In this document: piece after piece, positions 1 through 64,000 of the stretch
How positions within the stretch are numbered: position 1 is the stretch's first letter
How the letters are laid out: each line of letters opens with the position of its first letter
Origin: Wenzhouxiangella sp. XN201
GTDB lineage: Bacteria > Pseudomonadota > Gammaproteobacteria > Xanthomonadales > Wenzhouxiangellaceae
Assembly: GCF_011008905.1 (NCBI RefSeq)
Contig: NZ_JAAIVI010000017.1
Span: 868,001-932,000 of the forward strand
DNA: 64,000 nt
Reading direction: 5' to 3'
Notes under the pieces: generated by a model
Seen by the model: the letters and a program-made list of their open reading frames with translations, nothing else
What the model was told of the DNA's origin: nothing
Database searches by the model: none
Program-made: the position numbers and the translations under genes

Positions 1-567
1 GGCGCTGGCCGCGAACAGGCAGGCGGTCTTGTCGGAGATCACCTGGAAATACTCGTCGACGCTCAGGTCCGGGTTACCCATCTGCATCAGCTGCAACACC
101 TCGCCTTCGGCGATGGTATTGGTGGTGTCGGCGAGGATGTTCATGATCGCCATGCGGTCCAGTTCGACCATCAGCTGGAAACTGCGCGAGTAGAGGAAGT
201 CGCCGACGAGCACCGAAGCGGCATTGCCCCACAGGCGGTGAGCGGTGACCTGGCCGCGTCGGCGTGAGGACTCGTCGACCACGTCGTCGTGAAGCAGGGT
301 CGAGGTGTGGATGAACTCGATGATGGCGGCCAGCTTGACGTGATCGTCACCCGCATAGCCGGCGGCCCGGGCACACAACAGGTGCACCAGGGGGCGCATG
401 CGTTTGCCGCCGCCGCTGATGATATGACTGCTGATCTGATTGACCAGCACGACGTCCGAGGACAGCCGGTCGACGATCAGGCGATCGACCGCCTCACGAT
501 CGGCCCGGGTCAGTTCCAGGATTTCGTCGAGGCCGGTCGGCAGCGCATGCGCGGTGGAATCGTTCAT
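1..567 (-). CDS. ispB: Octaprenyl diphosphate synthase, 3' part beyond the window
   Basis: Polyprenyl diphosphate synthase that extends FPP with IPP to make the ubiquinone side chain, cytosolic. The visible 189 residues show the substrate motif GGGKRMRP and the first aspartate-rich motif [15 protein letters not shown], as in IspB; the second aspartate motif lies outside. No stop is reached, so the gene is cut by the edge, not broken. The chosen ATG makes the N-terminus about 15 residues longer than E. coli IspB. It has no Shine-Dalgarno and lies 8 nt after a TATAAT box, so translation may be leaderless. Divergent from ssb. Family assignment is firm; the start is less so. Confidence 0.9.
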
Positions 568-575
568 GGCCGACA

Positions 576-581
576 ATTATA
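576..581 (-). promoter_or_regulatory. Putative -10 box of ispB
   Basis: On the minus strand the hexamer is an exact TATAAT. It ends 8 nt before the ispB ATG, so transcription would start at or 1-2 nt before the start codon. No good -35 hexamer is seen at 16-18 nt spacing, which weakens the call. Confidence 0.35.
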
Positions 582-689
582 CGGGTCGATTTCCTTCACC
601 GTGTCGGGGGATTCTCCCGGCGGCCAGCCGGCGGCGCTATGCTAGACTTCTGCGCATTCTTCCAGTCAATGCAAGGAGAGGCCCGCATC

Positions 690-1127
690 ATGGCCCGAGG
701 TATCAACAAGGCGATTCTGATCGGCAATCTTGGCGCCGATCCCGAAACCCGGCATACCGCCGGCGGCAATGCAGTGACCAACATCCGTATTGCCACGTCC
801 GAAGCCTGGCGCGACAAGCAGACCGGCGAACAGCAGGAGCGCACCGAGTGGCACCGCGTCGTGATGTTCGGCAAGCTCGGCGAGATCGCCGGCGAGTACC
901 TGCGCAAGGGTTCCAAGGTCTACATCGAAGGCCGCATCCAGACCCGCAAGTGGCAGGGCGATGACGGCCAGGACCGCTGGACGACGGAGATTGTCGCCAA
1001 CGAAATGCAGATGCTCGACAGCCGCGGTGGCGGCAGCGCGCCGTATGACAACAATAGCCCGTCGGGCAACGACAGCGGCCCGCCCAGCGACAACAGTGGC
1101 GGCCTGGAAGACGATATTCCGTTCTGA
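690..1127 (+). CDS. ssb: Single-stranded DNA-binding protein
   Basis: Binds ssDNA during replication, repair and recombination as a tetramer. The product begins [19 protein letters not shown], has an OB-fold of about 110 residues with [15 protein letters not shown], then a Gly/Ser/Asn-rich linker and the acidic tip DDIPF that recruits partner proteins. 145 aa is a usual length. An in-frame ATG 51 nt upstream exists, but the start used here has an AAGGAGAG Shine-Dalgarno at a normal distance and gives the family-standard N-terminus. A TATGCT/TAGACT stretch just upstream is a possible -10. Confidence 0.96.
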
Positions 1128-1155
1128 TTCGCGTCTTGGGTTAATCGCGAATCCG

Positions 1156-1303
1156 GGAACCACGGAAGGCACGGAAAGCACGGAAGACTCGAACGGAATC
1201 TATTCCGACATAATTCGAGCGCAATCAACCTGGCCATAGAGCGTGCCCGGAGACGGAGTGATGCCCGAATTTCTTCCGTGATTTCCGTGTCTTCCGTGGT
1301 TCC
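1156..1303. repeat. Facing array pair, unit CACGGAARN (period 9)
   Basis: Left arm 1156-1187 holds three CACGGAA heptamers spaced by 2 nt; right arm 1272-1303 is its reverse complement over 32 nt with only two differences. The 84-nt interior has no gene. Outer ends read GGAACC/GGTTCC. It is one of five loci here whose unit fits the heptamer CRCRRAD. It fills the ssb-rfbB gap. Confidence 0.8.
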
Positions 1304-1342
1304 ATTCATGATTCGAGCCGTGGTTCCATTCATCATTCGAGC
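1295..1342. repeat. Two tandem copies of a 24-bp unit before rfbB
   Basis: The segments 1295-1318 and 1319-1342 differ at one base (CATGATT versus CATCATT) and overlap the end of the CACGGAA array. The second copy ends 9 nt before the rfbB ATG, leaving no recognisable Shine-Dalgarno there. Confidence 0.8.
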
Positions 1343-1351
1343 CGTAAACCA

Positions 1352-2401
1352 ATGAGCACGATTCTTGTTACCGGCGGGGCTGGATTCATCGGCGCCAATT
1401 TCGTCCACCACATGCTGGGCAAAGCCGACACGCGGGTGGTCAATCTCGACCTGCTGACCTACGCCGGCAATCGCGAGTCCCTGGCCGGCCTGCCGGACGA
1501 TCGGCACCTGTTGGTCGAGGGCGATATCTGCGACGGGCAACTGCTGCGGCGCCTGCTCGACGAGCACCGGCCCGAGGCGATCGTGCATTTCGCCGCCGAA
1601 AGCCACGTCGACCGCTCGATCGATGACCCGGGCGCTTTCATCCGCACCAACGTTGTCGGCACCCAGACCCTGCTTGATGCCGCGCTGAATTACTGGCAGG
1701 GCGGGGCGAGTGACTTTCGTTTCGTGCATGTCTCCACCGACGAGGTCTATGGCACGCTCGGCCCGGATGAGCCCGGTTTTACCGAGACGCATCGGTACGC
1801 GCCCAATTCTCCGTATGCCGCTTCCAAGGCGGCGGCCGACCACTTGGCGCGAGCCTGGCAGCGCACCTACGGCCTGCCGGTGATGATCACCAACTGCTCC
1901 AACAACTACGGCCCGTTCCAGTTTCCCGAAAAGCTGATTCCGCTGATGTTGATCAATGCCCTCGAAGGCGAAAAACTGCCGGTCTACGGCGACGGCCAGC
2001 AGCGCCGCGACTGGCTGTTCGTCACCGACCACTGTCGGGCCATCGAGCGCGTGCTCGAAGCCGGCAAGGCCGGCCGCGTCTACAACATCGGCGGTAATGC
2101 CGAGATGGCCAATCTCGATGTCGTACACCTGCTCTGCGACCTGCTCGACGAGCGCGTACCCGGCAAGCGACCCCGGCGTGAGCTGATCGAGTACGTCACT
2201 GATCGCCCCGGCCACGACCGCCGCTACGCCATCGATGCGACCCGCATCCGCGACGAACTCGGCTGGGAACCCTCGGTCGACTTCACCGAAGGCCTGGCCC
2301 GGACCGTCGACTGGTACCTCGAAAACCGCGACTGGTGGCAACGCATCCGCGACGGCCGCTACCGCTCAGAGCGGTTGGGCGTGTCGCGGTTGAAAGATTG
2401 A
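1352..2401 (+). CDS. rfbB: dTDP-glucose 4,6-dehydratase
   Basis: Second step of dTDP-L-rhamnose synthesis: NAD-dependent conversion of dTDP-glucose to dTDP-4-keto-6-deoxyglucose. 349 aa extended SDR with the Rossmann motif TGGAGFIG near residue 7, the STDEVYG active-site strand, and the YAASK catalytic Tyr/Lys. Its product can feed both rhamnose (rfbC, rfbD downstream) and amino sugars made by the VioA-like aminotransferase at 60.6-61.7 kb. It is cut off from rfbA by a repeat cassette carrying a GxxExxY gene, so the rfb operon is interrupted. No clear ribosome-binding site; a repeat abuts the start. Confidence 0.96.
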   Translation: MSTILVTGGAGFIGANFVHHMLGKADTRVVNLDLLTYAGNRESLAGLPDDRHLLVEGDICDGQLLRRLLDEHRPEAIVHFAAESHVDRSIDDPGAFIRTNVVGTQTLLDAALNYWQGGASDFRFVHVSTDEVYGTLGPDEPGFTETHRYAPNSPYAASKAAADHLARAWQRTYGLPVMITNCSNNYGPFQFPEKLIPLMLINALEGEKLPVYGDGQQRRDWLFVTDHCRAIERVLEAGKAGRVYNIGGNAEMANLDVVHLLCDLLDERVPGKRPRRELIEYVTDRPGHDRRYAIDATRIRDELGWEPSVDFTEGLARTVDWYLENRDWWQRIRDGRYRSERLGVSRLKD

Positions 2402-2410
2402 AAAGAATAA

Positions 2411-2675
2411 TTGTCCACAGATGAACACAGATGGACACAGATTTGAAAAAGACCTTATGTCTGTGGAGCCTGACTTTCTGGTGGAAGATCAACTGATTGT
2501 CGAGATCAAGGCGGTGAAGGACTTGTCAGGCGAGCATCAGTCCCAATTGTTGAACTACTTGAGGGCAACCGGACTTGATGCCGGTTTGCTTGTCAATTTC
2601 GGAAAGCCACGGATACAGGTCAAACGCCTTGTTAATTAATATTTTTGTTTTTCATCTGTGTTCATCTGTGGACAA
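2411..2675. repeat. Facing array pair, unit CACAGATNNN, with GxxExxY cargo
   Basis: Left arm 2411-2450 holds three CACAGAT heptamers spaced by 3 nt, starting TTGTCCACAG and ending in AAAAA. Right arm 2648-2675 is the mirror: TTTTTCATCTGTG followed by another CATCTGTG and GGACAA. The unit fits CRCRRAD. The interior encodes the shortened GxxExxY protein, whose ATG lies inside the left arm. The cassette lies between rfbB and rfbA, genes of one pathway. Confidence 0.85.
2421..2639 (+). CDS. GxxExxY-family (PDDEXK_3) protein, N-terminally shortened
   Basis: 72 aa, against about 125 for the family (TIGR04256/PF13366, a PD-(D/E)XK-nuclease-like group of unknown role). The C-terminal half is clear: DFLVEDQLIVEIKAV keeps the catalytic-type Asp and the E-x-K, then QLLNYLRATGLDAGLLVNFG. 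The part carrying the name-giving GxxExxY motif is missing; the first residues, MNTDGHR, are encoded by the CACAGAT repeat arm itself. It is either a decayed remnant or a minimal cargo. Whether it is expressed or active is unknown. Confidence 0.6.
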   Translation: MNTDGHRFEKDLMSVEPDFLVEDQLIVEIKAVKDLSGEHQSQLLNYLRATGLDAGLLVNFGKPRIQVKRLVN

Positions 2676-2706
2676 ATAGGTTTTAGATTTTCAGGACAAT
2701 GACTGA

Positions 2707-3591
2707 ATGAACAGAAAAGGCATCATCCTGGCCGGCGGCTCCGGCACTCGGCTCTATCCCCTGACGCAGGTCATCAGCAAGCAACTGCTGCCGGTCTACG
2801 ACAAGCCGATGGTCTACTATCCGCTGTCGACCATGATGCAGGCGGGTATTCGCGAGATACTGATGATTACCACGCCGCACGAACAGGCCCTGTTCAAGCG
2901 CCTGCTCGGGGACGGCAGCCAGTGGGGTATCGAGCTGAGCTATGCGGTGCAGGATGAGCCGCGCGGGCTGGCAGATGCCTTCATCATCGGCCGCGATTTC
3001 GTCGACGGGCATCCCTCCTGCCTGATCCTGGGCGACAATATCTTCCACGGCGGTGGCTTGCGCGAACTGCTGCGACGCGCCCATGAGCGCGAACGCGGAG
3101 CGACGGTATTCGGCTACTGGGTCAGCGATCCGGAGCGCTATGGCGTGGCCGAAATCGATGCCGCGGGCCGGGTGTTGTCGCTGGAGGAAAAGCCCGAGCG
3201 GCCGAAGTCGAATTACGCCGTCACCGGCCTGTATTTCTACGATGAGCGCGCCTGCGATTTCGCCGCCGGGCTCGAACCCTCAGAACGCGGCGAGCTGGAG
3301 ATCACTGATCTCAATCGCTGCTACCTCGAGACCGGCGAGCTGACAGTCGAGCGCATGGGCCGCGGCTACGCCTGGCTCGATACCGGTACGCACGCATCGC
3401 TGCAGCAGGCGGCCAGCTACATCGAAACCCTGGAGTCGCGCCAGGGTCTGCGCGTGGCCTGTCCGGAAGAGATCGCCTTTCGCCAGGAATGGATCACCAC
3501 CGAGGAGCTCCTGGCCCTGGCCGAGCCCCTGACCAAAAGCGGCTACGGCGACTACCTGCGCATGATCGCGCGCACGAGCGATCCGTCATGA
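2707..3591 (+). CDS. rfbA: Glucose-1-phosphate thymidylyltransferase
   Basis: First step of the dTDP-rhamnose pathway: glucose-1-P plus dTTP gives dTDP-glucose. 294 aa with the N-terminal nucleotidyltransferase signature [11 protein letters not shown], then [25 protein letters not shown] and [20 protein letters not shown], all typical of RmlA. An AGGA stretch 12 nt before the ATG serves as ribosome-binding site. The stop overlaps the rfbC start as ATGA, implying translational coupling. It follows a repeat cassette, so it may need its own promoter. Confidence 0.96.
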
Positions 3592-4136
3592 AGGTCAGCG
3601 ACACCGACCTGCCGGGCGTGAAACTGATCGAGCCGCGTGTATTCGGTGATGAGCGCGGCTGGTTCCTCGAAACCTGGCGGGCCGAGCGTTATCGCGAGCA
3701 CGGTATCGGAGCGGATTTCGTGCAGGCGAACTGTTCGCATTCCGGCCGCGGCGTGCTGCGCGGCCTGCACTACCAGTGGCCCGAGCCGCAGGGCAAGCTG
3801 GTCTGGGTTTCCAGCGGGCACGTGTTCGACGTGGCCGTCGATATCCGTCCCGAGTCCGCCAGCTTCGGACGCTGGACGGCGATTGAGCTGGATGCCGAAA
3901 GCCATCAACAGCTCTGGATCCCTGAAGGTTTCGCCCATGGTTTCCAGGTACTGAGTGAGACGGCCACTTTCAACTATCTGTGCACGCGGCCCTACCGCGG
4001 CGAATTCGATGCCTCGATTGCCTGGAACGATCCCGAGATCGGTGTCGAATGGCCGCTTGAGCCGGCCGGGCTTTCGGACAAGGACCGGGCCGCACCGCAC
4101 CTGGCCGCGATCGAACGCGACCGCCTGCCGTCGTGA
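3588..4136 (+). CDS. rfbC: dTDP-4-dehydrorhamnose 3,5-epimerase
   Basis: Epimerises C3 and C5 of dTDP-4-keto-6-deoxyglucose. 182 aa cupin-fold protein with [19 protein letters not shown] at the start, the catalytic histidine region [15 protein letters not shown], and [14 protein letters not shown]. An upstream in-frame extension exists, but the ATG used overlaps the rfbA stop and gives the family length. It ends overlapping the GTG of rfbD. Confidence 0.95.
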
Positions 4137-5017
4137 CCACCCTGTTGCTCGGTGCCAACGGCCAGCTCGGCCGGCACCTGCGCGCCGAGATCGCCGGCAT
4201 GGCGACCTGCGCGCGCAGCCAGGCCGATCATGCGCTGGACCTTTCCGACATCGAAACCGCGTCCCGGCTTCTTGATCGAATTCAGCCGGAAGTCATCGTC
4301 AATGCCGCCGCCTGGACGGCGGTGGATGACGCCGAGGATCACGAGGATCAGGCGTTTCGCCTCAACCACGATCTGCCGGCCGCGCTGGCCGAATGGTGCC
4401 GTCGCCACGAGGCCCTGCTGGTGCATTACTCGACCGACTATGTGTTCAGCGGCCAGCCAGGGCGGCCCTGGCGCGAAGACGATCCGGTGGCGCCGGAATC
4501 GGCTTATGGCCGCAGCAAGCTCGCCGGCGAGCAGGCGATTGCCGCCAGCGCTTGTCGGGCCCTGGTGTTGCGCACCGCCTGGGTCTACAGCGCCCTGCCG
4601 GGAAATTTCGTCTCGGCCATTCTCAAGCGCGCTGGCGAGGGCCAGGACCTGAAGGTCGTAGCCGACCAGACCGGATCACCGACCTGGGCCGGCACCCTGG
4701 CGCGTGCCACCAAAGCGCTGCTCGGCCAGGCCGACCAGATCGAGCGACCACAGCTGATGCATGTGACCGGGCAGGGCGCGGTCAGCTGGCACCAGTTGGC
4801 GTGCCTCGCCGTGCAGATGGCCGCTGAGCGTGGCATTATCGAGCGTGCAGTCGAGGTCGAGCCGATCGGCAGCGACCAGTGGCCGCAGAAGGCCCGCCGT
4901 CCGGCCTGGTCGGTGCTCGACGGCGGCCGCTTTGAACACTTCACCGGCAAGCGCCTGCCCGACTGGGATGCGGCGCTGGCCGAGTGCCTGGAGCAATGGA
5001 GCGAAGCCCAATGCTGA
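4133..5017 (+). CDS. rfbD: dTDP-4-dehydrorhamnose reductase
   Basis: Final step, NAD(P)H reduction to dTDP-L-rhamnose. 294 aa SDR-type protein: LLLGANGQLGRHL nucleotide-binding motif at the N-terminus, NAAAWTAVDDAEDH, STDYVFSG, and the YGRSKLAGE catalytic motif. Starts with GTG in a GTGA overlap with the rfbC stop; ends 7 nt into manC. The tight spacing of rfbA-C-D-manC indicates one transcript. Confidence 0.95.
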   Translation: MTTLLLGANGQLGRHLRAEIAGMATCARSQADHALDLSDIETASRLLDRIQPEVIVNAAAWTAVDDAEDHEDQAFRLNHDLPAALAEWCRRHEALLVHYSTDYVFSGQPGRPWREDDPVAPESAYGRSKLAGEQAIAASACRALVLRTAWVYSALPGNFVSAILKRAGEGQDLKVVADQTGSPTWAGTLARATKALLGQADQIERPQLMHVTGQGAVSWHQLACLAVQMAAERGIIERAVEVEPIGSDQWPQKARRPAWSVLDGGRFEHFTGKRLPDWDAALAECLEQWSEAQC

Positions 5018-6426
5018 TACCCGTAATCATGTCCGGCGGCGCCGGTACCCGGCTGTGGCCGGTATCGCGCAAGGCGCATCCCAAGCCGTTCATGCGCCTG
5101 GCTGACGGCCAGACCCTGGCCGCCAGCACCATCCGGCGGGCACTGGCCGTGGCCGATCAGCCGGTCACGTTGACGGTCACGGGGCGCGATTACTATTTTC
5201 TGACCCGCGATGAATATCAAGCGGTCGACGATCAAGCCGACTACCGCTTCCTGCTCGAGCCCGAGGGCCGCAACACCGCGCCGGCGATTGCCGCAGCCGC
5301 GCTCTGGGCGGAGCATCATTACGGCCCCGAGGTGCGCCTGCTGGTCATGCCGGCCGATCACCTGATTCGCGATCAGGCGGCATTTGCCGAGGCGGTCGCC
5401 CATGCCGAGGCGCTGGCTGCCGAAGGGTGGTTGACCTGCCTGGGCGTGACGCCAACGCATGCCGAAACCGGTTACGGTTATATCCGCCTGGGCGATGAAA
5501 TCGGTATGGACGGGCGCGAGATTCGTGCCTTCGTTGAAAAGCCCGACGAGGACACCGCACGACGCTACTACGAGTCCGGTGAGTTCCTGTGGAATGCCGG
5601 GATGTTCTGTTTCCGCGCCGATGCCATCCTGGCTGCGCTGGCGGCCCACGCCGGCGACATCCTGGAGCAGGTGCGCAACACCTGGTCCGAAACCGACCCG
5701 AATAGCGCGCCGATCGAGCTCGATGCCGCGCGCTTCGCCGATGTGCGCGCCGAGTCGATCGACTTTGCGGTCATGGAAAAGGCCGAGCGCCGGGCCGTCG
5801 TGCCGGTGGATTGCGGCTGGAGTGATATCGGGTCCTGGCAGGCGATCAGCGATCTCTACGAAACCGACGCGCTGGGCAACCGCGTTCAGGGCGAAGCGGT
5901 TCTGATCGATGCGCGCAACACCTTCGTGCAGGGCGACAAGCGGCTGGTAGCGGCAGTGGGCGTGGACAACCTGGTCATCGTCGATACCGGTGATGCCGTG
6001 CTGGTAGCCAGCCGCGACCGTGCCCAGGAGGTCAAGGCAGTGGTCGAGGAATTGACCCGCAACCAGGACGAGCTGGCGGTGTTTCACAAGACCGTACATC
6101 GTCCCTGGGGCAGTTTCACCGTGCTGGAGGACGCCGAGGACTGCAAGGTCAAGCGCCTTGTGGTCAGGCCCGGTGGTGTACTGTCGCTGCAGCGCCATCA
6201 GCACCGCAGTGAGCACTGGACGGTGGTCTCCGGCCAGGCGAAGGTGCGTGTCGGCGATGACGAGCGGATCTACGGCGCCAACGAAACCGTGGAGATCCCG
6301 GTCGGCAATCTTCATCGCCTGGAGAACCCCGGCAGTGATGATGTGCATATCATCGAAGTGCAGACCGGAACGTATTTCGGCGAGGACGATATCGAGCGGT
6401 TGGAAGACGTCTACGGACGAACCTGA
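5011..6426 (+). CDS. manC: Mannose-1-phosphate guanylyltransferase / mannose-6-phosphate isomerase
   Basis: Makes GDP-mannose for surface polysaccharide; type II bifunctional enzyme. 471 aa: nucleotidyltransferase domain with MSGGAGTRLWPVSRKAHPK at residues 5-23 and the FVEKPDEDTA region, then a C-terminal cupin isomerase domain from about residue 350 with RPWGSF and QRHQHRSEHWTVVSGQA. The ATG overlapping the end of rfbD is preferred over one 27 nt upstream because it puts the nucleotide motif at the usual place. Last gene of the rfb operon; an A-rich repeat follows directly after its stop. Confidence 0.94.
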   Translation: MLIPVIMSGGAGTRLWPVSRKAHPKPFMRLADGQTLAASTIRRALAVADQPVTLTVTGRDYYFLTRDEYQAVDDQADYRFLLEPEGRNTAPAIAAAALWAEHHYGPEVRLLVMPADHLIRDQAAFAEAVAHAEALAAEGWLTCLGVTPTHAETGYGYIRLGDEIGMDGREIRAFVEKPDEDTARRYYESGEFLWNAGMFCFRADAILAALAAHAGDILEQVRNTWSETDPNSAPIELDAARFADVRAESIDFAVMEKAERRAVVPVDCGWSDIGSWQAISDLYETDALGNRVQGEAVLIDARNTFVQGDKRLVAAVGVDNLVIVDTGDAVLVASRDRAQEVKAVVEELTRNQDELAVFHKTVHRPWGSFTVLEDAEDCKVKRLVVRPGGVLSLQRHQHRSEHWTVVSGQAKVRVGDDERIYGANETVEIPVGNLHRLENPGSDDVHIIEVQTGTYFGEDDIERLEDVYGRT

Positions 6427-6427
6427 A

Positions 6428-6505
6428 AACTTCAAATTCGAAATTCCAAGCACCAAGTACCAAACAAATTCAAATGACCAAAATTCAAATGATCGAAATG
6501 TATGA
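6428..6505. repeat. A-rich degenerate array (CAAATTC / ACCAAGTACC units), single arm
   Basis: A run of CAAATTC-, ACCAAGTACC- and AAATGACC-like units starts right after the manC stop. No facing arm is seen nearby. It resembles the left arm of the array between ribF and ileS, including the piece ATGATCGAAA. Confidence 0.6.
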
Positions 6506-6517
6506 GGTGCTGCTTTC

Positions 6518-7474
6518 ATGCCGATGAACAGGTTTGACAGAGTGGTTTCCGGCGCGCTCACCATGCTGGCGGGCAGCTTGCTGCTCGCAGGTTGCGCAAT
6601 CGATTCCGAGCGGCCGGCAAGTGAAGCGTCGGCGTCCGCCGAGCAGCAGTGGCGGGCCGAGACGATGGACTGGCGGCAGCGTCGCTACGATCGCCTGACC
6701 GAAGCTTACGGATGGCTCAGCCTGGTCGGGCTCGATTTCGTCGGCGATGGTCGCTGGCAGATCGGCACCGACGATGCTTCGGATCTCGTCATGCCGGCCG
6801 GTCCGGAAGACTGGGGTGTGCTGGTCATCGACGGAACGCGCGCCCGCTTCGAGCCGTCCAGCGATGCGGTCAGCGTCGATGGTCGCCCCGGCGTCCCGGG
6901 TCTGTTGGTCCAGCCTGGCCGCGACGAGCCGGTCTGGGTGCAAGCCGAGGACGTACGTTTCCAGATCATCGAGCGCAATGGCCGCCTGGCGGTGCGTACG
7001 CGTTGGCCGCGCGCCGAAACGCTGACCGAATTCAAGGGCCTGGACTATTTCCCCTTCAACCCGGACTGGCGGGTGGAGGCGCGCTTCGAGTACCACCCGC
7101 CGGGCACCACCATAGCGATCGGCAGCGTGCTCGGTGACGTCCTCCAGGAGCCTAATCTGGGCGCCGCGGTGTTCGAGCACGAAGGCGAAACCTACCGGCT
7201 TGAGGCGGTGGCTGATGAGGACGACGAAGAACTGTTCTTCATCCTCGCCGATCGCACCACTGGCCGCGAAACCTACGGCGCGGGTCGCATGCTTTACGCG
7301 CCCATGCCCGACGAGAATGACCGCACCGTGCTCGATTTCAACCGCGCCTACAACCCGCCGTGCACCTTCACGGAGTACTCCACCTGCCCGCTGCCGCCAC
7401 CGGAGAACCGCCTCGACGTGCGAATCACCGCGGGCGAGAAAGACTATGCGGGAGAGTCTGGCTATCTCCAGTAG
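6518..7474 (+). CDS. DUF1684 lipoprotein
   Basis: 318 aa. The N-terminus has a lipoprotein signal with lipobox LLLAGC near residue 25, so it should be membrane-anchored and face the periplasm. The rest matches DUF1684 (PF07920): the conserved GRMLYAP, VLDFNRAYNPPCTFTEYSTC and CPLPPPENRLDV blocks near the C-terminus are clear. Function of the family is unknown. A GAGGTG Shine-Dalgarno precedes the ATG; a second ATG two codons later is also possible. It stands alone between two repeat arrays. Confidence 0.85.
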   Translation: MPMNRFDRVVSGALTMLAGSLLLAGCAIDSERPASEASASAEQQWRAETMDWRQRRYDRLTEAYGWLSLVGLDFVGDGRWQIGTDDASDLVMPAGPEDWGVLVIDGTRARFEPSSDAVSVDGRPGVPGLLVQPGRDEPVWVQAEDVRFQIIERNGRLAVRTRWPRAETLTEFKGLDYFPFNPDWRVEARFEYHPPGTTIAIGSVLGDVLQEPNLGAAVFEHEGETYRLEAVADEDDEELFFILADRTTGRETYGAGRMLYAPMPDENDRTVLDFNRAYNPPCTFTEYSTCPLPPPENRLDVRITAGEKDYAGESGYLQ

Positions 7475-7482
7475 CTGTTGGG

Positions 7483-7643
7483 CTCACGCAGAGCCGCGGA
7501 GCCGCAGAGTACGCAGAGAAAAAGAAAGAAAGAAAGAAAAAGGGCGGTGATGATCATCGCACTGCATCTCTCTGCTCATTCCCCGGCTTTTTTGAATCTC
7601 TTCTTTACTCTGCGCACTCAGCGACTCTGCGGCTCTGCGTGAG
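7483..7643. repeat. Facing array pair, unit CGCAGAGN, empty
   Basis: Left arm 7483-7523: CGCAGAG, CGCGGAG, CGCAGAG, CGCAGAG with 1-2 nt spacing, ending in an AAAAAG/AAAG purine run. Right arm 7604-7643 mirrors it (CTCTGCGTGAG at the outer edge). Interior of about 80 nt holds no gene. Unit fits CRCRRAD. It sits between the convergent DUF1684 and enoyl-CoA hydratase genes. Confidence 0.8.
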
Positions 7644-7658
7644 GAGTAAAGAAACGCC

Positions 7659-8441
7659 TCAACGCCCTCTAAATTCGGGTTTGCGTTTTTCGAGAAAGGC
7701 GCTGGTGCCTTCCTGCATGTCCTCGGTGGCGCAGCACAGCGCGAAGCGCGCGGTTTCCAGGGCCAGGGCCGTGTTCATGTCGGTATCGGCGCCCTGGTTG
7801 ATGGCCTGCAGGATGCCGCGCACGGCTTCGGGCGCTGCCTGGGCCAGTTGATCGGCCAGTTCCTTCACGCTGGCCGCCAGCGCATCCGGTTCGACCACAC
7901 GATTGACGATACCCAGCGCTTCGGCGCGTTCGGCCGTGATCGGTTCGCCGGTCAGGGCCATCTCGAGCGCACGGGTTGTGCCGGCCAGACGCAGCAGGCG
8001 CTGGGTGCCGCCGAAGCCGGGCATGATGCCGAGCTTGATTTCGGGCAGGCCGAGCCGGGCATTGTTCGAAGCGATTCGGAGATGGCAGCCCAGAGCCAGC
8101 TCCATGCCGCCGCCCAGGGCAAAGCCGTTGACCGCGGCGATGACCGGCTTGTCGAAGTTCTGGATCAGGGCCATCAGGTTCTGCCCCATGGCCGAAAACG
8201 CGCGCGCCTCGATCGCGCTCTGCTGGCGAATTTCGCCGATGTCGGCACCGGCAACGAAGGCTTTCTCACCGCTGCCGGTAATGACGATGACCCGAACGGC
8301 TTCGTCACCGTGCGCTTCGATCATGGCCTGCTGGAGTTCCAGCAGGGTCTGCCGGTTGAGCGCATTGAGCTTGTCGGGGCGGTTGACGGTGATCGTCCGT
8401 ACCGCGTCGCGGTCGGCGACAAGGAGGTTCTCGTAGGGCAT
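7659..8441 (-). CDS. Enoyl-CoA hydratase (crotonase family)
   Basis: Probably hydrates short-chain 2-enoyl-CoA in fatty- or amino-acid breakdown. 260 aa with NRPDKLNALN, the oxyanion-hole strand AFVAGADIGE, and NGFALGGGMELALGC carrying the first catalytic Glu, followed by GLPEIKLGIMPGFGGTQRL with the second. This is the standard crotonase pattern with both glutamates. Monocistronic. Its 5' leader, including a TACAAT box, nearly repeats the leader of the thioesterase gene at 14.2 kb. Substrate cannot be told from sequence. Confidence 0.9.
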   Translation of the reverse strand: MPYENLLVADRDAVRTITVNRPDKLNALNRQTLLELQQAMIEAHGDEAVRVIVITGSGEKAFVAGADIGEIRQQSAIEARAFSAMGQNLMALIQNFDKPVIAAVNGFALGGGMELALGCHLRIASNNARLGLPEIKLGIMPGFGGTQRLLRLAGTTRALEMALTGEPITAERAEALGIVNRVVEPDALAASVKELADQLAQAAPEAVRGILQAINQGADTDMNTALALETARFALCCATEDMQEGTSAFLEKRKPEFRGR

Positions 8442-8500
8442 GGGGGCTTCCGGTTGGGGAAGTGCTTATTGTAGCGTCGGGGCTGGCGGCGTGTGCCTTT
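8439..8500 (-). promoter_or_regulatory. Leader shared with the thioesterase gene (copy 1)
   Basis: The 60 bp before the hydratase start match those at 14244-14307 almost block for block: plus-strand GGGGGCTTCCGGTTGG, then ATTGTAGCG, then CGGGGCTGGCGGCGTG. On the gene strand this gives a TACAAT -10 candidate and a weak GGAAG ribosome-binding site. The GGCTGGTT array starts right behind it. Confidence 0.55.
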
Positions 8501-8631
8501 GTTAGCTGGTTGGCTTGTTTGCTAGTTTGCTGGTTCGGCGACTGGTTGCATTGCGGGGCGGCTTTGCCGCGAAAGGGTTGCCGGTATCGGAAACTATTGC
8601 CGAACCAGCCAACCAGCCAACCAGCCAACCG
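8501..8631. repeat. Facing array pair, octamer GGCTGGTT, empty
   Basis: Left arm 8501-8539 is four to five octamers (GCTGGTTG, GCTTGTTT, GCTAGTTT, GCTGGTTC) ending GGTTCGGC. Right arm 8599-8631 begins GCCGAACC and continues CAGCCAAC. The interior carries GCGGGGCGGCTTTGCCGCGA (8553-8572), a small hairpin motif also present in the array at 14.3-14.5 kb. Confidence 0.8.
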
Positions 8632-8674
8632 AACACCGGCGTTTTGTAAAAAATGATTGGGTCAGACGATCACG

Positions 8675-8917
8675 TTAGCCTGCACTTACTACCCGCATGA
8701 TCAACCACCCCGCCAACCCCAGCGTTGCCATTCCGGCGAGCAGCAGAAGGATTCCCGGCGCCATCGGCGCCATCTCCGCCAGCAAGGCGCTGGCGTGGGG
8801 CAGGGCGGTGGACAGGCAGTCGAGGTTGGCCAGGGCTTCGACGAGGCCGCTGCCGATTCCGGCCAGGGCGGCCGGAATCAGTAACAGCAGGGCGATCAGG
8901 CTCAGGAGGAAGTGCAT
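8675..8917 (-). CDS. Small two-helix membrane protein of the psp operon
   Basis: 80 aa, not recognised as a named family. It has a hydrophobic N-terminal segment (about residues 3-20) and a second near residues 54-75, with a short polar loop between, so an inner-membrane hairpin is likely. It lies 30 nt downstream of pspC on the same strand and so is the fourth gene of the psp transcript, the place held by pspD in E. coli. No similarity to PspD is evident by eye; a role in envelope stress is only suggested by position. Confidence 0.55.
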   Translation of the reverse strand: MHFLLSLIALLLLIPAALAGIGSGLVEALANLDCLSTALPHASALLAEMAPMAPGILLLLAGMATLGLAGWLIMRVVSAG

Positions 8918-8947
8918 GGGAGATCCTTCGAGCGTGGCCTCGTCCGC

Positions 8948-9343
8948 CTAGTCGCGCAATTCGCGATCGATGCGGTATTCGCTGGATGTCAGCCAGGCCT
9001 CCATGCGCTGCAGGCGCTTGTCAAGCTCACGGAAGCGCTGGTTGAGGCGGCTCACGCCGTCCTTCGGCCCGCGCCGAACTTCCTGCCAGAAGGCCTCGTC
9101 ACGCTTGTCGCGGTAGAGGTTGATCGGGCGTTTCGGCACCAGGATCCACAGCACGATGTAGCCGATCACCATCACCGGCGTAAAGGGAATGGCCAGCAGC
9201 ACGGTGATAACACGCAGTGCCGTCAGGTTGAATCCGGTCCAGTCGGCGATGCCGGCACAGACGCCGCCCAGAATGCCGCGCTCCTTGTTGCGGTACAGGC
9301 GATTGCGACTGGGTTGTTCGTATTCCTCGTAGTGGCGGTTCAT
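8948..9343 (-). CDS. pspC: Phage shock protein C, envelope-stress sensor
   Basis: Inner-membrane protein that with PspB senses envelope stress and draws PspA to the membrane. 131 aa: PspC domain with RNKERGILGGVCAGIADW, followed by a membrane helix with FTPVMVIGYIVLWILVP, then a C-terminal amphipathic/coiled segment (LNQRFRELDKRLQRMEAWL). Start overlaps the pspB stop by 4 nt, as expected for a coupled operon. Confidence 0.93.
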   Translation of the reverse strand: MNRHYEEYEQPSRNRLYRNKERGILGGVCAGIADWTGFNLTALRVITVLLAIPFTPVMVIGYIVLWILVPKRPINLYRDKRDEAFWQEVRRGPKDGVSRLNQRFRELDKRLQRMEAWLTSSEYRIDRELRD

Positions 9344-9567
9344 GTGCGGCTTCTCCAGTTCGGGCTATCGTCGTCGAGGATGCGCTCCAGGGTGTGGATG
9401 CGCTCCTCCATCTTGCGTGCCGTGTCGTGCAGGTCTTCGAGCAGGGCTTCGTCCTTGCTGTTGAGGCTTCGGTTGGCTGAATTGCGTGTGGCGTAGTGCA
9501 GGATCAGCCAGATGGGCGCCACGATCACCATGAAGATGATCAGGGGTACGAAGACGATGTCACTCAT
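9340..9567 (-). CDS. pspB: Phage shock protein B
   Basis: Small inner-membrane partner of PspC. 75 aa: one N-terminal membrane helix (IVFVPLIIFMVIVAPIWLIL) then a cytosolic helix with a leucine/heptad pattern (LLEDLHDTARKMEERIHTLE) that forms the coiled coil. Length and layout are those of PspB. Lies 6 nt after pspA. Confidence 0.92.
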   Translation of the reverse strand: MSDIVFVPLIIFMVIVAPIWLILHYATRNSANRSLNSKDEALLEDLHDTARKMEERIHTLERILDDDSPNWRSRT

Positions 9568-9573
9568 CGTTAC

Positions 9574-10239
9574 TTACTCCTTGTTGCGGCGCGACTTGAG
9601 TTCGGTCAGGGCCTCCTCGACCCGTTCATCGCGCTCGAGCTGTTCGAACTCCGAGTTCAGCGACCGGCCTTTTCGGCCCATGTCCAGTGCTTCGGCCTCG
9701 GACTCGATCCGTTCGATGCGTTCCTCAGCGGCGTCGAAGCGGTAGAGCATCTCGTCGATCTTGCCGTTGTGGACGTGCTTCTTGGCCTTGAGCTGATGGT
9801 TGGCCGAGCGGTGACGCATGACCAGGGCGCGCTGGCGGTTGCGTGCATCGGTGAGCTTGGCCTGCAGCTTGCCGATGTTCTCGTCGTACTTGGCCAGCTG
9901 CTCCTCGTACTGCTCGAGTTCTTCGGTGAGATAGCCGATACGGTCGGCGAGTGCGGTTTTTTCGGCCAGGGCTGCGCGGGCCAGGTCCTCGCGGTCCTTC
10001 TCCAGTGCTAGTTCGGCCTTGCGCTCCCACTCGATCTGCTGCTGCTGCAGGCGCTTGAGCAAGCGCATGCGCTCCTTCTTCTCGGCAATGCACTTGGCCG
10101 TGGCCGAGCGGATCTCGACGAGAGTGTCTTCCATTTCCTGAATCATCAGGCGGATCATCTTCTCGGGGTCTTCAGCTTTTTCCAGGGCCGAGTTGAGATT
10201 GGCATTGATGATGTCGCCCATGCGGGAAAAGATGCCCAT
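9574..10239 (-). CDS. pspA: Phage shock protein A
   Basis: ESCRT-III-like peripheral membrane protein that stabilises damaged inner membrane and inhibits the activator PspF. 221 aa, almost wholly coiled coil, with the N-terminal amphipathic helix MGIFSRMGDIINANLNSAL and the family block EDPEKMIRLMIQEMEDTLVE. The start is fixed by AGGAGA 8 nt upstream; longer in-frame extensions have no such site. First gene of the psp operon, driven by a consensus sigma-54 promoter about 42 nt upstream. No pspF gene is in the window. Confidence 0.95.
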   Translation of the reverse strand: MGIFSRMGDIINANLNSALEKAEDPEKMIRLMIQEMEDTLVEIRSATAKCIAEKKERMRLLKRLQQQQIEWERKAELALEKDREDLARAALAEKTALADRIGYLTEELEQYEEQLAKYDENIGKLQAKLTDARNRQRALVMRHRSANHQLKAKKHVHNGKIDEMLYRFDAAEERIERIESEAEALDMGRKGRSLNSEFEQLERDERVEEALTELKSRRNKE

Positions 10240-10280
10240 TGTTGTCTCCTGTGCGTTAATGATTGGACCTGCCCTCAAGT

Positions 10281-10296
10281 AGCAAGCGCCGTGCCA
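10281..10296 (-). promoter_or_regulatory. Sigma-54 promoter of the psp operon
   Basis: Minus strand reads TGGCACGGCGCTTGCT, an exact match to the -24/-12 consensus TGGCACGNNNNTTGCW. It predicts a start near 10269 and a leader of about 30 nt to the pspA ATG. This is the regulation known for psp operons, where the enhancer-binding protein PspF activates RNA polymerase-sigma-54. Confidence 0.9.
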
Positions 10297-10556
10297 GGTG
10301 GATTCCCACAATAAAATCAACAACCTGCATTTCTCGGGTTGGCGGATTGGGTAAATAATGCCGGATAATAGGTGAAAAATACCATCTATTTGGCGCAGGG
10401 AACCGCTCCAGGATGGCGGTGTCAATGAAGGCGAACGAGTCGGGTGTTGCGACGTCCGGCGGCCCGGAGCCAGCGTAGTCAGCGCCCGGGTGGTCGGGTA
10501 CAATGTCGCCCTTTCGACTTGACCCGCAATAACGACTTTCCATTATCGGAGGCAAC
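10297..10556. other. Intergenic region between divergent psp operon and FKBP gene
   Basis: No gene is supported here. The stretch 10301-10400 is AT-rich and is where PspF enhancer and IHF sites would be expected upstream of the sigma-54 promoter; I cannot define them by eye. The right end should hold the promoter of the FKBP-type gene. A 100-codon open frame crossing it on the minus strand has no family features. Confidence 0.5.
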
Positions 10557-11285
10557 ATGCAAAAGCGTTTCGTCGTCGCGGCACTGGCCGCGACACTGGC
10601 CCTGCCGGCCCTGGCTCAGGACCTCGAAAGCGAGCCCGGCAAGCTGGGCTACTCGATCGGCTACGAGTTCGGCGCCGAGCTCAACAGCTATGACATCGAC
10701 ATTGATCTGGAAGCCATTTTCCAGGCGGTGCGCGATGCCTACAACGAGCAGGAACCTCGCGTCGAAGTGAACGAGATGCGTGAGCGCATGACGGCCTTGC
10801 AGGAGAAGCTTCGCCAGGAGCGAATGGAAGCCTTCGAGGCGATGGCCGAGGAAAACCAGGCCAAGGCTGAGGAGTTCCTGGCCGAGAATCGAAGCAAGAA
10901 CGGCATTGTTGCGCTGCCCAGCGGTGTGCAGTACCGCGTCATCGAGGAAGGTAGCGGCGGTCGGCCGAGCCTGGATGACTGGGTCACCGTCCACTATCGC
11001 GGCTCCAAGGTCAACGGCCGGGAATTCGATAGCTCCTTTGCCCGCGGCGTGCCGGCCGTCTTCCAGGTCAACTCGGTCATCGAGGGCTGGCAGGAAGTGC
11101 TGCCGCTGATGAAGGAAGGCGCCGAATGGCAGGTCTTCCTGCCGCCGGAGCTGGCCTTCGGTGTGCGCGGCGATCCGCCGATCATTGGCCCCAATGAGGC
11201 CCTGCGCTTCGACATCAAGCTGGTGCAGCTCGGTCAGCCGGAAGACTTCGACGAGAGTCAGGCTCAGCCGCCCGCTGGTCAGTAA
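10557..11285 (+). CDS. Periplasmic FKBP-type peptidyl-prolyl isomerase (FkpA/Mip-like)
   Basis: Catalyses proline isomerisation and acts as a chaperone in the periplasm. 242 aa: signal peptide of about 20 residues ending LPALAQ, an N-terminal helical dimerisation domain (LGYSIGYEFGAEL, then charged helices to about residue 115), and a C-terminal FKBP domain with VQYRVIEEG, VTVHYRG and FDSSFARG, GWQEVLPLMKEGAEWQVFLP, LAFG. An AGGC/GGAGGC stretch precedes the ATG. Followed closely by DUF1289 and NUDIX genes on the same strand. Confidence 0.92.
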   Translation: MQKRFVVAALAATLALPALAQDLESEPGKLGYSIGYEFGAELNSYDIDIDLEAIFQAVRDAYNEQEPRVEVNEMRERMTALQEKLRQERMEAFEAMAEENQAKAEEFLAENRSKNGIVALPSGVQYRVIEEGSGGRPSLDDWVTVHYRGSKVNGREFDSSFARGVPAVFQVNSVIEGWQEVLPLMKEGAEWQVFLPPELAFGVRGDPPIIGPNEALRFDIKLVQLGQPEDFDESQAQPPAGQ

Positions 11286-11290
11286 GCCCC

Positions 11291-11491
11291 ATGAGTGAGC
11301 CGGCCGGGTCGATTCCGAACATCGAATCACCCTGCATCGGGACCTGCACGCTGGGTCCCGCCGGGCTCTGCGTCGGCTGTTTCCGGTCGGCGGCGGAAAT
11401 CGCCGCCTGGCTGGCCTACTCCGACGACGAACGCAGCGCGATCATGCGCGAGCTGCCGGAACGGGCCCGGCGCCTGTTTGATGAAGCCTGA
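11291..11491 (+). CDS. DUF1289 protein
   Basis: 66 aa small cysteine-rich protein. SPCIGTCTL followed by GLCVGCFRSAAEIAAW gives the four conserved cysteines of DUF1289 (PF06945), likely a metal-binding module; function unknown. It lies 5 nt after the FKBP gene and its end overlaps the NUDIX gene start by 11 nt, so the three genes are probably co-transcribed and coupled. Confidence 0.88.
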   Translation: MSEPAGSIPNIESPCIGTCTLGPAGLCVGCFRSAAEIAAWLAYSDDERSAIMRELPERARRLFDEA

Positions 11492-12083
11492 AAATGCGCT
11501 GCCGCCGGAATGGCTGGCAGCGCAGCTTCATTCGCCCGACACTCCCCACGAGTCCCTGCCTGTAGGCGGATTTCGTCCTGCCCACGATCGCTGGCAGCCG
11601 CGGCCGGCTGCAGTGCTGGTTCCGATCGTGCACTGGCCGGAGCCGGCCATTGTCCTGACCGTGCGCAGCCGCAAGCTGTCCCTGCATGCCGGCCAGGTCG
11701 CTTTGCCCGGCGGCGGTCGCGCCTCGGCTGAGGCCTTTCCATTAGGCACCGCACTGCGTGAGACTCACGAGGAAATCGGCGTTGGTCCCGACTTGGTCGC
11801 AGTGCACGGCCTGCTCGACTGTTACGACACCATCACCGGTTACCGCATCGTGCCGGTCGTGGCGAGCATCGACAGCGACTCTCGCCTGCGTGCCTGCCCC
11901 GACGAGGTCGACGAGATCTTCACCCTGCCACTGTCGGTGGCCCTCGATCCCGGGCAGTACCGTCATCATCGCGTCGTGCGCGACGGCCATGCCCACGACC
12001 TGGTCTCCATGCCCCATCCGCGCTGGCTGATCTGGGGCGCGACCGCCGCCATCCTGCACCAGCTTTGCCAAAAACTCTCCTGA
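11481..12083 (+). CDS. NUDIX hydrolase, CoA pyrophosphatase type
   Basis: Likely cleaves CoA or its derivatives to 3',5'-ADP and phosphopantetheine. 200 aa with LSLHAGQVALPGGG and ALRETHEEIGV, the NUDIX box in the form found in NudL/YeaB proteins, preceded by VLVPIVHWPEPAIVLTVRS. The frame is open further upstream, but that part is the DUF1289 gene read in another frame; the ATG overlapping its end gives the normal length. Substrate is inferred from family. Confidence 0.88.
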   Translation: MKPENALPPEWLAAQLHSPDTPHESLPVGGFRPAHDRWQPRPAAVLVPIVHWPEPAIVLTVRSRKLSLHAGQVALPGGGRASAEAFPLGTALRETHEEIGVGPDLVAVHGLLDCYDTITGYRIVPVVASIDSDSRLRACPDEVDEIFTLPLSVALDPGQYRHHRVVRDGHAHDLVSMPHPRWLIWGATAAILHQLCQKLS

Positions 12084-12138
12084 GTGCGCCCGCAGCTGCA
12101 AGATTGCCCCCGTGCAGGGTTTTTCAGAGGCTCCCCAT

Positions 12139-12567
12139 TCAACGTTGCCTGACTTCGGCGGAGTAGGCGTGGCGCTCGCCTCCGGCATCGATCAGTTCGA
12201 TTTCGATGGTGTCTCCGGCCGTCAGGCGCTGGCGTGGTTCGAACAGCATCAGGTGCAGGCCGCGCGGCGCCAGTTCGACGGTCTCGCCAGCTGGCACGAT
12301 GAGCGTTTCGAGCCGGCGCATGCGCATCATGCCCTCGTTCATGCTCATCGTGTGGAACTCGACGCGGGCGAATTGCGGACTGTTACCGGCGACCAGTTCG
12401 ATGTCGCGGTCGCCGGAGTTTCTGATCGTGACGAAGCCGGCCATGGTGCGGCCGGGCGGGGCCTCCGGCGACCAGGCTTCACTGAAGCTCAAGTCGGTCG
12501 TATCTCCGGCACTCAGGCCGGTGGCGAAAAGCAGGCAGGCCAGCAGCGTGGGCAGTCGTGTCGGCAT
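12139..12567 (-). CDS. Periplasmic copper chaperone PCu(A)C
   Basis: Delivers Cu(I) to the CuA centre of cytochrome c oxidase. 142 aa: signal peptide ending near TGLSAG, then a cupredoxin-like fold with the copper-site pattern HTMSMNEGMMRMRRLE ... GLHLMLF (H, M, H and M ligands spaced as in DUF461/PCuAC). Monocistronic, convergent with the NUDIX gene and divergent from the isomerase gene. Confidence 0.9.
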   Translation of the reverse strand: MPTRLPTLLACLLFATGLSAGDTTDLSFSEAWSPEAPPGRTMAGFVTIRNSGDRDIELVAGNSPQFARVEFHTMSMNEGMMRMRRLETLIVPAGETVELAPRGLHLMLFEPRQRLTAGDTIEIELIDAGGERHAYSAEVRQR

Positions 12568-12685
12568 GGATTGCGATCCGGCTCAGGTGGATAAGCATTA
12601 TCTCATATTCGCCCGGGGTGCCGCCCCACACCCGGCTCCGTAACGGTACACTCGGCATCTGGACCCCCACGCGAGCGATTCCGCC

Positions 12686-13441
12686 ATGATCGAACACCGC
12701 CAGCACCCCGACGGGGTGGTCGAGCTCGAACTCAATCGGCCGCCGGTCAACGCCCTCAACCCGGCCCTGGTTGCCGCCCTCGACGAGGCGATCGTGCAGG
12801 CGATCGACGATGGCGCCGGCGCGATTGTCATTTCCGGCCGTGAAGGTCTGTTTTCGGCCGGGCTGGACGTGCCTGAGCTGCTCACGCTCGATGAGTCGGG
12901 CATGCGCGAGTTCTGGCAGGCTTTCTTCGGTCTGCTCCAGCGCGTGGCCCAGAGCCCGGTACCGGTGGTCGCGGCGCTGACCGGACACAGCCCGGCCGGC
13001 GGCACCGTGATCGCGCTGTTTGCCGACTACCGCGTCCAGGCCGAAGGCGACTTCCAGCTTGGGCTCAACGAGGTCCAGGTCGGCCTGGTGGTGCCGCCTG
13101 CCATTCACCAGGCCCTGGTGCGCCTGATCGGCACCTATCCGGCCGAACGTCACCTCGTGGCCGGCGACATGATTCCCGCCGCAGAGGCGTTCGAGCTGGG
13201 TCTGGTCGACGAGCTCGCCCCACCTGACCAGGTGGTCGCACGCGCCGTTGCATGGTGCCGCGGCCTGCTCAAGCTTCCCGCACACTCCATGCTGGCTACC
13301 CGCAAGCTCTGCCGGGCCGATCTGATCGGCCTGTTCGAGACCGACGAGCCGCTCGATATCGACAGCTTCGTCCAGGGCTGGTTCGACGAACAGACCCAGG
13401 CTACGCTCAAGGCCCTGGTGGCCCGGCTGCGCGAAAAGTGA
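12686..13441 (+). CDS. Enoyl-CoA hydratase/isomerase family protein, ECI-like
   Basis: 251 aa crotonase-fold protein. NRPPVNALNP, FSAGLDVPEL (oxyanion hole) and GHSPAGGTVIALFADYRV are clear. The usual first catalytic Glu after the GG is replaced by a non-acidic residue, while GLNEVQVGLVVP keeps the second; this is the pattern of 3,2-trans-enoyl-CoA isomerases, which use one Glu. So isomerisation of unsaturated fatty acyl-CoA is more likely than hydration. Monocistronic. Confidence 0.82.
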   Translation: MIEHRQHPDGVVELELNRPPVNALNPALVAALDEAIVQAIDDGAGAIVISGREGLFSAGLDVPELLTLDESGMREFWQAFFGLLQRVAQSPVPVVAALTGHSPAGGTVIALFADYRVQAEGDFQLGLNEVQVGLVVPPAIHQALVRLIGTYPAERHLVAGDMIPAAEAFELGLVDELAPPDQVVARAVAWCRGLLKLPAHSMLATRKLCRADLIGLFETDEPLDIDSFVQGWFDEQTQATLKALVARLREK

Positions 13442-13517
13442 CATTGCCGGCGCGGCGCGGGAGGGCTATGCTGGACTGACCTGTTCAGTCCGGGCCGAGC
13501 CGCCCGGGAGGTGCGTG

Positions 13518-13832
13518 ATGAGTCAGGCCCAGTCCGATGATCGCCGGCGCTATCTGCGCTACCCGCCGGATGAAACCGAAATCGTCCTGTTCCAGTTTTC
13601 CAGCACGGTCCCCAGCGAAGAAGTGTTCGAGCCGGAAACCGCCGGCCTGGTGTGCGAGGAATCGCACGGCGGCCTGCGCGTCATCGCGCTGGCACGCGGT
13701 CCGATCAATACGGTCGAAAAAGGTGCCCGCTGCGTGGTGCAGGTCGCCAAGCTGGGCCTTCAGGCCGCCGAAATCCGCTGGATGGAAGAGATCGACGAAG
13801 ACGTCGTCAAGTTTGGCGTCGAGTTCAGCTAG
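13518..13832 (+). CDS. PilZ-like domain protein
   Basis: 104 aa single-domain protein. The N-terminal RRRYLRYP resembles the RxxxR c-di-GMP-binding motif of PilZ domains; the second motif (D/N)xSxxG appears only in altered form as EESHGG. The C-terminal block AAEIRWMEEIDEDVVKFGVEFS fits the PilZ barrel end. It may be a degenerate or non-binding PilZ protein. An ATG preceded by GGGAGGTG is used; a GTG one codon upstream is possible. Confidence 0.6.
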   Translation: MSQAQSDDRRRYLRYPPDETEIVLFQFSSTVPSEEVFEPETAGLVCEESHGGLRVIALARGPINTVEKGARCVVQVAKLGLQAAEIRWMEEIDEDVVKFGVEFS

Positions 13833-13847
13833 CGTTCTTCGGGGTCC

Positions 13848-14246
13848 CTAACCCAATTCCCGAATGCAGCCGGGCAGGGGCACCGGCTCGCCCTTCTTCT
13901 TGTCGATCCACACCAGGGTGCAGCTGGCGTCGGCATAGACTGTCGCATTGCCGCCGTCCTTCGGGATGGAACGAATTTCGTGTTCGAGCTTGATCGAGGA
14001 GCGACCCGGTGACAGGGGCTTGAGCGTGACCTCGATGTTCTCGGGCCAGTACATCGGCCGCCGGAAATTGATGTTGATGTTCGCCACCACCGGCCCGGTC
14101 TCGCCCTCCTGCCAGCGACTGGGCACCGATTCCATCCACTGCGCCCGACAGTCCTCGAGGAACCGCAGGTAGACCACGTTACTGACGTGGCCGAAGGAAT
14201 CCATGTCGCCCCAGCGGGTGGGGAGTCTGATTTTGAATTCGGACAT
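13848..14246 (-). CDS. Acyl-CoA thioesterase (4HBT/hotdog family)
   Basis: 132 aa, hydrolyses acyl-CoA thioesters. RWGDMDSFGHVSNVVYLRFLED is the FcbC/YbgC-type hotdog signature with the catalytic-type Asp and conserved His/Asn; VVANININFRRPMYWPENIEV follows. The frame stays open upstream through the GGCTGGTT array, where it would encode repeat peptides (NQPTSKQANQPT); that extension is not credible, and the ATG at the end of the shared leader is used. Confidence 0.87.
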   Translation of the reverse strand: MSEFKIRLPTRWGDMDSFGHVSNVVYLRFLEDCRAQWMESVPSRWQEGETGPVVANININFRRPMYWPENIEVTLKPLSPGRSSIKLEHEIRSIPKDGGNATVYADASCTLVWIDKKKGEPVPLPGCIRELG

Positions 14247-14307
14247 TGGGGGCTTCCGGTTGGTGATGCGGCAAATTGTAGCGCCGGGGCTGGCGGCGTG
14301 GGACTCT
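14244..14307 (-). promoter_or_regulatory. Leader shared with the enoyl-CoA hydratase gene (copy 2)
   Basis: Second copy of the block described at 8.44-8.50 kb: GGGGGCTTCCGGTTGG next to the start codon, ATTGTAGCG, then CGGGGCTGGCGGCGTG, followed at once by a GGCTGGTT array. The gene-strand TACAAT and GGAAG are kept in both copies. Confidence 0.55.
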
Positions 14308-14494
14308 GTTGGCTGGTTCGCTTGTTTGCTGGTTGGCTGGTTCGGCAACTGGGACTATTGGTGGGCGGCTGGGCCGCGAAGGTTCGGGAGACGCATCGTA
14401 GGCCAGTCTCCTCCAGCAATCTCGCGGCGTAGCCGCCCCGCAAATCCAGGGGGAGCCGAACCAGCCAACCAGCTAACCAGCGAACTAGCCAACA
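14308..14494. repeat. Facing array pair, octamer GGCTGGTT, empty
   Basis: Left arm 14308-14346 (five octamers) ends GGTTCGGC; right arm 14455-14494 begins GCCGAACC. The interior has GGGCGGCTGGGCCGCGAA next to the left arm and the mirror motif GCGGCGTAGCCGCCCCGC near the right arm, both related to the hairpin inside the array at 8.5 kb. The cassette ends 7 nt before the uvrA stop. Confidence 0.8.
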
Positions 14495-14500
14495 ACGGCT

Positions 14501-17377
<2,877 letters not shown>

Positions 17378-17484
17378 TGCTCACTGCCGGAAATGAAAGA
17401 CAAGCCTGCTAATATATCGCGCCTACTGTGATCGGCGCAAAGCAAACCTCGATTTCGGGGGTGGAGTCTGGCGGGAGCATGTAT

Positions 17485-17636
17485 GGAACCGCAGATTTCG
17501 CAGATTAGCGCAGATTTTTCTGGAGTTTGCCCTGCCTTCGAGACTGCACAGCCGGTAACCATGGACGCTTGGCGTAATGCCGCCGAAAATTCGCTTGTTC
17601 AAATAATCTGTGTCAATCTGCGAAATCTGCGGTTTC
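17485..17636. repeat. Facing array pair, unit CGCAGATNN, empty
   Basis: Left arm 17485-17519: GGAACCGCAGATTTCGCAGA and on to a third CGCAGAT followed by T's. Right arm 17602-17636 mirrors it with one CACAGAT variant. Outer ends GGAACC/GGTTTC recall the CACGGAA array. Interior of about 82 nt has no supported gene. Lies in the 370-nt uvrA-rplU gap. Confidence 0.8.
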
Positions 17637-17679
17637 AAGAACCCGGTCTCGACGACAGGCAGTGAGGGGCGGGTTTGCG

Positions 17680-17708
17680 TTGACTGGCGCTTACCGGTCC
17701 GGTAGAAT
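17680..17708 (+). promoter_or_regulatory. Sigma-70 promoter of rplU-rpmA
   Basis: TTGACT, a 17-nt spacer, then TAGAAT: one mismatch in each hexamer. It starts 43 nt after the CGCAGAT array and lies 40 nt before the rplU ATG, which has GGAGAG as ribosome-binding site. Confidence 0.75.
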
Positions 17709-17747
17709 TCCCGCTCTTTACTGGCGAGTTCTTGCGGAGAGTCATCC

Positions 17748-18059
17748 ATGTACGCGGTATTTTCCACCGGCGGCAAGCAGTACCGGGCCTCTGAAGGCGA
17801 CGTTCTGCGCGTCGAAAAACTGGACGCCGAGAAGGGCGCTACGGTCGAGATCGACCAGGTCCTGATGGTCGGCGAAGGCGACGATGTGCGTGTCGGTACC
17901 CCGAACGTTGAGGGCGGCAAGGTCACCGCCGAGGTGGTCGACCACGGTCGCGGCGACAAGATCCGCATCATCAAATTCAAGCGGCGCAAGCACCACATGA
18001 AGCAGATGGGTCACCGCCAGTACTACACCGACATCAAGATCACCGGAATCGAGGGCTAA
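17748..18059 (+). CDS. rplU: 50S ribosomal protein L21
   Basis: Large-subunit protein that contacts 23S rRNA near L20. 103 aa starting [18 protein letters not shown], with [11 protein letters not shown]-type basic C-terminal block ([21 protein letters not shown]), the L21 signature. First gene of rplU-rpmA; in many proteobacteria ispB is divergent here, but in this window ispB lies 17 kb away beside ssb. Confidence 0.97.
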
Positions 18060-18062
18060 GCA

Positions 18063-18323
18063 ATGGCTCATAAAAAGGCAGGCGGCTCCACTCGTAACGG
18101 CCGCGACTCCAATCCGAAATACCTGGGTGTAAAGCGCTACGGTGGCGAAGCCGTTGCGGCCGGCAACATCCTGGTGCGTCAGCGCGGCACCCGCTTCCAT
18201 GCCGGTGCCAACGTCGGCGTGGGCCGCGACCACACCCTGTTCGCTCTGGCCGACGGCAAGGTCAAGTTCGTGCAACGCGGCAAGCCGCTGCGCAAGTTCG
18301 TGACGGTCGAGCCGGCCGAGTAA
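18063..18323 (+). CDS. rpmA: 50S ribosomal protein L27
   Basis: Peptidyl-transferase-centre protein of the large subunit. 86 aa starting [20 protein letters not shown], then [15 protein letters not shown], the L27 signature. Three nt after rplU, and followed by a strong intrinsic terminator. Confidence 0.97.
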
Positions 18324-18366
18324 GCGAAAAGACTTAGCATTCCGTCCCAAACCGGATGCCGAGACG

Positions 18367-18391
18367 GCCCCGCCTTTGTGCGGGGCTTTTT
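18367..18391 (+). terminator. Rho-independent terminator of rplU-rpmA
   Basis: Stem GCCCCGC / GCGGGGC with a 6-nt loop (CTTTGT) followed by TTTTT, 44 nt after the rpmA stop. Confidence 0.9.
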
Positions 18392-18410
18392 CGTATGTGG
18401 TGCCTGGTTC

Positions 18411-18583
18411 CTTAAAATCTTTGGAACGCAAAGCAGCGAAGCAGCAAAGAACGCGAAGAAAAACAAATAAATATAATTCAGAATGTGTATGGAGCCCAGG
18501 CCGCTGCCGCCTCAGCTTTTCTATCTCTGATTAATTCACTTTGCGTTCTTTGCTGCTTCGCTGCTTTGCGTTTTAAAGGTTTT
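18411..18583. repeat. Facing array pair, CGCAAAG/AGCGAAG units, empty
   Basis: Left arm 18411-18459: CGCAAAG, AGCGAAG, AGCAAAG, CGCGAAG with short spacers, then AAAAA. Right arm 18539-18583 mirrors it, with the outer flank AAAATCTTTGGAACG answered by CGTTTTAAAGGTTTT. About 80 nt of AT-rich interior with no gene. Fills the rpmA-obgE gap. Confidence 0.8.
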
Positions 18584-18623
18584 GAATTTTCCCTTATCTG
18601 CCGCACCCCGCTTGAACGAGTAG

Positions 18624-19682
<1,059 letters not shown>

Positions 19683-19735
19683 ACCCCGGCCCCTGAGGTT
19701 CGTCAAACCCCCTGTCACGTCACCGGAGAAGAACA

Positions 19736-21328
19736 ATGACCAGAATTGTACTGGTGCTCATTTCCCTGGGCTGGCTGATCCCGGCCTCGGCCACGATCGA
19801 GTCGGTCACCGTCTTTCCCGACCGCGCCACCGTTACCCGCGTGATCGACGCGCGCGTCGATGCCGGCTCCGGCGAAATTGTTCAGGACGGCCTGCCCCTG
19901 GGCCTTTCGCGCGACAGCCTGCGCATTTCGGCCAGTGGGCCCGAGGGCCTGCGCCTGGGCGGCTATCGGCTCGAGACCGTGCGCGGTAGCGAGCGGGTCA
20001 GCGAGCGTGCCCGCGAACTCGAGGATCGCCTGCAGGAACTGCGCGACGGGCGCGATGCCATCGACGACGCCATTCGTGCCCGCGAAATGCAGGTGACCCT
20101 GCTGCAGTCCCTGGCAGGCGGCGCCGGGCAGGGCGAAGGGCGGCCGGCCATCGATGGCTGGGAGAACGCACTCCAGACGATTGGTTCTGGCGCCGAGGAA
20201 GTACTGACGGCGCGCCGCCAGCTCCACCTCGATCGGCGCGAGCTGCAGAGCGAAATCGAGCGCCTCGAGCGCGAACTCAGCGACCTCGGTCAAAACCAGC
20301 AGGACACGCAGTCGCTCCATCTCGACTACGCCAGTGCTGCCAGCGGCGCGGCCCGCGTCACGATTGAATACACCGTGTCGGGTGCAGCCTGGCGCCCGAT
20401 CTACGAATGGCGCCTCGATACCGATGCCGGTAACCTGGAAATCGTGCAGTTTGCCGAAGTCCGCCAGCGCACGGGCGAGGACTGGTCTGATGCCGAATTG
20501 AGCCTGTCCCTGGCACGGCCTTCCGCCGGCGGCCGCCTGCCGGAGCTTCAGCCCTGGTGGGTCGATGTCTTCGAACCACCCAAGGAAGAACGCCTGGAGC
20601 GCGCGCGTGCGGCCGGCCAGCAGATGGACATGGCCATGGCGGAGTCGGCCGCCGCACCACCACCCGAAGCCGCCTGGGACACGGCAGATCTGATTGGCAG
20701 CGAATACACCCAGGCCTGGCAGGTCGCTGGCCGGGTCGACGTCGCCACCGATAACCAGCCCCACCGTTTCAACCTGGCCGACCACGCCCTGGATGTGAGC
20801 CTGAGTGCACGCACCGTGCCGCGCCGGCAGCCGACCGCCTGGCTTTACGCCGAGGGCGAATTCGACGGCGAAGCGCCGCTGCCGCCTGGCATGGCCACGC
20901 TCTACCAGGACGATACCCTGGTCGGACAGGTGCGCTTCGGCGGTGTCGCACCCGGCGGCGAACTGGCTTCCAGTTTCGGCGTGGACGACCGCATCACGGT
21001 CGAACACGAATTGCTCGAGGACGAACGCGCCACCGAAGGCATGATTCGCAAGTCCACCGTTCTGACGCGCAGCTACCGCATCAGCGTCACCAGCGGCCAC
21101 GCCCGGGCGATCGATTTGACCGTACTCGACCAGATGCCGGTCTCGCGCGACGAGCGCATCGAAGTGAGCCTGACGGATGCCACCACACCGCCGGACGAAC
21201 GCGATGTCGACGACAAGCCCGGCGTACTCGCCTGGGAGCGCGAACTCGCCCCCGGCGATGAGGAAGTCCTGACCATCGGCTATCGCCTGACCTTCCCGGA
21301 GGATCTCGAAGGCGTTCAGGGCTGGTAA
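19736..21328 (+). CDS. MuiA-like DUF4139/DUF4140 protein
   Basis: 530 aa. N-terminal signal peptide (about 18 residues, LISLGWLIPASA), then TIESVTVFPDRATVTRVIDA typical of DUF4140, a coiled-coil segment around residues 85-180, and a C-terminal DUF4139 region with VTIEYTVSGAAWRPIYEWRL and VLTRSYRISV. This is the layout of the mucoidy-inhibitor MuiA family (TIGR02231). Molecular role is unknown; probably periplasmic. Start follows GGAGAAG, a good ribosome-binding site. Confidence 0.82.
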   Translation: MTRIVLVLISLGWLIPASATIESVTVFPDRATVTRVIDARVDAGSGEIVQDGLPLGLSRDSLRISASGPEGLRLGGYRLETVRGSERVSERARELEDRLQELRDGRDAIDDAIRAREMQVTLLQSLAGGAGQGEGRPAIDGWENALQTIGSGAEEVLTARRQLHLDRRELQSEIERLERELSDLGQNQQDTQSLHLDYASAASGAARVTIEYTVSGAAWRPIYEWRLDTDAGNLEIVQFAEVRQRTGEDWSDAELSLSLARPSAGGRLPELQPWWVDVFEPPKEERLERARAAGQQMDMAMAESAAAPPPEAAWDTADLIGSEYTQAWQVAGRVDVATDNQPHRFNLADHALDVSLSARTVPRRQPTAWLYAEGEFDGEAPLPPGMATLYQDDTLVGQVRFGGVAPGGELASSFGVDDRITVEHELLEDERATEGMIRKSTVLTRSYRISVTSGHARAIDLTVLDQMPVSRDERIEVSLTDATTPPDERDVDDKPGVLAWERELAPGDEEVLTIGYRLTFPEDLEGVQGW

Positions 21329-21341
21329 AAGGTCATTAAAG

Positions 21342-22481
21342 TTAGTTGGTTGCTGGATCCGGTGCGTCCAGGTTCGCGCCGAAAAACAGCCTGATATGAC
21401 TGACAATGCGTTCCGCTGCCCGCCCGTCACCGAACGGGTTGTTCACCCTGGCCATGGACTGGTAGGCGTCATCGTCGTCGAGTAAGGAAGCCGTCATTTC
21501 GACGATCTGTCCGGTGTCGGTGCCTACAAGTCTGGCGGTTCCGGCTTTGATCGCTTCGGGTCGCTCGGTGGTTTCCCTCAGGACCAGGACAGGCTTGCCT
21601 AGGCTGGGCGCCTCTTCTTGCAGGCCCCCGGAGTCGGTCAGCAACAGGTGGCAGCGCTGGATGGCGCCGATCAGACCTGGATAGGAGAGAGGCTCGACCA
21701 GAAAGGCGCGGGGATGTTGGCCCAGCGCTTTCTCGATCGGTTGCCGGACCCGAAGATTGCGGTGAAGCGGCAATACGATACGAAGATCGGGATACCGATC
21801 GAGCAAAATCGAGAAGGCGCGCAGGATGGAATCAATTCTCGCGCCCCAATTCTCCCGGCGGTGCACCGTGGCGAGAATGACGCGCCCCACGTCCCAGTCG
21901 AGACCCTCCACGGGACATTCCGGCCTGGTCGCAGCGGTCTGGAACAGTGCATCGACCACGGTGTTGCCGGTTTTGATGATCCGCCCTTCTATGCCGCTGG
22001 ACTTCAGGTTGACGACGGCCTCGTCCGTGGGGGCAAAGTTGATTGTGGCCAATTGCGAAATCAGTCGGCGATTCATTTCCTCCGGAAACGGATCCTGCGC
22101 TGTGTTGGTGCGCAGCCCGGCCTCCACGTGAGCCACGGGGATGTGCATGTAGAAAGCAGTCAGTGCTCCGGCGAATGCGGTCGTGGTATCTCCCTGAACC
22201 ACGACGAGATCCGGTTTTGCCGACTCGAGAGCCTGACTCAGCCCGTCAATGCTGCGACTGGCGATATCGGTCAGGCTCTGGTCGCGTTGCATGATGGCGA
22301 GGTCCTGGTCGGGCGTGAGCCCGAAATGCTGCATCACCTGTTCCACCATTTCACGGTGTTGGCCGGTCAACAGGACGATTGCCCTGCAGTCGCGGTGCTT
22401 TTCCAGCTCATGAATGACCGGAGCCAGTTTGATGGCTTCCGGGCGCGTCCCGATGATGATTGCAATACGAAGTTGGGGCAT
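21342..22481 (-). CDS. wecB: UDP-N-acetylglucosamine 2-epimerase (non-hydrolysing)
   Basis: Interconverts UDP-GlcNAc and UDP-ManNAc. 379 aa with GTRPEAIKLAP, VQGDTTTAFAG, AHVEAGLRT, PFPEEMNRR, ATVHRREN and LLTDSGGLQEEAPSLGKPVL, all catalytic blocks of WecB. The open frame extends 99 codons upstream into the divergent promoter region, but MPQLRIAIIIGTRPE is the family N-terminus. Divergent from nfrB; since the NfrB-type synthase is reported to use ManNAc precursors made by WecB in E. coli, the pairing is functionally sensible. Confidence 0.92.
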   Translation of the reverse strand: MPQLRIAIIIGTRPEAIKLAPVIHELEKHRDCRAIVLLTGQHREMVEQVMQHFGLTPDQDLAIMQRDQSLTDIASRSIDGLSQALESAKPDLVVVQGDTTTAFAGALTAFYMHIPVAHVEAGLRTNTAQDPFPEEMNRRLISQLATINFAPTDEAVVNLKSSGIEGRIIKTGNTVVDALFQTAATRPECPVEGLDWDVGRVILATVHRRENWGARIDSILRAFSILLDRYPDLRIVLPLHRNLRVRQPIEKALGQHPRAFLVEPLSYPGLIGAIQRCHLLLTDSGGLQEEAPSLGKPVLVLRETTERPEAIKAGTARLVGTDTGQIVEMTASLLDDDDAYQSMARVNNPFGDGRAAERIVSHIRLFFGANLDAPDPATN

Positions 22482-22583
22482 GGCCCGGCGGCACCTGAGA
22501 ATGTCTCGTCCGAAGCCCGAGACGATGCCCGCAAGCCGGTTGGGAGTCAAGACAGGCGCGGCTTGTGTCGAGGGCGTCCGACG

Positions 22584-22612
22584 TGGACAAACGTTGTTTT
22601 CCCGTCTAGAAT
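22584..22612 (+). promoter_or_regulatory. Sigma-70 promoter candidate for nfrBA
   Basis: TGGACA, 17-nt spacer, TAGAAT, each one mismatch from consensus. It predicts a start near 22619 and a leader of about 135 nt before nfrB. The leader opens with two small hairpins (GAGAA-GGGG-TTCTC then T5, and GGGCT-N6-AGCCC). Confidence 0.55.
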
Positions 22613-22619
22613 CGTTCCA

Positions 22620-22635
22620 TGTGATGCACATCACA
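22620..22635. promoter_or_regulatory. CRP/Clp/Vfr-type operator in the wecB-nfrB gap
   Basis: TGTGATGCACATCACA: TGTGA-N6-TCACA with both half-sites perfect and the symmetry extending to TGTGATG/CATCACA. It overlaps the predicted start of the nfrB promoter, so binding there would repress nfrB; it could instead activate wecB from upstream. Confidence 0.7.
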
Positions 22636-22753
22636 AAGTCGAGAAGGGGTTCTCTTTTTGGGCTTTCAGGAGCCCGTATGTAACCGCACCAGCTTCCACC
22701 CGGGATGCAGGCTGACAGGCCGTCGATGCCGGTAACAAAGGGGTACGCGAAAG

Positions 22754-24952
22754 ATGCAATGGGTTGACCTGGTGGCAACGTATCTGTTTGCCCTCAAGTA
22801 CATAACCATATTGACCGCCATCCTTCTCGCGATTCTGAGCCTGGATGACCTGTTCATCGACCTGGTTTACTGGGGCCGCCGGATCTGGAGAAGTCTCACC
22901 GTATATCGACGTTTTCAGCGTGCTGGCACGGGGTCCCTGCTGGACGCGCCACAGAAACCCATTGCACTCATGATCCCTGCGTGGCAAGAGGCCGAAGTCA
23001 TCGGTGAGATGATCGACGCTGCCGGGCGATCGATCAACTACGAGAACTACCATATCGTGGTCGGCACCTATCCGAACGACTCCGAAACCCAGGCGGTGGT
23101 CGAAAAACTTGCGCATCGCCATCCGACGGTGCACAAGGTCATATGTGCGCGTCCCGGTCCGACCAGCAAGGCTGATTGTCTCAACAACGTGGTCGCCAGA
23201 ATCTTCGAGCTCGAAGATGAACTTGGTATCCGCTTTGAAGGGTTCGTGCTCCACGATGCCGAAGATGTCATTCCGCCGATGGAGTTGCGGGTTTTCAACC
23301 ACCTTCTGGATCAGAAGGATCTCATCCAGATTCCAGTCTACCCGTTGCCGCGCTCGCTTCATCAGTTTACCGGTGGGCACTACATCGATGAATTCGCAGA
23401 ACAGCACGCCAAGGATGTCGTGATCAGGGAGGCGCTGGCTGGACAGGTTCCCAGTGCCGGTGTCGGAACGTGCTTCAGTCGACGTGCCCTGTTGAGTCTG
23501 ATGCGCGAACAGGATGCCCTTCCTTTCGATACGCAATCGCTGACCGAAGACTATGACATCGCTATTCGTCTGGCCCGCAAGGGGATGAAGGAGGTCTTCG
23601 TTCGCTTTCCCAGCTCACGTCGAGATCGAGATGATGAACTGGAAGCAACGGTGGTGGCGGTCCGGGAGTATTTCCCGGATCGCTTCATGGCAGCTGTTCG
23701 CCAGAAGTCCCGCTGGATAACCGGCATTGTGTTCCAGGGTTCGAGCAGTCTTCGCTGGGGCGGCTCGTTCTGGCTGAACTACTTTCTGTGGCGCGACCGC
23801 CGCGGCCTGCTAGCGCACCCGGTCTCCTTTCTGGCGACCTTTCTTCTGTTCAATGTCGCAATATTATGGGCGTATGAGCTTGTAAGTAATGATCCCTACA
23901 GATTCCTGAGCATGTTTGCAGACGATCAGGTCCTGGTCGTGCTCTTGTGGCTCAATGGGTTCCTTCTTCTCAATCGTTTATTGCACCGCATATATTTTGT
24001 AACCACGCAGTACGGCCTTGTTCAGGGCCTGATGTCAGGCCCACGGATGCTCTGGAGTAACGTGATCAATTTCGCAGCCACGTGCCGGGCATCCTGGCTG
24101 TTCCTGACAGCAAAGCAGCGCAGGGGAATGGACTGGGACAAGACCCTTCACGAATTTCCTGAACTTGAGAAGACCGTTCATACGGGTGCTTTGGGAGAAG
24201 CGGCAGTGGCCCGAGGAATGCTTGCCGAGGCCGAGCTCAATCATGCCTTGACGGAACGTCGCCCGGTCGAGCGGCTAGGGCAGACTCTGTTGCGGCTGGA
24301 ACTGATTTCTCCGGATGACCTGGCGCTGTTGCTTGCCGAACAGGCGGGCGTTGAGAACGAGCCATTCGATCCGCGCAACGTCACGCCCGAGCAACGCGAG
24401 CTTCTGGCGAAAGGGGTCGCCCGAAAATACGGCGTCTTTCCGCTGAGGCGTGAAACGGACGGGACTCTGGTCGTGGCCCGTGAGACTGCCCTGTTACCTG
24501 TTCAGTTGCAGGGGCTGCAGCGTCGCGTCGGCTCGCCGGTACGTTTCGTGATTGTGCCTCAGGGCACGGTTACAACCGCTCTGCGAATGTACTGCAGTGA
24601 CAAACCGCAGGAAGCCCCGTTCTCCTTACTTGAAAAGGCCGTGGAGAAGGGACAGTTGAGCCGCAGCAGCGCGGAAAGGGTCTGGGAAGATTACGTGCAC
24701 CGGCAGGTTCTGTTGGGCGACATCCTGCTGGGCACTCACACTATCCAGTCGGGGGCGTTGTACCAGGCGCTGCTGGAATTCGAGGATTCCGATCTGCCCC
24801 TTGGTCAATATCTGGTTCAGAAAGGATACTTGAGCGAACAAGCACTCGAGGAGGGCCTGGCGGTTCAGAGCCATTTCCAGCCGACGATGCGGCAATTGCT
24901 GGCGGAGGCGGACGTGGACTTGTCAGTCCTGCAGTCGGAGGAACAACCATGA
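22754..24952 (+). CDS. nfrB: NfrB-like glycosyltransferase with MshEN c-di-GMP domain
   Basis: Inner-membrane family-2 synthase, likely polymerising a ManNAc-type exopolysaccharide; in E. coli the N4-receptor locus. 732 aa: N-terminal membrane helix (about 10-35), GT2 domain with IPAWQEAEVIGEM, HDAEDV (167-172), TEDYDIAIRL (264-273) and QKSRW (317-321), membrane helices at about 355-415, then a C-terminal MshEN domain. Its motif RLGQTLLRLELISPDDL (507-523) continuing to LLLAEQ fits RLGxxL...L..Q, the c-di-GMP-binding pattern; a second related block starts near 690. Ends in an ATGA overlap with nfrA. Confidence 0.88.
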   Translation: MQWVDLVATYLFALKYITILTAILLAILSLDDLFIDLVYWGRRIWRSLTVYRRFQRAGTGSLLDAPQKPIALMIPAWQEAEVIGEMIDAAGRSINYENYHIVVGTYPNDSETQAVVEKLAHRHPTVHKVICARPGPTSKADCLNNVVARIFELEDELGIRFEGFVLHDAEDVIPPMELRVFNHLLDQKDLIQIPVYPLPRSLHQFTGGHYIDEFAEQHAKDVVIREALAGQVPSAGVGTCFSRRALLSLMREQDALPFDTQSLTEDYDIAIRLARKGMKEVFVRFPSSRRDRDDELEATVVAVREYFPDRFMAAVRQKSRWITGIVFQGSSSLRWGGSFWLNYFLWRDRRGLLAHPVSFLATFLLFNVAILWAYELVSNDPYRFLSMFADDQVLVVLLWLNGFLLLNRLLHRIYFVTTQYGLVQGLMSGPRMLWSNVINFAATCRASWLFLTAKQRRGMDWDKTLHEFPELEKTVHTGALGEAAVARGMLAEAELNHALTERRPVERLGQTLLRLELISPDDLALLLAEQAGVENEPFDPRNVTPEQRELLAKGVARKYGVFPLRRETDGTLVVARETALLPVQLQGLQRRVGSPVRFVIVPQGTVTTALRMYCSDKPQEAPFSLLEKAVEKGQLSRSSAERVWEDYVHRQVLLGDILLGTHTIQSGALYQALLEFEDSDLPLGQYLVQKGYLSEQALEEGLAVQSHFQPTMRQLLAEADVDLSVLQSEEQP

Positions 24953-27900
24953 AAGTCTGTTCCCTGGTCCTGTGCTCTGTTCTGGTCTGTTCATTGACGC
25001 CGATTCCCGAGCCGGTTCAGGCGCGCCAGTCCAGCGAGGAGTCGACGGAGTATCCAAGAGTTCTCGATGGTCTGGGCGAACTGGCGCGACATCGTGCCTA
25101 TCCATACGTGGAACGAGCGCAGCGCGCAGTCGCCGAGGGCGAACTGGAAGTTGCAATCGAACACTGGCGTGCGGCACTGGAGCGGGCACAAGGCCATGTG
25201 CCGATCATCCGGGCACTGGCCGAGGCCTTGTTGGCCGCAGACCGTCCCGCGGCGGCCGATGAATTGCTCGAATCCGCTCCGGAGGACGATGGACTGCAAG
25301 CACTCAAGCAACAGGCGAGACTCGAATGGCTTGCGGACGGCGAAGATCCGCCGTCGGTCGAGCGCTGGTTGGCATGGCTGGCATCCGCCTCGACCAGTGA
25401 TGCCCGGGCGCTGATCGACGGCTATGCCTTTTCCGACGGAGAAGATCTGGATCTCGAAGGCAAGTTGACCCGACTCAGCCGCGTTCCCTGTCCGGGCAAC
25501 GGTTGCATTCATGCAATCGAGCGACGCGTCGTCATGGCAGAGTCGGCCGGCGAATGGGCCCATGTCATCGATGCCCTGCAGCAGCTCAAGGCGTATCGGA
25601 GCTGGGCGAGTGAAGACCGGGTCCGGGCCGTTTCCGCCTGGATCGCCCAGGGTGAATGGCGGGAGATGGAACAATGGCTGCTGGAAGAGCAATCGGCCCA
25701 GTATCCCGAACTGATCAGGATGGCGATCCAGAATGCCATCGGCCAGTCCGAATGGGAAGTGGCTCGCCGGCTACTGGAGGCGCTGGAGGTCAATTATGGA
25801 TTGCGCGCGGATGAAGCCAGTCAGCTGGAACAGGTCTACGCTGAACTGGGTGAATTGGAGCGGGCTGCGGAACTGATTCGCACGCGCGGGGAGTGCCTCC
25901 GCGCAGTCGCGCAGTTGATCGAGGCCGGGCTGGCTGAGAAAGCTCATGAATGGCTGGGAGATTGCAAACCCAGGCCAGCCGAGGTCTGGCTTGATCTGGC
26001 CGTCGAGCTCGAGGCAGTGGACCTTCTGATTGATCAGCGGTTTGATCAGTCCGGGCCGGAGGGAAGAAGGATCGAGGCGGTCGCGGTGCTCTTGCAGCGC
26101 CGTGGAGAAGATGAGGAACTGATCAGGCTGTTTCACGACTCTCAGCATCCGGTCGCCCGGGAATACCTGCTGGCTGCGCTGGAGCGTCAAGAGCATTACG
26201 AGCAAGCCGCAGAAATTGTCCGGAACCGGTATCAGTCGACAGGATCCCGGAAGGATCTCGAACGCGCGAGCTACTTCTACCTGCTTGCTGACGAACGCAA
26301 GAAGGCTGCCCGCCTGTTGGTCGAGTCGGCGCCGTTTGGCGACGATGAACTGGGCCGACAACTGTCCCGGCGTTTGCTTACCTTGTATCCCCTGCCGGAA
26401 GTCGATCCAGGGGCAGCAGCTGCCGTTCGGGTTGTTGCGAATACCAGCGATCCGGATCTGCGAATCGATGGCGCCAATACCTTGCATTCCACCGGTCGCT
26501 GCGCGGATGTCCGTGACCTGGATCTAGTTCCCTCGGGTCCGCGGGCCGGTAAGGTTCACCAGCTGCTTGGGTTCTGCCTGCAGCAGGAAGCGCCGGGACT
26601 TGCCGTGCATCACTTTGGTCAGGCCGATCGCCTGGGCATTGCTCGAGCACGCGGTCCATTGGCCGTTTCCCTGTTTGAATCCGGCAGACCGGAGGAAGCG
26701 CTGGACGTCCTGGAACGGCTCGAATCCGATGGGAGGCTGGCTCCGGAGCAATACCGGCTGAAGGTGGAAGCGGCGCTCGAGGCAGGCCGGTATTCGACCG
26801 CTGCCGAAGCGCATGCGCAACTCGGTGACCAGAAGGATGACCGCCAGTGGTGGTCGATGCGCGCCAGAATTGCCCAGGGCCTGGGTCAGTTCAAGCAGGC
26901 CTTGCAGTGGTGGACAATCGTGGAGGAACGTTGGCACTCGGCCGAAGCCACGTTCCAGATCGGGGTGCTTCATCACGAAATGGGAGATTTTGAAGCCGCA
27001 GCGAATGCGCTGGGTCGCGCAGTTGAAAGGGATCCGGACAATGCGAAATATCTCTCCGAACATGCCTATGCCCTGGAACGCTTGGACTCCAGGCAGTCCG
27101 TGGCGGTGTTCGAGCAGGCGCTGCGCCACGAACCCTGGCGGTTCGAACTGCACGAGCAACTCGGATACGTTCATGCCCGGCTGAAGCAAGGCGAGCCGGC
27201 CCGGGCAGCGTTTCGTCAGGCCATCGATCGGCTGCGCCCCGAATTGCCGCCGCCCGACCTTGACCCCCAGGAGACGCGCAAGCGCTCATATCTGGTTCGG
27301 CGCAGCCACGAAGTGCTGGGACGGCGCTGGCGGGTCGAGTTCAGCGCTTGGGCGGCAACGGACAGTGTTCCCGGCGAATTCTTCCTCGCGGAGGATCCGC
27401 CGAGAAACTACGCCAACCTGATCGTTGATCGCCAGCTCGGAGCCGATTCCGGCCTGGGCAGCATTCACGCCCGCGCCCGGTTGATCGGGCAGGGCGGTTC
27501 CGATGATCCGTTTTCCGATCGCGCCGTGACCCTGGGCATGACCTGGCACCTGCCGCTCGGTAAGACCGTTGTCGGAGTCGATTGGCTCGAGCCCGAGAAT
27601 GGCACTGGGGAGATTCTGGTGCACGCGGCTTCGGAGTGGCTGAGCGACGGAAAATACCGGCGTGACTGGCGTCCGGAGACCCCATCCTGGCAGGAGAGAC
27701 GATTCTATGTCGAGGGCGCCTGGTGGGCCCGAAGCGATGCGTATCTCGTGTCGGCCAGATTCGACCATGCCTGGCACTTTGCTGTTGACGACTGGCGGGC
27801 AACCAGCTGGTATCCGTATCTGCTGGCCGAGTCCCGGTTGGTTCGTAGCGGTCACGATGTGCGTGTCGGAGCGGGAATCGGCCTCCGAAAATGGTCCGGG

Positions 27901-28020
27901 GAGAGTCGCTACGACGCCCACAAGCGCGTTCACAGTCTGCGCCTGGAGTTCCAGCACGCGGTCGAAACCAATATTGCCGATCGAAACGGCGTTTTCCTGC
28001 GCCTGGAGAGTGCATGGTGA
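24949..28020 (+). CDS. nfrA: NfrA-like outer-membrane TPR/porin protein
   Basis: Outer-membrane partner of NfrB, expected to export the glycan and, in E. coli, to serve as phage N4 receptor. 1023 aa, close to E. coli NfrA: signal peptide (first 25 residues, ending PVQA), a long TPR-rich periplasmic region (for example WHSAEATFQIGVLHHEMGDF and its neighbours), and a C-terminal beta-strand-rich domain from about residue 780 ending in aromatic-rich strands and LRLESAW. Coupled to nfrB (ATGA) and to the next gene (7-nt overlap). Confidence 0.87.
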   Translation: MKVCSLVLCSVLVCSLTPIPEPVQARQSSEESTEYPRVLDGLGELARHRAYPYVERAQRAVAEGELEVAIEHWRAALERAQGHVPIIRALAEALLAADRPAAADELLESAPEDDGLQALKQQARLEWLADGEDPPSVERWLAWLASASTSDARALIDGYAFSDGEDLDLEGKLTRLSRVPCPGNGCIHAIERRVVMAESAGEWAHVIDALQQLKAYRSWASEDRVRAVSAWIAQGEWREMEQWLLEEQSAQYPELIRMAIQNAIGQSEWEVARRLLEALEVNYGLRADEASQLEQVYAELGELERAAELIRTRGECLRAVAQLIEAGLAEKAHEWLGDCKPRPAEVWLDLAVELEAVDLLIDQRFDQSGPEGRRIEAVAVLLQRRGEDEELIRLFHDSQHPVAREYLLAALERQEHYEQAAEIVRNRYQSTGSRKDLERASYFYLLADERKKAARLLVESAPFGDDELGRQLSRRLLTLYPLPEVDPGAAAAVRVVANTSDPDLRIDGANTLHSTGRCADVRDLDLVPSGPRAGKVHQLLGFCLQQEAPGLAVHHFGQADRLGIARARGPLAVSLFESGRPEEALDVLERLESDGRLAPEQYRLKVEAALEAGRYSTAAEAHAQLGDQKDDRQWWSMRARIAQGLGQFKQALQWWTIVEERWHSAEATFQIGVLHHEMGDFEAAANALGRAVERDPDNAKYLSEHAYALERLDSRQSVAVFEQALRHEPWRFELHEQLGYVHARLKQGEPARAAFRQAIDRLRPELPPPDLDPQETRKRSYLVRRSHEVLGRRWRVEFSAWAATDSVPGEFFLAEDPPRNYANLIVDRQLGADSGLGSIHARARLIGQGGSDDPFSDRAVTLGMTWHLPLGKTVVGVDWLEPENGTGEILVHAASEWLSDGKYRRDWRPETPSWQERRFYVEGAWWARSDAYLVSARFDHAWHFAVDDWRATSWYPYLLAESRLVRSGHDVRVGAGIGLRKWSGESRYDAHKRVHSLRLEFQHAVETNIADRNGVFLRLESAW

Positions 28021-28874
28021 AACGTTTGAAGCGAACAATTCCGATGGTCGCATTGCTGGTCATGCTGGCTGCACCCGCGTGGGGCGCTACCGTGTTCTAT
28101 CAGCCGCAGTCGCGCGATTCAGGCCTTGGGCCAGCCCAGTGGAGTGCGATCTGGGAAGACCTGAAGCGGCAGGGGCACGATGGGCTGGTCGTGCAGTGGA
28201 CCCGATTCAACGACGAAGACTTTGGCGGCTCGACGGGATGGTTGGCACAAGTCATCGACTCGGCCATGGAAGCCGGACTGGAAACCCACATCGGCTTGTA
28301 TTGGAACGATGCCTGGTTGGACAGCCTGCTTGCAGACGAGTCCGCGTGGGGCGACCGGCTCAATCTCATGCTGCAGCGCAACCTCGACACGGCCCACAAC
28401 TGGCGCCACCTGGTCGTGAGGAAGGAGTTTGCCGGCTGGTATTTGCCGCTGGAGCTGCCCGATCGGGGTCTGCACGACGCGGACAGGCGCGCCCTGCTGA
28501 CGCGCCAGGTGGCGCTCCTTGCCGGGGCTCTCGATGGTCCGCTGGCCGTAAGCAGCTACTTCACCGGTTTCCAGTTGCCCCGGGACTATGCCGGGTGGCT
28601 GGAAGCGCTCGCCGAAGAGGCAGGCGTCACGCTGTGGGTCCAGGACGGCGCCGGGGTCAAGCGGCTCACCAGTCGCGAACGCGCCCTGTATCTCGAGTTG
28701 CTCGACTGCCGGATCGGGATCATTCGGGAGGCCTTTGAACAGACCAGCGCACCCGAAGAATCGTTCTCCGCCAGGCCTGGGGCTCCGGAAGCGGCCGTGA
28801 ATGTGGCAGATTGTCATGAGACACTGCTCTTTTCGCTGCGCTACATCGCAGCCGGGAATGCGCTTCCGCTCTGA
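28014..28874 (+). CDS. YbcH/DUF4434-like periplasmic protein of the nfr operon
   Basis: 286 aa with a signal peptide (MVALLVMLAAPAWGA). VFYQPQSRDSGLGPAQW and DGLVVQWTRFNDEDFGG followed by ETHIGLYWNDAWL look like the start of a TIM-barrel, as in DUF4434 glycosidase-like proteins. It is the third gene of the operon, the position of ybcH in E. coli. A role in trimming or processing the glycan is inference from position. ATG overlaps the nfrA stop. Confidence 0.65.
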   Translation: MVKRLKRTIPMVALLVMLAAPAWGATVFYQPQSRDSGLGPAQWSAIWEDLKRQGHDGLVVQWTRFNDEDFGGSTGWLAQVIDSAMEAGLETHIGLYWNDAWLDSLLADESAWGDRLNLMLQRNLDTAHNWRHLVVRKEFAGWYLPLELPDRGLHDADRRALLTRQVALLAGALDGPLAVSSYFTGFQLPRDYAGWLEALAEEAGVTLWVQDGAGVKRLTSRERALYLELLDCRIGIIREAFEQTSAPEESFSARPGAPEAAVNVADCHETLLFSLRYIAAGNALPL

Positions 28875-28898
28875 GTGGAAGAAACCGCTTCGCCAACG

Positions 28899-28928
28899 AA
28901 AAAGCCGCGCTCGGTGGCGCGGCTTTTT
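28899..28928. terminator. Bidirectional intrinsic terminator
   Basis: AAAAA GCCGCGC - TCGGTG - GCGCGGC TTTTT: a 7-bp GC stem flanked by A's and T's so it works both ways, ending the nfr operon on one strand and rpsT on the other. Confidence 0.92.
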
Positions 28929-28954
28929 CATATTCAGCTTGTACCGGGCGAGGT

Positions 28955-29218
28955 TTAGCCCAGATCGCGGACGTGCTGGTTCAGCCGCGACTTGTGGCGG
29001 GCGGCCTTGTTGGCGTGCATGATGCCCTTGGACACGGCGCGGTCGATGGCCGGCACGGCTGCCTTGTAGGCTTCTTCGGCCGCGGCCTTGTCGCCCGATT
29101 CGATGGCGCGAAGCACCTGCTTGATCCGGGTGCGCACGTGCGAGCGCTGCGAGGCGTTATGCTGCCGATGCTTCTCAGCCTGGCGGGCACGCTTGCGGGC
29201 GGATACGCTATTGGCCAC
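28955..29218 (-). CDS. rpsT: 30S ribosomal protein S20
   Basis: Primary 16S-rRNA-binding protein. 87 aa, MANSVSARKRARQAEKHRQH and HKSRLNQHVRDLG are standard S20 ends. Monocistronic, divergent from murJ as in many gammaproteobacteria. Confidence 0.97.
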   Translation of the reverse strand: MANSVSARKRARQAEKHRQHNASQRSHVRTRIKQVLRAIESGDKAAAEEAYKAAVPAIDRAVSKGIMHANKAARHKSRLNQHVRDLG

Positions 29219-29264
29219 GTTGGAATCTCCTGGAAAATACGATCAGTGTTTAATCAAGCCGGCT

Positions 29265-29293
29265 ATTATCGGGCGATGCGCCTCGATAGTCAA
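29265..29293 (-). promoter_or_regulatory. Sigma-70 promoter of rpsT
   Basis: On the minus strand TTGACT, a 17-nt spacer, GATAAT. It lies about 46 nt before the rpsT ATG. Confidence 0.65.
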
Positions 29294-29316
29294 CATCCAC
29301 CAGCGCCGACCTTGCT

Positions 29317-29348
29317 GGTCCCCGGTCCCTGGTCCCTGGTCCCTGTCC
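29317..29348. repeat. Tandem heptamer GGTCCCT x4, single arm, touching murJ
   Basis: GGTCCCC and three GGTCCCT, then GTCC, ending 1 nt before the murJ ATG. No facing arm is found. The reverse complement GGGACCA is of the same class as the GGGACTC array between pth and ychF. It replaces the place where a Shine-Dalgarno would be. Confidence 0.75.
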
Positions 29349-29349
29349 G

Positions 29350-30957
29350 ATGAGCTTGCTCCGGAACACCTTCACTTTCGGCGCCATGACCTTCATTTCG
29401 CGCATCCTCGGTTTCGTGCGCGATGTGGTCTTCGCGCGCTGGTTCGGGGCGGGGCCGGCGATGGATGCCTTCGTCTTCGCCTTCAAGATCCCCAATTTCC
29501 TGCGCCGGCTGTTCGCCGAGGGCTCGTTTTCGCTCGCCTTCGTGCCGGTGCTCAACGAGTATCGCGAAACGCGCAGCCGCGAGGAGCTCAAGTCGCTGAT
29601 CGACGCCACCGCCGGCAGCCTGATGGCCGTGTTGCTGGTGATTACCGCCATCGGTATGTTCGCCGCGCCCTGGGTGGTCACGCTGTTCGCGCCGGGATTT
29701 CGCGACGACCCGGAGCAGTTCCAACTCGCCGCCGACATGCTGCGGATCACGTTTCCCTACCTGCTGTTCATCGCCCTGACGGCGCTTTCCGGCGGCATTC
29801 TCAACACCCTGGGCCGCTTTGCCCTGCCGGCGCTGACCCCGGCGTTGCTCAACATTTCGCTGATTGCCGCGGCCGTGGCTTTCAGCGCGCAATTCGAGCC
29901 GCCCATCGAGGCGTTGGCCTGGGGCGTGCTGGTCGCCGGCGTTCTGCAGCTGGCCGTGCAAATACCGGCGCTGGCCCGTCTCGGCGTGTTGCCCATGCCG
30001 AAACCCGATTTCGCCCATGCCGGCGTGCGGCGCATCATGAAACTGATGGTGCCGACCCTGTTCGGCTCCTCGGTGGCCCAGGTCAGCCTGCTGTTCGACG
30101 TGATCTTCGCCTCGCTGCTGTTTTCCGGTTCGCTGTCCTGGCTGTACTACGGCGATCGCCTGATGGAGTTTCCGCTCGGCATGTTCGGCGTGGCCTTGTC
30201 AGTGGTCATTCTGCCCACACTCTCCTCACTGCACGCCCGCGAGAGCCGTGAGGCCTTCCGTGCCACCCTGGACTGGGCCGTCACCCTCGGCTTCGTGATC
30301 GCCGTGCCGGCCGCGGTCGGCCTGGCCGTGGTCGCCGAGCCGCTGGTCATCACGCTGTTCCACCATGGCGCATTTACCGATCGCGATGCGGTCATGGCGG
30401 CACTGGCCCTGCTGGCCTACTCCCTGGGCCTGCCGGCATTTATCGGGGTCAAGATCCTGGCGCCCGCCTATTTCTCGCGCCAGGACACGAAAACGCCGGT
30501 CAAGGTGGCCATCATTGCGCTGGTTGCCAACATGTTTCTGAACGTGGTCTTCGTGCTGGCTTTCGTCTGGCACCTGGCCGGTGGTGATTTCGGCGCGGGG
30601 CTGTGGGCCACCCTGGCGGCGCATCCGGGTGCCCACGCCGGACTGGCCCTGGCCTCGAGCACGTCGGGCTGGATCAACGCTTCGCTGCTGTGGCGGGGCC
30701 TTCGAAAACGCGACCTGGCGCCGCGTCTGCCCTGGTTGCATATCGGCCAGGTCATGGCGGCCAGTGTCGCCATGGCGGTTGGTGTCTGGCTGATGCTCGA
30801 CGACACAGCGACGTGGCTGCAGGCGGCCACCGGCTGGCGCGTCCTGGAATTTGCGACCGTCATTGCCGTCGCCGCCGCGGTGTATGCGCTGGTGCTGCTG
30901 GCGAGCGGCCTGCGACCACGTCATGTCATGCGGCCACGCGAGGCGGACTCGCGCTAG
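29350..30957 (+). CDS. murJ: Lipid II flippase MurJ
   Basis: MOP-superfamily flippase that moves lipid II across the inner membrane for peptidoglycan synthesis. 535 aa, about 14 membrane helices. N-terminus LLRNTFTFGAMTFISRILGF and FARWFGAGPAMDAFVFAFKI, FRRLFAEGSFSLAFVP-type motif (LRRLFAEGSFSLAFVPVLNE) are the conserved MurJ blocks. The start has no Shine-Dalgarno; a GGTCCCT array lies directly upstream. Ends 4 nt into the convergent ArsA-like gene. Confidence 0.95.
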   Translation: MSLLRNTFTFGAMTFISRILGFVRDVVFARWFGAGPAMDAFVFAFKIPNFLRRLFAEGSFSLAFVPVLNEYRETRSREELKSLIDATAGSLMAVLLVITAIGMFAAPWVVTLFAPGFRDDPEQFQLAADMLRITFPYLLFIALTALSGGILNTLGRFALPALTPALLNISLIAAAVAFSAQFEPPIEALAWGVLVAGVLQLAVQIPALARLGVLPMPKPDFAHAGVRRIMKLMVPTLFGSSVAQVSLLFDVIFASLLFSGSLSWLYYGDRLMEFPLGMFGVALSVVILPTLSSLHARESREAFRATLDWAVTLGFVIAVPAAVGLAVVAEPLVITLFHHGAFTDRDAVMAALALLAYSLGLPAFIGVKILAPAYFSRQDTKTPVKVAIIALVANMFLNVVFVLAFVWHLAGGDFGAGLWATLAAHPGAHAGLALASSTSGWINASLLWRGLRKRDLAPRLPWLHIGQVMAASVAMAVGVWLMLDDTATWLQAATGWRVLEFATVIAVAAAVYALVLLASGLRPRHVMRPREADSR

Positions 30958-31901
30958 AGCTGCACTGGGTAGGGTCGGAGTTCAGCGAGCAGTCGGGCCA
31001 GTTCGTCGGGTCCGACCGGTGGTTGGGCAAGCAGCTCGAGTTCGTGCAGCGCCAGTTCCGGGGCCCGCGTCGCCAGTTCGTCGACCCAGCGTCGCTGCTG
31101 TTCGAGGCGTCGGGCGATGAAGTCGTGGTCGTCGTCGGGAAACACGCCGTTGACGATGCATCCGGTTAGTCCGATCCCGGTCTGGCGTAACTGTTCGGCC
31201 AGCCGCAGGGTTTCAAGAACCGGCAGGCGTTCGGGCGAACAGACCAGCAATGCGCCGCAGCGTTCGGCGTCGGTCAGGATGCGGCCCAGCTGTAACAGCT
31301 TCTCCTGACGACGCTGCAGGCGCTTGGCAATCTGGCGGCTGTGTTCGGGAACACTTTCGGGATGACCTTGCTCGACCCTCAGCTTGTCGTGTCGCTGCTG
31401 TTGGTCGAGCAGATCATCGGCCCAGCGTCCGAGGGATTGGGGCAGTTGCAGCAGGCGCAGGGTATGGCCGCCGGGCGCGGTGTCGAGCACGATTCGGGCA
31501 TAGCTGTGGCCAAGGTCCTCGAGTAGATCGGCCAGCCAGTCGGTCAGAGCGGCGTCGACGGTGCCCGGCGCGTTGCGCGAGAGCGCCATGTGACGGTCGA
31601 TGTCGGGCCAGGTATCGGGGTGGGCGTAATCGCGCAGGGCGCGGGCCACCTGGTCCACACGATCGGCCGCCAGCCGCTCGGCATCGACTTCGATTGCGTC
31701 CAGTCCGGCTTCGATGGGGGTCGCTTCATGGTCGAGCCGGGCCTGGAGCACATCGCCGAGCGAATGTGCCGGGTCGGTGGAGACCACCAGGGTGCGGTTT
31801 CCGGCCCGCGCGGATGCCACCGCCAGCGCCGCGGCCACGGTGGTCTTGCCGACACCGCCCTTACCGGCCACCAGAGTGATCTCACGCTCGCTCAGCAGCA
31901 A
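30954..31901 (-). CDS. ArsA/GET3-family anion-transporting ATPase
   Basis: 315 aa single-module P-loop ATPase: deviant Walker A GKGGVGKTTVAAALA at residues 13-27, switch I-like STDPAHSLGDVL, and VLDTAPGGHTLRLLQLP. No metal-binding cysteines of true ArsA are evident, and no ars genes are near. The start is a TTG inside the end of the preceding cory-CC-star gene, 10 residues before the P-loop, implying coupling. Third gene of a cstA operon; what it energises or inserts is unknown. Confidence 0.8.
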   Translation of the reverse strand: MLLSEREITLVAGKGGVGKTTVAAALAVASARAGNRTLVVSTDPAHSLGDVLQARLDHEATPIEAGLDAIEVDAERLAADRVDQVARALRDYAHPDTWPDIDRHMALSRNAPGTVDAALTDWLADLLEDLGHSYARIVLDTAPGGHTLRLLQLPQSLGRWADDLLDQQQRHDKLRVEQGHPESVPEHSRQIAKRLQRRQEKLLQLGRILTDAERCGALLVCSPERLPVLETLRLAEQLRQTGIGLTGCIVNGVFPDDDHDFIARRLEQQRRWVDELATRAPELALHELELLAQPPVGPDELARLLAELRPYPVQL

Positions 31902-32149
31902 CGCGGGCAGTCCAGCGGTGAGTGGGACAGGCCCATACGGCGGTGCCAGTCGTGGAAGTCGTCGGCCAGCAGCGGGCGCAATTCCAGCAGCAGTCCTGCG
32001 GCCGGGTGATCGATGCCCAGCGCATCGGCGTGGACCAGTAGCATCAGCAGATCGTGGCGATCGCGCCGGATGCGGGCCAGCTCGCGCCGGTGGCGGGTGT
32101 GATAGAGCGCCTCGAGCAAGGCATCGAGTCGATTCATTAGCCGCTTCAT
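31892..32149 (-). CDS. Cory-CC-star-type small protein
   Basis: 85 aa basic, helical protein ending in CPRCC and stop; the paired C-terminal cysteines are what defines the cory-CC-star family, known mainly from gene neighbourhoods with CstA-like transporters and ArsA-like ATPases. Here it sits exactly between the two, with ATGA overlap to cstA and 10-nt overlap to the ATPase gene. The end of the protein could be lipidated, bind metal or be a tail for the ATPase; none of this is shown. Confidence 0.6.
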   Translation of the reverse strand: MKRLMNRLDALLEALYHTRHRRELARIRRDRHDLLMLLVHADALGIDHPAAGLLLELRPLLADDFHDWHRRMGLSHSPLDCPRCC

Positions 32150-33825
32150 GTCGGCTCCCGGCTGTTGTCTCCCCGGCGGCTGCGGGTCAGGGCGGCGGCC
32201 GTTTCCAGGGCCACGAAAATTGCCGCGACCAGGATCAATGCATCCATGCCCAGCAGGAACCATTGGCCTGCACGGTAGAAATCGACCAGCTGGTAGAGCA
32301 GGGCGGCAACGGTCATTGCGATCAGGCCGAGCATCGGCACCAGCAGGGGCCAGGGCGGGCGTCCCTGGCGCACGACGAGCAGCCCGACAACCAGGAGGGT
32401 CAGGGCGGCCAGCAACTGGTTGGTGGTGCCGAACAGCGGCCAGATGACCAGGCCGCCGGACCCTTCGGTGCCGCCGGCGCCGAAGGCCAGGCCGACACAG
32501 CAGCCGACCGCCAGCGCGGTCGAGGGTCCCTTCCGGACGAGCGCCCGGATACCGTAGATCTGGCCCCATTCCTGGACGATGTAGCGTTGCAGGCGGATGC
32601 CGGTGTCCATCGTGGTGGCCGCGAACAGCACGGCCATGACCGCCAGCAGCGTGGTGCCCACGGCGATGGGCAGGCCGTAGCCGGCGTTCATCAGATTGGC
32701 CCCGCCCTCGACGAAGGCCGCCAGCCCGCCAGCCCCGAAGCTCGAATACAGTTCGTTCCACTCACCCAGCGTGGCGAAGCCGGCGGTGCAGGCCAGGATG
32801 GCGGCCAGCGCCAGGCAACCCTCACCAACGGCACCGAAATAGCCGACAAAACGCGCGTCGGACTCGCGGTCGAGCTGCTTGGAGGTCGTGCCCGAAGCCA
32901 CCAGGCCGTGAAAGCCCGAAATGGCACCACAGGCGATGGTGACGAACAGCAGCGGAATCATCGGCGGGATATCGTCGGGCAGGCCGGTGTTGATCATCGG
33001 CGCGACCAGGTCCGGATTGGCCAGCACCACGGCGGCGAACAGCAGGCCCAGTCCGATGAAAAGCTGCAAGCCGTTGATGTAATCGCGCGGCTGCAGCAGC
33101 ACCCAGACCGGCAGCAGCGAGGCGACCGCCGCGTAGGCGAACAAAACGAGGATCCACTGGGCGTTCTGGCCCAGCCCCAGCGCCGTCTCCGGTAGCGCCA
33201 CGGGCATGTACTGGCCAAGCCAGATGGTGAAATACAGCACGATCACCCCGGCGATCGACAGCCAGGCCAGCCCGATATGGCCGCGGCGGATGAGCTGGCC
33301 GAGCACCAGGGCCACGGCGATGGCACTCCACGCCGGCACCACGCTTTGCGGATACTCGACGAACAGCCGCGCGATGACCACCGCGAATACGGCATTGACC
33401 ATCAGCAGCAGCAGGAAGATCACGATCATGAAAAGGGCCCGCGCGCGGCCGCTCACCAGGGCGCCGGTGAGTGCCCCGACCGACTGGCCGCGGTTGCGAA
33501 TGCTGGCCCAGATCGCGCCGAAGTCGTGGACGCCGGCAATCAGGACGGTCCCCAGCACCACCCAGACAAAAGCCGGGCCCCAGCCCCAGATCACCGCGAT
33601 GGCAGGTCCCACAATTGGCGCGGCCCCGGCCACCGAGGTGAAGTGATGACCCCACAACACGAAACGATTGGTGGGTACGTAGTCGATGTCGTCGCGCATG
33701 GAATGCGCCGGGGTCGGGCGGTCGTCGTCAAGGCGGTAAATGCGCTCGGCGATCCAGCGTGAATAGACCAGGTAGCCCAGGGCGAAAACGCCCAGTCCGA
33801 TGAGTAGCAGGGCAATTGCGTTCAT
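32146..33825 (-). CDS. cstA: Carbon starvation protein A, short form (pyruvate/peptide transporter)
   Basis: Inner-membrane transporter, 559 aa with about 15 helices. YVPTNRFVLWGHHFTSVAGAAPIVGPAIA is typical near the N-terminus (about residue 50), then ISGFHGLVASGTTSKQ and the C-terminal LFGTTNQLLAALTLLVV. Related proteins take up pyruvate or peptides during starvation. The ATG giving MNAIALLLIG is used; another lies 12 codons upstream. First gene of an operon with the cory-CC-star and ArsA-like genes. Confidence 0.9.
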   Translation of the reverse strand: MNAIALLLIGLGVFALGYLVYSRWIAERIYRLDDDRPTPAHSMRDDIDYVPTNRFVLWGHHFTSVAGAAPIVGPAIAVIWGWGPAFVWVVLGTVLIAGVHDFGAIWASIRNRGQSVGALTGALVSGRARALFMIVIFLLLLMVNAVFAVVIARLFVEYPQSVVPAWSAIAVALVLGQLIRRGHIGLAWLSIAGVIVLYFTIWLGQYMPVALPETALGLGQNAQWILVLFAYAAVASLLPVWVLLQPRDYINGLQLFIGLGLLFAAVVLANPDLVAPMINTGLPDDIPPMIPLLFVTIACGAISGFHGLVASGTTSKQLDRESDARFVGYFGAVGEGCLALAAILACTAGFATLGEWNELYSSFGAGGLAAFVEGGANLMNAGYGLPIAVGTTLLAVMAVLFAATTMDTGIRLQRYIVQEWGQIYGIRALVRKGPSTALAVGCCVGLAFGAGGTEGSGGLVIWPLFGTTNQLLAALTLLVVGLLVVRQGRPPWPLLVPMLGLIAMTVAALLYQLVDFYRAGQWFLLGMDALILVAAIFVALETAAALTRSRRGDNSREPT

Positions 33826-33950
33826 GGCATGCCAGTAAAGCGCTGATTGAAACGTGCCCAAGGATTGGCCACCGGGCGACGGCTGTCAATGATTACTAAA
33901 TTAGTGACCGTGCCACGGTGGCCGAAACCCGGTAGAATTCGTCGCTCGCC

Positions 33951-34871
33951 ATGCGACTCGTCCGATACCTCAATCCCGACCGCGACAAACTGCCCGCCAC
34001 CTCCGTGGCGGTGGGCAATTTCGATGGTCTGCATCTCGGCCACCAGGCGCTGATCGCGGCCGCACGCGAAGGGGCCGGCAAGTTGGCCCCGGCGCTGATG
34101 TGTTTCGAACCCTTGCCCGCGACCTTTTTCAGTCCGGATGAGCCGCAGCCGCGCCTGCTGGGCGTTCGCGACCGCATTCGCCTGGTCGGCGAGCAGGGCA
34201 TCGACTGGCTGTTCATGCTGCGCTTCAACCAGGAATTTGCGCGCCTGAGCCCGGAACGATTCGTGCGCGACGTGCTGGTCAGCGGTGCCCGGGCCGAACG
34301 GGTGGTCGTCGGCGCCGATTTCCGTTTCGGTTCGCGCGCGGCCGGCGACGTGGCCATGCTCGAAAAGCTGGGCCGCCGCTATGGGTTTTCCGTCGTGCGG
34401 GTGGACGCCGTCGAAGAAAGCGGCGAGCGCATCTCTTCAACGCGCGTTCGAACAGCGCTTTCCGGAGGCGACCTGGACACCGTCGAGCGCCTGCTGGGAC
34501 GGCCCTACGTGCTGTCCGGCCGCGTGCTGCGTGGCCGCGCCCTGGGCCGCGACCTGGGATTTCCCACGGTCAATCTCCGCCCGCCGCTGCCACCGGCGCT
34601 GAGCGGTATCCTGGCCGTACGCGTCTCAGGCGCCGGCCTGGTGTCACATCCCGGCGTGGCCAGCATCGGCCGACGCCCGACCATCGGCGGCGATGAATGG
34701 CTGCTCGAGGTCCACCTCTTCGATTACGATGGCGAGCTGTACGGCCAGCACCTCGAAGTCGCGTTCGTCGCGTTCATCCGCAACGAGGAACACTTCGATG
34801 ACCTCGACGCGATGACCGAGCAGATGAAGAAGGATGCGGAGAAGGCTAAGGACATACTCAAAAACAAATGA
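33951..34871 (+). CDS. ribF: Bifunctional riboflavin kinase / FAD synthetase
   Basis: Makes FMN from riboflavin and FAD from FMN. 306 aa: N-terminal nucleotidyltransferase domain with VAVGNFDGLHLGHQ (HxGH motif) and GADFRFGSRAAGD, and SSTRVRTALSGGDL; C-terminal kinase with GRALGRDLGFPTVNL. The last residues (LKNK) and the stop run into the A-rich array that follows. Classical order ribF-ileS-lspA. Confidence 0.95.
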   Translation: MRLVRYLNPDRDKLPATSVAVGNFDGLHLGHQALIAAAREGAGKLAPALMCFEPLPATFFSPDEPQPRLLGVRDRIRLVGEQGIDWLFMLRFNQEFARLSPERFVRDVLVSGARAERVVVGADFRFGSRAAGDVAMLEKLGRRYGFSVVRVDAVEESGERISSTRVRTALSGGDLDTVERLLGRPYVLSGRVLRGRALGRDLGFPTVNLRPPLPPALSGILAVRVSGAGLVSHPGVASIGRRPTIGGDEWLLEVHLFDYDGELYGQHLEVAFVAFIRNEEHFDDLDAMTEQMKKDAEKAKDILKNK

Positions 34872-35041
34872 CCAAGTACCAAATCTCAATTTGCAAACAA
34901 GGACCAAGGACCGAATAAATCAATGACCAAAACTCCTCCGGTCGGCCGAAGCGGGTTTCGATCATTGAAAATTGAACATTGAGATTTGTTTGTAAATTGG
35001 AATTTGGTCCTTGAAAATTCCCTGAATCCTGAATCCTGAGA
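34862..35041. repeat. A-rich facing arrays and CCTGAAT tandem before ileS
   Basis: Left part 34862-34911 has AAATGACC, AAGTACC, CAAATCTCAATTTG and AAGGACC units; right part 34963-35012 answers with TTGAACATTGAGATTTG and GGAATTTGGTCC. A different tandem, CCTGAAT x2 then CCTGAGA (35021-35041), follows and ends 4 nt before the ileS GTG. The array begins inside the last codons of ribF. No gene inside. Confidence 0.65.
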
Positions 35042-35045
35042 CCCC

Positions 35046-37850
35046 GTGGACTACAAAGACACCATCAATCTCCCCAAGACGTCCTTCCCGATGAAGGCCT
35101 CGCTGGCCCAGCGCGAGCCCGGCATGCTCGAGCAGTGGTATGCCGACGGGCTTTACGAGCGCATCCAGGAAGCCACCGCCGGGCGCGAGACCTTCGTGCT
35201 GCACGACGGTCCGCCGTACGCCAACGGCGACATCCACATCGGGCATGCGGTCAACAAGATCCTCAAGGACTTCGTGGTGCGCTCGGCCTTGATGGCCGGC
35301 TACCGCGCGCCCTACGTGCCGGGCTGGGATTGCCACGGCCTGCCGATCGAGCTGCAGGTCGAGAAGAAGGTCGGCAAGGTCGGGCAGAAGGTCGATGCGG
35401 CCACTTTCCGGCAGAAGTGCCGCGAATACGCCGAGAAACAGATCGACAATCAGCGCACCGACTTCAAGCGTCTGGGCGGTCTGGGTGACTGGGACAACCC
35501 CTACGCCACCAAGGACTTCAAGTACGAAGCCGACATGCTGCGTGCGCTCTCAAAGATCGTCGAGCGCGGCCATCTCAAGCGCGGCGTCAAGCCGGTGCAC
35601 TGGTGCTTCGACTGTTCCTCGGCCCTGGCCGAGGCCGAGATCGAATACCAGGACAAGACCTCCACCGCGGTCGACGTGCTATTCCCGGCCGTCGATGCCG
35701 AAGCCTTGGGCAAACTGTTCGGTGTAAGCGGGCTGGCCGATGATGCCGGCATCGTCATCTGGACGACCACGCCCTGGACCATTCCGGCCAACCAGGCGGT
35801 CTGCCTGCATGCCGAACTGGATTACGACCTGGTGCGCGGTCAGCGCGAAGGCGTGCAGCGCGACCTGGTCGTGGCCAGCGAACTGCGCGAGGTCGTTGCC
35901 GAGCGCATCGGTCTCGAAAAAGTCGAGGTGCTGGGCACGGTCAAGGGTGCGGCGCTGGAGCACCTGCGGCTGCGCCATCCCTTTCGCGACTACGACGTGC
36001 CGACCATCCTGGGTGAGCACGTCACCACCGAAACCGGTACCGGTGCGGTCCATACCGCACCCGGCCACGGCCAGGAAGACTTCGATGTCGGGCTCGAATA
36101 CGACCTGCCGGTGGTCAATCCGATCGACGGGCGCGGCGTATTCGTCGAGGAAACGCCCGTGGTCGGCGGCGAACACGTGTGGAAGGCCAACGCCATGCTG
36201 GTCGAGCACATGCGCGCCAACGGCACGCTGCTCGCTGCCGAGGACTTCGCTCACAGCTATCCGCATTGCTGGCGGCACAAGTCGCCGACCGCTTTCCGCA
36301 CCACGCCGCAGTGGTTTATCGCCATGGACCAGGCCGGACTGCGCGAAGACGCGCTCAAGGCCATCGACCAGGTGCGCTGGGTGCCCGACTGGGGCCAGGC
36401 GCGCATCCGCGGCATGATCGAATCCCGCCCGGACTGGTGCATCTCGCGCCAGCGGACCTGGGGCGTGCCGCTGGGCTTTTTCATCGATCGCGAGAGCCAG
36501 CAGCCGCATCCGGATACGCCCGAGATACTGGGGAAATTCGCCGCCATCGTCGAGAAGGAAGGCGTGGACGCCTGGTACGCCGACGACATCGCCGAGCGCC
36601 TGGGCGTGGATGCCGAGCAGTACGAACCGGTGCCCGATATTCTCGATGTCTGGTTCGACTCAGGCGTCAGTCACCATTGCGTGCTCGACCAGCGCCCCGA
36701 GCTCAAACGCCCGGCCGACATCTACCTGGAAGGCTCCGATCAGCATCGCGGCTGGTTCCATTCCTCGCTGTTGACCTCGGTGGCCATGCACGGGATTGCG
36801 CCCTACGAGCAGGTGCTCACCCACGGCTTCACCGTCGATGCCGAGGGCAAGAAGATGTCGAAGTCGCAGGGCAACGTGGTCGCCCCGCAGCAGGTCATGA
36901 AGACGCTTGGCGCCGATATCCTGCGCCTGTGGGTGGCGGCGGCCGATTATCGCCAGGAGATGAGCGTCTCCGACGAGATCCTCAAGCGCGTGGCCGACGC
37001 CTACCGCCGCATCCGCAATACCGCGCGTTTCCTGCTCGGCAACCTGCACGACTTCGATCCTGACGAGAACGCACTGCCGCTCGACCAGTTGCTGCCGCTC
37101 GATCGCTATGCCGTCGACATGGCGGCCAGACTGCAAAACGAGGTCACCGACGCCTACCGCAATTACCGCTATCTCAACATCTACCAGGGCGTGCACCACT
37201 TCTGCAGCGTCGATATGGGCGCGTTCTATCTCGACATCATCAAGGACCGCCTCTACACCCTGCCGGCCGACCATCCGGCCCGCCGCTCGGCGCAAACGGC
37301 CATGCACCATATCCTCGAGGCCCTGGTGCGTTGGCTCGCGCCGGTGTGCTGTTTCACCGCCGAAGAAATCTGGGCCGAGATGCCGGGTGAGCGCGAGGAT
37401 TCGGTCATGCTCGCCACCTGGTACGAAGGGCTCGACACGGGTGACGAGGCCACACGCGAGAGCATCCAGCGCCTGCGCAAAGTGCGCGAAGTGGTCGGTC
37501 CCTGGCTCGAACAGCTCAGGCGCGACAAGACCATCGGCGCGTCCCTGGCGGCCGAGATCACGCTGGAAGCCTCCGGCAAGCTGGCCGAAGAACTCGATGC
37601 CGTCGGTGATGAACTGCGTTTCTTCTTCATCTCGTCGGACGTGCAACTGGCGCCGGTGGCCGAGCCGATGGAAACCGCCGAGATCGACGGCGATTCGCTC
37701 AAGGTGGCGGTCAAGCCGACCGATCACGCCAAGTGCATCCGCTGCTGGCACCACCGCGACAGCGTCGGCGAAAACCCGGACCACCCGGAAATCTGCGGCC
37801 GCTGCGTCGAAAACATCGAAGGCCCGGGCGAGACCCGGCGTTGGGGTTGA
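35046..37850 (+). CDS. ileS: Isoleucyl-tRNA synthetase
   Basis: Charges tRNA-Ile, class I. 934 aa, usual for bacterial IleS. HIGH motif in [15 protein letters not shown], editing domain ([13 protein letters not shown] and [16 protein letters not shown]), KMSKS motif in [14 protein letters not shown], and a C-terminal zinc knuckle CIRCWHH...CGRCVE. The start is GTG, giving [20 protein letters not shown], the standard N-terminus; no Shine-Dalgarno because a CCTGAAT tandem abuts it. Confidence 0.97.
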
Positions 37851-37854
37851 GCCC

Positions 37855-38352
37855 ATGCTTCCGATGCGACCGACGCGATACGGGCTTTGGCTGCTGCTGG
37901 CCGGATTGATTATTGGGCTCGATCAGCTGACCAAGCATCTGGCGATCCAGTATCTCGAGCTTTACCGGCCCCACGAGGTGTTGTCCTGGTTCAATCTGAC
38001 CCTGGCGCACAACACCGGCGCGGCCTTCAGCTTCCTGGCCGGCGGCAGCGGCTGGCAGCGCTGGTTCCTGTCGATCGTGGCCGTGGTCATCGTCGTCGTA
38101 CTGCTGATCTGGCTGTGGCGCCTGCCACACCGCGCCCGTTTGCTGCCCACCGCACTATCGCTGGTCATCGGCGGGGCCATCGGCAACCTGATCGACCGCA
38201 TCCGCTTCGGCTACGTCATCGACTTCATCGACGTCCACTACGCCGATTGGCACTGGCCCGCCTTCAACCTGGCCGACTCCGCCATCGTCATCGGCGTCAT
38301 CCTGCTACTCATCGACAGCCTCTTCCCCAACCGCCACCAGCATCACGCCTAA
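37855..38352 (+). CDS. lspA: Lipoprotein signal peptidase
   Basis: Aspartic protease that removes signal peptides of prolipoproteins in the inner membrane. 165 aa with four helices; catalytic region GNLIDRIRFGYVIDFID and FNLADSAIVIG hold the two aspartates, NTGAAFS is the third conserved block. Four nt after ileS, so co-transcribed. Confidence 0.95.
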   Translation: MLPMRPTRYGLWLLLAGLIIGLDQLTKHLAIQYLELYRPHEVLSWFNLTLAHNTGAAFSFLAGGSGWQRWFLSIVAVVIVVVLLIWLWRLPHRARLLPTALSLVIGGAIGNLIDRIRFGYVIDFIDVHYADWHWPAFNLADSAIVIGVILLLIDSLFPNRHQHHA

Positions 38353-38361
38353 GGCCTGAAT

Positions 38362-38505
38362 GATGCGTTACGGCCTGCCGGCCTCCACGCATCCTACGGG
38401 TGATGGCACCGAATCGGTCCGTAGGATGCGTGGAGCGCCAGCGCAACGCATCGGTCCGGCATCGGAATGATGCGTGACGGTCTAACGGCCGCCACGCACG
38501 CTACG
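38362..38505. repeat. REP cluster upstream of phd-vapC (three copies)
   Basis: Copies at 38362-38400, 38419-38452 (opposite strand) and a degenerate one at 38469-38505. Each reads GTAG plus a hairpin GATGCGT...ACGCATC, the GTAG-tetranucleotide layout of REP sequences mobilised by RAYT transposases. The first two form an inverted BIME-like pair. Confidence 0.8.
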
Positions 38506-38517
38506 CTGGCTCGGTGA

Positions 38518-38539
38518 TACAATATGACCAATTGGTCAT
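38518..38539 (+). promoter_or_regulatory. Promoter and 16-bp palindromic operator of phd-vapC
   Basis: TACAAT (38518-38523) is a -10 candidate; it touches the perfect palindrome ATGACCAATTGGTCAT (38524-38539), 12 nt before the antitoxin ATG. This is where a toxin-antitoxin complex would bind to autorepress. Confidence 0.65.
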
Positions 38540-38551
38540 CTGGAGCCCGCC

Positions 38552-38782
38552 ATGCGCAAAGTCCCTGTAGCAGAAGCCAAGGCAAACCTCTCGGAACTGC
38601 TCAAGGCCGTCGAGGCCGGCGAGGAAATCGTCATTACGCGCCGAGGCCGGGCCGTGGCTCGGTTGTCCTCGCAGCAGCCGCTCAAGGCTGCTGATGTGCT
38701 CGCGCCGCTTTGGGACAGCCCCATCGATCTCGAAGCCCCCGAAGATCGTGCTCCTGAACCGGTTCCGGAATGGGATGACTGA
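38552..38782 (+). CDS. Phd/YefM-family antitoxin
   Basis: 76 aa. MRKVPVAEAKANLSELLKAVEAGEEIVITRRGRAVARL is the Phd/YefM DNA-binding fold; the acidic C-terminus (DLEAPEDRAPEPVPEWDD) would wrap the toxin. Two nt before the VapC-like toxin gene. Flanked on both sides by REP sequences. Confidence 0.9.
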   Translation: MRKVPVAEAKANLSELLKAVEAGEEIVITRRGRAVARLSSQQPLKAADVLAPLWDSPIDLEAPEDRAPEPVPEWDD

Positions 38783-38784
38783 GC

Positions 38785-39189
38785 GTGTCGCAGTACCTGC
38801 TCGACACAAATATTCTCATTGCCGCCATCAAGGGACGGGAGCCTGTCCGAAAACGCCTGGAGCGGATAGATGCGCCGAACATCCTTATCTCACCCATCGT
38901 ACTGGGCGAACTGCTCACCGGCGTCGAAAAGAGCCAGCGCAGGACGTCCAACCGCCAGCGCCTGCTTGGCGTGCTCGAAGGCTTCCGATTGATCGAAATG
39001 GCTCCCGACGTAGCGATTCGTTACGGCGAGCTGCGAGCCACACTGGAAACCCGCGGTACGCCCATCGGTGCCAATGATTTATGGATCGCGGCTCAAGCCC
39101 TGGCGCTCGGTGTCACGCTGGTAACCGACAACGAACGCGAGTTTCGCCGCGTTGACGACCTGGCAGTCGAAAACTGGCTGGCCGAGTGA
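38785..39189 (+). CDS. vapC: VapC-like PIN-domain toxin
   Basis: Putative ribonuclease toxin. 134 aa PIN domain: YLLDTNILIAAIKG with the first acidic residue, SPIVLGELLTGVE with the conserved Glu, and GANDLWIAAQALALGVTLVTDN with the remaining acids, so the active site is intact. GTG start 2 nt after the antitoxin stop. Confidence 0.9.
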   Translation: MSQYLLDTNILIAAIKGREPVRKRLERIDAPNILISPIVLGELLTGVEKSQRRTSNRQRLLGVLEGFRLIEMAPDVAIRYGELRATLETRGTPIGANDLWIAAQALALGVTLVTDNEREFRRVDDLAVENWLAE

Positions 39190-39204
39190 GTCCGGCGCTG
39201 GGAT

Positions 39205-39332
39205 GATGCGTTACGGCCTGACGGCCTCCACGCATCCTACGTTGGCCCGGGCGCCGGTCTGGTCCGCGGGTCCGTAATCCATCCGGCACCGGGTTGATGC
39301 GTTACGGCCTGGCGGCCTCCACGCATCCTACG
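39205..39332. repeat. REP copies downstream of vapC (two, same strand)
   Basis: 39205-39241 and 39296-39332 repeat the GATGCGT...ACGCATCCTAC sequence, that is GTAG-headed REPs on the minus strand. Together with the upstream cluster they bracket phd-vapC. Confidence 0.8.
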
Positions 39333-39381
39333 AGCGATGGCGCCGGATCGGTGCGACACCGGCATGGCGCGTTACAAAACG

Positions 39382-39408
39382 AAAAACCCCGGCACAGGGG
39401 CCGGGGTT
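39382..39408 (-). terminator. Terminator of the BAX-inhibitor-1 gene
   Basis: On the minus strand AACCCCGGC - 6 nt - GCCGGGGTT runs into TTTTTC. It lies about 67 nt after the stop of the gene at 39475-40158. Confidence 0.8.
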
Positions 39409-39433
39409 CGAAGCGGATTGTTGCGTTTTGACC

Positions 39434-39466
39434 CGTAGGATGCGTGGAGCGCAAGCGCAACGCATC
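39434..39466 (+). repeat. REP copy, plus strand
   Basis: GTAGGATGCGTGGAGCGCAA then GCGCAACGCATC: GTAG head and GATGCGT/ACGCATC stem. Lies 9 nt from the stop of the BAX-inhibitor gene. Confidence 0.8.
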
Positions 39467-39474
39467 TGTGCCGT

Positions 39475-40158
39475 CTATTCCTCGCCGAAGAAAAAGCCGA
39501 ACAGGTGCAGCAGGCTCAGGAACAGGTTGTAGATCGACACGAACAGCGTGACGGTGGCCATGATGTAGTTGGTCTCGCCGCCGCGCACGATCTGCTGGGT
39601 CTGGTACAGAATCAGCCCGCACATCAGCAGGGAGAACATGGCGCTCACCGCCAGGCTCAGCGCCGGCATGCTGAAGAAGTACGCCGCCAGGCCGGCCACG
39701 AAGGCCACCAGGATGCCGACGAACAGCATCGGCCCGAGGAAGCTGAAGTCCTTCTTGGTGATCATGGCGAAGCCCGACAGGCCGATGAAGGCCACACCGG
39801 TCGAGGCCATGGCGGCAAACACGATCTCGCTGCCATTGCTGAACATCGTCAGGTAGAGGCTGATGATCGGGCCCAGGGTCAGACCCATGAAGCCGGTCAG
39901 CGCGAAGGTGCTGAGAATGCCCCAGGCGGAGTTGCGCAAGGCGTAGGTCAGAAACAGCAGACCGAAATAGCCGACCAGCGTGATCAGCATGCCCGGATGG
40001 GGCCAGTTGTTGGCCATCGAAAGCAGCGCGGTGCCGGCGCTGAACAAAAGCGTCAGGGCCAGCAGATTCCAGGTATTGCGCAGCACACGGCGCGCACTGT
40101 CGTCCATCTCGACCGACCGGCCGGCGCTGATGGTTGTTGCACGAAGGTTCTCGCTCAT
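39475..40158 (-). CDS. BAX inhibitor-1 / YccA family membrane protein
   Basis: 227 aa, seven predicted helices, inner membrane. LRNTWNLLALTLLFSAGTAL, ALTGFMGLTLGPIISLYL and the C-terminal VTLFVSIYNLFLSLLHLFGF match the BI-1/YccA group, which contains an FtsH modulator in E. coli. The pore-type aspartates of the calcium-leak members cannot be judged by eye. Upstream lies the GGCTGGTT cassette carrying the four-helix-bundle gene. Confidence 0.9.
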   Translation of the reverse strand: MSENLRATTISAGRSVEMDDSARRVLRNTWNLLALTLLFSAGTALLSMANNWPHPGMLITLVGYFGLLFLTYALRNSAWGILSTFALTGFMGLTLGPIISLYLTMFSNGSEIVFAAMASTGVAFIGLSGFAMITKKDFSFLGPMLFVGILVAFVAGLAAYFFSMPALSLAVSAMFSLLMCGLILYQTQQIVRGGETNYIMATVTLFVSIYNLFLSLLHLFGFFFGEE

Positions 40159-40238
40159 TTGGGCGTTGATCCTTGAATTGAAGTGGGTTGAACCGACTGT
40201 TCAGACCGTGATTCTAGCAGGAAGGTTTCAACACCATG

Positions 40239-40779
40239 GGTTGGCTAGTTTGCTGGTTTGCTTGTTGGCTGGTTCGGCAGCCGGGCGGGTTGGCGATTAC
40301 TCGCACAAGGCTGCTAGAATTTCTGGCAGCGTTGTCTGTAAGCTCTTGCTATGGGGACGATTTCTCGGTTTGAGGACATTGAGGCATGGAAAGAGGCTCG
40401 GGTGCTCGTGCAGCTCGTCTATCGTTGCTGCAGCAATACTGCGCTGAACCGGGATTTCGGTCTGCGAGATCAGTTACAGCGATCGGGGGTTTCGGTGATG
40501 GCCAATATCGCCGAGGGATTCGAGCGTAAGAATCCCAATGAATTCAAGCATTTCCTCCGAGTTGCCCGTGGGTCATGTGCCGAGGTGCAATCCCATCTGT
40601 ATGTCGCCCTCGATACCGGCCAGATCAAACCCAGTCAGTTCGAATTCCTGCAAAATCAAGCCATTAGCACCGCACGCAAGATCAGCGCATTTCAGCGCTA
40701 CCTGAACACCAATTAGCACCACCTCCAGAAGCGCCGAACCAGCCAACAAGCAAACCAGCCAACCAGCCAACCAGCCAAC
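40239..40779. repeat. Facing array pair, octamer GGCTGGTT, with four-helix-bundle cargo
   Basis: Left arm 40239-40278 (GGTTGGCT, AGTTTGCT, GGTTTGCT, TGTTGGCT, GGTTCGGC) and right arm 40733-40779 beginning GCCGAACC and continuing with CAGCCAAC units. The inner boundary GGTTCGGC/GCCGAACC is the same as in the two empty cassettes at 8.5 and 14.3 kb. The only content is the four-helix-bundle gene. Confidence 0.85.
40351..40716 (+). CDS. Four-helix-bundle protein (23S rRNA intervening-sequence/S23 family)
   Basis: 121 aa, complete. FEDIEAWKEARVLVQLVY, LRDQLQRSGVSVMANIAEGF and FLRVARGSCAEVQSHLYVAL are the hallmark blocks of TIGR02436/PF05635, first known from intervening sequences in 23S rRNA genes and related to the bAvd accessory protein of diversity-generating retroelements. 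No rRNA gene, reverse transcriptase or template repeat is near. Its gene is the sole cargo of a GGCTGGTT cassette and ends 16 nt from the right arm. No Shine-Dalgarno is seen. Function unknown. Confidence 0.9.
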   Translation: MGTISRFEDIEAWKEARVLVQLVYRCCSNTALNRDFGLRDQLQRSGVSVMANIAEGFERKNPNEFKHFLRVARGSCAEVQSHLYVALDTGQIKPSQFEFLQNQAISTARKISAFQRYLNTN

Positions 40780-40906
40780 GTGTTGACCAAAGCCACCCGA
40801 TGTCGGGCTTTTCCGCGGCCTCGAAACCGGCTACAATGGTGGGCTTGCTCCGGCGGCCTGGTCGCGGGCGGTCGGTTCTTTAACCCTCAATCGAGAGCAT
40901 TTTGTC

Positions 40907-41695
40907 ATGGCCAAAGCCAAACAAACCAAGATTCCGGCAGAGATGCGTACGGACGTAGGGAAAGGTGCGAGCCGCCGCCTGCGCCGTGCGGGCCGGGTGC
41001 CCGCCGTGGTTTACGGCGGCGACCGGGAACCTGCCAGCATTACCATCGATCACGCTTTCCTGCTGCACGAAGCCGAAACAGAGGCGTTCCACTCCTCCAT
41101 CCTCGAGCTCAACGTCGGCAAGAAGAAGCAGAAGGTTGTGCTGCGTGACCTGCAGCGCCATCCGTTCAAGCCGCTGCTGACCCATGCCGATTTCCTGCGC
41201 GTTTCCGACGACCATGCCATCCGCATGCACGTGCCGATTCACTTCGTCGGCGAAGAGCATTCGCCGGCCGGCAAGGCAGCTGGCGTGGTGATCTCCCACC
41301 AGGTGGTGGAAGTTGAAATCGAAGCGCTGCCCAAAGACCTGCCCGAGTACCTGGAAGTCGACCTGACCAATTTCGAGCCGGGCGAGAGCGTCATGCTCAG
41401 CGAAATTCCGCTGCCCGAAGGCGTCATCATTCCGCTGCTGGCCCACGAAGGCGAAGAGCACGACTACGCCGTTGTGACCGCCATCTACATTCGTGCCGGT
41501 CAGGGTACGGGTGAAATGGCCGCCGAAGCCGATGCCGCCATGGCCGAAGCCTCCGACGTCGAAACCATCGGCGAAGAGGAAGAAGCCGAAGCCGCCGAGG
41601 GCGAAGAAGGCGAAGGCGAAGAAGGCGAAGAAGGCGACGACGAGAAGGCCGAGGGCGAGAAGTCCGAGGACGACGACAAGTCCAAGAAGGACTGA
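40907..41695 (+). CDS. rplY: 50S ribosomal protein L25/general stress protein Ctc
   Basis: Binds 5S rRNA. 262 aa: N-terminal L25 domain (TDVGKGASRRLRRAGRVPAVVYGG), then the TL5/CTC C-terminal domain (about residues 100-190, VPIHFVGEEHSPAGKAAGVV), then a roughly 60-residue acidic tail rich in Glu, Gly and Lys made of EGEEGE-like repeats. The tail is longer than usual and low-complexity. Nine nt before pth, the usual neighbour. Confidence 0.94.
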   Translation: MAKAKQTKIPAEMRTDVGKGASRRLRRAGRVPAVVYGGDREPASITIDHAFLLHEAETEAFHSSILELNVGKKKQKVVLRDLQRHPFKPLLTHADFLRVSDDHAIRMHVPIHFVGEEHSPAGKAAGVVISHQVVEVEIEALPKDLPEYLEVDLTNFEPGESVMLSEIPLPEGVIIPLLAHEGEEHDYAVVTAIYIRAGQGTGEMAAEADAAMAEASDVETIGEEEEAEAAEGEEGEGEEGEEGDDEKAEGEKSEDDDKSKKD

Positions 41696-41703
41696 GTCCG
41701 CCG

Positions 41704-42306
41704 GTGAGCGATCGCTGGCTGATCGTCGGCCTGGGCAACCCGGGCGCCAAGTACGAAAGAACCCGGCACAATGCCGGGTTCTGGTTTCTGGACGCCCTGG
41801 AACGCGCACAGCCGCTGGGCCTCAAACCCAACCGCAAACTCCACGGCGAAGCGGCCAAAACGCCGTTCGCCGGGGCTGACTGCGTGTTCCTCAAGCCCGA
41901 CACCTTCATGAACGAATCCGGCCAGGCGGTGCGCGCCGCGGCCGATTATTTCGACGTGCCGGCCGAGCGCACGGTCGTCGCCTACGACGATCTCGACCTG
42001 CCGCCGGGCAGCGTCAAGCTACGGCAGGGCGGGGGCCACGGCGGGCACAACGGCCTCAGGAGCATTTTCAGCCACCTGGGCGACCAGAACTTCTGGCGCG
42101 TCCGCATCGGCATCGGCCACCCGGGCTTCAAGGACGCCGTAACCCCCTGGGTGCTGGGCCGAGCCAACGCCGAGGACGAAAAAGCCATCCAGGAAGCCGC
42201 ACAGCGTGCTGTCGAGGCTTTGCCGGATCTCCTGCGGGGTGAGCCGGGCGAGGCGATGAAGAGGTTGCACACCCGGGACTCGGGACTCGGGACTCGGGAC
42301 TCGTAG
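41704..42306 (+). CDS. pth: Peptidyl-tRNA hydrolase
   Basis: Releases tRNA from peptidyl-tRNA that drops off the ribosome. 200 aa: WLIVGLGNPGAKYERTRHNA with the catalytic His, KPDTFMNESGQAV, and VAYDDLDLPPGSVKLRQGGG. The GTG start is normal for the family. The C-terminal residues after about 190 ([11 protein letters not shown]) are encoded by a CGGGACT tandem repeat, so the natural C-terminus has been replaced or extended by the array. Confidence 0.94.
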   Translation: MSDRWLIVGLGNPGAKYERTRHNAGFWFLDALERAQPLGLKPNRKLHGEAAKTPFAGADCVFLKPDTFMNESGQAVRAAADYFDVPAERTVVAYDDLDLPPGSVKLRQGGGHGGHNGLRSIFSHLGDQNFWRVRIGIGHPGFKDAVTPWVLGRANAEDEKAIQEAAQRAVEALPDLLRGEPGEAMKRLHTRDSGLGTRDS

Positions 42307-42432
42307 TGGGGGTGTCTTCATGGGTAGTGACTTAAGCGCAGAATGGGTGGTGCGCCAGACTCGACAGGACTCGGGTATTCCTCTCGACTCTCTGAATCGC
42401 GAGTCCCGGGTCCCGAGTCCCGAGTCCCGGAG
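42274..42432. repeat. Facing array pair, heptamer GGGACTC, empty
   Basis: Left arm 42274-42301 is four exact CGGGACT heptamers inside the last codons of pth. Right arm 42400-42432 is AGTCCCG, GGTCCCG, AGTCCCG, AGTCCCG. About 98 nt between them hold no gene. The right arm ends 60 nt before ychF. Confidence 0.85.
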
Positions 42433-42491
42433 TATCGTCATTCAAGAAGCCACCATCCATTCCGCGCAAGAATTGTTCAACGGAGCCCCCA

Positions 42492-43583
42492 ATGGGATTT
42501 AAATGCGGCATCGTCGGCCTCCCTAACGTGGGCAAGTCGACCCTCTTCAACTGCCTGACCAAGGCCGGCATCCAGGCCGAGAACTATCCGTTCTGCACGA
42601 TCGAGCCCAATGTCGGCATGGTGCCCGTACCGGACCCGCGCCTGGACGCGCTGGCGGCCATCGTCAAGCCCGAGAAGGTCATCCCGACGATGATGCAGTT
42701 CGTCGACATCGCCGGCCTGGTGGCGGGGGCCTCGAAGGGCGAGGGCCTGGGTAACAAGTTCCTGGCCCATATCCGCGAGACCGACGCCATCGCCCACATC
42801 GTGCGCTGCTTCGAGGATGACGACGTCACCCACGTGTCCGGCCGCGTCGATCCGCTGTCCGACATCGAAACCATCGACACCGAACTGTGCCTGGCCGACC
42901 TGGACGTAGCCGAAAAGGCGCTCGACAAGGTCAGCCGCCAGGCCAAGTCCGGCGACAAGGAAGCGGTTCGTCAAACCAGACTGCTCGAACGCGTCGTCGC
43001 CCACCTGGGCGAGGGCAACCCGCTGCGCACCTTCGAAATGGAAGACGAAGAGCGCAAGACCCTGCGCACCTGGCAGTTCATCACCCGCAAGCCGGTGCTC
43101 TACGTGGCCAACGTCGACGACAGCTCGAGTGAGGACAACGACCACGTCCGCGCCGTACGCGAACGCGCTGCGACCGAGGATGCCGAAGTGGTCGTGCTGT
43201 GCGCGGCCATGGAAGCCGAACTGGCCGAGCTCGATCCGGAAGAGCAGGCCGAATTCCTGGCCGACCTGGGCCAGGACGAACCCGGCCTGCACCGCCTGAT
43301 CCGCACCGGCTATTTCCTGCTCGACCTGCTTACCTTCTTCACCGCCGGCCCGAAGGAAGTGCGCGCCTGGACGGTCAAGAAGGGCTCATCGGCCCCCCAG
43401 GCCGCCGGCCGCATCCACACCGACTTCGAAAAAGGCTTCATCCGCGCCGAGGTCACCGCCTACGACGACTACATCGCCTGCAACGGCGAAGCCGGCGCCA
43501 AGGCCGCCGGCAAACTCCGCCTGGAAGGCAAGGAATACATCGTCCGGGAGGGCGATGTGATGCATTTCCGCTTCAACGTCTGA
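42492..43583 (+). CDS. ychF: Redox-regulated ATPase/GTP-binding protein YchF
   Basis: Obg-related ATPase that binds ribosomes. 363 aa: [20 protein letters not shown] (P-loop), [21 protein letters not shown], and a C-terminal TGS domain ([20 protein letters not shown] to the end, MHFRFNV). Start has GGAG-like sequence (acggagccccc). Pairing with pth is the standard order. Confidence 0.96.
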
Positions 43584-43589
43584 CCCCCT

Positions 43590-43704
43590 GTCGTCCCGGA
43601 ATTTGCGCAGCAAATATCCGGGATCCCGCACGTATCAGCAGGCACGGCGCGGGCTCACTGCCGGCCTCAAGCGTGCGAGATCCCGGCTCAAGGCCGGGAT
43701 GACA
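43590..43704. repeat. Composite palindromic repeat, copy 1 (before higA)
   Basis: GTCGTCCCGG and a hairpin (TTTGCGCAGCAAA flanked by CCGG), CCGCACG, about 40 nt, CGTGCGAGATCCCGG and a second hairpin ending CCGGGATGACA. Nearly the same 115-nt element recurs in the same orientation at 44195, so the two copies bracket the HigA gene. Confidence 0.75.
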
Positions 43705-43729
43705 TACTCGCCTCATTGGCACCCGGTAG

Positions 43730-43764
43730 TAACGCTTGACGTTAATAACGTGTAGCGTTACTAT
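43730..43764 (+). promoter_or_regulatory. hig promoter with overlapping operator
   Basis: TTGACG (43736-43741), 17-nt spacer, TACTAT (43759-43764). Nested inverted repeats cover it: TAACGC (43730) with GCGTTA (43755-43760), and ACGTT-AAT-AACGT inside. This is the arrangement for autorepression by HigA. Confidence 0.75.
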
Positions 43765-43772
43765 GCAAATCC

Positions 43773-43859
43773 ATGATTCGCTCGTTCCGTTGTCGCGACA
43801 CTGAGCGCCTCGCGCATGGATACCGCGTTAAGCGATTCAGTACCACTGAGGTGAACAGG
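43773..43859 (+). pseudogene. Remnant of HigB toxin, N-terminal stub
   Basis: MIRSFRCRDTERLAHGYRVK is the recognisable start of HigB (RelE-fold mRNA interferase), preceded by the hig promoter. After about 22 residues the toxin sequence stops and the frame continues (STTEVNR) straight into HigA without a stop. About 70 residues of toxin, including the catalytic part, are deleted, so the two genes are fused in frame. Confidence 0.7.
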
Positions 43860-44171
43860 ATGACCAGCAAACTCGCACCAATCACACCCGGTGAAATCCT
43901 CAAAGAGGAGTTTCTCGATGCGATGGGGCTGAGCAAGTACCGATTGGCCAAGGAAATCGGGGTGCCGGCGCAGCGCATCGGCGAAATTGTTGCAGGAAAG
44001 CGTTCGATTACTGCAGATACCGACTTGCGCCTTTGTCGGTTTTTCGGACTTTCCAGCGGCTACTGGCTGCGCGCCCAGGCGGCGCATGACACGGAAGTGG
44101 CCGAGGCCCGACTAACGGATGAACTGAGTCGCATCACACCCTGGAAAGAGCAGGGCCATTCACCGCGATAA
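43860..44171 (+). CDS. higA: HigA-family antitoxin, orphan
   Basis: 103 aa XRE/HTH protein: ITPGEILKEEFLDAMGLSKY then RLAKEIGVPAQRIGEIVAGK is the HigA helix-turn-helix, and FFGLSSGYWLRAQAAHD follows as usual. It keeps its own ATG with a short AGG ribosome-binding site, but the frame is also open from the HigB stub, so a 132-aa fusion could be made. Without a working toxin it may act only as a repressor of its own promoter. Confidence 0.88.
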   Translation: MTSKLAPITPGEILKEEFLDAMGLSKYRLAKEIGVPAQRIGEIVAGKRSITADTDLRLCRFFGLSSGYWLRAQAAHDTEVAEARLTDELSRITPWKEQGHSPR

Positions 44172-44194
44172 GCGAGTCTCCTGGCCATCGCTTT

Positions 44195-44343
44195 GTCGTC
44201 CCGCAATTTGCGCAGCAAATATCCGGGACCCCGCACGTATCGGCTGGCACGGCTCGGGCTCACTGTCAGCACCTAGCGTGCGAGATCCCGGCTCTCCGCT
44301 GCGCTCCGGCCGGGATGACAAAAGTGAGCGGCCGGGATGACAG
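44195..44343. repeat. Composite palindromic repeat, copy 2 (after higA)
   Basis: Same build and orientation as the element at 43590: GTCGTCCCGC, TTTGCGCAGCAAATATCCGG, CCGCACG, CGTGCGAGATCCCGG, CCGGGATGACA, followed by an extra half copy GGCCGGGATGACAGG. Confidence 0.75.
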
Positions 44344-44348
44344 GATTT

Positions 44349-44376
44349 AACCAGCTAACAAGCCAACCAGCCAACC
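44349..44376. repeat. Single GGCTGGTT-class arm at the pilD stop
   Basis: AACCAGCTAACAAGCCAACC then AGCCAACC: three to four octamers. No facing arm. It ends 1 nt before the pilD stop codon on the opposite strand. Confidence 0.7.
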
Positions 44377-44377
44377 C

Positions 44378-45241
44378 TCAGGGATACAACCAAAAATCAA
44401 TAATCCGCTCCCCCCACAACATCGCAATCCACCCCGCGAGGGCCAGGTAGGGGCCGAAGGCGATCGGGATTTCCTTGCCGCGGCGGGTGGCGATCATGAT
44501 GGCAATGCCGAACACCGCGCCGACGAACGAGCCCAGCAGGATCACCAGCGGCAGGACCTGCCAGCCCATCCAGGCGCCCAGGGCGGCGAGTAACTTGAAA
44601 TCGCCGTAGCCCATGCCTTCCTTGCCGGTCAGCAAGCGGAACAGGTGGAACACCGTCCACAGCGACAGGTAACCTGCTAGCGCCCCGATCACGGCGTCTT
44701 CCAGGCTCGCGAACAGGCCCAGCCACAGATTCAACCCCAGGCCCAGCCACATCAGGGGCAGGGTGATCTGGTCGGGCAGTAGCTGATGGTCGATATCGAT
44801 GCCGGTGGCGGCAATCAGTGCCCAAGTCAGCACCAGCGCGGCCGCACCCTCGGCCGTGGGCCCGAAATGCCAAATCACGACCGCGGAAAGCAGGGCCGTG
44901 GCCAGCTCTACCAACGGATAGCGCCAGGAAATCGATTCGCCGCAATGCCGGCACTTGCGCCCCAGCACCAGCCAGCTTACGACCGGAATATTGTCGTACC
45001 AGGCAATGCCCTGGCCGCACTTGGGGCAGTTCGAACGTTCCACCACCAGCCCCGGCGGCGCGGCCTCGTCGGCCTCAATGTCGAGCAGTTCACGGCACTG
45101 ACAGCGCCAGTCGTGCAGCAACCGCTTCGGCAGTCGCAGAATCACGACATTCAAAAAGCTGCCCACCAGCAACCCGAAAACAAACACGGCGGCCACAAGG
45201 GCCGCCGGATGCAAAGCGTCAAGAAACTCCAGAATACTCAA
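44378..45241 (-). CDS. pilD: Type IV prepilin peptidase / N-methyltransferase
   Basis: Cleaves and N-methylates type IV pilins at the inner membrane. 287 aa from the TTG chosen: GSFLNVVILRLP, zinc cysteines CPKC and CRHC, and the two catalytic aspartates in GIDIDHQLLPD and GMGYGDFKLLAALGAW. The frame is open 66 nt further to an ATG lying in a palindromic repeat; the TTG has GAGGG 7 nt upstream and gives the usual length. First gene of pilD-pilC on this strand order, with pilB further upstream. Confidence 0.92.
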   Translation of the reverse strand: MSILEFLDALHPAALVAAVFVFGLLVGSFLNVVILRLPKRLLHDWRCQCRELLDIEADEAAPPGLVVERSNCPKCGQGIAWYDNIPVVSWLVLGRKCRHCGESISWRYPLVELATALLSAVVIWHFGPTAEGAAALVLTWALIAATGIDIDHQLLPDQITLPLMWLGLGLNLWLGLFASLEDAVIGALAGYLSLWTVFHLFRLLTGKEGMGYGDFKLLAALGAWMGWQVLPLVILLGSFVGAVFGIAIMIATRRGKEIPIAFGPYLALAGWIAMLWGERIIDFWLYP

Positions 45242-45263
45242 ATCAATTCCCTCACCAAGAATG

Positions 45264-45377
45264 CCGTCGTCCCGGCCCCCGAGCCGGGACCTTCCATCCA
45301 CAGGCACCAGTAGAGAGAAGGCCCCGGATCAAGTCCGGGGCGACAAGGATTTAAATACTTCACACTTAACACTTCAC
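45264..45377. repeat. Palindromic repeat copy 3 and ACTTMAC tandem
   Basis: 45264-45347 has GTCGTCCCGGCCCCCGAGCC and GGCCCCGGATCAAGTCCGG, two hairpins related to those around higA. Then 45357-45377 is the heptamer ACTTCAC, ACTTAAC, ACTTCAC. Both lie between pilC and pilD. Confidence 0.6.
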
Positions 45378-45388
45378 ATTAGCCAGCG

Positions 45389-46609
45389 TCACATCACCGC
45401 CGCCATCTGGAAGATCGGCAGGTACATGGCCACGACCATGGCCCCGACGACGCCACCGATGAATACGATGATCACCGGCTCGAGCAGGCTGGAGAGCGCA
45501 TCGACCGTATTGTTCACCTCTTCCTCGTAGAAGCTGGCCACCTTGTCAAGCATGGCATCCAGGGAGCCGGCTTCCTCACCGATCGCCGTCATCTGGATCA
45601 TCATTGGGGGGAACAGCCCGGTCTGCTGCATGGCAAGCTGCAGTGAATGGCCAGTTGCGACATCTTCACGAATTCGCAACGTAGCATCTTCATAGACGAT
45701 ATTACCCGTAGCCCCGGCAACCGTTTTGAGTGCATCGACCAGTGGTACGCCGGCCGCAAAGGTCGTCGAGAGCGTGCTGGCAAATCTTGAAAGGGCCGAC
45801 TTTTCGAGAACGCTGCCCACGACGGGAAGTTTGAGCGATAAGCGGTCGATCAAATGACCAAACCTTTGACTGCGTTTCCTCAGCTGAATCATCGCGACTA
45901 TTCCGACCACTAGTGCGACCAGCGCCATCCATCCCTGGGCCTGCATGAACTCGGACATACTGACCACCATTCGCGTGAAGGCCGGCAGATCCGCACCAAA
46001 GCTCTGGAAAATCTCCTCGAACTGCGGGATCACCATGATCAGCAGAAGCGCAGTCACGCCGATGGCAACGGCCATAACCGCCGCAGGATAGAACATCGCT
46101 TTTTTGATTTTGCCCTTGATCGATTCAATGCGTTCCTTATAGTTCGCCAGGCTATCCAGAACCTGGTCGAGCACACCGGCCGACTCGCCAGCCTCGACCA
46201 GGTTGATATAGAGTTCATCGAAATAGAGCGGGTGTTTGGCCAGCGATTCAGCCAGGGTACTGCCGGACTCCACCTCATTTTTGATGTCATTGATCAGCTT
46301 CTTCAATCGGGGATTCTCGGCCGCCTGACCGATAATGCCGAAAGACTGCACCAATGGAATGCCTGAATACAGCATGGTGGCGAGCTGCCGGGTGAAGATC
46401 GCGATATCTTTCGGTTTGATGCGGCTGCCCGTGGTGCCGAATAATGGCTTAGGCTTTTTCTTGATCCGCCCCGGGATGATGCCCTGCTTGCGCAATTCGG
46501 CCTTGACGATCATCTCGTTTCGGCCGAGCCGTTCGCCCTTCAAGCGCTTGCCGCGTCGATCCTTGCCTTCCCAGCGGAAGGTTTGTAATTGTTCCTGGGT
46601 GGTTGCCAT
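45389..46609 (-). CDS. pilC: Type IV pilus inner-membrane platform protein
   Basis: Platform on which PilB/PilT drive pilin in and out. 406 aa with an N-terminal cytosolic part (FRWEGKDRRGKRLKGE) and two T2SSF domains: IAIFTRQLATMLYSGIPLVQ near residue 70 and FASTLSTTFAAGVPLVDALK near 275, each followed by membrane helices. Between pilD and the ankyrin gene. Confidence 0.95.
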   Translation of the reverse strand: MATTQEQLQTFRWEGKDRRGKRLKGERLGRNEMIVKAELRKQGIIPGRIKKKPKPLFGTTGSRIKPKDIAIFTRQLATMLYSGIPLVQSFGIIGQAAENPRLKKLINDIKNEVESGSTLAESLAKHPLYFDELYINLVEAGESAGVLDQVLDSLANYKERIESIKGKIKKAMFYPAAVMAVAIGVTALLLIMVIPQFEEIFQSFGADLPAFTRMVVSMSEFMQAQGWMALVALVVGIVAMIQLRKRSQRFGHLIDRLSLKLPVVGSVLEKSALSRFASTLSTTFAAGVPLVDALKTVAGATGNIVYEDATLRIREDVATGHSLQLAMQQTGLFPPMMIQMTAIGEEAGSLDAMLDKVASFYEEEVNNTVDALSSLLEPVIIVFIGGVVGAMVVAMYLPIFQMAAVM

Positions 46610-46744
46610 CTGGCGCCGCTCCTGGTTTTTGATCGTTGCCCGGTGGGTCAGCCCCGGCCTGAAAAATCGCTTGTAATACGGTGATTCTGCGCAGATTCCG
46701 CCGGGAATTCAAGCGGTCGGCGTTACGCCTTGCCGCAGCGGGCT

Positions 46745-47284
46745 TCAGCCGCCTTTGAAAATACGGGTAACCTGGTCGAAACCGGCTCGTTCGGCCATAT
46801 CGCGAGCTGTCACACCCGGCGGGTGCCGATTGCCGTCGATATCAGGCGCGCTTTCGAACAGAATCCGGGCGCTGCTACGGGCACCGCCGCTCATCAGGAT
46901 GACGACCATGTCTGGCTGGTTAGCGCGCACCGCGGTATGCAAAGGGGTCTCACCAGTTTCGTCATCTGTCTGATTTGGATTGGCGCCGCTGCTCAACAGG
47001 GCACGCGCTGCGCTCCGTTGACCGTGCCAGGCGGCCAGGTGGAGCGGTGTTCGGCCGTTCGGGCCAATCACGTTGGGGTTTGCACCGTTCTCCAGTGCCG
47101 AATAGAGCTCGCCCAGATCACCACTCCGTGCTGCGGAAAGCAACTGTCGGTCCGGTCCGCTGATGCTGAAATAGCCGGACGCCAACCACGCGGCAATCCC
47201 GACCATCACCAGTCCGATCAGCATCGAGACGGCGGTCTTCTTGCGCTGCTGCTTCTTCTGCTCGTCGTATTCGTAGCCCCACAT
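46745..47284 (-). CDS. Ankyrin-repeat membrane protein in the pil cluster
   Basis: 179 aa. A cytosolic Lys/Gln-rich N-terminus (EQKKQQRKK), one membrane helix near residues 20-40, then three to four ankyrin repeats such as NGRTPLHLAAWHGQRSAARA and GETPLHTAVRANQPDMVVIL. Likely a protein-protein interaction module facing the periplasm. Its position between pilB and pilC, on their strand, suggests a link to the pilus, but nothing in the sequence proves it. Confidence 0.75.
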   Translation of the reverse strand: MWGYEYDEQKKQQRKKTAVSMLIGLVMVGIAAWLASGYFSISGPDRQLLSAARSGDLGELYSALENGANPNVIGPNGRTPLHLAAWHGQRSAARALLSSGANPNQTDDETGETPLHTAVRANQPDMVVILMSGGARSSARILFESAPDIDGNRHPPGVTARDMAERAGFDQVTRIFKGG

Positions 47285-47331
47285 AACGAAATTCCCTCAT
47301 TTCGTCCCCTTTCAGCCATCCATCCCGGCCC

Positions 47332-49053
47332 TCAGTCCTTGGTCACCCGGTTCATCTCGGCCAGGCCAATCTTGCCCAGTTTGACCTTGTTCAGGGCCGC
47401 CCGGCGCAGGTCGATAATGCCTTCCCTGTGTGATTGCTTTTCAAGATCCAGGGCCGAACCGCCTTCAAGAATGATCCGTTCCATGTCTTCGGTAATAGGC
47501 ATCACCTGGAACACGCCGCTCCGTCCCTTGTAGCCGGCGGTGCACTGGTCGCAATCGCCGGGCTGGAACACCTTGATTCCTTCAGCGATTTCTTCCTCGG
47601 TAAAACCGATCTTGAGCAGCGCTTCGTCGGGCACTTCCTCAATCTTCTTGCAGGTATGCAGGTTACGAGCCAGGCGCTGGGCCAGCACCAGGTGCACGGT
47701 CGAGACAATGTTGTAGGAAGGTACACCCATATTGGCCAGGCGCGCGATCGAGGCGGGTGCGTCGTTGGTATGCAGGGTCGAGAGCACAAGGTGACCCGTC
47801 TGGGCCGCCTTGATGGCAATCTCGGCCGTTTCCAGGTCTCGAATTTCCCCGACCATGATGATGTCGGGATCCTGCCGCAGGAATGATCGTAGCGCCGCAG
47901 CAAAGGTCAGGCCCTGCTTGACGTTCTGCTGGACTTGGTTGATGCCCTTCATTCGAATTTCGACCGGATCCTCGACGGTGGAAATGTTGCGGCCCTCATC
48001 GTTGAGAATGCCTAGCGCGGTATACAGCGTGACGGTCTTGCCCGAGCCGGTGGGCCCCGTAACCAGCACCATGCCATAGGGCTTGGAAATGGCCGCCATG
48101 TAGTCTTCCTGCTGCTTTTTCTCGAAACCCAGCTTTTCCGGGCCCAGATAGGCGCCGGAGGAGTCGAGAATACGCAGCACGATCTTCTCACCCCACAGGG
48201 TCGGGCAGGTCGAGACACGAAAGTCGTAGGCCTGGCTCTTGGTGAGGTTTAGCTTGATACGTCCGTCCTGTGGCACGCGGCGCTCGGCGATGTCCAGACT
48301 GGCCATCACCTTCAGGCGGGCCGACAGGCGCGGCGCCATACGCTTGGGCGGTCGCACCTGCGTGACCAACACGCCGTCGACGCGGAAGCGAACCCGGTAG
48401 TTTTCTTCGTAGGGCTCGAAGTGGATGTCGGAAGCGCCCTTGCGAATGGCGTCGACCAGCACCTTGTTGACGAAGCGCACGACCGGTGCGTCGTCTGCGC
48501 CTGCCGTGCCTTCGGCAGCTTCTTCCTCCTGTTCGCCCTGGTCGAACTTCAGATTGTCGAGGTCGTCTTCGTCCTCGGTCAGTTCGGTAAAGGCCTGGGT
48601 GGAGCCTGCCAGTGCCCGGTCCATGGCCGGCTCGATGGCGCTGTAGGGCGCCAGGATGGCTTCCACGGACAGGCCGGTGGAAAAAGCGATCTCGTCGATG
48701 CCCGCCTTGTTGCCCGGGTCGGCGACGGCTACGAAGAGACGCTTGCCGCGTTTCATGATGGGCAGGATCAGGTGCTTGCGGACCAGTTCCTCGCTGACCG
48801 CGTCCATCGGCGCATGTTTGAGGTTGACGGCTGGAAGGTCCACCAGGGGCATGCCGAAGTCCTCGGCTGCCAGGTGGGCGAATCCCATTGCGTCCACGGC
48901 CTTTTCGCGGACGATGTGACTGGTAAAAGTGCGGCCTTTCTCCGTGGCCTGATCCGCCACTTCCAAAGCCTTCTCTTCAGTCAATAGTCCGGCTTCCACC
49001 AGTTTACGACCGAGGCTGGGCAGGCGCATGAGTGAGGCGGGTTGGGCGGGCAT
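47332..49053 (-). CDS. pilB: Type IV pilus assembly ATPase
   Basis: Hexameric ATPase that powers pilus extension. 573 aa: N-terminal MshEN-type domain (LPSLGRKLVEAGLLTEEKAL, a possible c-di-GMP site), linker, and ATPase domain with Walker A GPTGSGKTVTLYTAL, Walker B region DPDIIMVGEIRDLETAEIA, and the zinc cysteines CKK and CDQC. Upstream of pilC in the same direction with the ankyrin gene between. Confidence 0.95.
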   Translation of the reverse strand: MPAQPASLMRLPSLGRKLVEAGLLTEEKALEVADQATEKGRTFTSHIVREKAVDAMGFAHLAAEDFGMPLVDLPAVNLKHAPMDAVSEELVRKHLILPIMKRGKRLFVAVADPGNKAGIDEIAFSTGLSVEAILAPYSAIEPAMDRALAGSTQAFTELTEDEDDLDNLKFDQGEQEEEAAEGTAGADDAPVVRFVNKVLVDAIRKGASDIHFEPYEENYRVRFRVDGVLVTQVRPPKRMAPRLSARLKVMASLDIAERRVPQDGRIKLNLTKSQAYDFRVSTCPTLWGEKIVLRILDSSGAYLGPEKLGFEKKQQEDYMAAISKPYGMVLVTGPTGSGKTVTLYTALGILNDEGRNISTVEDPVEIRMKGINQVQQNVKQGLTFAAALRSFLRQDPDIIMVGEIRDLETAEIAIKAAQTGHLVLSTLHTNDAPASIARLANMGVPSYNIVSTVHLVLAQRLARNLHTCKKIEEVPDEALLKIGFTEEEIAEGIKVFQPGDCDQCTAGYKGRSGVFQVMPITEDMERIILEGGSALDLEKQSHREGIIDLRRAALNKVKLGKIGLAEMNRVTKD

Positions 49054-49219
49054 AGGCCGAAAATTCCTTGAGACCGGGTCAAATCCTAGCTGGCAGGGCC
49101 TGATTTTACAATGCTTTTTGACGGGATAACCCGGGTCTGGCGGCCTGGGTCAGAAGACGTTACCAATTGTTCACAGCGTCGAGTTTCTTGATGCGAGTCA
49201 GACTTTGACCGCATTCTCC

Positions 49220-49266
49220 GACAGAATCTATGACTCATTCTGTCAGATAGTGACAAAAATAGTCAC
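49220..49266. promoter_or_regulatory. Candidate PilR enhancer sites upstream of pilA
   Basis: Overlapping inverted repeats: GACAGAAT-N9-ATTCTGTC (49220-49244), TGTCA-N5-TGACA (49241-49255) and GTGAC-N7-GTCAC (49250-49266). TGTC/GACA half-sites are the kind PilR binds, and they lie 100-145 nt before the sigma-54 element. Confidence 0.6.
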
Positions 49267-49365
49267 ATCTTTAGCTCGTGGTTCCGTTCAGTTCCCAACC
49301 CAAGGAGTGCTACGCTGATCCCCTAAATCACTGAGAATCGGACCGATTCGAGGTTAACTCGGGGT

Positions 49366-49381
49366 TGGAACACTTTATGCA
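49366..49381 (+). promoter_or_regulatory. Sigma-54 promoter of pilA
   Basis: TGGAACACTTTATGCA has the invariant GG and GC at 10-nt spacing and matches TGGCACRNNNNTTGCW at all but two positions. Start near 49393 would give a leader of about 90 nt, with a hairpin GCAGGT-CCA-ACCTGC. Pilin genes of this type are known to be PilR/sigma-54 controlled. Confidence 0.75.
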
Positions 49382-49481
49382 TGTAGACAGTGGAGCCAGT
49401 TGGCTTTAAAGTGCAGCAGGTCCAACCTGCAATTGATGGGTTGGCTTGTGTATTTGCAGGTAAAACTTCAGGAGTGATTCT

Positions 49482-49904
49482 ATGAACACCATGCGCAAAC
49501 AATCCGGTTTCACGCTCATCGAACTGATGATCGTGATTGCTATCATCGCGATCCTCATGGCGATTGCCGTGCCCGCGTACCAGGACTACTCGATTCGCAC
49601 CAAGGTTTCTGAGGCCGTCAGCGTGACTGGGGGCGCCAAGCTGGCCGTTGCTGAAACCTACCAGTCACTTGGTCGTTTTGCGACTGCCCAGGCTTCGTAT
49701 GGCTGGGACTTCGCTGCCTCTGACTATGTTGCAAGCTCTACGATTGCGCCCTCTACTGGCGTAATTACCGTGACGACGCAGAACACCGGTGCTAGCACTG
49801 ATCCAGTGCTCACTTTTACGCCTGAAACGGGCGCGGGTCGAATTGATTGGGATTGTGCTGCCACTGCTGGTGAAGACAAGCATATCCCCGCTGAATGCCG
49901 CTAA
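49482..49904 (+). CDS. pilA: Type IV major pilin
   Basis: Structural pilus subunit. 140 aa: short leader MNTMRKQSG, cleavage G/F before [20 protein letters not shown], the methylated-Phe and Glu5 helix. Two cysteines near the C-terminus (DCAAT...AECR) would form the D-region disulfide loop. GGAG ribosome-binding site before the ATG. The stop TAA overlaps the stop of the convergent membrane-protein gene. Confidence 0.95.
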
Positions 49905-51865
49905 AAGCTACTCAATAGCGGACTATCAACACTTAGAGCCCCTGCACTCGCAGGGGCTTTTTTCATCTGGCCCTCAAAGAAGTCTGCAAGGTCTAGCCAC
50001 AGCTTTCGTGTAACGGGATTTCTTGGAGGCTCTGAGCGCATCATTTCGACAAGTTGGTGGATTCCCTGCCTATTCCCGTTTGCCGAATGAATGTTGAAGA
50101 TTGTCCTAGCTGCAGACGGATCGTGTCGGATCTCAATGGCCCGCATAAGGTGGTCCACTGCCGAACCGCTGATACCAGTAGCAATATCCAGTCGAGCCGT
50201 TAGTTTATGAAGCGCATGCCGTGCTGACCTGGACGCTGCGTAACCATCATTCTCAAATGGGGCTACCGTAATTCGTCTCAAATCTTCAAGTTCAAGCAGA
50301 TCGCAGTCCCCACTTAGGTGGGTATCAGCCAGTTTTTCAATTGCGTCGGTATAGGCGTGGGTGAATTCGCCCGACTGGATTCGTGAAACCAAATTACCAA
50401 TGTCTATATCAAGTACAGGTCTCTGCCTGAAAATACAATGAAGCGCTAATCGTTGCACTTCATAGAGATAGCCTTGATCCGGATCACTTGACTTCCTCTT
50501 CAGAAGCTTTAATGCAGCCGGGTAGTCATTTTCATCAACATACTGTTCCAGAAGAAATCCTGTCGCACGTGGAGACTCAGGTTGTTGTCCATACCATATC
50601 TCTGCCGCCAGTCTCGGCTTTCCCCAGATAGATGAAGTATTGAATAAAACGAATGCCAGAATAAGAAAATATCCAGAAAATCCGAAAATTGCAGCCTTTT
50701 GAAATCTCAACCAGGATGCGTGGATCGCCCATCCCAACAAAATCGCCAAACCGATTAGCGGCACGTAACTCCTATGCGAGAAATAAAGTTCAAGGGGAAT
50801 CGTGCTTGACTCTATGGATTGCGCTATTAGATACCAGAACACGCCAAAGGCGAGGAATGGAACTGCCTTTCTCAGCCAAATGGCGAGGACACTGACCAAA
50901 ATCCAAGCACTCAGGCTAATTGCCACCTTGGGCTCAAAAAGAGATTTGCTCGCGGAAACGGAATCATAAAACGCGTGTATGTTGAGGGCTGAGGGTAAAA
51001 AAGCTTGCCGAATGTAGTCCCATAGCACCCAAGATTGCGTGAGCAATCTTTCACTGCCGCTGAACCCCCGAAAGTCGATAGCCGGCTGAGTGTAGGGAAG
51101 CCTGAACGCCAGATATGAAAATATGAGTACTGTCGGGAGCGCTAGGAATAGCGCGATCCATGTTCTCCATAAGAGCCTTTGGTTATCAAATGGACGCTTG
51201 AGCAAGGTCAGTTCCATAACCAGCGTAAGCGCAGGTAGAACAGCCGCGTTCTCCTTAGTGAATACGCCGAGTAGGCCAGCAAAAAAGAGCCAGGTAGTCA
51301 TCAGCGTCAAGCGGAATATGGGGGAAACGCTCGAAGCGCTTCTGGAGTACAGATAACCAGTAATGCCGAGTAACACGAATGTGGTGCTTAACAGGGTCAT
51401 TCGTTGAATAACTAGAAGTACCGTGGCGGCATGTATTGGAAGTATGGTCCAAAGAATTGCTGCCACAAGCGCAACCCACTGGCTTTGCGAGCTGTCAACA
51501 TCTGCCGCCTGCAACAATTTCCTGGTAAAGAAAAATACAAGGATGCCGTTTATCAGATGGATCAGAATATTCGTTCGAAGGAATGTATGAGTGTCATCTG
51601 GATATGAGTCGGACTCCAGCAAAAAGCTCGCCAGCGCGACTGGGCGACCAAGTGGCCCTGACTCATTGGTTGATGCGAAAAGGAGTGCCGACGTAAAATC
51701 CTTGACATCTTCCAAGCCTTCCAGATTGGGTCTGTCGTCGAAGTGAAATGTGCCTCCAAGGCCGGGTAAGTACAATGCTCCTGTTAAGAGAATTCCGAAA
51801 ATGGCGAAGCATAAAACACCCCAACTCAGCGAGTCGTAAGTGGATAAGGAATTTGAATTAGACAT
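49901..51865 (-). CDS. GT-C-like polytopic membrane protein, candidate pilin glycosyltransferase
   Basis: 654 aa, about 11 membrane helices up to residue 410, then a soluble helical C-terminal part that may be TPR-like. [11 protein letters not shown] in the first periplasmic loop resembles the acidic motif of GT-C transferases (TMTC/DUF1736-like). Placed tail to tail with pilA, as TfpO/TfpW-type pilin glycosylation genes often are. The final residues ([12 protein letters not shown]) are encoded by the reverse side of the pilA terminator. AT-richer than the pil genes upstream. Function is inference. Confidence 0.5.
49937..49963 (+). terminator. Terminator of pilA
   Basis: AGCCCCTGC-ACTC-GCAGGGGCT followed by TTTTTT, 33 nt after the pilA stop. 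It lies inside the 3' end of the opposite-strand gene. Confidence 0.9.
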
Positions 51866-52282
51866 TCTTGATTATTGCGTTGGGCGGTTGTAGTGGAAAT
51901 TGGGGGTTATGGTCCGCTCACCTGCTTATTAGGTAAAGTTTTCCTGTTTGCGAAATTATGAACGGAGTACGGTCGGAATGTCCAGTTCGCTAGGAAGTAC
52001 ACCCACATTTAGGATCCACATTCAGGTGGAGGTGTTAACAACAGGACCACCACAAGCCGCCGTCTGATCGGGCCATCGAGTCGACGGGATCCGCCCTGAG
52101 GTGGCCTCATGCTGAGGTTCAGAGGTGTCTCTAAAGCAGACGAAGTCCACTTTGTCCGCGGCTCTGTATTTGAAATCGGAGAAGACGGCCTGAGCGCTCG
52201 AAAGCAAATGTTTTACCGCTGGAATCGAAATGAATGGGAGAGTGATTTTACCCAACGCTATTCAAGGTAGTCGTTATAATGT
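51866..52282. other. Gap between the GT-C-like gene and the second epimerase
   Basis: 417 nt. The only candidate is a small plus-strand reading frame at 52109-52270. The rest shows no recognisable promoter, repeat or RNA; the AT-rich part near 51890-51960 probably holds the promoter of the membrane-protein gene. Confidence 0.4.
52109..52270 (+). CDS. Possible small protein, 53 aa
   Basis: MLRFRGVSKADEVHFVRGSV... ending DFTQRYSR. It has a TGAGGTGG Shine-Dalgarno 5-8 nt before the ATG and an even, non-repetitive composition. I recognise no family. It runs convergent to the epimerase gene 12 nt away. It could be a gene fragment left by a rearrangement at the edge of the polysaccharide cluster. 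Confidence 0.3.
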   Translation: MLRFRGVSKADEVHFVRGSVFEIGEDGLSARKQMFYRWNRNEWESDFTQRYSR

Positions 52283-53434
52283 TTAGCCCTCTCCTCGCTG
52301 GGCACCCTGAAGTTTAGACTCAGGGAGTCTTGTCAGCAAATCATCTACGATGATGTCGACCGGGTATTGGGGCGGCAGCTTTATGGTTTGTCGTGACGGA
52401 TCGGTGTCGACGGTTTCGACTGCCCGTGTAATGCATTCGGGGTCAAAACGGCTGAGTACTACGTTAGAATCCAACCCTTCTTGCCTTTCAGTGGCCATTC
52501 GCATCAGCAGCGTCGGGATGCCGAGATAGGATAGTTCCTCCTGATTGCTTCCACCGTCGGTGATCACCAGTCGCGAGTGTGCTATTAGCTGCATAAATGG
52601 GACATAGGTCATGCGCGAATGTAATTCGATGTTCGGATTTCGCTGCAGATCCTCTAGGCTGTTCAACTCGCTGAGACGCTTTTTGGTTGTGGGGTGCAGG
52701 ACGAAGACTACGTTCAATCGTTGTGCCAGCCTATCAACAGTATCCAGAATGACCCTCATGCGTTCTCGGGAGTAGAGGTTTTCAAACCTGTGAACGGAAA
52801 CTACGGCGTATGGGATGTCACTATCGCTGCGAGCGGTATGCGGTCTATCCAGCGCGATGCGTAGCGCGTCAAGGATTGTGTTCGCCTGGGTGTCTACGAT
52901 AACAACCCGCCGGCGGTTAATATTTCTGCATGCCCAGGTACCCGGGCAATAAGCGATGTCGGCAACGCCCAGGACGAGAAGACGCGTGATTTCTTCGGGG
53001 AACGGATGGCGCCAGTTGAAGGAACGCAGGCCACTCTCGACATGGGCAACTGTGGTGCCGGTGATACGGCCGACGAATGCGGCAAGTAGTGTCGTGAAGG
53101 TATCGCCGTGTGCCAACACCACGGTATGTTTCCTGGGGCTGGGCGCCCAGCTCGCTCGCCGTCGCCATAGGCGCCAGGCCGTACGGACCAGCCAAAATGT
53201 AGCCTGGGCTATGCCCTTAATCTCCCGCCCTTCATACAGGGCCTCCCGGGGCGTAGTGATGCCGAATTCGTCGAGCAACTCGTCGATGGTCTCCTGATGT
53301 TGCCCGGTCATCAGTAGTCGATAGGGAATGTGACGGTGTTCAAACGAGGCAAGAAGGGGAGCCATCTTGATTACCTGGGCCCGCGTTCCGAGGATGGCGA
53401 CGATGCGCGGCTTCTGGCATGGACTGACTGACAT
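52283..53434 (-). CDS. UDP-N-acetylglucosamine 2-epimerase homologue (variant)
   Basis: 383 aa, WecB/NeuC-like fold. The blocks are recognisable but altered: GTRAQVIKMAP for GTRPEAIK, LAHGDTFTT for QGDTTT, HVESGLRSFNWRHPFPEEITR, VSVHRFEN, and TDGGSNQEELSYLGIPTLL for TDSGG-QEE. So it probably acts on a different UDP-sugar or is a hydrolysing form. It is clearly not a copy of the wecB at 21.3 kb. Divergent from the flippase gene, part of the polysaccharide cluster. Confidence 0.8.
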   Translation of the reverse strand: MSVSPCQKPRIVAILGTRAQVIKMAPLLASFEHRHIPYRLLMTGQHQETIDELLDEFGITTPREALYEGREIKGIAQATFWLVRTAWRLWRRRASWAPSPRKHTVVLAHGDTFTTLLAAFVGRITGTTVAHVESGLRSFNWRHPFPEEITRLLVLGVADIAYCPGTWACRNINRRRVVIVDTQANTILDALRIALDRPHTARSDSDIPYAVVSVHRFENLYSRERMRVILDTVDRLAQRLNVVFVLHPTTKKRLSELNSLEDLQRNPNIELHSRMTYVPFMQLIAHSRLVITDGGSNQEELSYLGIPTLLMRMATERQEGLDSNVVLSRFDPECITRAVETVDTDPSRQTIKLPPQYPVDIIVDDLLTRLPESKLQGAQRGEG

Positions 53435-53583
53435 CGATCCCTGCTTCCTGACCTATTGAGAAGAGCTTATGCCCGGCCGATAGCGTACCATGGCGAATGT
53501 ACCTAGGCCGCCACAGACCGGGGCAGTGATATGGAGGAAATGCCAACTTGCCGGGCAATAAGGAGCGTGGAGGGACACCGAGC

Positions 53584-54885
53584 ATGAGGCAGTGGCAAGG
53601 TGAAAGTCTGGCTGCGCAGTTGCTTCGGGGCGGCGCCGGAAGTCTGCTGGCTCGGGTGTCCGAAGTCTTGCTGGGACTCGTGGTGGTCGTATTGCTCGCA
53701 CGTCTGCTGGGTCCGGCGGGTTACGGTGTATATGCATTCGTCTTTGCCCTGATTGCAGTTGTTTCTGTACCTGTTCGGCTAGGGCTTCCTTCATTGGTTG
53801 TGCGAGAAACGGTTCGCGGTCAACGCAACGGTGATTGGGGGGCTGTACGAGGGGTCTGGTGCTGGGCAAATGGTGTGGTCTTGGCGCTTTCGCTGTTTGT
53901 CGCCTTAGTCGGACTATTGGGTGTGTGGGCAGGCTGGGCAAAGGGCGAAACCCTCAGGGAAGCACTGCCATGGGGGTTTGCGCTGATACCCGTGATGGCG
54001 TTGGGGGCCATTAGGTCGGCCAGCTTGCGCGGGTTACGCCATACATTGGCTGGCGTGATTCCGGAACAGGTTCTGCGACCTACGCTTATGGTGGTGTTGC
54101 TTGCAGCGGTGATGATTTTATCGGATGAGGGGCTTTCTCCAGACGGCGCAATGGCGCTCATGTTCATTGTATCGTTGATGGCATTTCTGGTAGGCGCTTT
54201 GTTGCTGCGGCGCTACCGTCCGTGGCCAATACAGCTGGCCAAGCCTGTTTATCACCATGGGGCCTGGTTGAGATCGTCCTGGCCCATGGCTTTCACCGAG
54301 GGGGCCGAGCAGTTCATGCGTCATGCCGATGTGCTCATGTTGGGGTTGATGGCGGCCACGGTGGATGTCGGGGTCTATCGATTGGCGGCGCAAGGGGCGT
54401 TGATTGTTTCGCTTGCGCTGCTTGCATTAAATACGGCAGCGGCACCGTTCGTAGCTAAGCTTTATGCACAAGGCGACTATGTAAAGTTACAGAGGCTCGT
54501 GACCCGACTGGCCCAGGCAGCGCTGGTCTTCGCTTTGCTAATCTGCCTAGGATTTATTTTATCTGGTGACTGGCTTCTTAGTACGTTTTTTGGCGAGGGC
54601 TATGCGTCCGCCTTGTGGCCATTACTCATTCTTGGGGTGGGCCAAGTTGCGAATGCTGGATTTGGTGCCACCGGCATGGTTTTGAATATGACTGGTCATG
54701 AGCGTGAAGTTAGCCGGGCTGTAGCTGTAGCCGCCGTTGTCAACATTGTGCTCAATCTGTTGCTGATTCCACCGTTAGGTGTGATCGGCGCAGCGATTGC
54801 TACCAGTATGAGTTTGGTGTTCTGGAATGTCTGGCTGTGGCTCGTGGCGCGCTGGCGGCTAAAGATTCGTTGTTCGGCTTTCTGA
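53584..54885 (+). CDS. Wzx-like polysaccharide flippase
   Basis: MOP/PST-family membrane protein, 433 aa and about 12-14 helices, likely translocating lipid-linked repeat units. GSLLARVSEVLLGLVVVVLL and ARLLGPAGYGVYAFVFALIA near the N-terminus are typical. The ATG preceded by GGAGGG is used; another in-frame start 36 nt upstream has none. No Wzy polymerase is seen in the window. Confidence 0.85.
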   Translation: MRQWQGESLAAQLLRGGAGSLLARVSEVLLGLVVVVLLARLLGPAGYGVYAFVFALIAVVSVPVRLGLPSLVVRETVRGQRNGDWGAVRGVWCWANGVVLALSLFVALVGLLGVWAGWAKGETLREALPWGFALIPVMALGAIRSASLRGLRHTLAGVIPEQVLRPTLMVVLLAAVMILSDEGLSPDGAMALMFIVSLMAFLVGALLLRRYRPWPIQLAKPVYHHGAWLRSSWPMAFTEGAEQFMRHADVLMLGLMAATVDVGVYRLAAQGALIVSLALLALNTAAAPFVAKLYAQGDYVKLQRLVTRLAQAALVFALLICLGFILSGDWLLSTFFGEGYASALWPLLILGVGQVANAGFGATGMVLNMTGHEREVSRAVAVAAVVNIVLNLLLIPPLGVIGAAIATSMSLVFWNVWLWLVARWRLKIRCSAF

Positions 54886-55050
54886 CATGTTTCGGCATTG
54901 GGGTAAAACGGGCTCAGGGTGTTTGGCTCTCTGGCAGCGTAGCGTTAATGAACTCGCCACCAGGCCCCAATGTTCGTAAAGGGTGCTTATCCTGAAGTTC
55001 GCCTGTAGTATGTTGCACATCGAGTGGATTTGGTAACTGCAGGTTGAGTT

Positions 55051-55923
55051 TTGAATTCCCAAGCGATATTTCGTTTTGATGTGGATACTGAGCTTTGCCT
55101 TCGCGAAGGGGTGGAGCCGTTGTGTGAGATCGCGGAACGGCATGGCGTATCGCTGACTTTTTTCGTCAATCCTGGACGGGCGATCGATCGCGCACTCCTG
55201 CTGCGAGAGACACTAGCCAGGATGGCAGTACGCGGAAAGAGCCAGCGTGCACCGGCATTTGGTTCGGTGAAGAAGCTGGGGCTTGGCGAAACCTTGTATC
55301 TGCTGGCGAGAAACCCGCGCACTCTTCCGGTACAGGCGGCAATGGTGCGCCGAATAATCGACGGTGGCCACGAGGTGGGCCTGCACGGAGGGCACAACCA
55401 CGCCACCTGGCAGCGTCATGCTTGCCAATGGAGCCGGCATCGGGTTGCCGCGGAGGTGGCCTGGGGCAAGGCTTGCCTGGAGGAGGCGGCTGGTTGGGCC
55501 GTCACTTCGTTTGCCTCACCGGGGTGGACGTCCCCCCCCTGTTTGGCGGATACTCTCGCCTCTCAGGGGTTTGTCGTGATCGCGGATACCCGGGACGAGC
55601 GTGGGGTGCCCGAGAAGCTAAGGACACCTTCCGGTGACATTGCTTCCGTGCCCAACACCCTTGCCGGAGAGCCCGGTGGGGCAGGGTATCTGGAGAGCCA
55701 TAAGGCGGCGGGTCTAACGGACGAAGCCGCGCTGGAAGAACTCGACAAAACGCTCGTCGATCGACGGCCCTACCTGTGCTTGTATGACCACCCCTTTTAC
55801 TCGGGGCGTCACGCTGCCGGGCTCTTCGAGCGGATCGTTGAGCTGGTCCTCGAACGGGGCTACGAAGTGGTCACCTGTGCGGAAGCCGGACATCGCCTCC
55901 TCGCGAATGGCCGTCAGTCATAG
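55051..55923 (+). CDS. ArnD-like polysaccharide deacetylase
   Basis: 290 aa NodB-type fold. FRFDVDTELCLREGVEPL holds the metal-binding Asp-Asp, and GGHEVGLHGGHNHATWQ the histidines; the layout is close to ArnD, which deformylates an undecaprenyl-linked amino sugar. SFASPGWTSPP is the arginine/tryptophan-motif region. TTG start. The 3' end overlaps the convergent sulfotransferase gene by 10 nt. No other arn gene is near, so the substrate is probably a glycan intermediate of this cluster. Confidence 0.75.
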   Translation: MNSQAIFRFDVDTELCLREGVEPLCEIAERHGVSLTFFVNPGRAIDRALLLRETLARMAVRGKSQRAPAFGSVKKLGLGETLYLLARNPRTLPVQAAMVRRIIDGGHEVGLHGGHNHATWQRHACQWSRHRVAAEVAWGKACLEEAAGWAVTSFASPGWTSPPCLADTLASQGFVVIADTRDERGVPEKLRTPSGDIASVPNTLAGEPGGAGYLESHKAAGLTDEAALEELDKTLVDRRPYLCLYDHPFYSGRHAAGLFERIVELVLERGYEVVTCAEAGHRLLANGRQS

Positions 55924-56861
55924 CCCAGTCGCCGGGCCGTGCTCCGGATGGAGGGTAGGGCCTCATCGACAGTGATCGCGAGCTTTTCGGGCGGCTGATG
56001 CTTGCCTTCGGCATTAACGATTGGGACCGCCCTTGCAAAGGCTTCCAGATACTCTGACCACGGAAGTTCCAAGAACGTTGCGATCTGTTCGATGGTCTCT
56101 CGTGGCCGCGCGTTGAGATCTTCGAGGCGAATGCGCAGGAAGCGCTTGTCCGGCGTGCGGGACTCCAGCCCAAGAATGCCTTCCTGCATCGCGCGCCACT
56201 GAAACGCCACCACCTCGGCCAAGGGGCGATCGCGCATGTACTGCCAGCCCGGTGGCAGCGGAAAGTTCCAGTGAGTGAATGGGTAGTCGGGAATGGATAG
56301 TTGCTGCGGGAGCTTCCAAGTAAAGAATCGGTCGGGGTTGAGCCACCCGCTCACCATGGAGCGCATCGTATCGGCGGGATCCCGCACGATATGGATATAC
56401 CGGGCATCCGGGAAGACTATCTCCAGCAGTTCCGGCCACAGGCTGCTGTGCACGCACTTATCCACCAGCCGGGATTCTAGTGTGGAGCGCCAGCGCAATC
56501 CCCGGGCCATGACCAGGGCGCGATAACCGGGACGTAGCACCCAACGGGAGAGAATCGGGTTCTGCTGTTTCGTGACGATATCGTGGGCGTCCGCCCGTCT
56601 CCAGGTATCGGCGGGCAGAGCGAGCCTGGCCAGCTGACGGTGCAGCCTGTCGATGTCCCCGGAATTGATATCTCCTGGCGCCCTCTCGCCGGTCCAGCCA
56701 TGTTTGGATGGCTCTGTCAGTGGCTCCCATACGGGTCTCGATTCACTGGCCGTCGAGACAAAGCCCGGTTGTCCACGCAGGATGCGATGTAATAGGGATG
56801 TGCCGGATCGTGGCGCGCCAAGAATCATCACGGGGGCATGAAAACGCAGTTGATTAGCCAC
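55914..56861 (-). CDS. Sulfotransferase
   Basis: 315 aa PAPS-dependent sulfotransferase. MILGAPRSGTSLLHRIL is the 5'-phosphosulfate loop, and YIHIVRDPADTMRSMVSGWL the 3'-phosphate motif with RDP and Ser. Probably sulfates a sugar of the surface glycan or a lipid. 14 nt after the GT2 gene on the same strand. Confidence 0.85.
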   Translation of the reverse strand: MANQLRFHAPVMILGAPRSGTSLLHRILRGQPGFVSTASESRPVWEPLTEPSKHGWTGERAPGDINSGDIDRLHRQLARLALPADTWRRADAHDIVTKQQNPILSRWVLRPGYRALVMARGLRWRSTLESRLVDKCVHSSLWPELLEIVFPDARYIHIVRDPADTMRSMVSGWLNPDRFFTWKLPQQLSIPDYPFTHWNFPLPPGWQYMRDRPLAEVVAFQWRAMQEGILGLESRTPDKRFLRIRLEDLNARPRETIEQIATFLELPWSEYLEAFARAVPIVNAEGKHQPPEKLAITVDEALPSIRSTARRLGYD

Positions 56862-56875
56862 TTAATTCTGGATCC

Positions 56876-57892
56876 TTAGTCCTTAAAATATCGGTGAACC
56901 TGAAAGGTGCGACGACCGACCTCAAAAGCCATCCGGCTTCGTCTCATCGCGCTCAAGGCAGCCTGTAGGCCACTATGTCCCTCTAGGCGAACATTGCGAC
57001 TCGTGCGGATGAAACGATCACGATCCCCGGTGCTTAGAAACTGTAGGGCATAGTTGAGCCGGACGTAGGAAAGGCGTTGGTCCAGAGCGCGCTCCGGGAT
57101 ACCCTTCATGCCTCGCAGCTTCTCAACGAAGTACAGCATTCGCTTTAGCCGCTCCTCGAGCGCTTCACCGCGCGAGTTCCGGAACGAATTAGTGTAAGAA
57201 CCGGGTACGTCTCTACGATAAACCGACATCGCATCCGGCAAATATAAAACACCTTTGCGCCCCAGGATGGCTTCGATGAAGAAATCGCCAACAGGAAGTC
57301 CAGGGTCATTGAAGAACCAGTCTGGCAGGCTCTGAGCGGCATTTGCCCGCATCAGCATGGAAGCGGTCGGTGCAAATTGGTTGTGGCGCGCAATGATTGT
57401 TTCTGGTTGAACTATACGTTCCTTGGGACCGTAGTAAAAATGCCTCTTCTGCTTTCCGCTGCGTACGGATAGGCGCAGGGCCGAGTGGACGCACAGATCC
57501 ACCTCCGGGTATCGACGCAGAGCATCGACCTGTCTCTGCAGTTTATAGGGGCAGCACCAGTAGTCATCGCCCTCGCATAGGGCGATAAACTCCCCATTTG
57601 CATGAGGAAACGTGAAGCGTGATGGGCGCATGTCTCGTTTAAATTGATTAGTCTCTTGGAGGATGGGGTGTATTTGCCCTGAGTGTTTAATGGCTAAGTC
57701 GCGAACGGCGGCTGCCGTACCATCCGTCGACGCATCGTCATGCACGATGACTTCTACAGGAAAATCCGTCTTCTGAATCAGCATGCTTTCCAGCGCCTGA
57801 CCAATAAACGGCTCATGATTGTAGGTGTGGCAGAGTATTGAGACGGTGGGTGTCCGTCCTTTCATAGCTGCCCCAATAGTATTCTTAGCCAT
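56876..57892 (-). CDS. Family 2 glycosyltransferase
   Basis: 338 aa. VSILCHTYNHEPFIGQALES, VIVHDDASTDGTAAA and ALCEGDDYWCCPYKLQRQ give the GT-A fold with the DD and EGDD metal site. No membrane helices, so a cytosolic enzyme working at the membrane. The ATG ten codons in (57865) has GGGG 7 nt upstream and may be the true start. Begins a short pair with the sulfotransferase; a 197-nt gap upstream probably holds its promoter. Confidence 0.87.
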   Translation of the reverse strand: MAKNTIGAAMKGRTPTVSILCHTYNHEPFIGQALESMLIQKTDFPVEVIVHDDASTDGTAAAVRDLAIKHSGQIHPILQETNQFKRDMRPSRFTFPHANGEFIALCEGDDYWCCPYKLQRQVDALRRYPEVDLCVHSALRLSVRSGKQKRHFYYGPKERIVQPETIIARHNQFAPTASMLMRANAAQSLPDWFFNDPGLPVGDFFIEAILGRKGVLYLPDAMSVYRRDVPGSYTNSFRNSRGEALEERLKRMLYFVEKLRGMKGIPERALDQRLSYVRLNYALQFLSTGDRDRFIRTSRNVRLEGHSGLQAALSAMRRSRMAFEVGRRTFQVHRYFKD

Positions 57893-58089
57893 CTTGGAAG
57901 ACTCTCCAATGTGCTGTACCTTGTATGTACAAACATCATTACCTACATTCCTACCAAAAAAATTGGATTAGTCATTTTGAGCTGGTCGCGATAGGGTCGA
58001 GGATTCAAATCAGGCAGGGCGTAAGTACACCACTGACAGTCTGACCTCGAAAACCTGACTGGAAACTACCTGTGGATGACTAATGCCGC

Positions 58090-58527
58090 TTAACGGGCGC
58101 GCAATTTTAGCTTCATTGAGTTGTATTTTATCCTTTTAAATCCGAAGCTTTGATAAAAGCTGATTGCCTTTGCGTTACAGGGGGCCACCTCGAGGCAAAT
58201 TGATTGCATTCCGTCGAGCTTGCATTCCAGGATCACCGCATCCAGTAGATCTGAGGCAAGTGACGTTCCCCGGTACTGCTCTGTCACAGCAATTGAAGAA
58301 ATAAATGCAAATCTTTCCTGTATGTCATTCGAATAAAAAGCAGCGTGGCCAACATCTGCATTCCCGGTGGACGCGAATAAATTTTTTGCGTAACGTGAAA
58401 GTTTCCTTGAGTATTCGTCCAAATTAACTCGTGAACTCAAAGGAGGCGTGAAGTCATGATCCAAAGCACTAAGGAAACGTAGTATGCGTTCGGCAGACTG
58501 ATCCTGAACTATCACCAAGCCTTTCAT
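58090..58527 (-). CDS. GNAT-family N-acetyltransferase
   Basis: 145 aa. SSIAVTEQYRGTSLASDLLD is the acetyl-CoA loop (Q/RxxGxG/A in altered form) and NAKAISFYQSFGFKR the C-terminal block. With the VioA-like aminotransferase it could acetylate the amino sugar, as VioB does, though VioB is a different fold. ATGA overlap with the WbqC gene. AT-rich like its neighbours. Confidence 0.8.
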   Translation of the reverse strand: MKGLVIVQDQSAERILRFLSALDHDFTPPLSSRVNLDEYSRKLSRYAKNLFASTGNADVGHAAFYSNDIQERFAFISSIAVTEQYRGTSLASDLLDAVILECKLDGMQSICLEVAPCNAKAISFYQSFGFKRIKYNSMKLKLRAR

Positions 58528-59237
58528 AACAATCGAAAAGCGGGGAGGAGAGCCTTGGTGCCATTGATGCCATTGAACATAATTGTATCAATTATGGAGA
58601 GATTGCGAACATAGGCCGAGTTCAACTGTTTATAGCTGACTTCGCCCACTTCATGAAATATTAGCGCTATTCCATCTGCCTCAAACGCTTCCCGATTGTA
58701 TAATTCTTTCCCTCCGATCGGATTGAGGTATTCATCTGCCCCGACTTTTCTACATATTTCTATAACGCGGCTTTGCCCTTTGAGGTGCTTTGTACTACCG
58801 ATGTTCGACGACGTTACTATGTTTGACGTTATATCAAGCACAGATTTAATAACGTGTATAGAGTGAAGTAAGAAAGTGAAGAGGTTTTGTGATTCGCATT
58901 GAATGCAGCGGTTGAATACTGTCATTCCCTCATTGAAAAAAGGGGCCGTTGCATAAGCTCCTTTAATCTTATTGTAGAGCTTTTGCTTATCTCGTGGCCA
59001 ATTGGTAGAGATTTCTCTATCACGTACATCTAGGTAGTCTGAGTCTTTTTTTAAAGGCAGAGTAAAAAAGCGGTCTTTGCCATTATTCAGATATCTGTTT
59101 CTATGTATCCATCCCTTCTTTGTAAACTGGATGTCATCATAAACTACAAATGTGTCAACATAGTTCATGATTTGCCAGTATCCCAAATAGGGGAGAAAGT
59201 ATGGCTGCATGATTGCTACTCGGCAATTATGCTGCAT
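58524..59237 (-). CDS. WbqC-family protein
   Basis: 237 aa. VAIMQPYFLPYLGYWQIMNY and DTFVVYDDIQFTKKGWIHRN are the WbqC (PF08889) hallmark; ETLI-type end is replaced by AFRLL. The family occurs in O-antigen clusters beside amino-sugar genes; its activity is not established. One nt after the pyruvyl transferase. AT-rich, probably acquired. Confidence 0.88.
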   Translation of the reverse strand: MQHNCRVAIMQPYFLPYLGYWQIMNYVDTFVVYDDIQFTKKGWIHRNRYLNNGKDRFFTLPLKKDSDYLDVRDREISTNWPRDKQKLYNKIKGAYATAPFFNEGMTVFNRCIQCESQNLFTFLLHSIHVIKSVLDITSNIVTSSNIGSTKHLKGQSRVIEICRKVGADEYLNPIGGKELYNREAFEADGIALIFHEVGEVSYKQLNSAYVRNLSIIDTIMFNGINGTKALLPAFRLL

Positions 59238-59238
59238 T

Positions 59239-60543
59239 TCAGAGTCTCTTTAGTAGTTCGAAGTTCAGTTCCGCCTGTTTTTTGACCGCTGGTATATGAA
59301 ATTCTAAGAACTCCCTGTATTCGATGACATTTCTCCAGCAATCTTGGATCTTTGTCTTGATGTCATTAGGTGATGAGGGGTCTGCCAAATAGTCCTCAAC
59401 GCCTGCTACCATCGCAAACCCTCTTAGCTTGTGAGCTTTGGGTTCGTGTCCATAGTCAATGATAACCGTTGGAACGTGCTGCGAAATGGCTGCTACAGCT
59501 GCATGTACCCGTCCGCTTACAAGCATATCCATCGATCCTATAATTGCCTTTGTGTCCCAGGCACTATAGATGCCGTCTAACGTAATCACGTTCTTCGCTA
59601 TTCCTCTCCGTCTTAGAATCTTTTGGAGGGTTTTGATAATCGGATAGTCTCGACCATGTTTGAGTTCAAAAGTGGACGGAGGCGGATCAAATCCATTTGA
59701 GTGAGAAAATAGGCAAACTTTAGCACCTAGAACTGCGTCCAAGTGCTCGATTGATTCGACGAAGGTTTGGTAGTCCTCATCTTGGCGTGGCCACTTGTCG
59801 AAGGGGCCTTCTTCAAAATTCCAGCCACAGATTGTAAAACCAACTATTGGCGCCTGGTTATCATCATTGGTATTCTGGAGACCTTTGACAATTTTTTCCA
59901 CTTTATCCTTTTTTGCCGGATTGAAGATAAAGGCGGGGCATGCGGTCGTCCGAGTTCTAGAGCAATCAAAGCCTTCGTCGTGTAGCAGTTTTGTACTAAG
60001 GGGCTCGCGGTTTGTTACTAGGTCAAATGATGCGTAAACGCGTTTTGCAAGATTCTTTAGCTTCTCGTCTCCAAACGGGCCTGGTGATCCAGCTAACATG
60101 GCTGTCTTCTTATTCATCAATTGAGCTGTTTGGTCTTTTAAGAGACCAACTTCAAACCTGTCTGGGCTAATCAGATTGGCGTTATCGCCCCATATGTCAC
60201 CGCTGAAGTCAATGACCATGTCAGCCCAGTGTAGGGCCTCTAGATAGGGGGTTGTGTCTTCAATGTGGCCTGTTTGGTGATATTTGTTGGCAATGGAGGC
60301 TTCCCTTCTCGCTATCTGGAGGTCCGTTTCAGTCCAGCCGAAGTAAAGCTCCATTGGTAATACCGTGATTTGTTCCGCTATGCAAAAACGTTTCGACATT
60401 TGAAGAGTCGTTTTCACGCTTGCAGTGGGGAAGGTTCGTTTTAGTTCTCGAAAAAAGGGTTCAATAATATAGTAGTTTCCTATGTTACCAAACTCCATTC
60501 GACCCCAGTGCAAGCTACATTGGCCTGTGACTAGAATATTCAT
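59239..60543 (-). CDS. Polysaccharide pyruvyl transferase family protein
   Basis: 434 aa. NIGNYYIIEPFFRELKRTFP at the N-terminus and MLVSGRVHAAVAAISQHVPT near residue 365 are the PF04230 marks; MVIDFSGDIWGDN is the first nucleotide-site loop. Would add a pyruvate ketal from PEP to a sugar, giving the glycan negative charge. Lies in the AT-rich part of the cluster, 75 nt after the aminotransferase gene. Confidence 0.82.
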   Translation of the reverse strand: MNILVTGQCSLHWGRMEFGNIGNYYIIEPFFRELKRTFPTASVKTTLQMSKRFCIAEQITVLPMELYFGWTETDLQIARREASIANKYHQTGHIEDTTPYLEALHWADMVIDFSGDIWGDNANLISPDRFEVGLLKDQTAQLMNKKTAMLAGSPGPFGDEKLKNLAKRVYASFDLVTNREPLSTKLLHDEGFDCSRTRTTACPAFIFNPAKKDKVEKIVKGLQNTNDDNQAPIVGFTICGWNFEEGPFDKWPRQDEDYQTFVESIEHLDAVLGAKVCLFSHSNGFDPPPSTFELKHGRDYPIIKTLQKILRRRGIAKNVITLDGIYSAWDTKAIIGSMDMLVSGRVHAAVAAISQHVPTVIIDYGHEPKAHKLRGFAMVAGVEDYLADPSSPNDIKTKIQDCWRNVIEYREFLEFHIPAVKKQAELNFELLKRL

Positions 60544-60618
60544 TGCAATGTGCCTTAGAGTTTGAGTTAGAAGATGCTTGCAGTTAATGGCATTTTCTCG
60601 ATCAACGTCCGCGCAAAT

Positions 60619-61743
60619 TCAACCTGACGCCAATGAAGCAATTCTTGTGGTGATTCTCTTAATATCTAATTCTGCGAGTTTTGGGTATATCGGTAGGCAG
60701 ATTGATTGTTCCGACGCGTTGTGCGCAATGCGCCACTCGTTCCGGTCAATGCCTGGAACGTGTCGGTACATGGGGAATTCTGGAATCAAGGGGTAGAAAT
60801 ACCGTCTTCCGTGGATGCCATCGTCGCGTAGGCGGAAGTACAGTTGATCTCGGGTTAGCGGATAGTCGTTCTGGACGAAGATCGGAAAGTACGCGTGGTT
60901 ATGCCGTTTGGCTGTCGATGGAGCGTGGCAATGGATGCCGTGAATGTCGGCCAGCTGTTTCCTGTAAAGGGAGTCGATGCGGGATCGATCCGCAATGGCC
61001 TGGTCAATATGATTGAGCTGTGCGAGCCCCACGGCCGCCTGGAATTCATTCATCTTGGCGTTGATTCCGGCGGCGACGACAGTGGTCTCGTTGGCGAATC
61101 CGAAGTTCTTGAGGTAGTCAATGCGTTGCTTGGTCCTGGCGTCAGGGCTAACGATGGCACCCCCTTCGAATGTATTAAAAACCTTGGTAGCGTGAAAACT
61201 CAGGATGGAAAGGTCGCCGTGGCGCAGAATGCTGCCACCCTCGTCTTCGACGCCAAAACAGTGGGCGGCGTCGTAGATCAGGCGTAGGCCGTATAGGTTG
61301 GCGATGTCCTGGAGACCGTCGACATCCGCCGGGTGTCCGTAAACATGCACAGGCAGGATGGCGCTGGTCTTGGGCGTGATGACCGCCTCTACCTGAGCCG
61401 GGTCGAGATTGAGCGTAACCGGATCGACATCGACGAACACGGGCGTCAGGTCGTTCCATAGCAACGCGTTGGCCGTTGCGACGAAACTGTACGGGGTCGT
61501 GATCACTTCGCCACTGAGCCGCAAGGCCTGCATCGCCGTTACCAGTGCCAGCGTTCCATTGGCGAATAGCGAGATATGCTCGACTCCAAGGTATTCGCAC
61601 AGGGCGGCCTCGAGCTGTTCGTGGAACGGGCCCTTGTTAGTTAGCCTGTGCGTGCGCCAGATTTCCTCGAGATAGGGCATCACCTCCTCGAGCGGCGGGA
61701 GCTGTGGGCGGGTGACAAACAATGGCTCTTCTTTCTTCTTCAT
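60619..61743 (-). CDS. DegT/DnrJ/EryC1 aminotransferase, VioA-like
   Basis: 374 aa PLP enzyme. LTNKGPFHEQLEAALCEYLG, FANGTLALVTAMQAL, VITTPYSFVATANALLWNDL and SFHATKVFNTFEGGAIV with the PLP lysine are close in pattern to VioA, which makes dTDP-4-amino-4,6-dideoxyglucose. Its substrate would be the dTDP-4-keto sugar made by rfbA and rfbB at the other end of the window. Overlaps the GT2 gene by 4 nt. Confidence 0.87.
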   Translation of the reverse strand: MKKKEEPLFVTRPQLPPLEEVMPYLEEIWRTHRLTNKGPFHEQLEAALCEYLGVEHISLFANGTLALVTAMQALRLSGEVITTPYSFVATANALLWNDLTPVFVDVDPVTLNLDPAQVEAVITPKTSAILPVHVYGHPADVDGLQDIANLYGLRLIYDAAHCFGVEDEGGSILRHGDLSILSFHATKVFNTFEGGAIVSPDARTKQRIDYLKNFGFANETTVVAAGINAKMNEFQAAVGLAQLNHIDQAIADRSRIDSLYRKQLADIHGIHCHAPSTAKRHNHAYFPIFVQNDYPLTRDQLYFRLRDDGIHGRRYFYPLIPEFPMYRHVPGIDRNEWRIAHNASEQSICLPIYPKLAELDIKRITTRIASLASG

Positions 61744-62621
61744 TTTTTGTCTGCACTTGCGTAGTTCAGTGCGGTTATCTGTTCCGATACCAGCCCGATC
61801 AGGAAGACGATTACCGCGGCACTGAAAAGCAGTAAGCTCATGTTGGTAAAACGTGCTTGTGTAAAAAAGGTGTATCCGTAATAGGCAAGGCCTGTACAGA
61901 AGAAAACAAGACTGGCAGGTAAAAAGAGTTTCAGTGGTGCATACAACGTCGCAATTTTGAAGATGATCACCAAAAACCTGAGCCCATCGCGAATCGGCCG
62001 AATATGGCTCTTGCCTTCCCTCTTTCGTGCGTCGATTGCGACGAAATCTACCGAATAGCCCGACCTCATGAACGCCATCGTAATCGTGGTGGGATACGAA
62101 AACCCATTCGGCAACAGGTATAGAAACTTCTTGAAGAGTTGGGCGCGGGCAACGCGGAAACCGGATGTCAGATCGGGAATAGTGTGCCCGGTGACGATCG
62201 ACGCGACGATGTTGTAGGCGCCGTTGGCGGCCAGGCGGGCCGAGTTGGCGTGTGATTTGGCGCCAGCACGGGCGCCGACGACCATGTCATACCCGGCTTG
62301 CATGCGTTCGAGCAGGCGGGGGATGTCGGCCGGGTCGTGTTGGCCGTCGCCGTCGAGGAAAACCAGGATGTCGCCTTCCGCGCTGCGCGCGCCGCGTTTT
62401 ATGGCCGCGCCGTTGCCCAGGGCGTGCGGGTGCTGGACGACTTTGGCGCCGGCTTCCCTGGCCAATTCGGCGGTACGGTCGGTCGAGCCGTCGTCGACAA
62501 CGATGACCTCGGCCTCGGGCAGGTGCTGGCGCACGCCTTCGACCACCTGGCCGATGGCGCCCTCTTCGTCTTTGGCCGGGATGATGACCGAAATCATTTC
62601 GGGGTTATTGTTCATGGTCAC
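61740..62621 (-). CDS. DPM1/GtrB-like polyprenyl-phosphate glycosyltransferase
   Basis: 293 aa. MISVIIPAKDEEGAIGQVVE, VIVVDDGSTDRTAELA and ILVFLDGDGQHDPADIPRLL give a GT2 domain; two C-terminal membrane helices (about 230-285). Members move a sugar from a nucleotide onto undecaprenyl or dolichyl phosphate. Between the dehydrogenase and aminotransferase genes of one operon. Confidence 0.88.
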   Translation of the reverse strand: MTMNNNPEMISVIIPAKDEEGAIGQVVEGVRQHLPEAEVIVVDDGSTDRTAELAREAGAKVVQHPHALGNGAAIKRGARSAEGDILVFLDGDGQHDPADIPRLLERMQAGYDMVVGARAGAKSHANSARLAANGAYNIVASIVTGHTIPDLTSGFRVARAQLFKKFLYLLPNGFSYPTTITMAFMRSGYSVDFVAIDARKREGKSHIRPIRDGLRFLVIIFKIATLYAPLKLFLPASLVFFCTGLAYYGYTFFTQARFTNMSLLLFSAAVIVFLIGLVSEQITALNYASADKK

Positions 62622-62630
62622 TCGTGGTTC

Positions 62631-63980
62631 CTAGAGCCTCGCGTCGGTCGTTTCGGTCGGGAAGGCGCCCTTCACATCGTAGACGACGTGGCGCGGCCGG
62701 GCCAGTTGTCGGATGGCTTCGATGCCCTGGTTCTTGAAGCAGTCGTGGGCGACGGCGATGACGATGCCGTCGTAGTGGGCATCTTGCGGGTTTTCGACCA
62801 GCGCGACGCCGTGTTCGTGGCGGGCGTATTCGGCTTCCACCCAGGGATCGTGCAGGTCGACTTCGATGCCGTAGCTTTCGAGCTCGTCGGCAATGTCGAC
62901 CACGCGGGTATTGCGGATGTCGGCGCAGTTTTCCTTGAAGGCCAGGCCCATGATCAGCACGCGGGCGTCGCGGGTATCGATGTCCTTGCGGATCATCTGC
63001 TTGACCAGCTCGCGCGCCACGTGGCGGCCCATGCCGTCGTTGATGCGGCGGCCGGCCAGGATGACCTCCGGGTGGTAGCCGACGGCTTCGGCGCGGTGGG
63101 TCAGGTAGTAGGGGTCAACGCCGATGCAGTGGCCGCCGACCAGGCCGGGTCGAAAGGGCAGGAAGTTCCACTTGGTGCCGGCGGCTTCGAGCACTTCGGT
63201 GGTGTCCAGCCCCAGGCGGTTGAAGATCAGGGCCAGTTCGTTGACCAGCGCGATGTTGAGGTCGCGCTGGGTATTTTCGATGACCTTGGCGGCCTCCGCC
63301 ACGGCAATCGAGCTGACTCGGTGGGTGCCGGCTTCGACGATGTTGTTGTAGAGGGCGTCGATGAAATCGGCGGCTTCCGGGGTGGCGCCGGCGGTGATCT
63401 TGACCACGTTCTTGAGGCTGTGGGCGGTGTCGCCGGGGTTGATGCGTTCGGGGCTGTAACCGGCGAAGAAGAGTTGGCTGGTTTGCTGGTTGGCTGGTTG
63501 GCTGGTTTGGGGCGGCTCGCCTGCGGCTTTGCCGGTTGCGCATTCGAGGCCGCTTTGGTTCTCCAGGATCGGGATGCAGATTTCTTCGGTGCAGCCGGGG
63601 TAGACGGTGGCTTCGAAGATGACGGTGTCGCCGGGTTTGAGCACGGCGCCGATGGTGGTGCAGGCGGCTTGCAGGTGGCTCAGGTCGGGTTGTTTGTATT
63701 GGTCCACCGGTGTCGGCACCGCGACGATGTAGACCTGGCAGTCGGCCATTTCCTCCGGTTTGCGGGCAAAGCTCAGTTGCCCGGCGCTGGCCAGGTCTTC
63801 GGTCGAGACTTCACGGGTCGGGTCGTGGCCGGCTGAAAGTTGCTCGATGCGGGTCTCGTCGACGTCGTAGCCGATGGTTGGCTGGCGCTTTCCGAAGGCC
63901 ACGGCCAGCGGCAGGCCCACGTAGCCCAGGCCGATGACTGCGATATGTGCCGCATTCGGATCGGGCAGGGGGCTTGGCAT
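62631..63980 (-). CDS. UDP-hexosamine 6-dehydrogenase (WbpO/TviB type) with in-frame repeat insertion
   Basis: Oxidises a UDP-HexNAc to its uronic acid, NAD-dependent. 449 aa: IAVIGLGYVGLPLAVAF (15-ish, Rossmann), VPTPVDQYKQPDL, FEATVYPGCTEE, FFAGYSPERINPGD, and FRPGLVGGHCIGVDPYYLT with the catalytic Cys. Between ENQSGLEC (about 148) and FFAGYSPE (171) there are about 20 extra residues; QTSQPANQQTSQL (158-170) is encoded by a GGCTGGTT-class array. The reading frame is kept. The site is a surface loop in related enzymes by inference, so activity may survive. First gene of the operon running left. Confidence 0.9.
   Translation of the reverse strand: MPSPLPDPNAAHIAVIGLGYVGLPLAVAFGKRQPTIGYDVDETRIEQLSAGHDPTREVSTEDLASAGQLSFARKPEEMADCQVYIVAVPTPVDQYKQPDLSHLQAACTTIGAVLKPGDTVIFEATVYPGCTEEICIPILENQSGLECATGKAAGEPPQTSQPANQQTSQLFFAGYSPERINPGDTAHSLKNVVKITAGATPEAADFIDALYNNIVEAGTHRVSSIAVAEAAKVIENTQRDLNIALVNELALIFNRLGLDTTEVLEAAGTKWNFLPFRPGLVGGHCIGVDPYYLTHRAEAVGYHPEVILAGRRINDGMGRHVARELVKQMIRKDIDTRDARVLIMGLAFKENCADIRNTRVVDIADELESYGIEVDLHDPWVEAEYARHEHGVALVENPQDAHYDGIVIAVAHDCFKNQGIEAIRQLARPRHVVYDVKGAFPTETTDARL
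63474..63509. repeat. GGCTGGTT-class array inside the dehydrogenase gene
   Basis: Plus strand TTGGCTGG, TTTGCTGG, TTGGCTGG, TTGGCTGG, TTTG: four and a half octamers, followed by GGGGCGGCT, the same flanking motif as inside the cassettes at 8.5 and 14.3 kb. Single arm, in frame. Confidence 0.85.
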
Positions 63981-64000
63981 TCGGCATCCTGGTGGCTCGC

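Follow-up and report, generated by a model that had tools for sequence, protein, structure and literature searches.

Genes of the GxxExxY family (TIGR04256/PF13366) are bracketed by two facing arrays of a degenerate 7-nt word at 86 of 110 loci in all, the distant ones being the best 80 of at least 581. We regard this link between GxxExxY genes and facing CRCNRAK arrays as firm. Together with gene-less pairs of the same build, such elements resemble miniature mobile DNA of a kind that has attracted little notice. We favour, at a probability of about 0.55, the reading that they form a two-part system similar to REPINs: the GxxExxY nuclease would move or copy the facing pairs, and those without a gene would rely on it. 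The starting point was a stretch of 64,000 nt, called here the window.

Results

Facing word arrays in the window and in its genome

The initial annotation had listed five cassettes in the window. All five were found again at their places, their arms being recovered by an independent inverted-repeat search (Table 1). That inventory was nevertheless incomplete, as four further cassettes of facing arrays with G-rich words are present, and cassette 2 contains a truncated nuclease gene. The usual arm consists of 3-4 copies of a 7-nt word with a period of 8-10 nt.

Table 1. Facing-array cassettes and the genes inside them, in window coordinates
Feature	Position	Strand	Description
Cassette 1	1156-1303	.	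Word CACGGAA; arms 1156-1187 and 1272-1303; ssb-rfbB junction; gene-less
Cassette 2	2408-2678	.	Word CACAGAT; arms 2408-2433 and 2653-2678; rfbB-rfbA junction
Truncated GxxExxY (PF13366) nuclease ORF	2421-2639	+	5' end missing; inside cassette 2
Cassette 3	7483-7643	.	Word CGCAGAG; arms 7483-7538 and 7588-7643; gene-less
G-rich facing pair (GGTTGGC type)	8508-8630	.	Gene-less
G-rich facing pair	14307-14494	.	Word type of the 40 kb cassette; gene-less
Cassette 4	17484-17637	.	Word CGCAGAT; arms 17484-17519 and 17602-17637; upstream of rplU; gene-less
Cassette 5	18411-18583	.	CGCAAAG with AGC interruptions; arms 18414-18475 and 18522-18583; rpmA-obg junction; gene-less
Facing pair (GGTTGGC type) round four-helix-bundle gene	40239-40772	.	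Arms 40239-40278 and 40733-40772
Four-helix-bundle / 23S_rRNA_IVP (PF05635) gene	40351-40716	+	Match 40372-40686, 111 bits
Facing pair, word GGGACTC	42273-42430	.	Arms 42273-42303 and 42400-42430; gene-less

Three-copy arrays of CRCRRAD, the core that had been proposed for the heptamers, occur six times in the window versus 0.04 times per dinucleotide shuffle, and facing pairs of them occur twice versus 0 in 100 shuffles. The arrays are thus far beyond chance. The degenerate core was drawn too narrowly, the pattern over many loci being CRCNRAK. With the wider word CRCNRAD, a pair finder recovered four of the five cassettes and missed cassette 5, whose words are broken by AGC; over 16 sources, it returned 11 facing pairs (two with one common arm) versus 0.0 expected. 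The arms of cassette 5 are the long arms of a gene-bearing locus of the same genome (L004). The outermost word in the right arm of cassette 1 also contains the start of a tandem duplication of 24 nt (1296-1343), whose two units agree, by eye, at 23 of 24 positions.

The source genome (G000; 3.13 Mb, 22 contigs, 97.9% complete) contains 63 exact triples of CGCAGAT and 39 of CACGGAA (36 once overlaps are merged), versus 0 for each reversed pattern. Arms less than 500 bp apart were always facing (19/19 pairs for CGCAGAT, 10/10 for CACGGAA, 29/29 together), and the remaining arms had no exact-triple partner within 500 bp. The finder recovered seven cassettes in 400 kb of this genome sampled outside the window and one in 100 kb of G026, where a PF13366 gene is present. 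It recovered none in 300 kb drawn from three order-level relatives that had no PF13366 match.

Most cassettes found in the source genome are gene-less. A set of 38, with gaps of up to 260 nt, was assembled from the window, the 400 kb sample, the gene loci of the source genome and part of the loci of two pattern searches. Cassettes avoid genes, since only 6 of these 38 are fully contained in an open frame of at least 200 aa, versus 90% of size-matched random intervals.

The gene between the arms

The open reading frame inside cassette 2 encodes the C-terminal half of a GxxExxY protein (PF13366, 64.9 bits for a cut-off of 22; profile positions 59-116 of 117), and the orthologue of this cassette in G003 has the same arms and a full-length gene. 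Four more copies are present in the source genome (L001-L004), all four flanked by facing arrays. At the near and distant loci examined, GxxExxY was the gene between the arms; pairs of the source genome were sought with gaps of up to 260 nt. In the source and related genomes together, facing arms with an alignment score of at least 30 were found at 28 of the 32 loci with both flanks, and were not found in the examined flank at the other four (L013, L015, L021 and L029). This sample covers 33 of 42 match rows, the 33rd locus (L009) being at a contig edge.

The distant loci are the best 80 of at least 581 from a scan of GTDB genomes. Of the 78 with both flanks, 58 had facing arms and 20 showed none in the examined flank; among 281 control windows taken from these loci, 1 had them. 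The hosts belong to Bacteroidota, Pseudomonadota, Acidobacteriota, Chloroflexota, Verrucomicrobiota, Cyanobacteriota, Planctomycetota and other phyla, and include one archaeon.

A gene-bearing cassette of about 450-500 bp reads arm, nuclease gene, inverted arm, with a median distance of 20-21.5 nt between arm end and gene match. Ten of 114 loci have the gene between two complete facing pairs, an arrangement like that known for RAYT genes. No gene-bearing copy with the word CACGGAA, in spite of its 39 matches, was seen in the source genome, and in G013 a decayed CGCAGAT cassette is present while a PF13366 match is absent. A search with one query protein gave 0 matches in 50,697 phage records; matches were found in 7 of 72,556 plasmid records. 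By their translated flanks, nuclease cassettes of one protein branch adjoin sufB at L001, L025, L028 and L033, in genomes of three genera, the site of L001 being the one read a second time.

A predicted nuclease under selection

All 18 aligned members matched TIGR04256. Every one of 106 proteins has D62, E72 and K74, while Q86 is present in 105 and Y90 in 104, giving a D...ExK...QxxxY signature that we take to be that of RecB, Cas4 and lambda exonuclease. The predicted structure has a mean pLDDT of 95.5, and the folds closest to it are Cas4 SSO0001 (E 1.9e-4, TM 0.61 by query length) and lambda exonuclease; among solved structures, none was related to the protein by sequence at E up to 1. On this model GxxExxY is a predicted RecB/Cas4-like PD-(D/E)XK nuclease. 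The dN/dS ratio was 0.05-0.12 in 7 of 10 pairs, the three others being saturated. The conserved residues, the model resembling Cas4 and lambda exonuclease and the low dN/dS together indicate a protein that is under purifying selection and is probably an active nuclease. The family descriptions returned for TIGR04256 and PF13366 give no function, and a literature search, mostly without subscription papers, found passing mentions at best and no link of the family to facing arrays.

Such a protein might be a self-regulated host or defence nuclease with the arms as its operators, gene-less pairs then being decayed loci. The short median distance from arm to gene, the strong purifying selection and the long persistence at carA-carB would all suit this reading. 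The strictly facing layout would not, and in the source genome the gene-less pairs outnumber the gene loci and have loops unrelated to the gene; we consider this explanation unlikely.

The word follows the nuclease tree

In a word-free count of 7-mers, most arms shared CGCAAAG and its shifts, CGCGAAG, CACAGAG and similar words. At least two CRCNRAK words on both sides were found at 61 of 72 loci with strong arms, versus 0.0 after shuffling of the arm letters. It had been suggested that a protein reads the heptamers as a degenerate code, and we therefore compared the words with a tree of the protein encoded between the arms. From 113 loci, five truncated proteins, one locus without a usable protein and the very long L106 were omitted; the tree contains 106 proteins, 67 labelled with a word and 39 unlabelled and uncounted.

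The word needed 33 changes on this tree versus 48.0 after shuffling, and none of 500 shuffles, which ignore the relatedness of loci, was as low. For the 47 distant loci alone, the figures were 25 versus 32.2 (0/500). By position, changes were reduced at word position 7 (3 versus 13.9), position 2 (13 versus 22.3) and position 5 (11 versus 22.1), with 0/500 shuffles in each case, whereas position 4 did not follow the tree (20 versus 22.3; 40/500). Phylum labels were also below shuffles, by less (30 versus 34.5, in an uncorrected version of the tree). Several words occur within the source genome alone, alongside different branches of the GxxExxY family, which speaks against a pure host effect. 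That the word tracks the nuclease tree fits recognition by the protein. The suggested code is thus supported by association, at positions 7, 2 and 5 and not at position 4.

Gain, loss and replacement at orthologous junctions

The five junctions of the window were compared with the orthologous sites of three syntenic relatives. In the 15 comparisons, the same word type was found in three, a facing pair of another word in four, a nested pair in one, and no facing pair in seven. Identical arrays at all orthologous loci, which the initial annotation had named as an argument against mobility, did not occur. In G011, a CACGGAA pair is nested inside a CGC-type pair at ssb-rfbB, and a second nested CACGGAA pair is present at rpmA-obg; nested cassettes are found at loci L115 and L144. 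The CGCAAAG cassette at rpmA-obg is common to G003 and G017 (pair L116/L117), its middle ~93 nt being inverted (score 126 inverted versus 30 direct). The site of cassette 4 is empty in G003, at a divergence too great for placing the junction.

Turnover was followed at two more junctions. Among 26 carA-carB loci, of which 23 were read, five had the nuclease cassette (G000, G002, G018, G019 and, decayed, G027), two a cassette with a four-helix-bundle gene (G022, G013), one a gene-less CACGAAG pair (G009) and three one-sided arrays of CCCCTGA-type heptamers (G008, G014 and G025, that is L235, L241 and L243); nothing was found in 11 and no clear pair in one (G023). The arms of six carA-carB elements from different species are nearly identical, while synonymous sites are near saturation (pS 0.68-0.78) in the four pairwise comparisons made among these loci. 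In G011, the empty carA-carB junction (L236) reads GGAAACCGCAGATG, which is the outer end of CGCAGAT elements, and can be either a word-like target or an excision footprint. The 17 same-genus sufB-sufC loci, read by eye, had a facing pair in 10, with at least five different words, a partial one in G003, a REP-like repeat in three and nothing in three. The REP-like inverted repeat, GTAGGTCGGGGTYRCATCCCCGAC, is that of G017, G009 and G019 (L263, L266 and L270).

A short cassette recurs in the source genome at loci L331 and L343, which are 313 kb from each other; the two copies are oppositely oriented and agree at 80 of 87 positions, and their homology stops at the element edges. A target-site duplication was searched for in 102 elements, with k of 2-11 nt and three offsets, and no excess identity was detected. 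Support for the proposed mobility comes from cassettes gained, lost, replaced or nested and from one dispersed copy pair; target duplication, not detected in the 102 elements, lends none. These data show gain, loss and copying, whatever the agent responsible.

Classical MITEs of a DDE-type insertion sequence would likewise be short, dispersed and gene-less elements with inverted ends, yet no duplication was found in any of the 102, and the gene seen between such arms is that of a nuclease. We rejected this candidate on the missing duplication, and hold it to be very unlikely.

Arms, loops and hairpins

The arms are direct arrays, with a best period of 8-10 in 132 of 144. Spacer lengths agreed between the two arms in 80 of 81 within-locus comparisons, versus 0.53 between loci of the same word, a figure biased by the selection of arms by mutual alignment. 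The idea that each arm is copied from the other is consistent with, though not proven by, these equal spacers. Slippage and template switching within hairpins are established behaviour, and replication slippage together with template switching in the hairpin would most simply keep the two arms alike, with which the equal spacers are also consistent. Hairpins were predicted for the DNA of four cassettes, of which two were truncated to 150 nt, with z values of -9.7, -3.6, -4.1 and -4.2.

Loop lengths of the 38 cassettes fall into classes, with 13 loops of 12-27 nt, 16 of 85-99 nt and none of 100-210 nt. Gene-less loops were unrelated to each other: in 351 pairs compared, the sole match was one locus counted twice. 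Searched against their own genome, 17 long loops were each single-copy, matching only themselves. Most copies are thus not visible duplicates of each other, and only one copy of a whole unit was seen. In 29 other genomes of the genus, with at most 12 candidates scored per genome, at least one loop was found again, at the site in G010 that is orthologous to its own. Two origins of the loops were tried and rejected. As remnants of the gene they were not convincing, the best long loop scoring 30 against ten GxxExxY genes for a shuffled-loop maximum of 27; as copies from elsewhere in the genome they failed, the 17 matches being the loops themselves.

The same build around an unrelated gene

The gene-less G-rich pairs at 8508 and 14307 have the word type of the 40 kb cassette, which holds a four-helix-bundle gene. 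Among the best 30 loci of such S23 (PF05635) genes (L199-L228), 19 have the gene between facing arrays of ~7-nt words, versus 1 of 106 controls. Since this protein is unrelated to GxxExxY, the build is wider than the nuclease. The G-rich cassettes of the window are tandem facing pairs whose words, GGTTGGC and GGGACTC, differ from the GGGAATC of Xanthomonas.

This observation bears on the main rival to a nuclease-driven system, namely that the repeats organise themselves. Replication slippage and hairpin template switching would then make and keep arrays at tolerant junctions. If the arrays had any use, it would be as hairpins of RNA or DNA, with the nuclease and S23 genes as cargo or parasites. 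Unrelated single-copy loops, the absence of target duplication, and the many words and one-sided arrays seen at the same junctions speak for such a process, as does the same build with S23; the published G-rich pairs, too, are generally not tied to mobile elements in the available part of that report (PMC4692102). It has more difficulty with a word that tracks the nuclease tree, with a gene bracketed in distant phyla, and with nested whole cassettes and a dispersed copy pair, which fit insertion better. We regard self-organisation as possible but rather doubtful.

Discussion

A two-part system

In the two-part reading that we favour, gene-bearing copies would supply the GxxExxY protein, and the gene-less facing pairs would be non-autonomous miniature dispersed elements. 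The protein would bind the word arrays and act where the facing arms form a hairpin, single-stranded or cruciform; its nuclease action would drive excision and re-insertion of the pair. Several observations count against this reading: loops are unrelated, no target duplication was found in 102 elements, 4 near and 20 distant gene loci showed no facing arms in the examined flank, word position 4 does not follow the tree, CACGGAA has no gene copy seen, the G013 cassette is without PF13366, and G-rich words with an unrelated protein show the same build and turnover. The loop length classes are also unaccounted for by nuclease mobility.

If the nuclease does move the pairs, few mobile DNA systems would be simpler than this one, with its ~125-residue protein and ~30-nt arm. 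Otherwise, the way in which words turn over at fixed operon junctions calls for a different account, and that would be no less interesting. The link with facing arrays gives the GxxExxY family, whose returned descriptions name no function, a testable role and substrate.

More tentatively, nuclease and S23 cassettes could belong to one superfamily of minimal mobile elements, each combining a lineage-specific word code with a small protein (nuclease with CRCNRAK, S23 with G-rich words), the nuclease reading the hairpin array and moving the pair without target duplication. We think this possible, at less than even odds; if true, such elements would be, to our knowledge, among the smallest protein-coding mobile DNAs. 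Cas4-type nucleases help to capture CRISPR spacers, and the 85-99-nt loop class may represent a DNA piece of measured length captured between the arms.

Comparison with known systems

The earlier statement that no element with this build was described goes too far. In Xanthomonas, GGGAATC heptamer arrays are reported to form convergent pairs, 70 and 75 of them in two genomes, in the accessible part of PMC4692102. There, GGGNATC arrays of Xanthomonas and Nostoc are read as quadruplex-forming and generally not associated with mobile elements. They resemble the cassettes in being tandem intergenic heptamers that occur as convergent pairs, and the GGGACTC cassettes of the window look like the same kind; they differ in that the accessible text describes no gene partner, and CRCNRAK is another word code (PMC4692102).

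Our main reading takes REPINs as its model. As far as the available text goes, they are extragenic facing doublets with a less conserved spacer and predicted hairpins, commonly spaced by 71 and 110 bp (PMC3116915). The cassettes share the facing doublet with spacer and hairpin potential (29/29 facing; fold z -3.6 to -9.7), and their arrangement is also REPIN-like in that the gene is carried by a minority of copies. In contrast, CRCNRAK arms are arrays of a 7-nt word where REPIN arms are REP palindromes, the partner here is a PD-(D/E)XK nuclease and there a Y1 transposase, and words vary between loci of one genome, with loops unrelated between copies. A REP is defined, in the part of PMC8266576 at hand, as a palindrome with a GTAG-like tag. 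No such palindrome was found in the arms, which are direct arrays. A Y1 (RAYT, PF01797) gene gave 0 matches in G000, at 97.9% completeness, and is present in 9 of 30 genomes of the genus. Membership in the REPIN-RAYT system is ruled out by the absence of Y1 from the source genome and by arms that are not REPs.

The pairs might still be REPINs whose RAYT acts from outside, given facing doublets with hairpins and the Y1 genes of those 9 genomes; such an agent would have to work in a genome without a Y1 match, on arms that are not palindromic REPs and with words that track the GxxExxY tree, and we find it extremely improbable.

For the S23 genes, a parallel is the intervening sequence of 23S rRNA. 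In the available part of PMC4990558, one with an S23 gene is 428 nt long, with terminal inverted repeats and a sporadic spread. One small gene stands between inverted repeats in both cases, the same S23 family being found here between facing arrays. However, intervening sequences lie in a helix of 23S rRNA, are processed by RNase III and have a 28-bp stem, and word arrays are not described in that part of the source (PMC4990558). The S23 protein also differs from GxxExxY. The cassettes lie between protein genes, and an Rfam scan of the window gave 0 matches, so that no location inside a 23S rRNA gene was found.

Two further kinds of heptamer repeat can be compared. In the P6b stem of the Nostoc tRNA-Leu intron, degenerate heptanucleotide repeats of variable copy number pair into a hairpin; they are part of an intron stem, and no gene partner is described in the accessible text (PMC3488679). 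The link of GxxExxY with facing arrays offers one frame for the Xanthomonas G-rich pairs, the S23 genes in rRNA insertions and the Nostoc intron heptamer stems. The TAACTGA arrays of Beggiatoaceae are likewise intergenic heptamer arrays, in unrelated lineages, and differ in being nearly all one-sided, with 169 direct sets and one indirect repeat according to the part of PMC4679880 available. A one-sided direct array, of the octamer TTMACACT, was also seen at the rfbB-rfbA junction of G011 and G019, in place of cassette 2.
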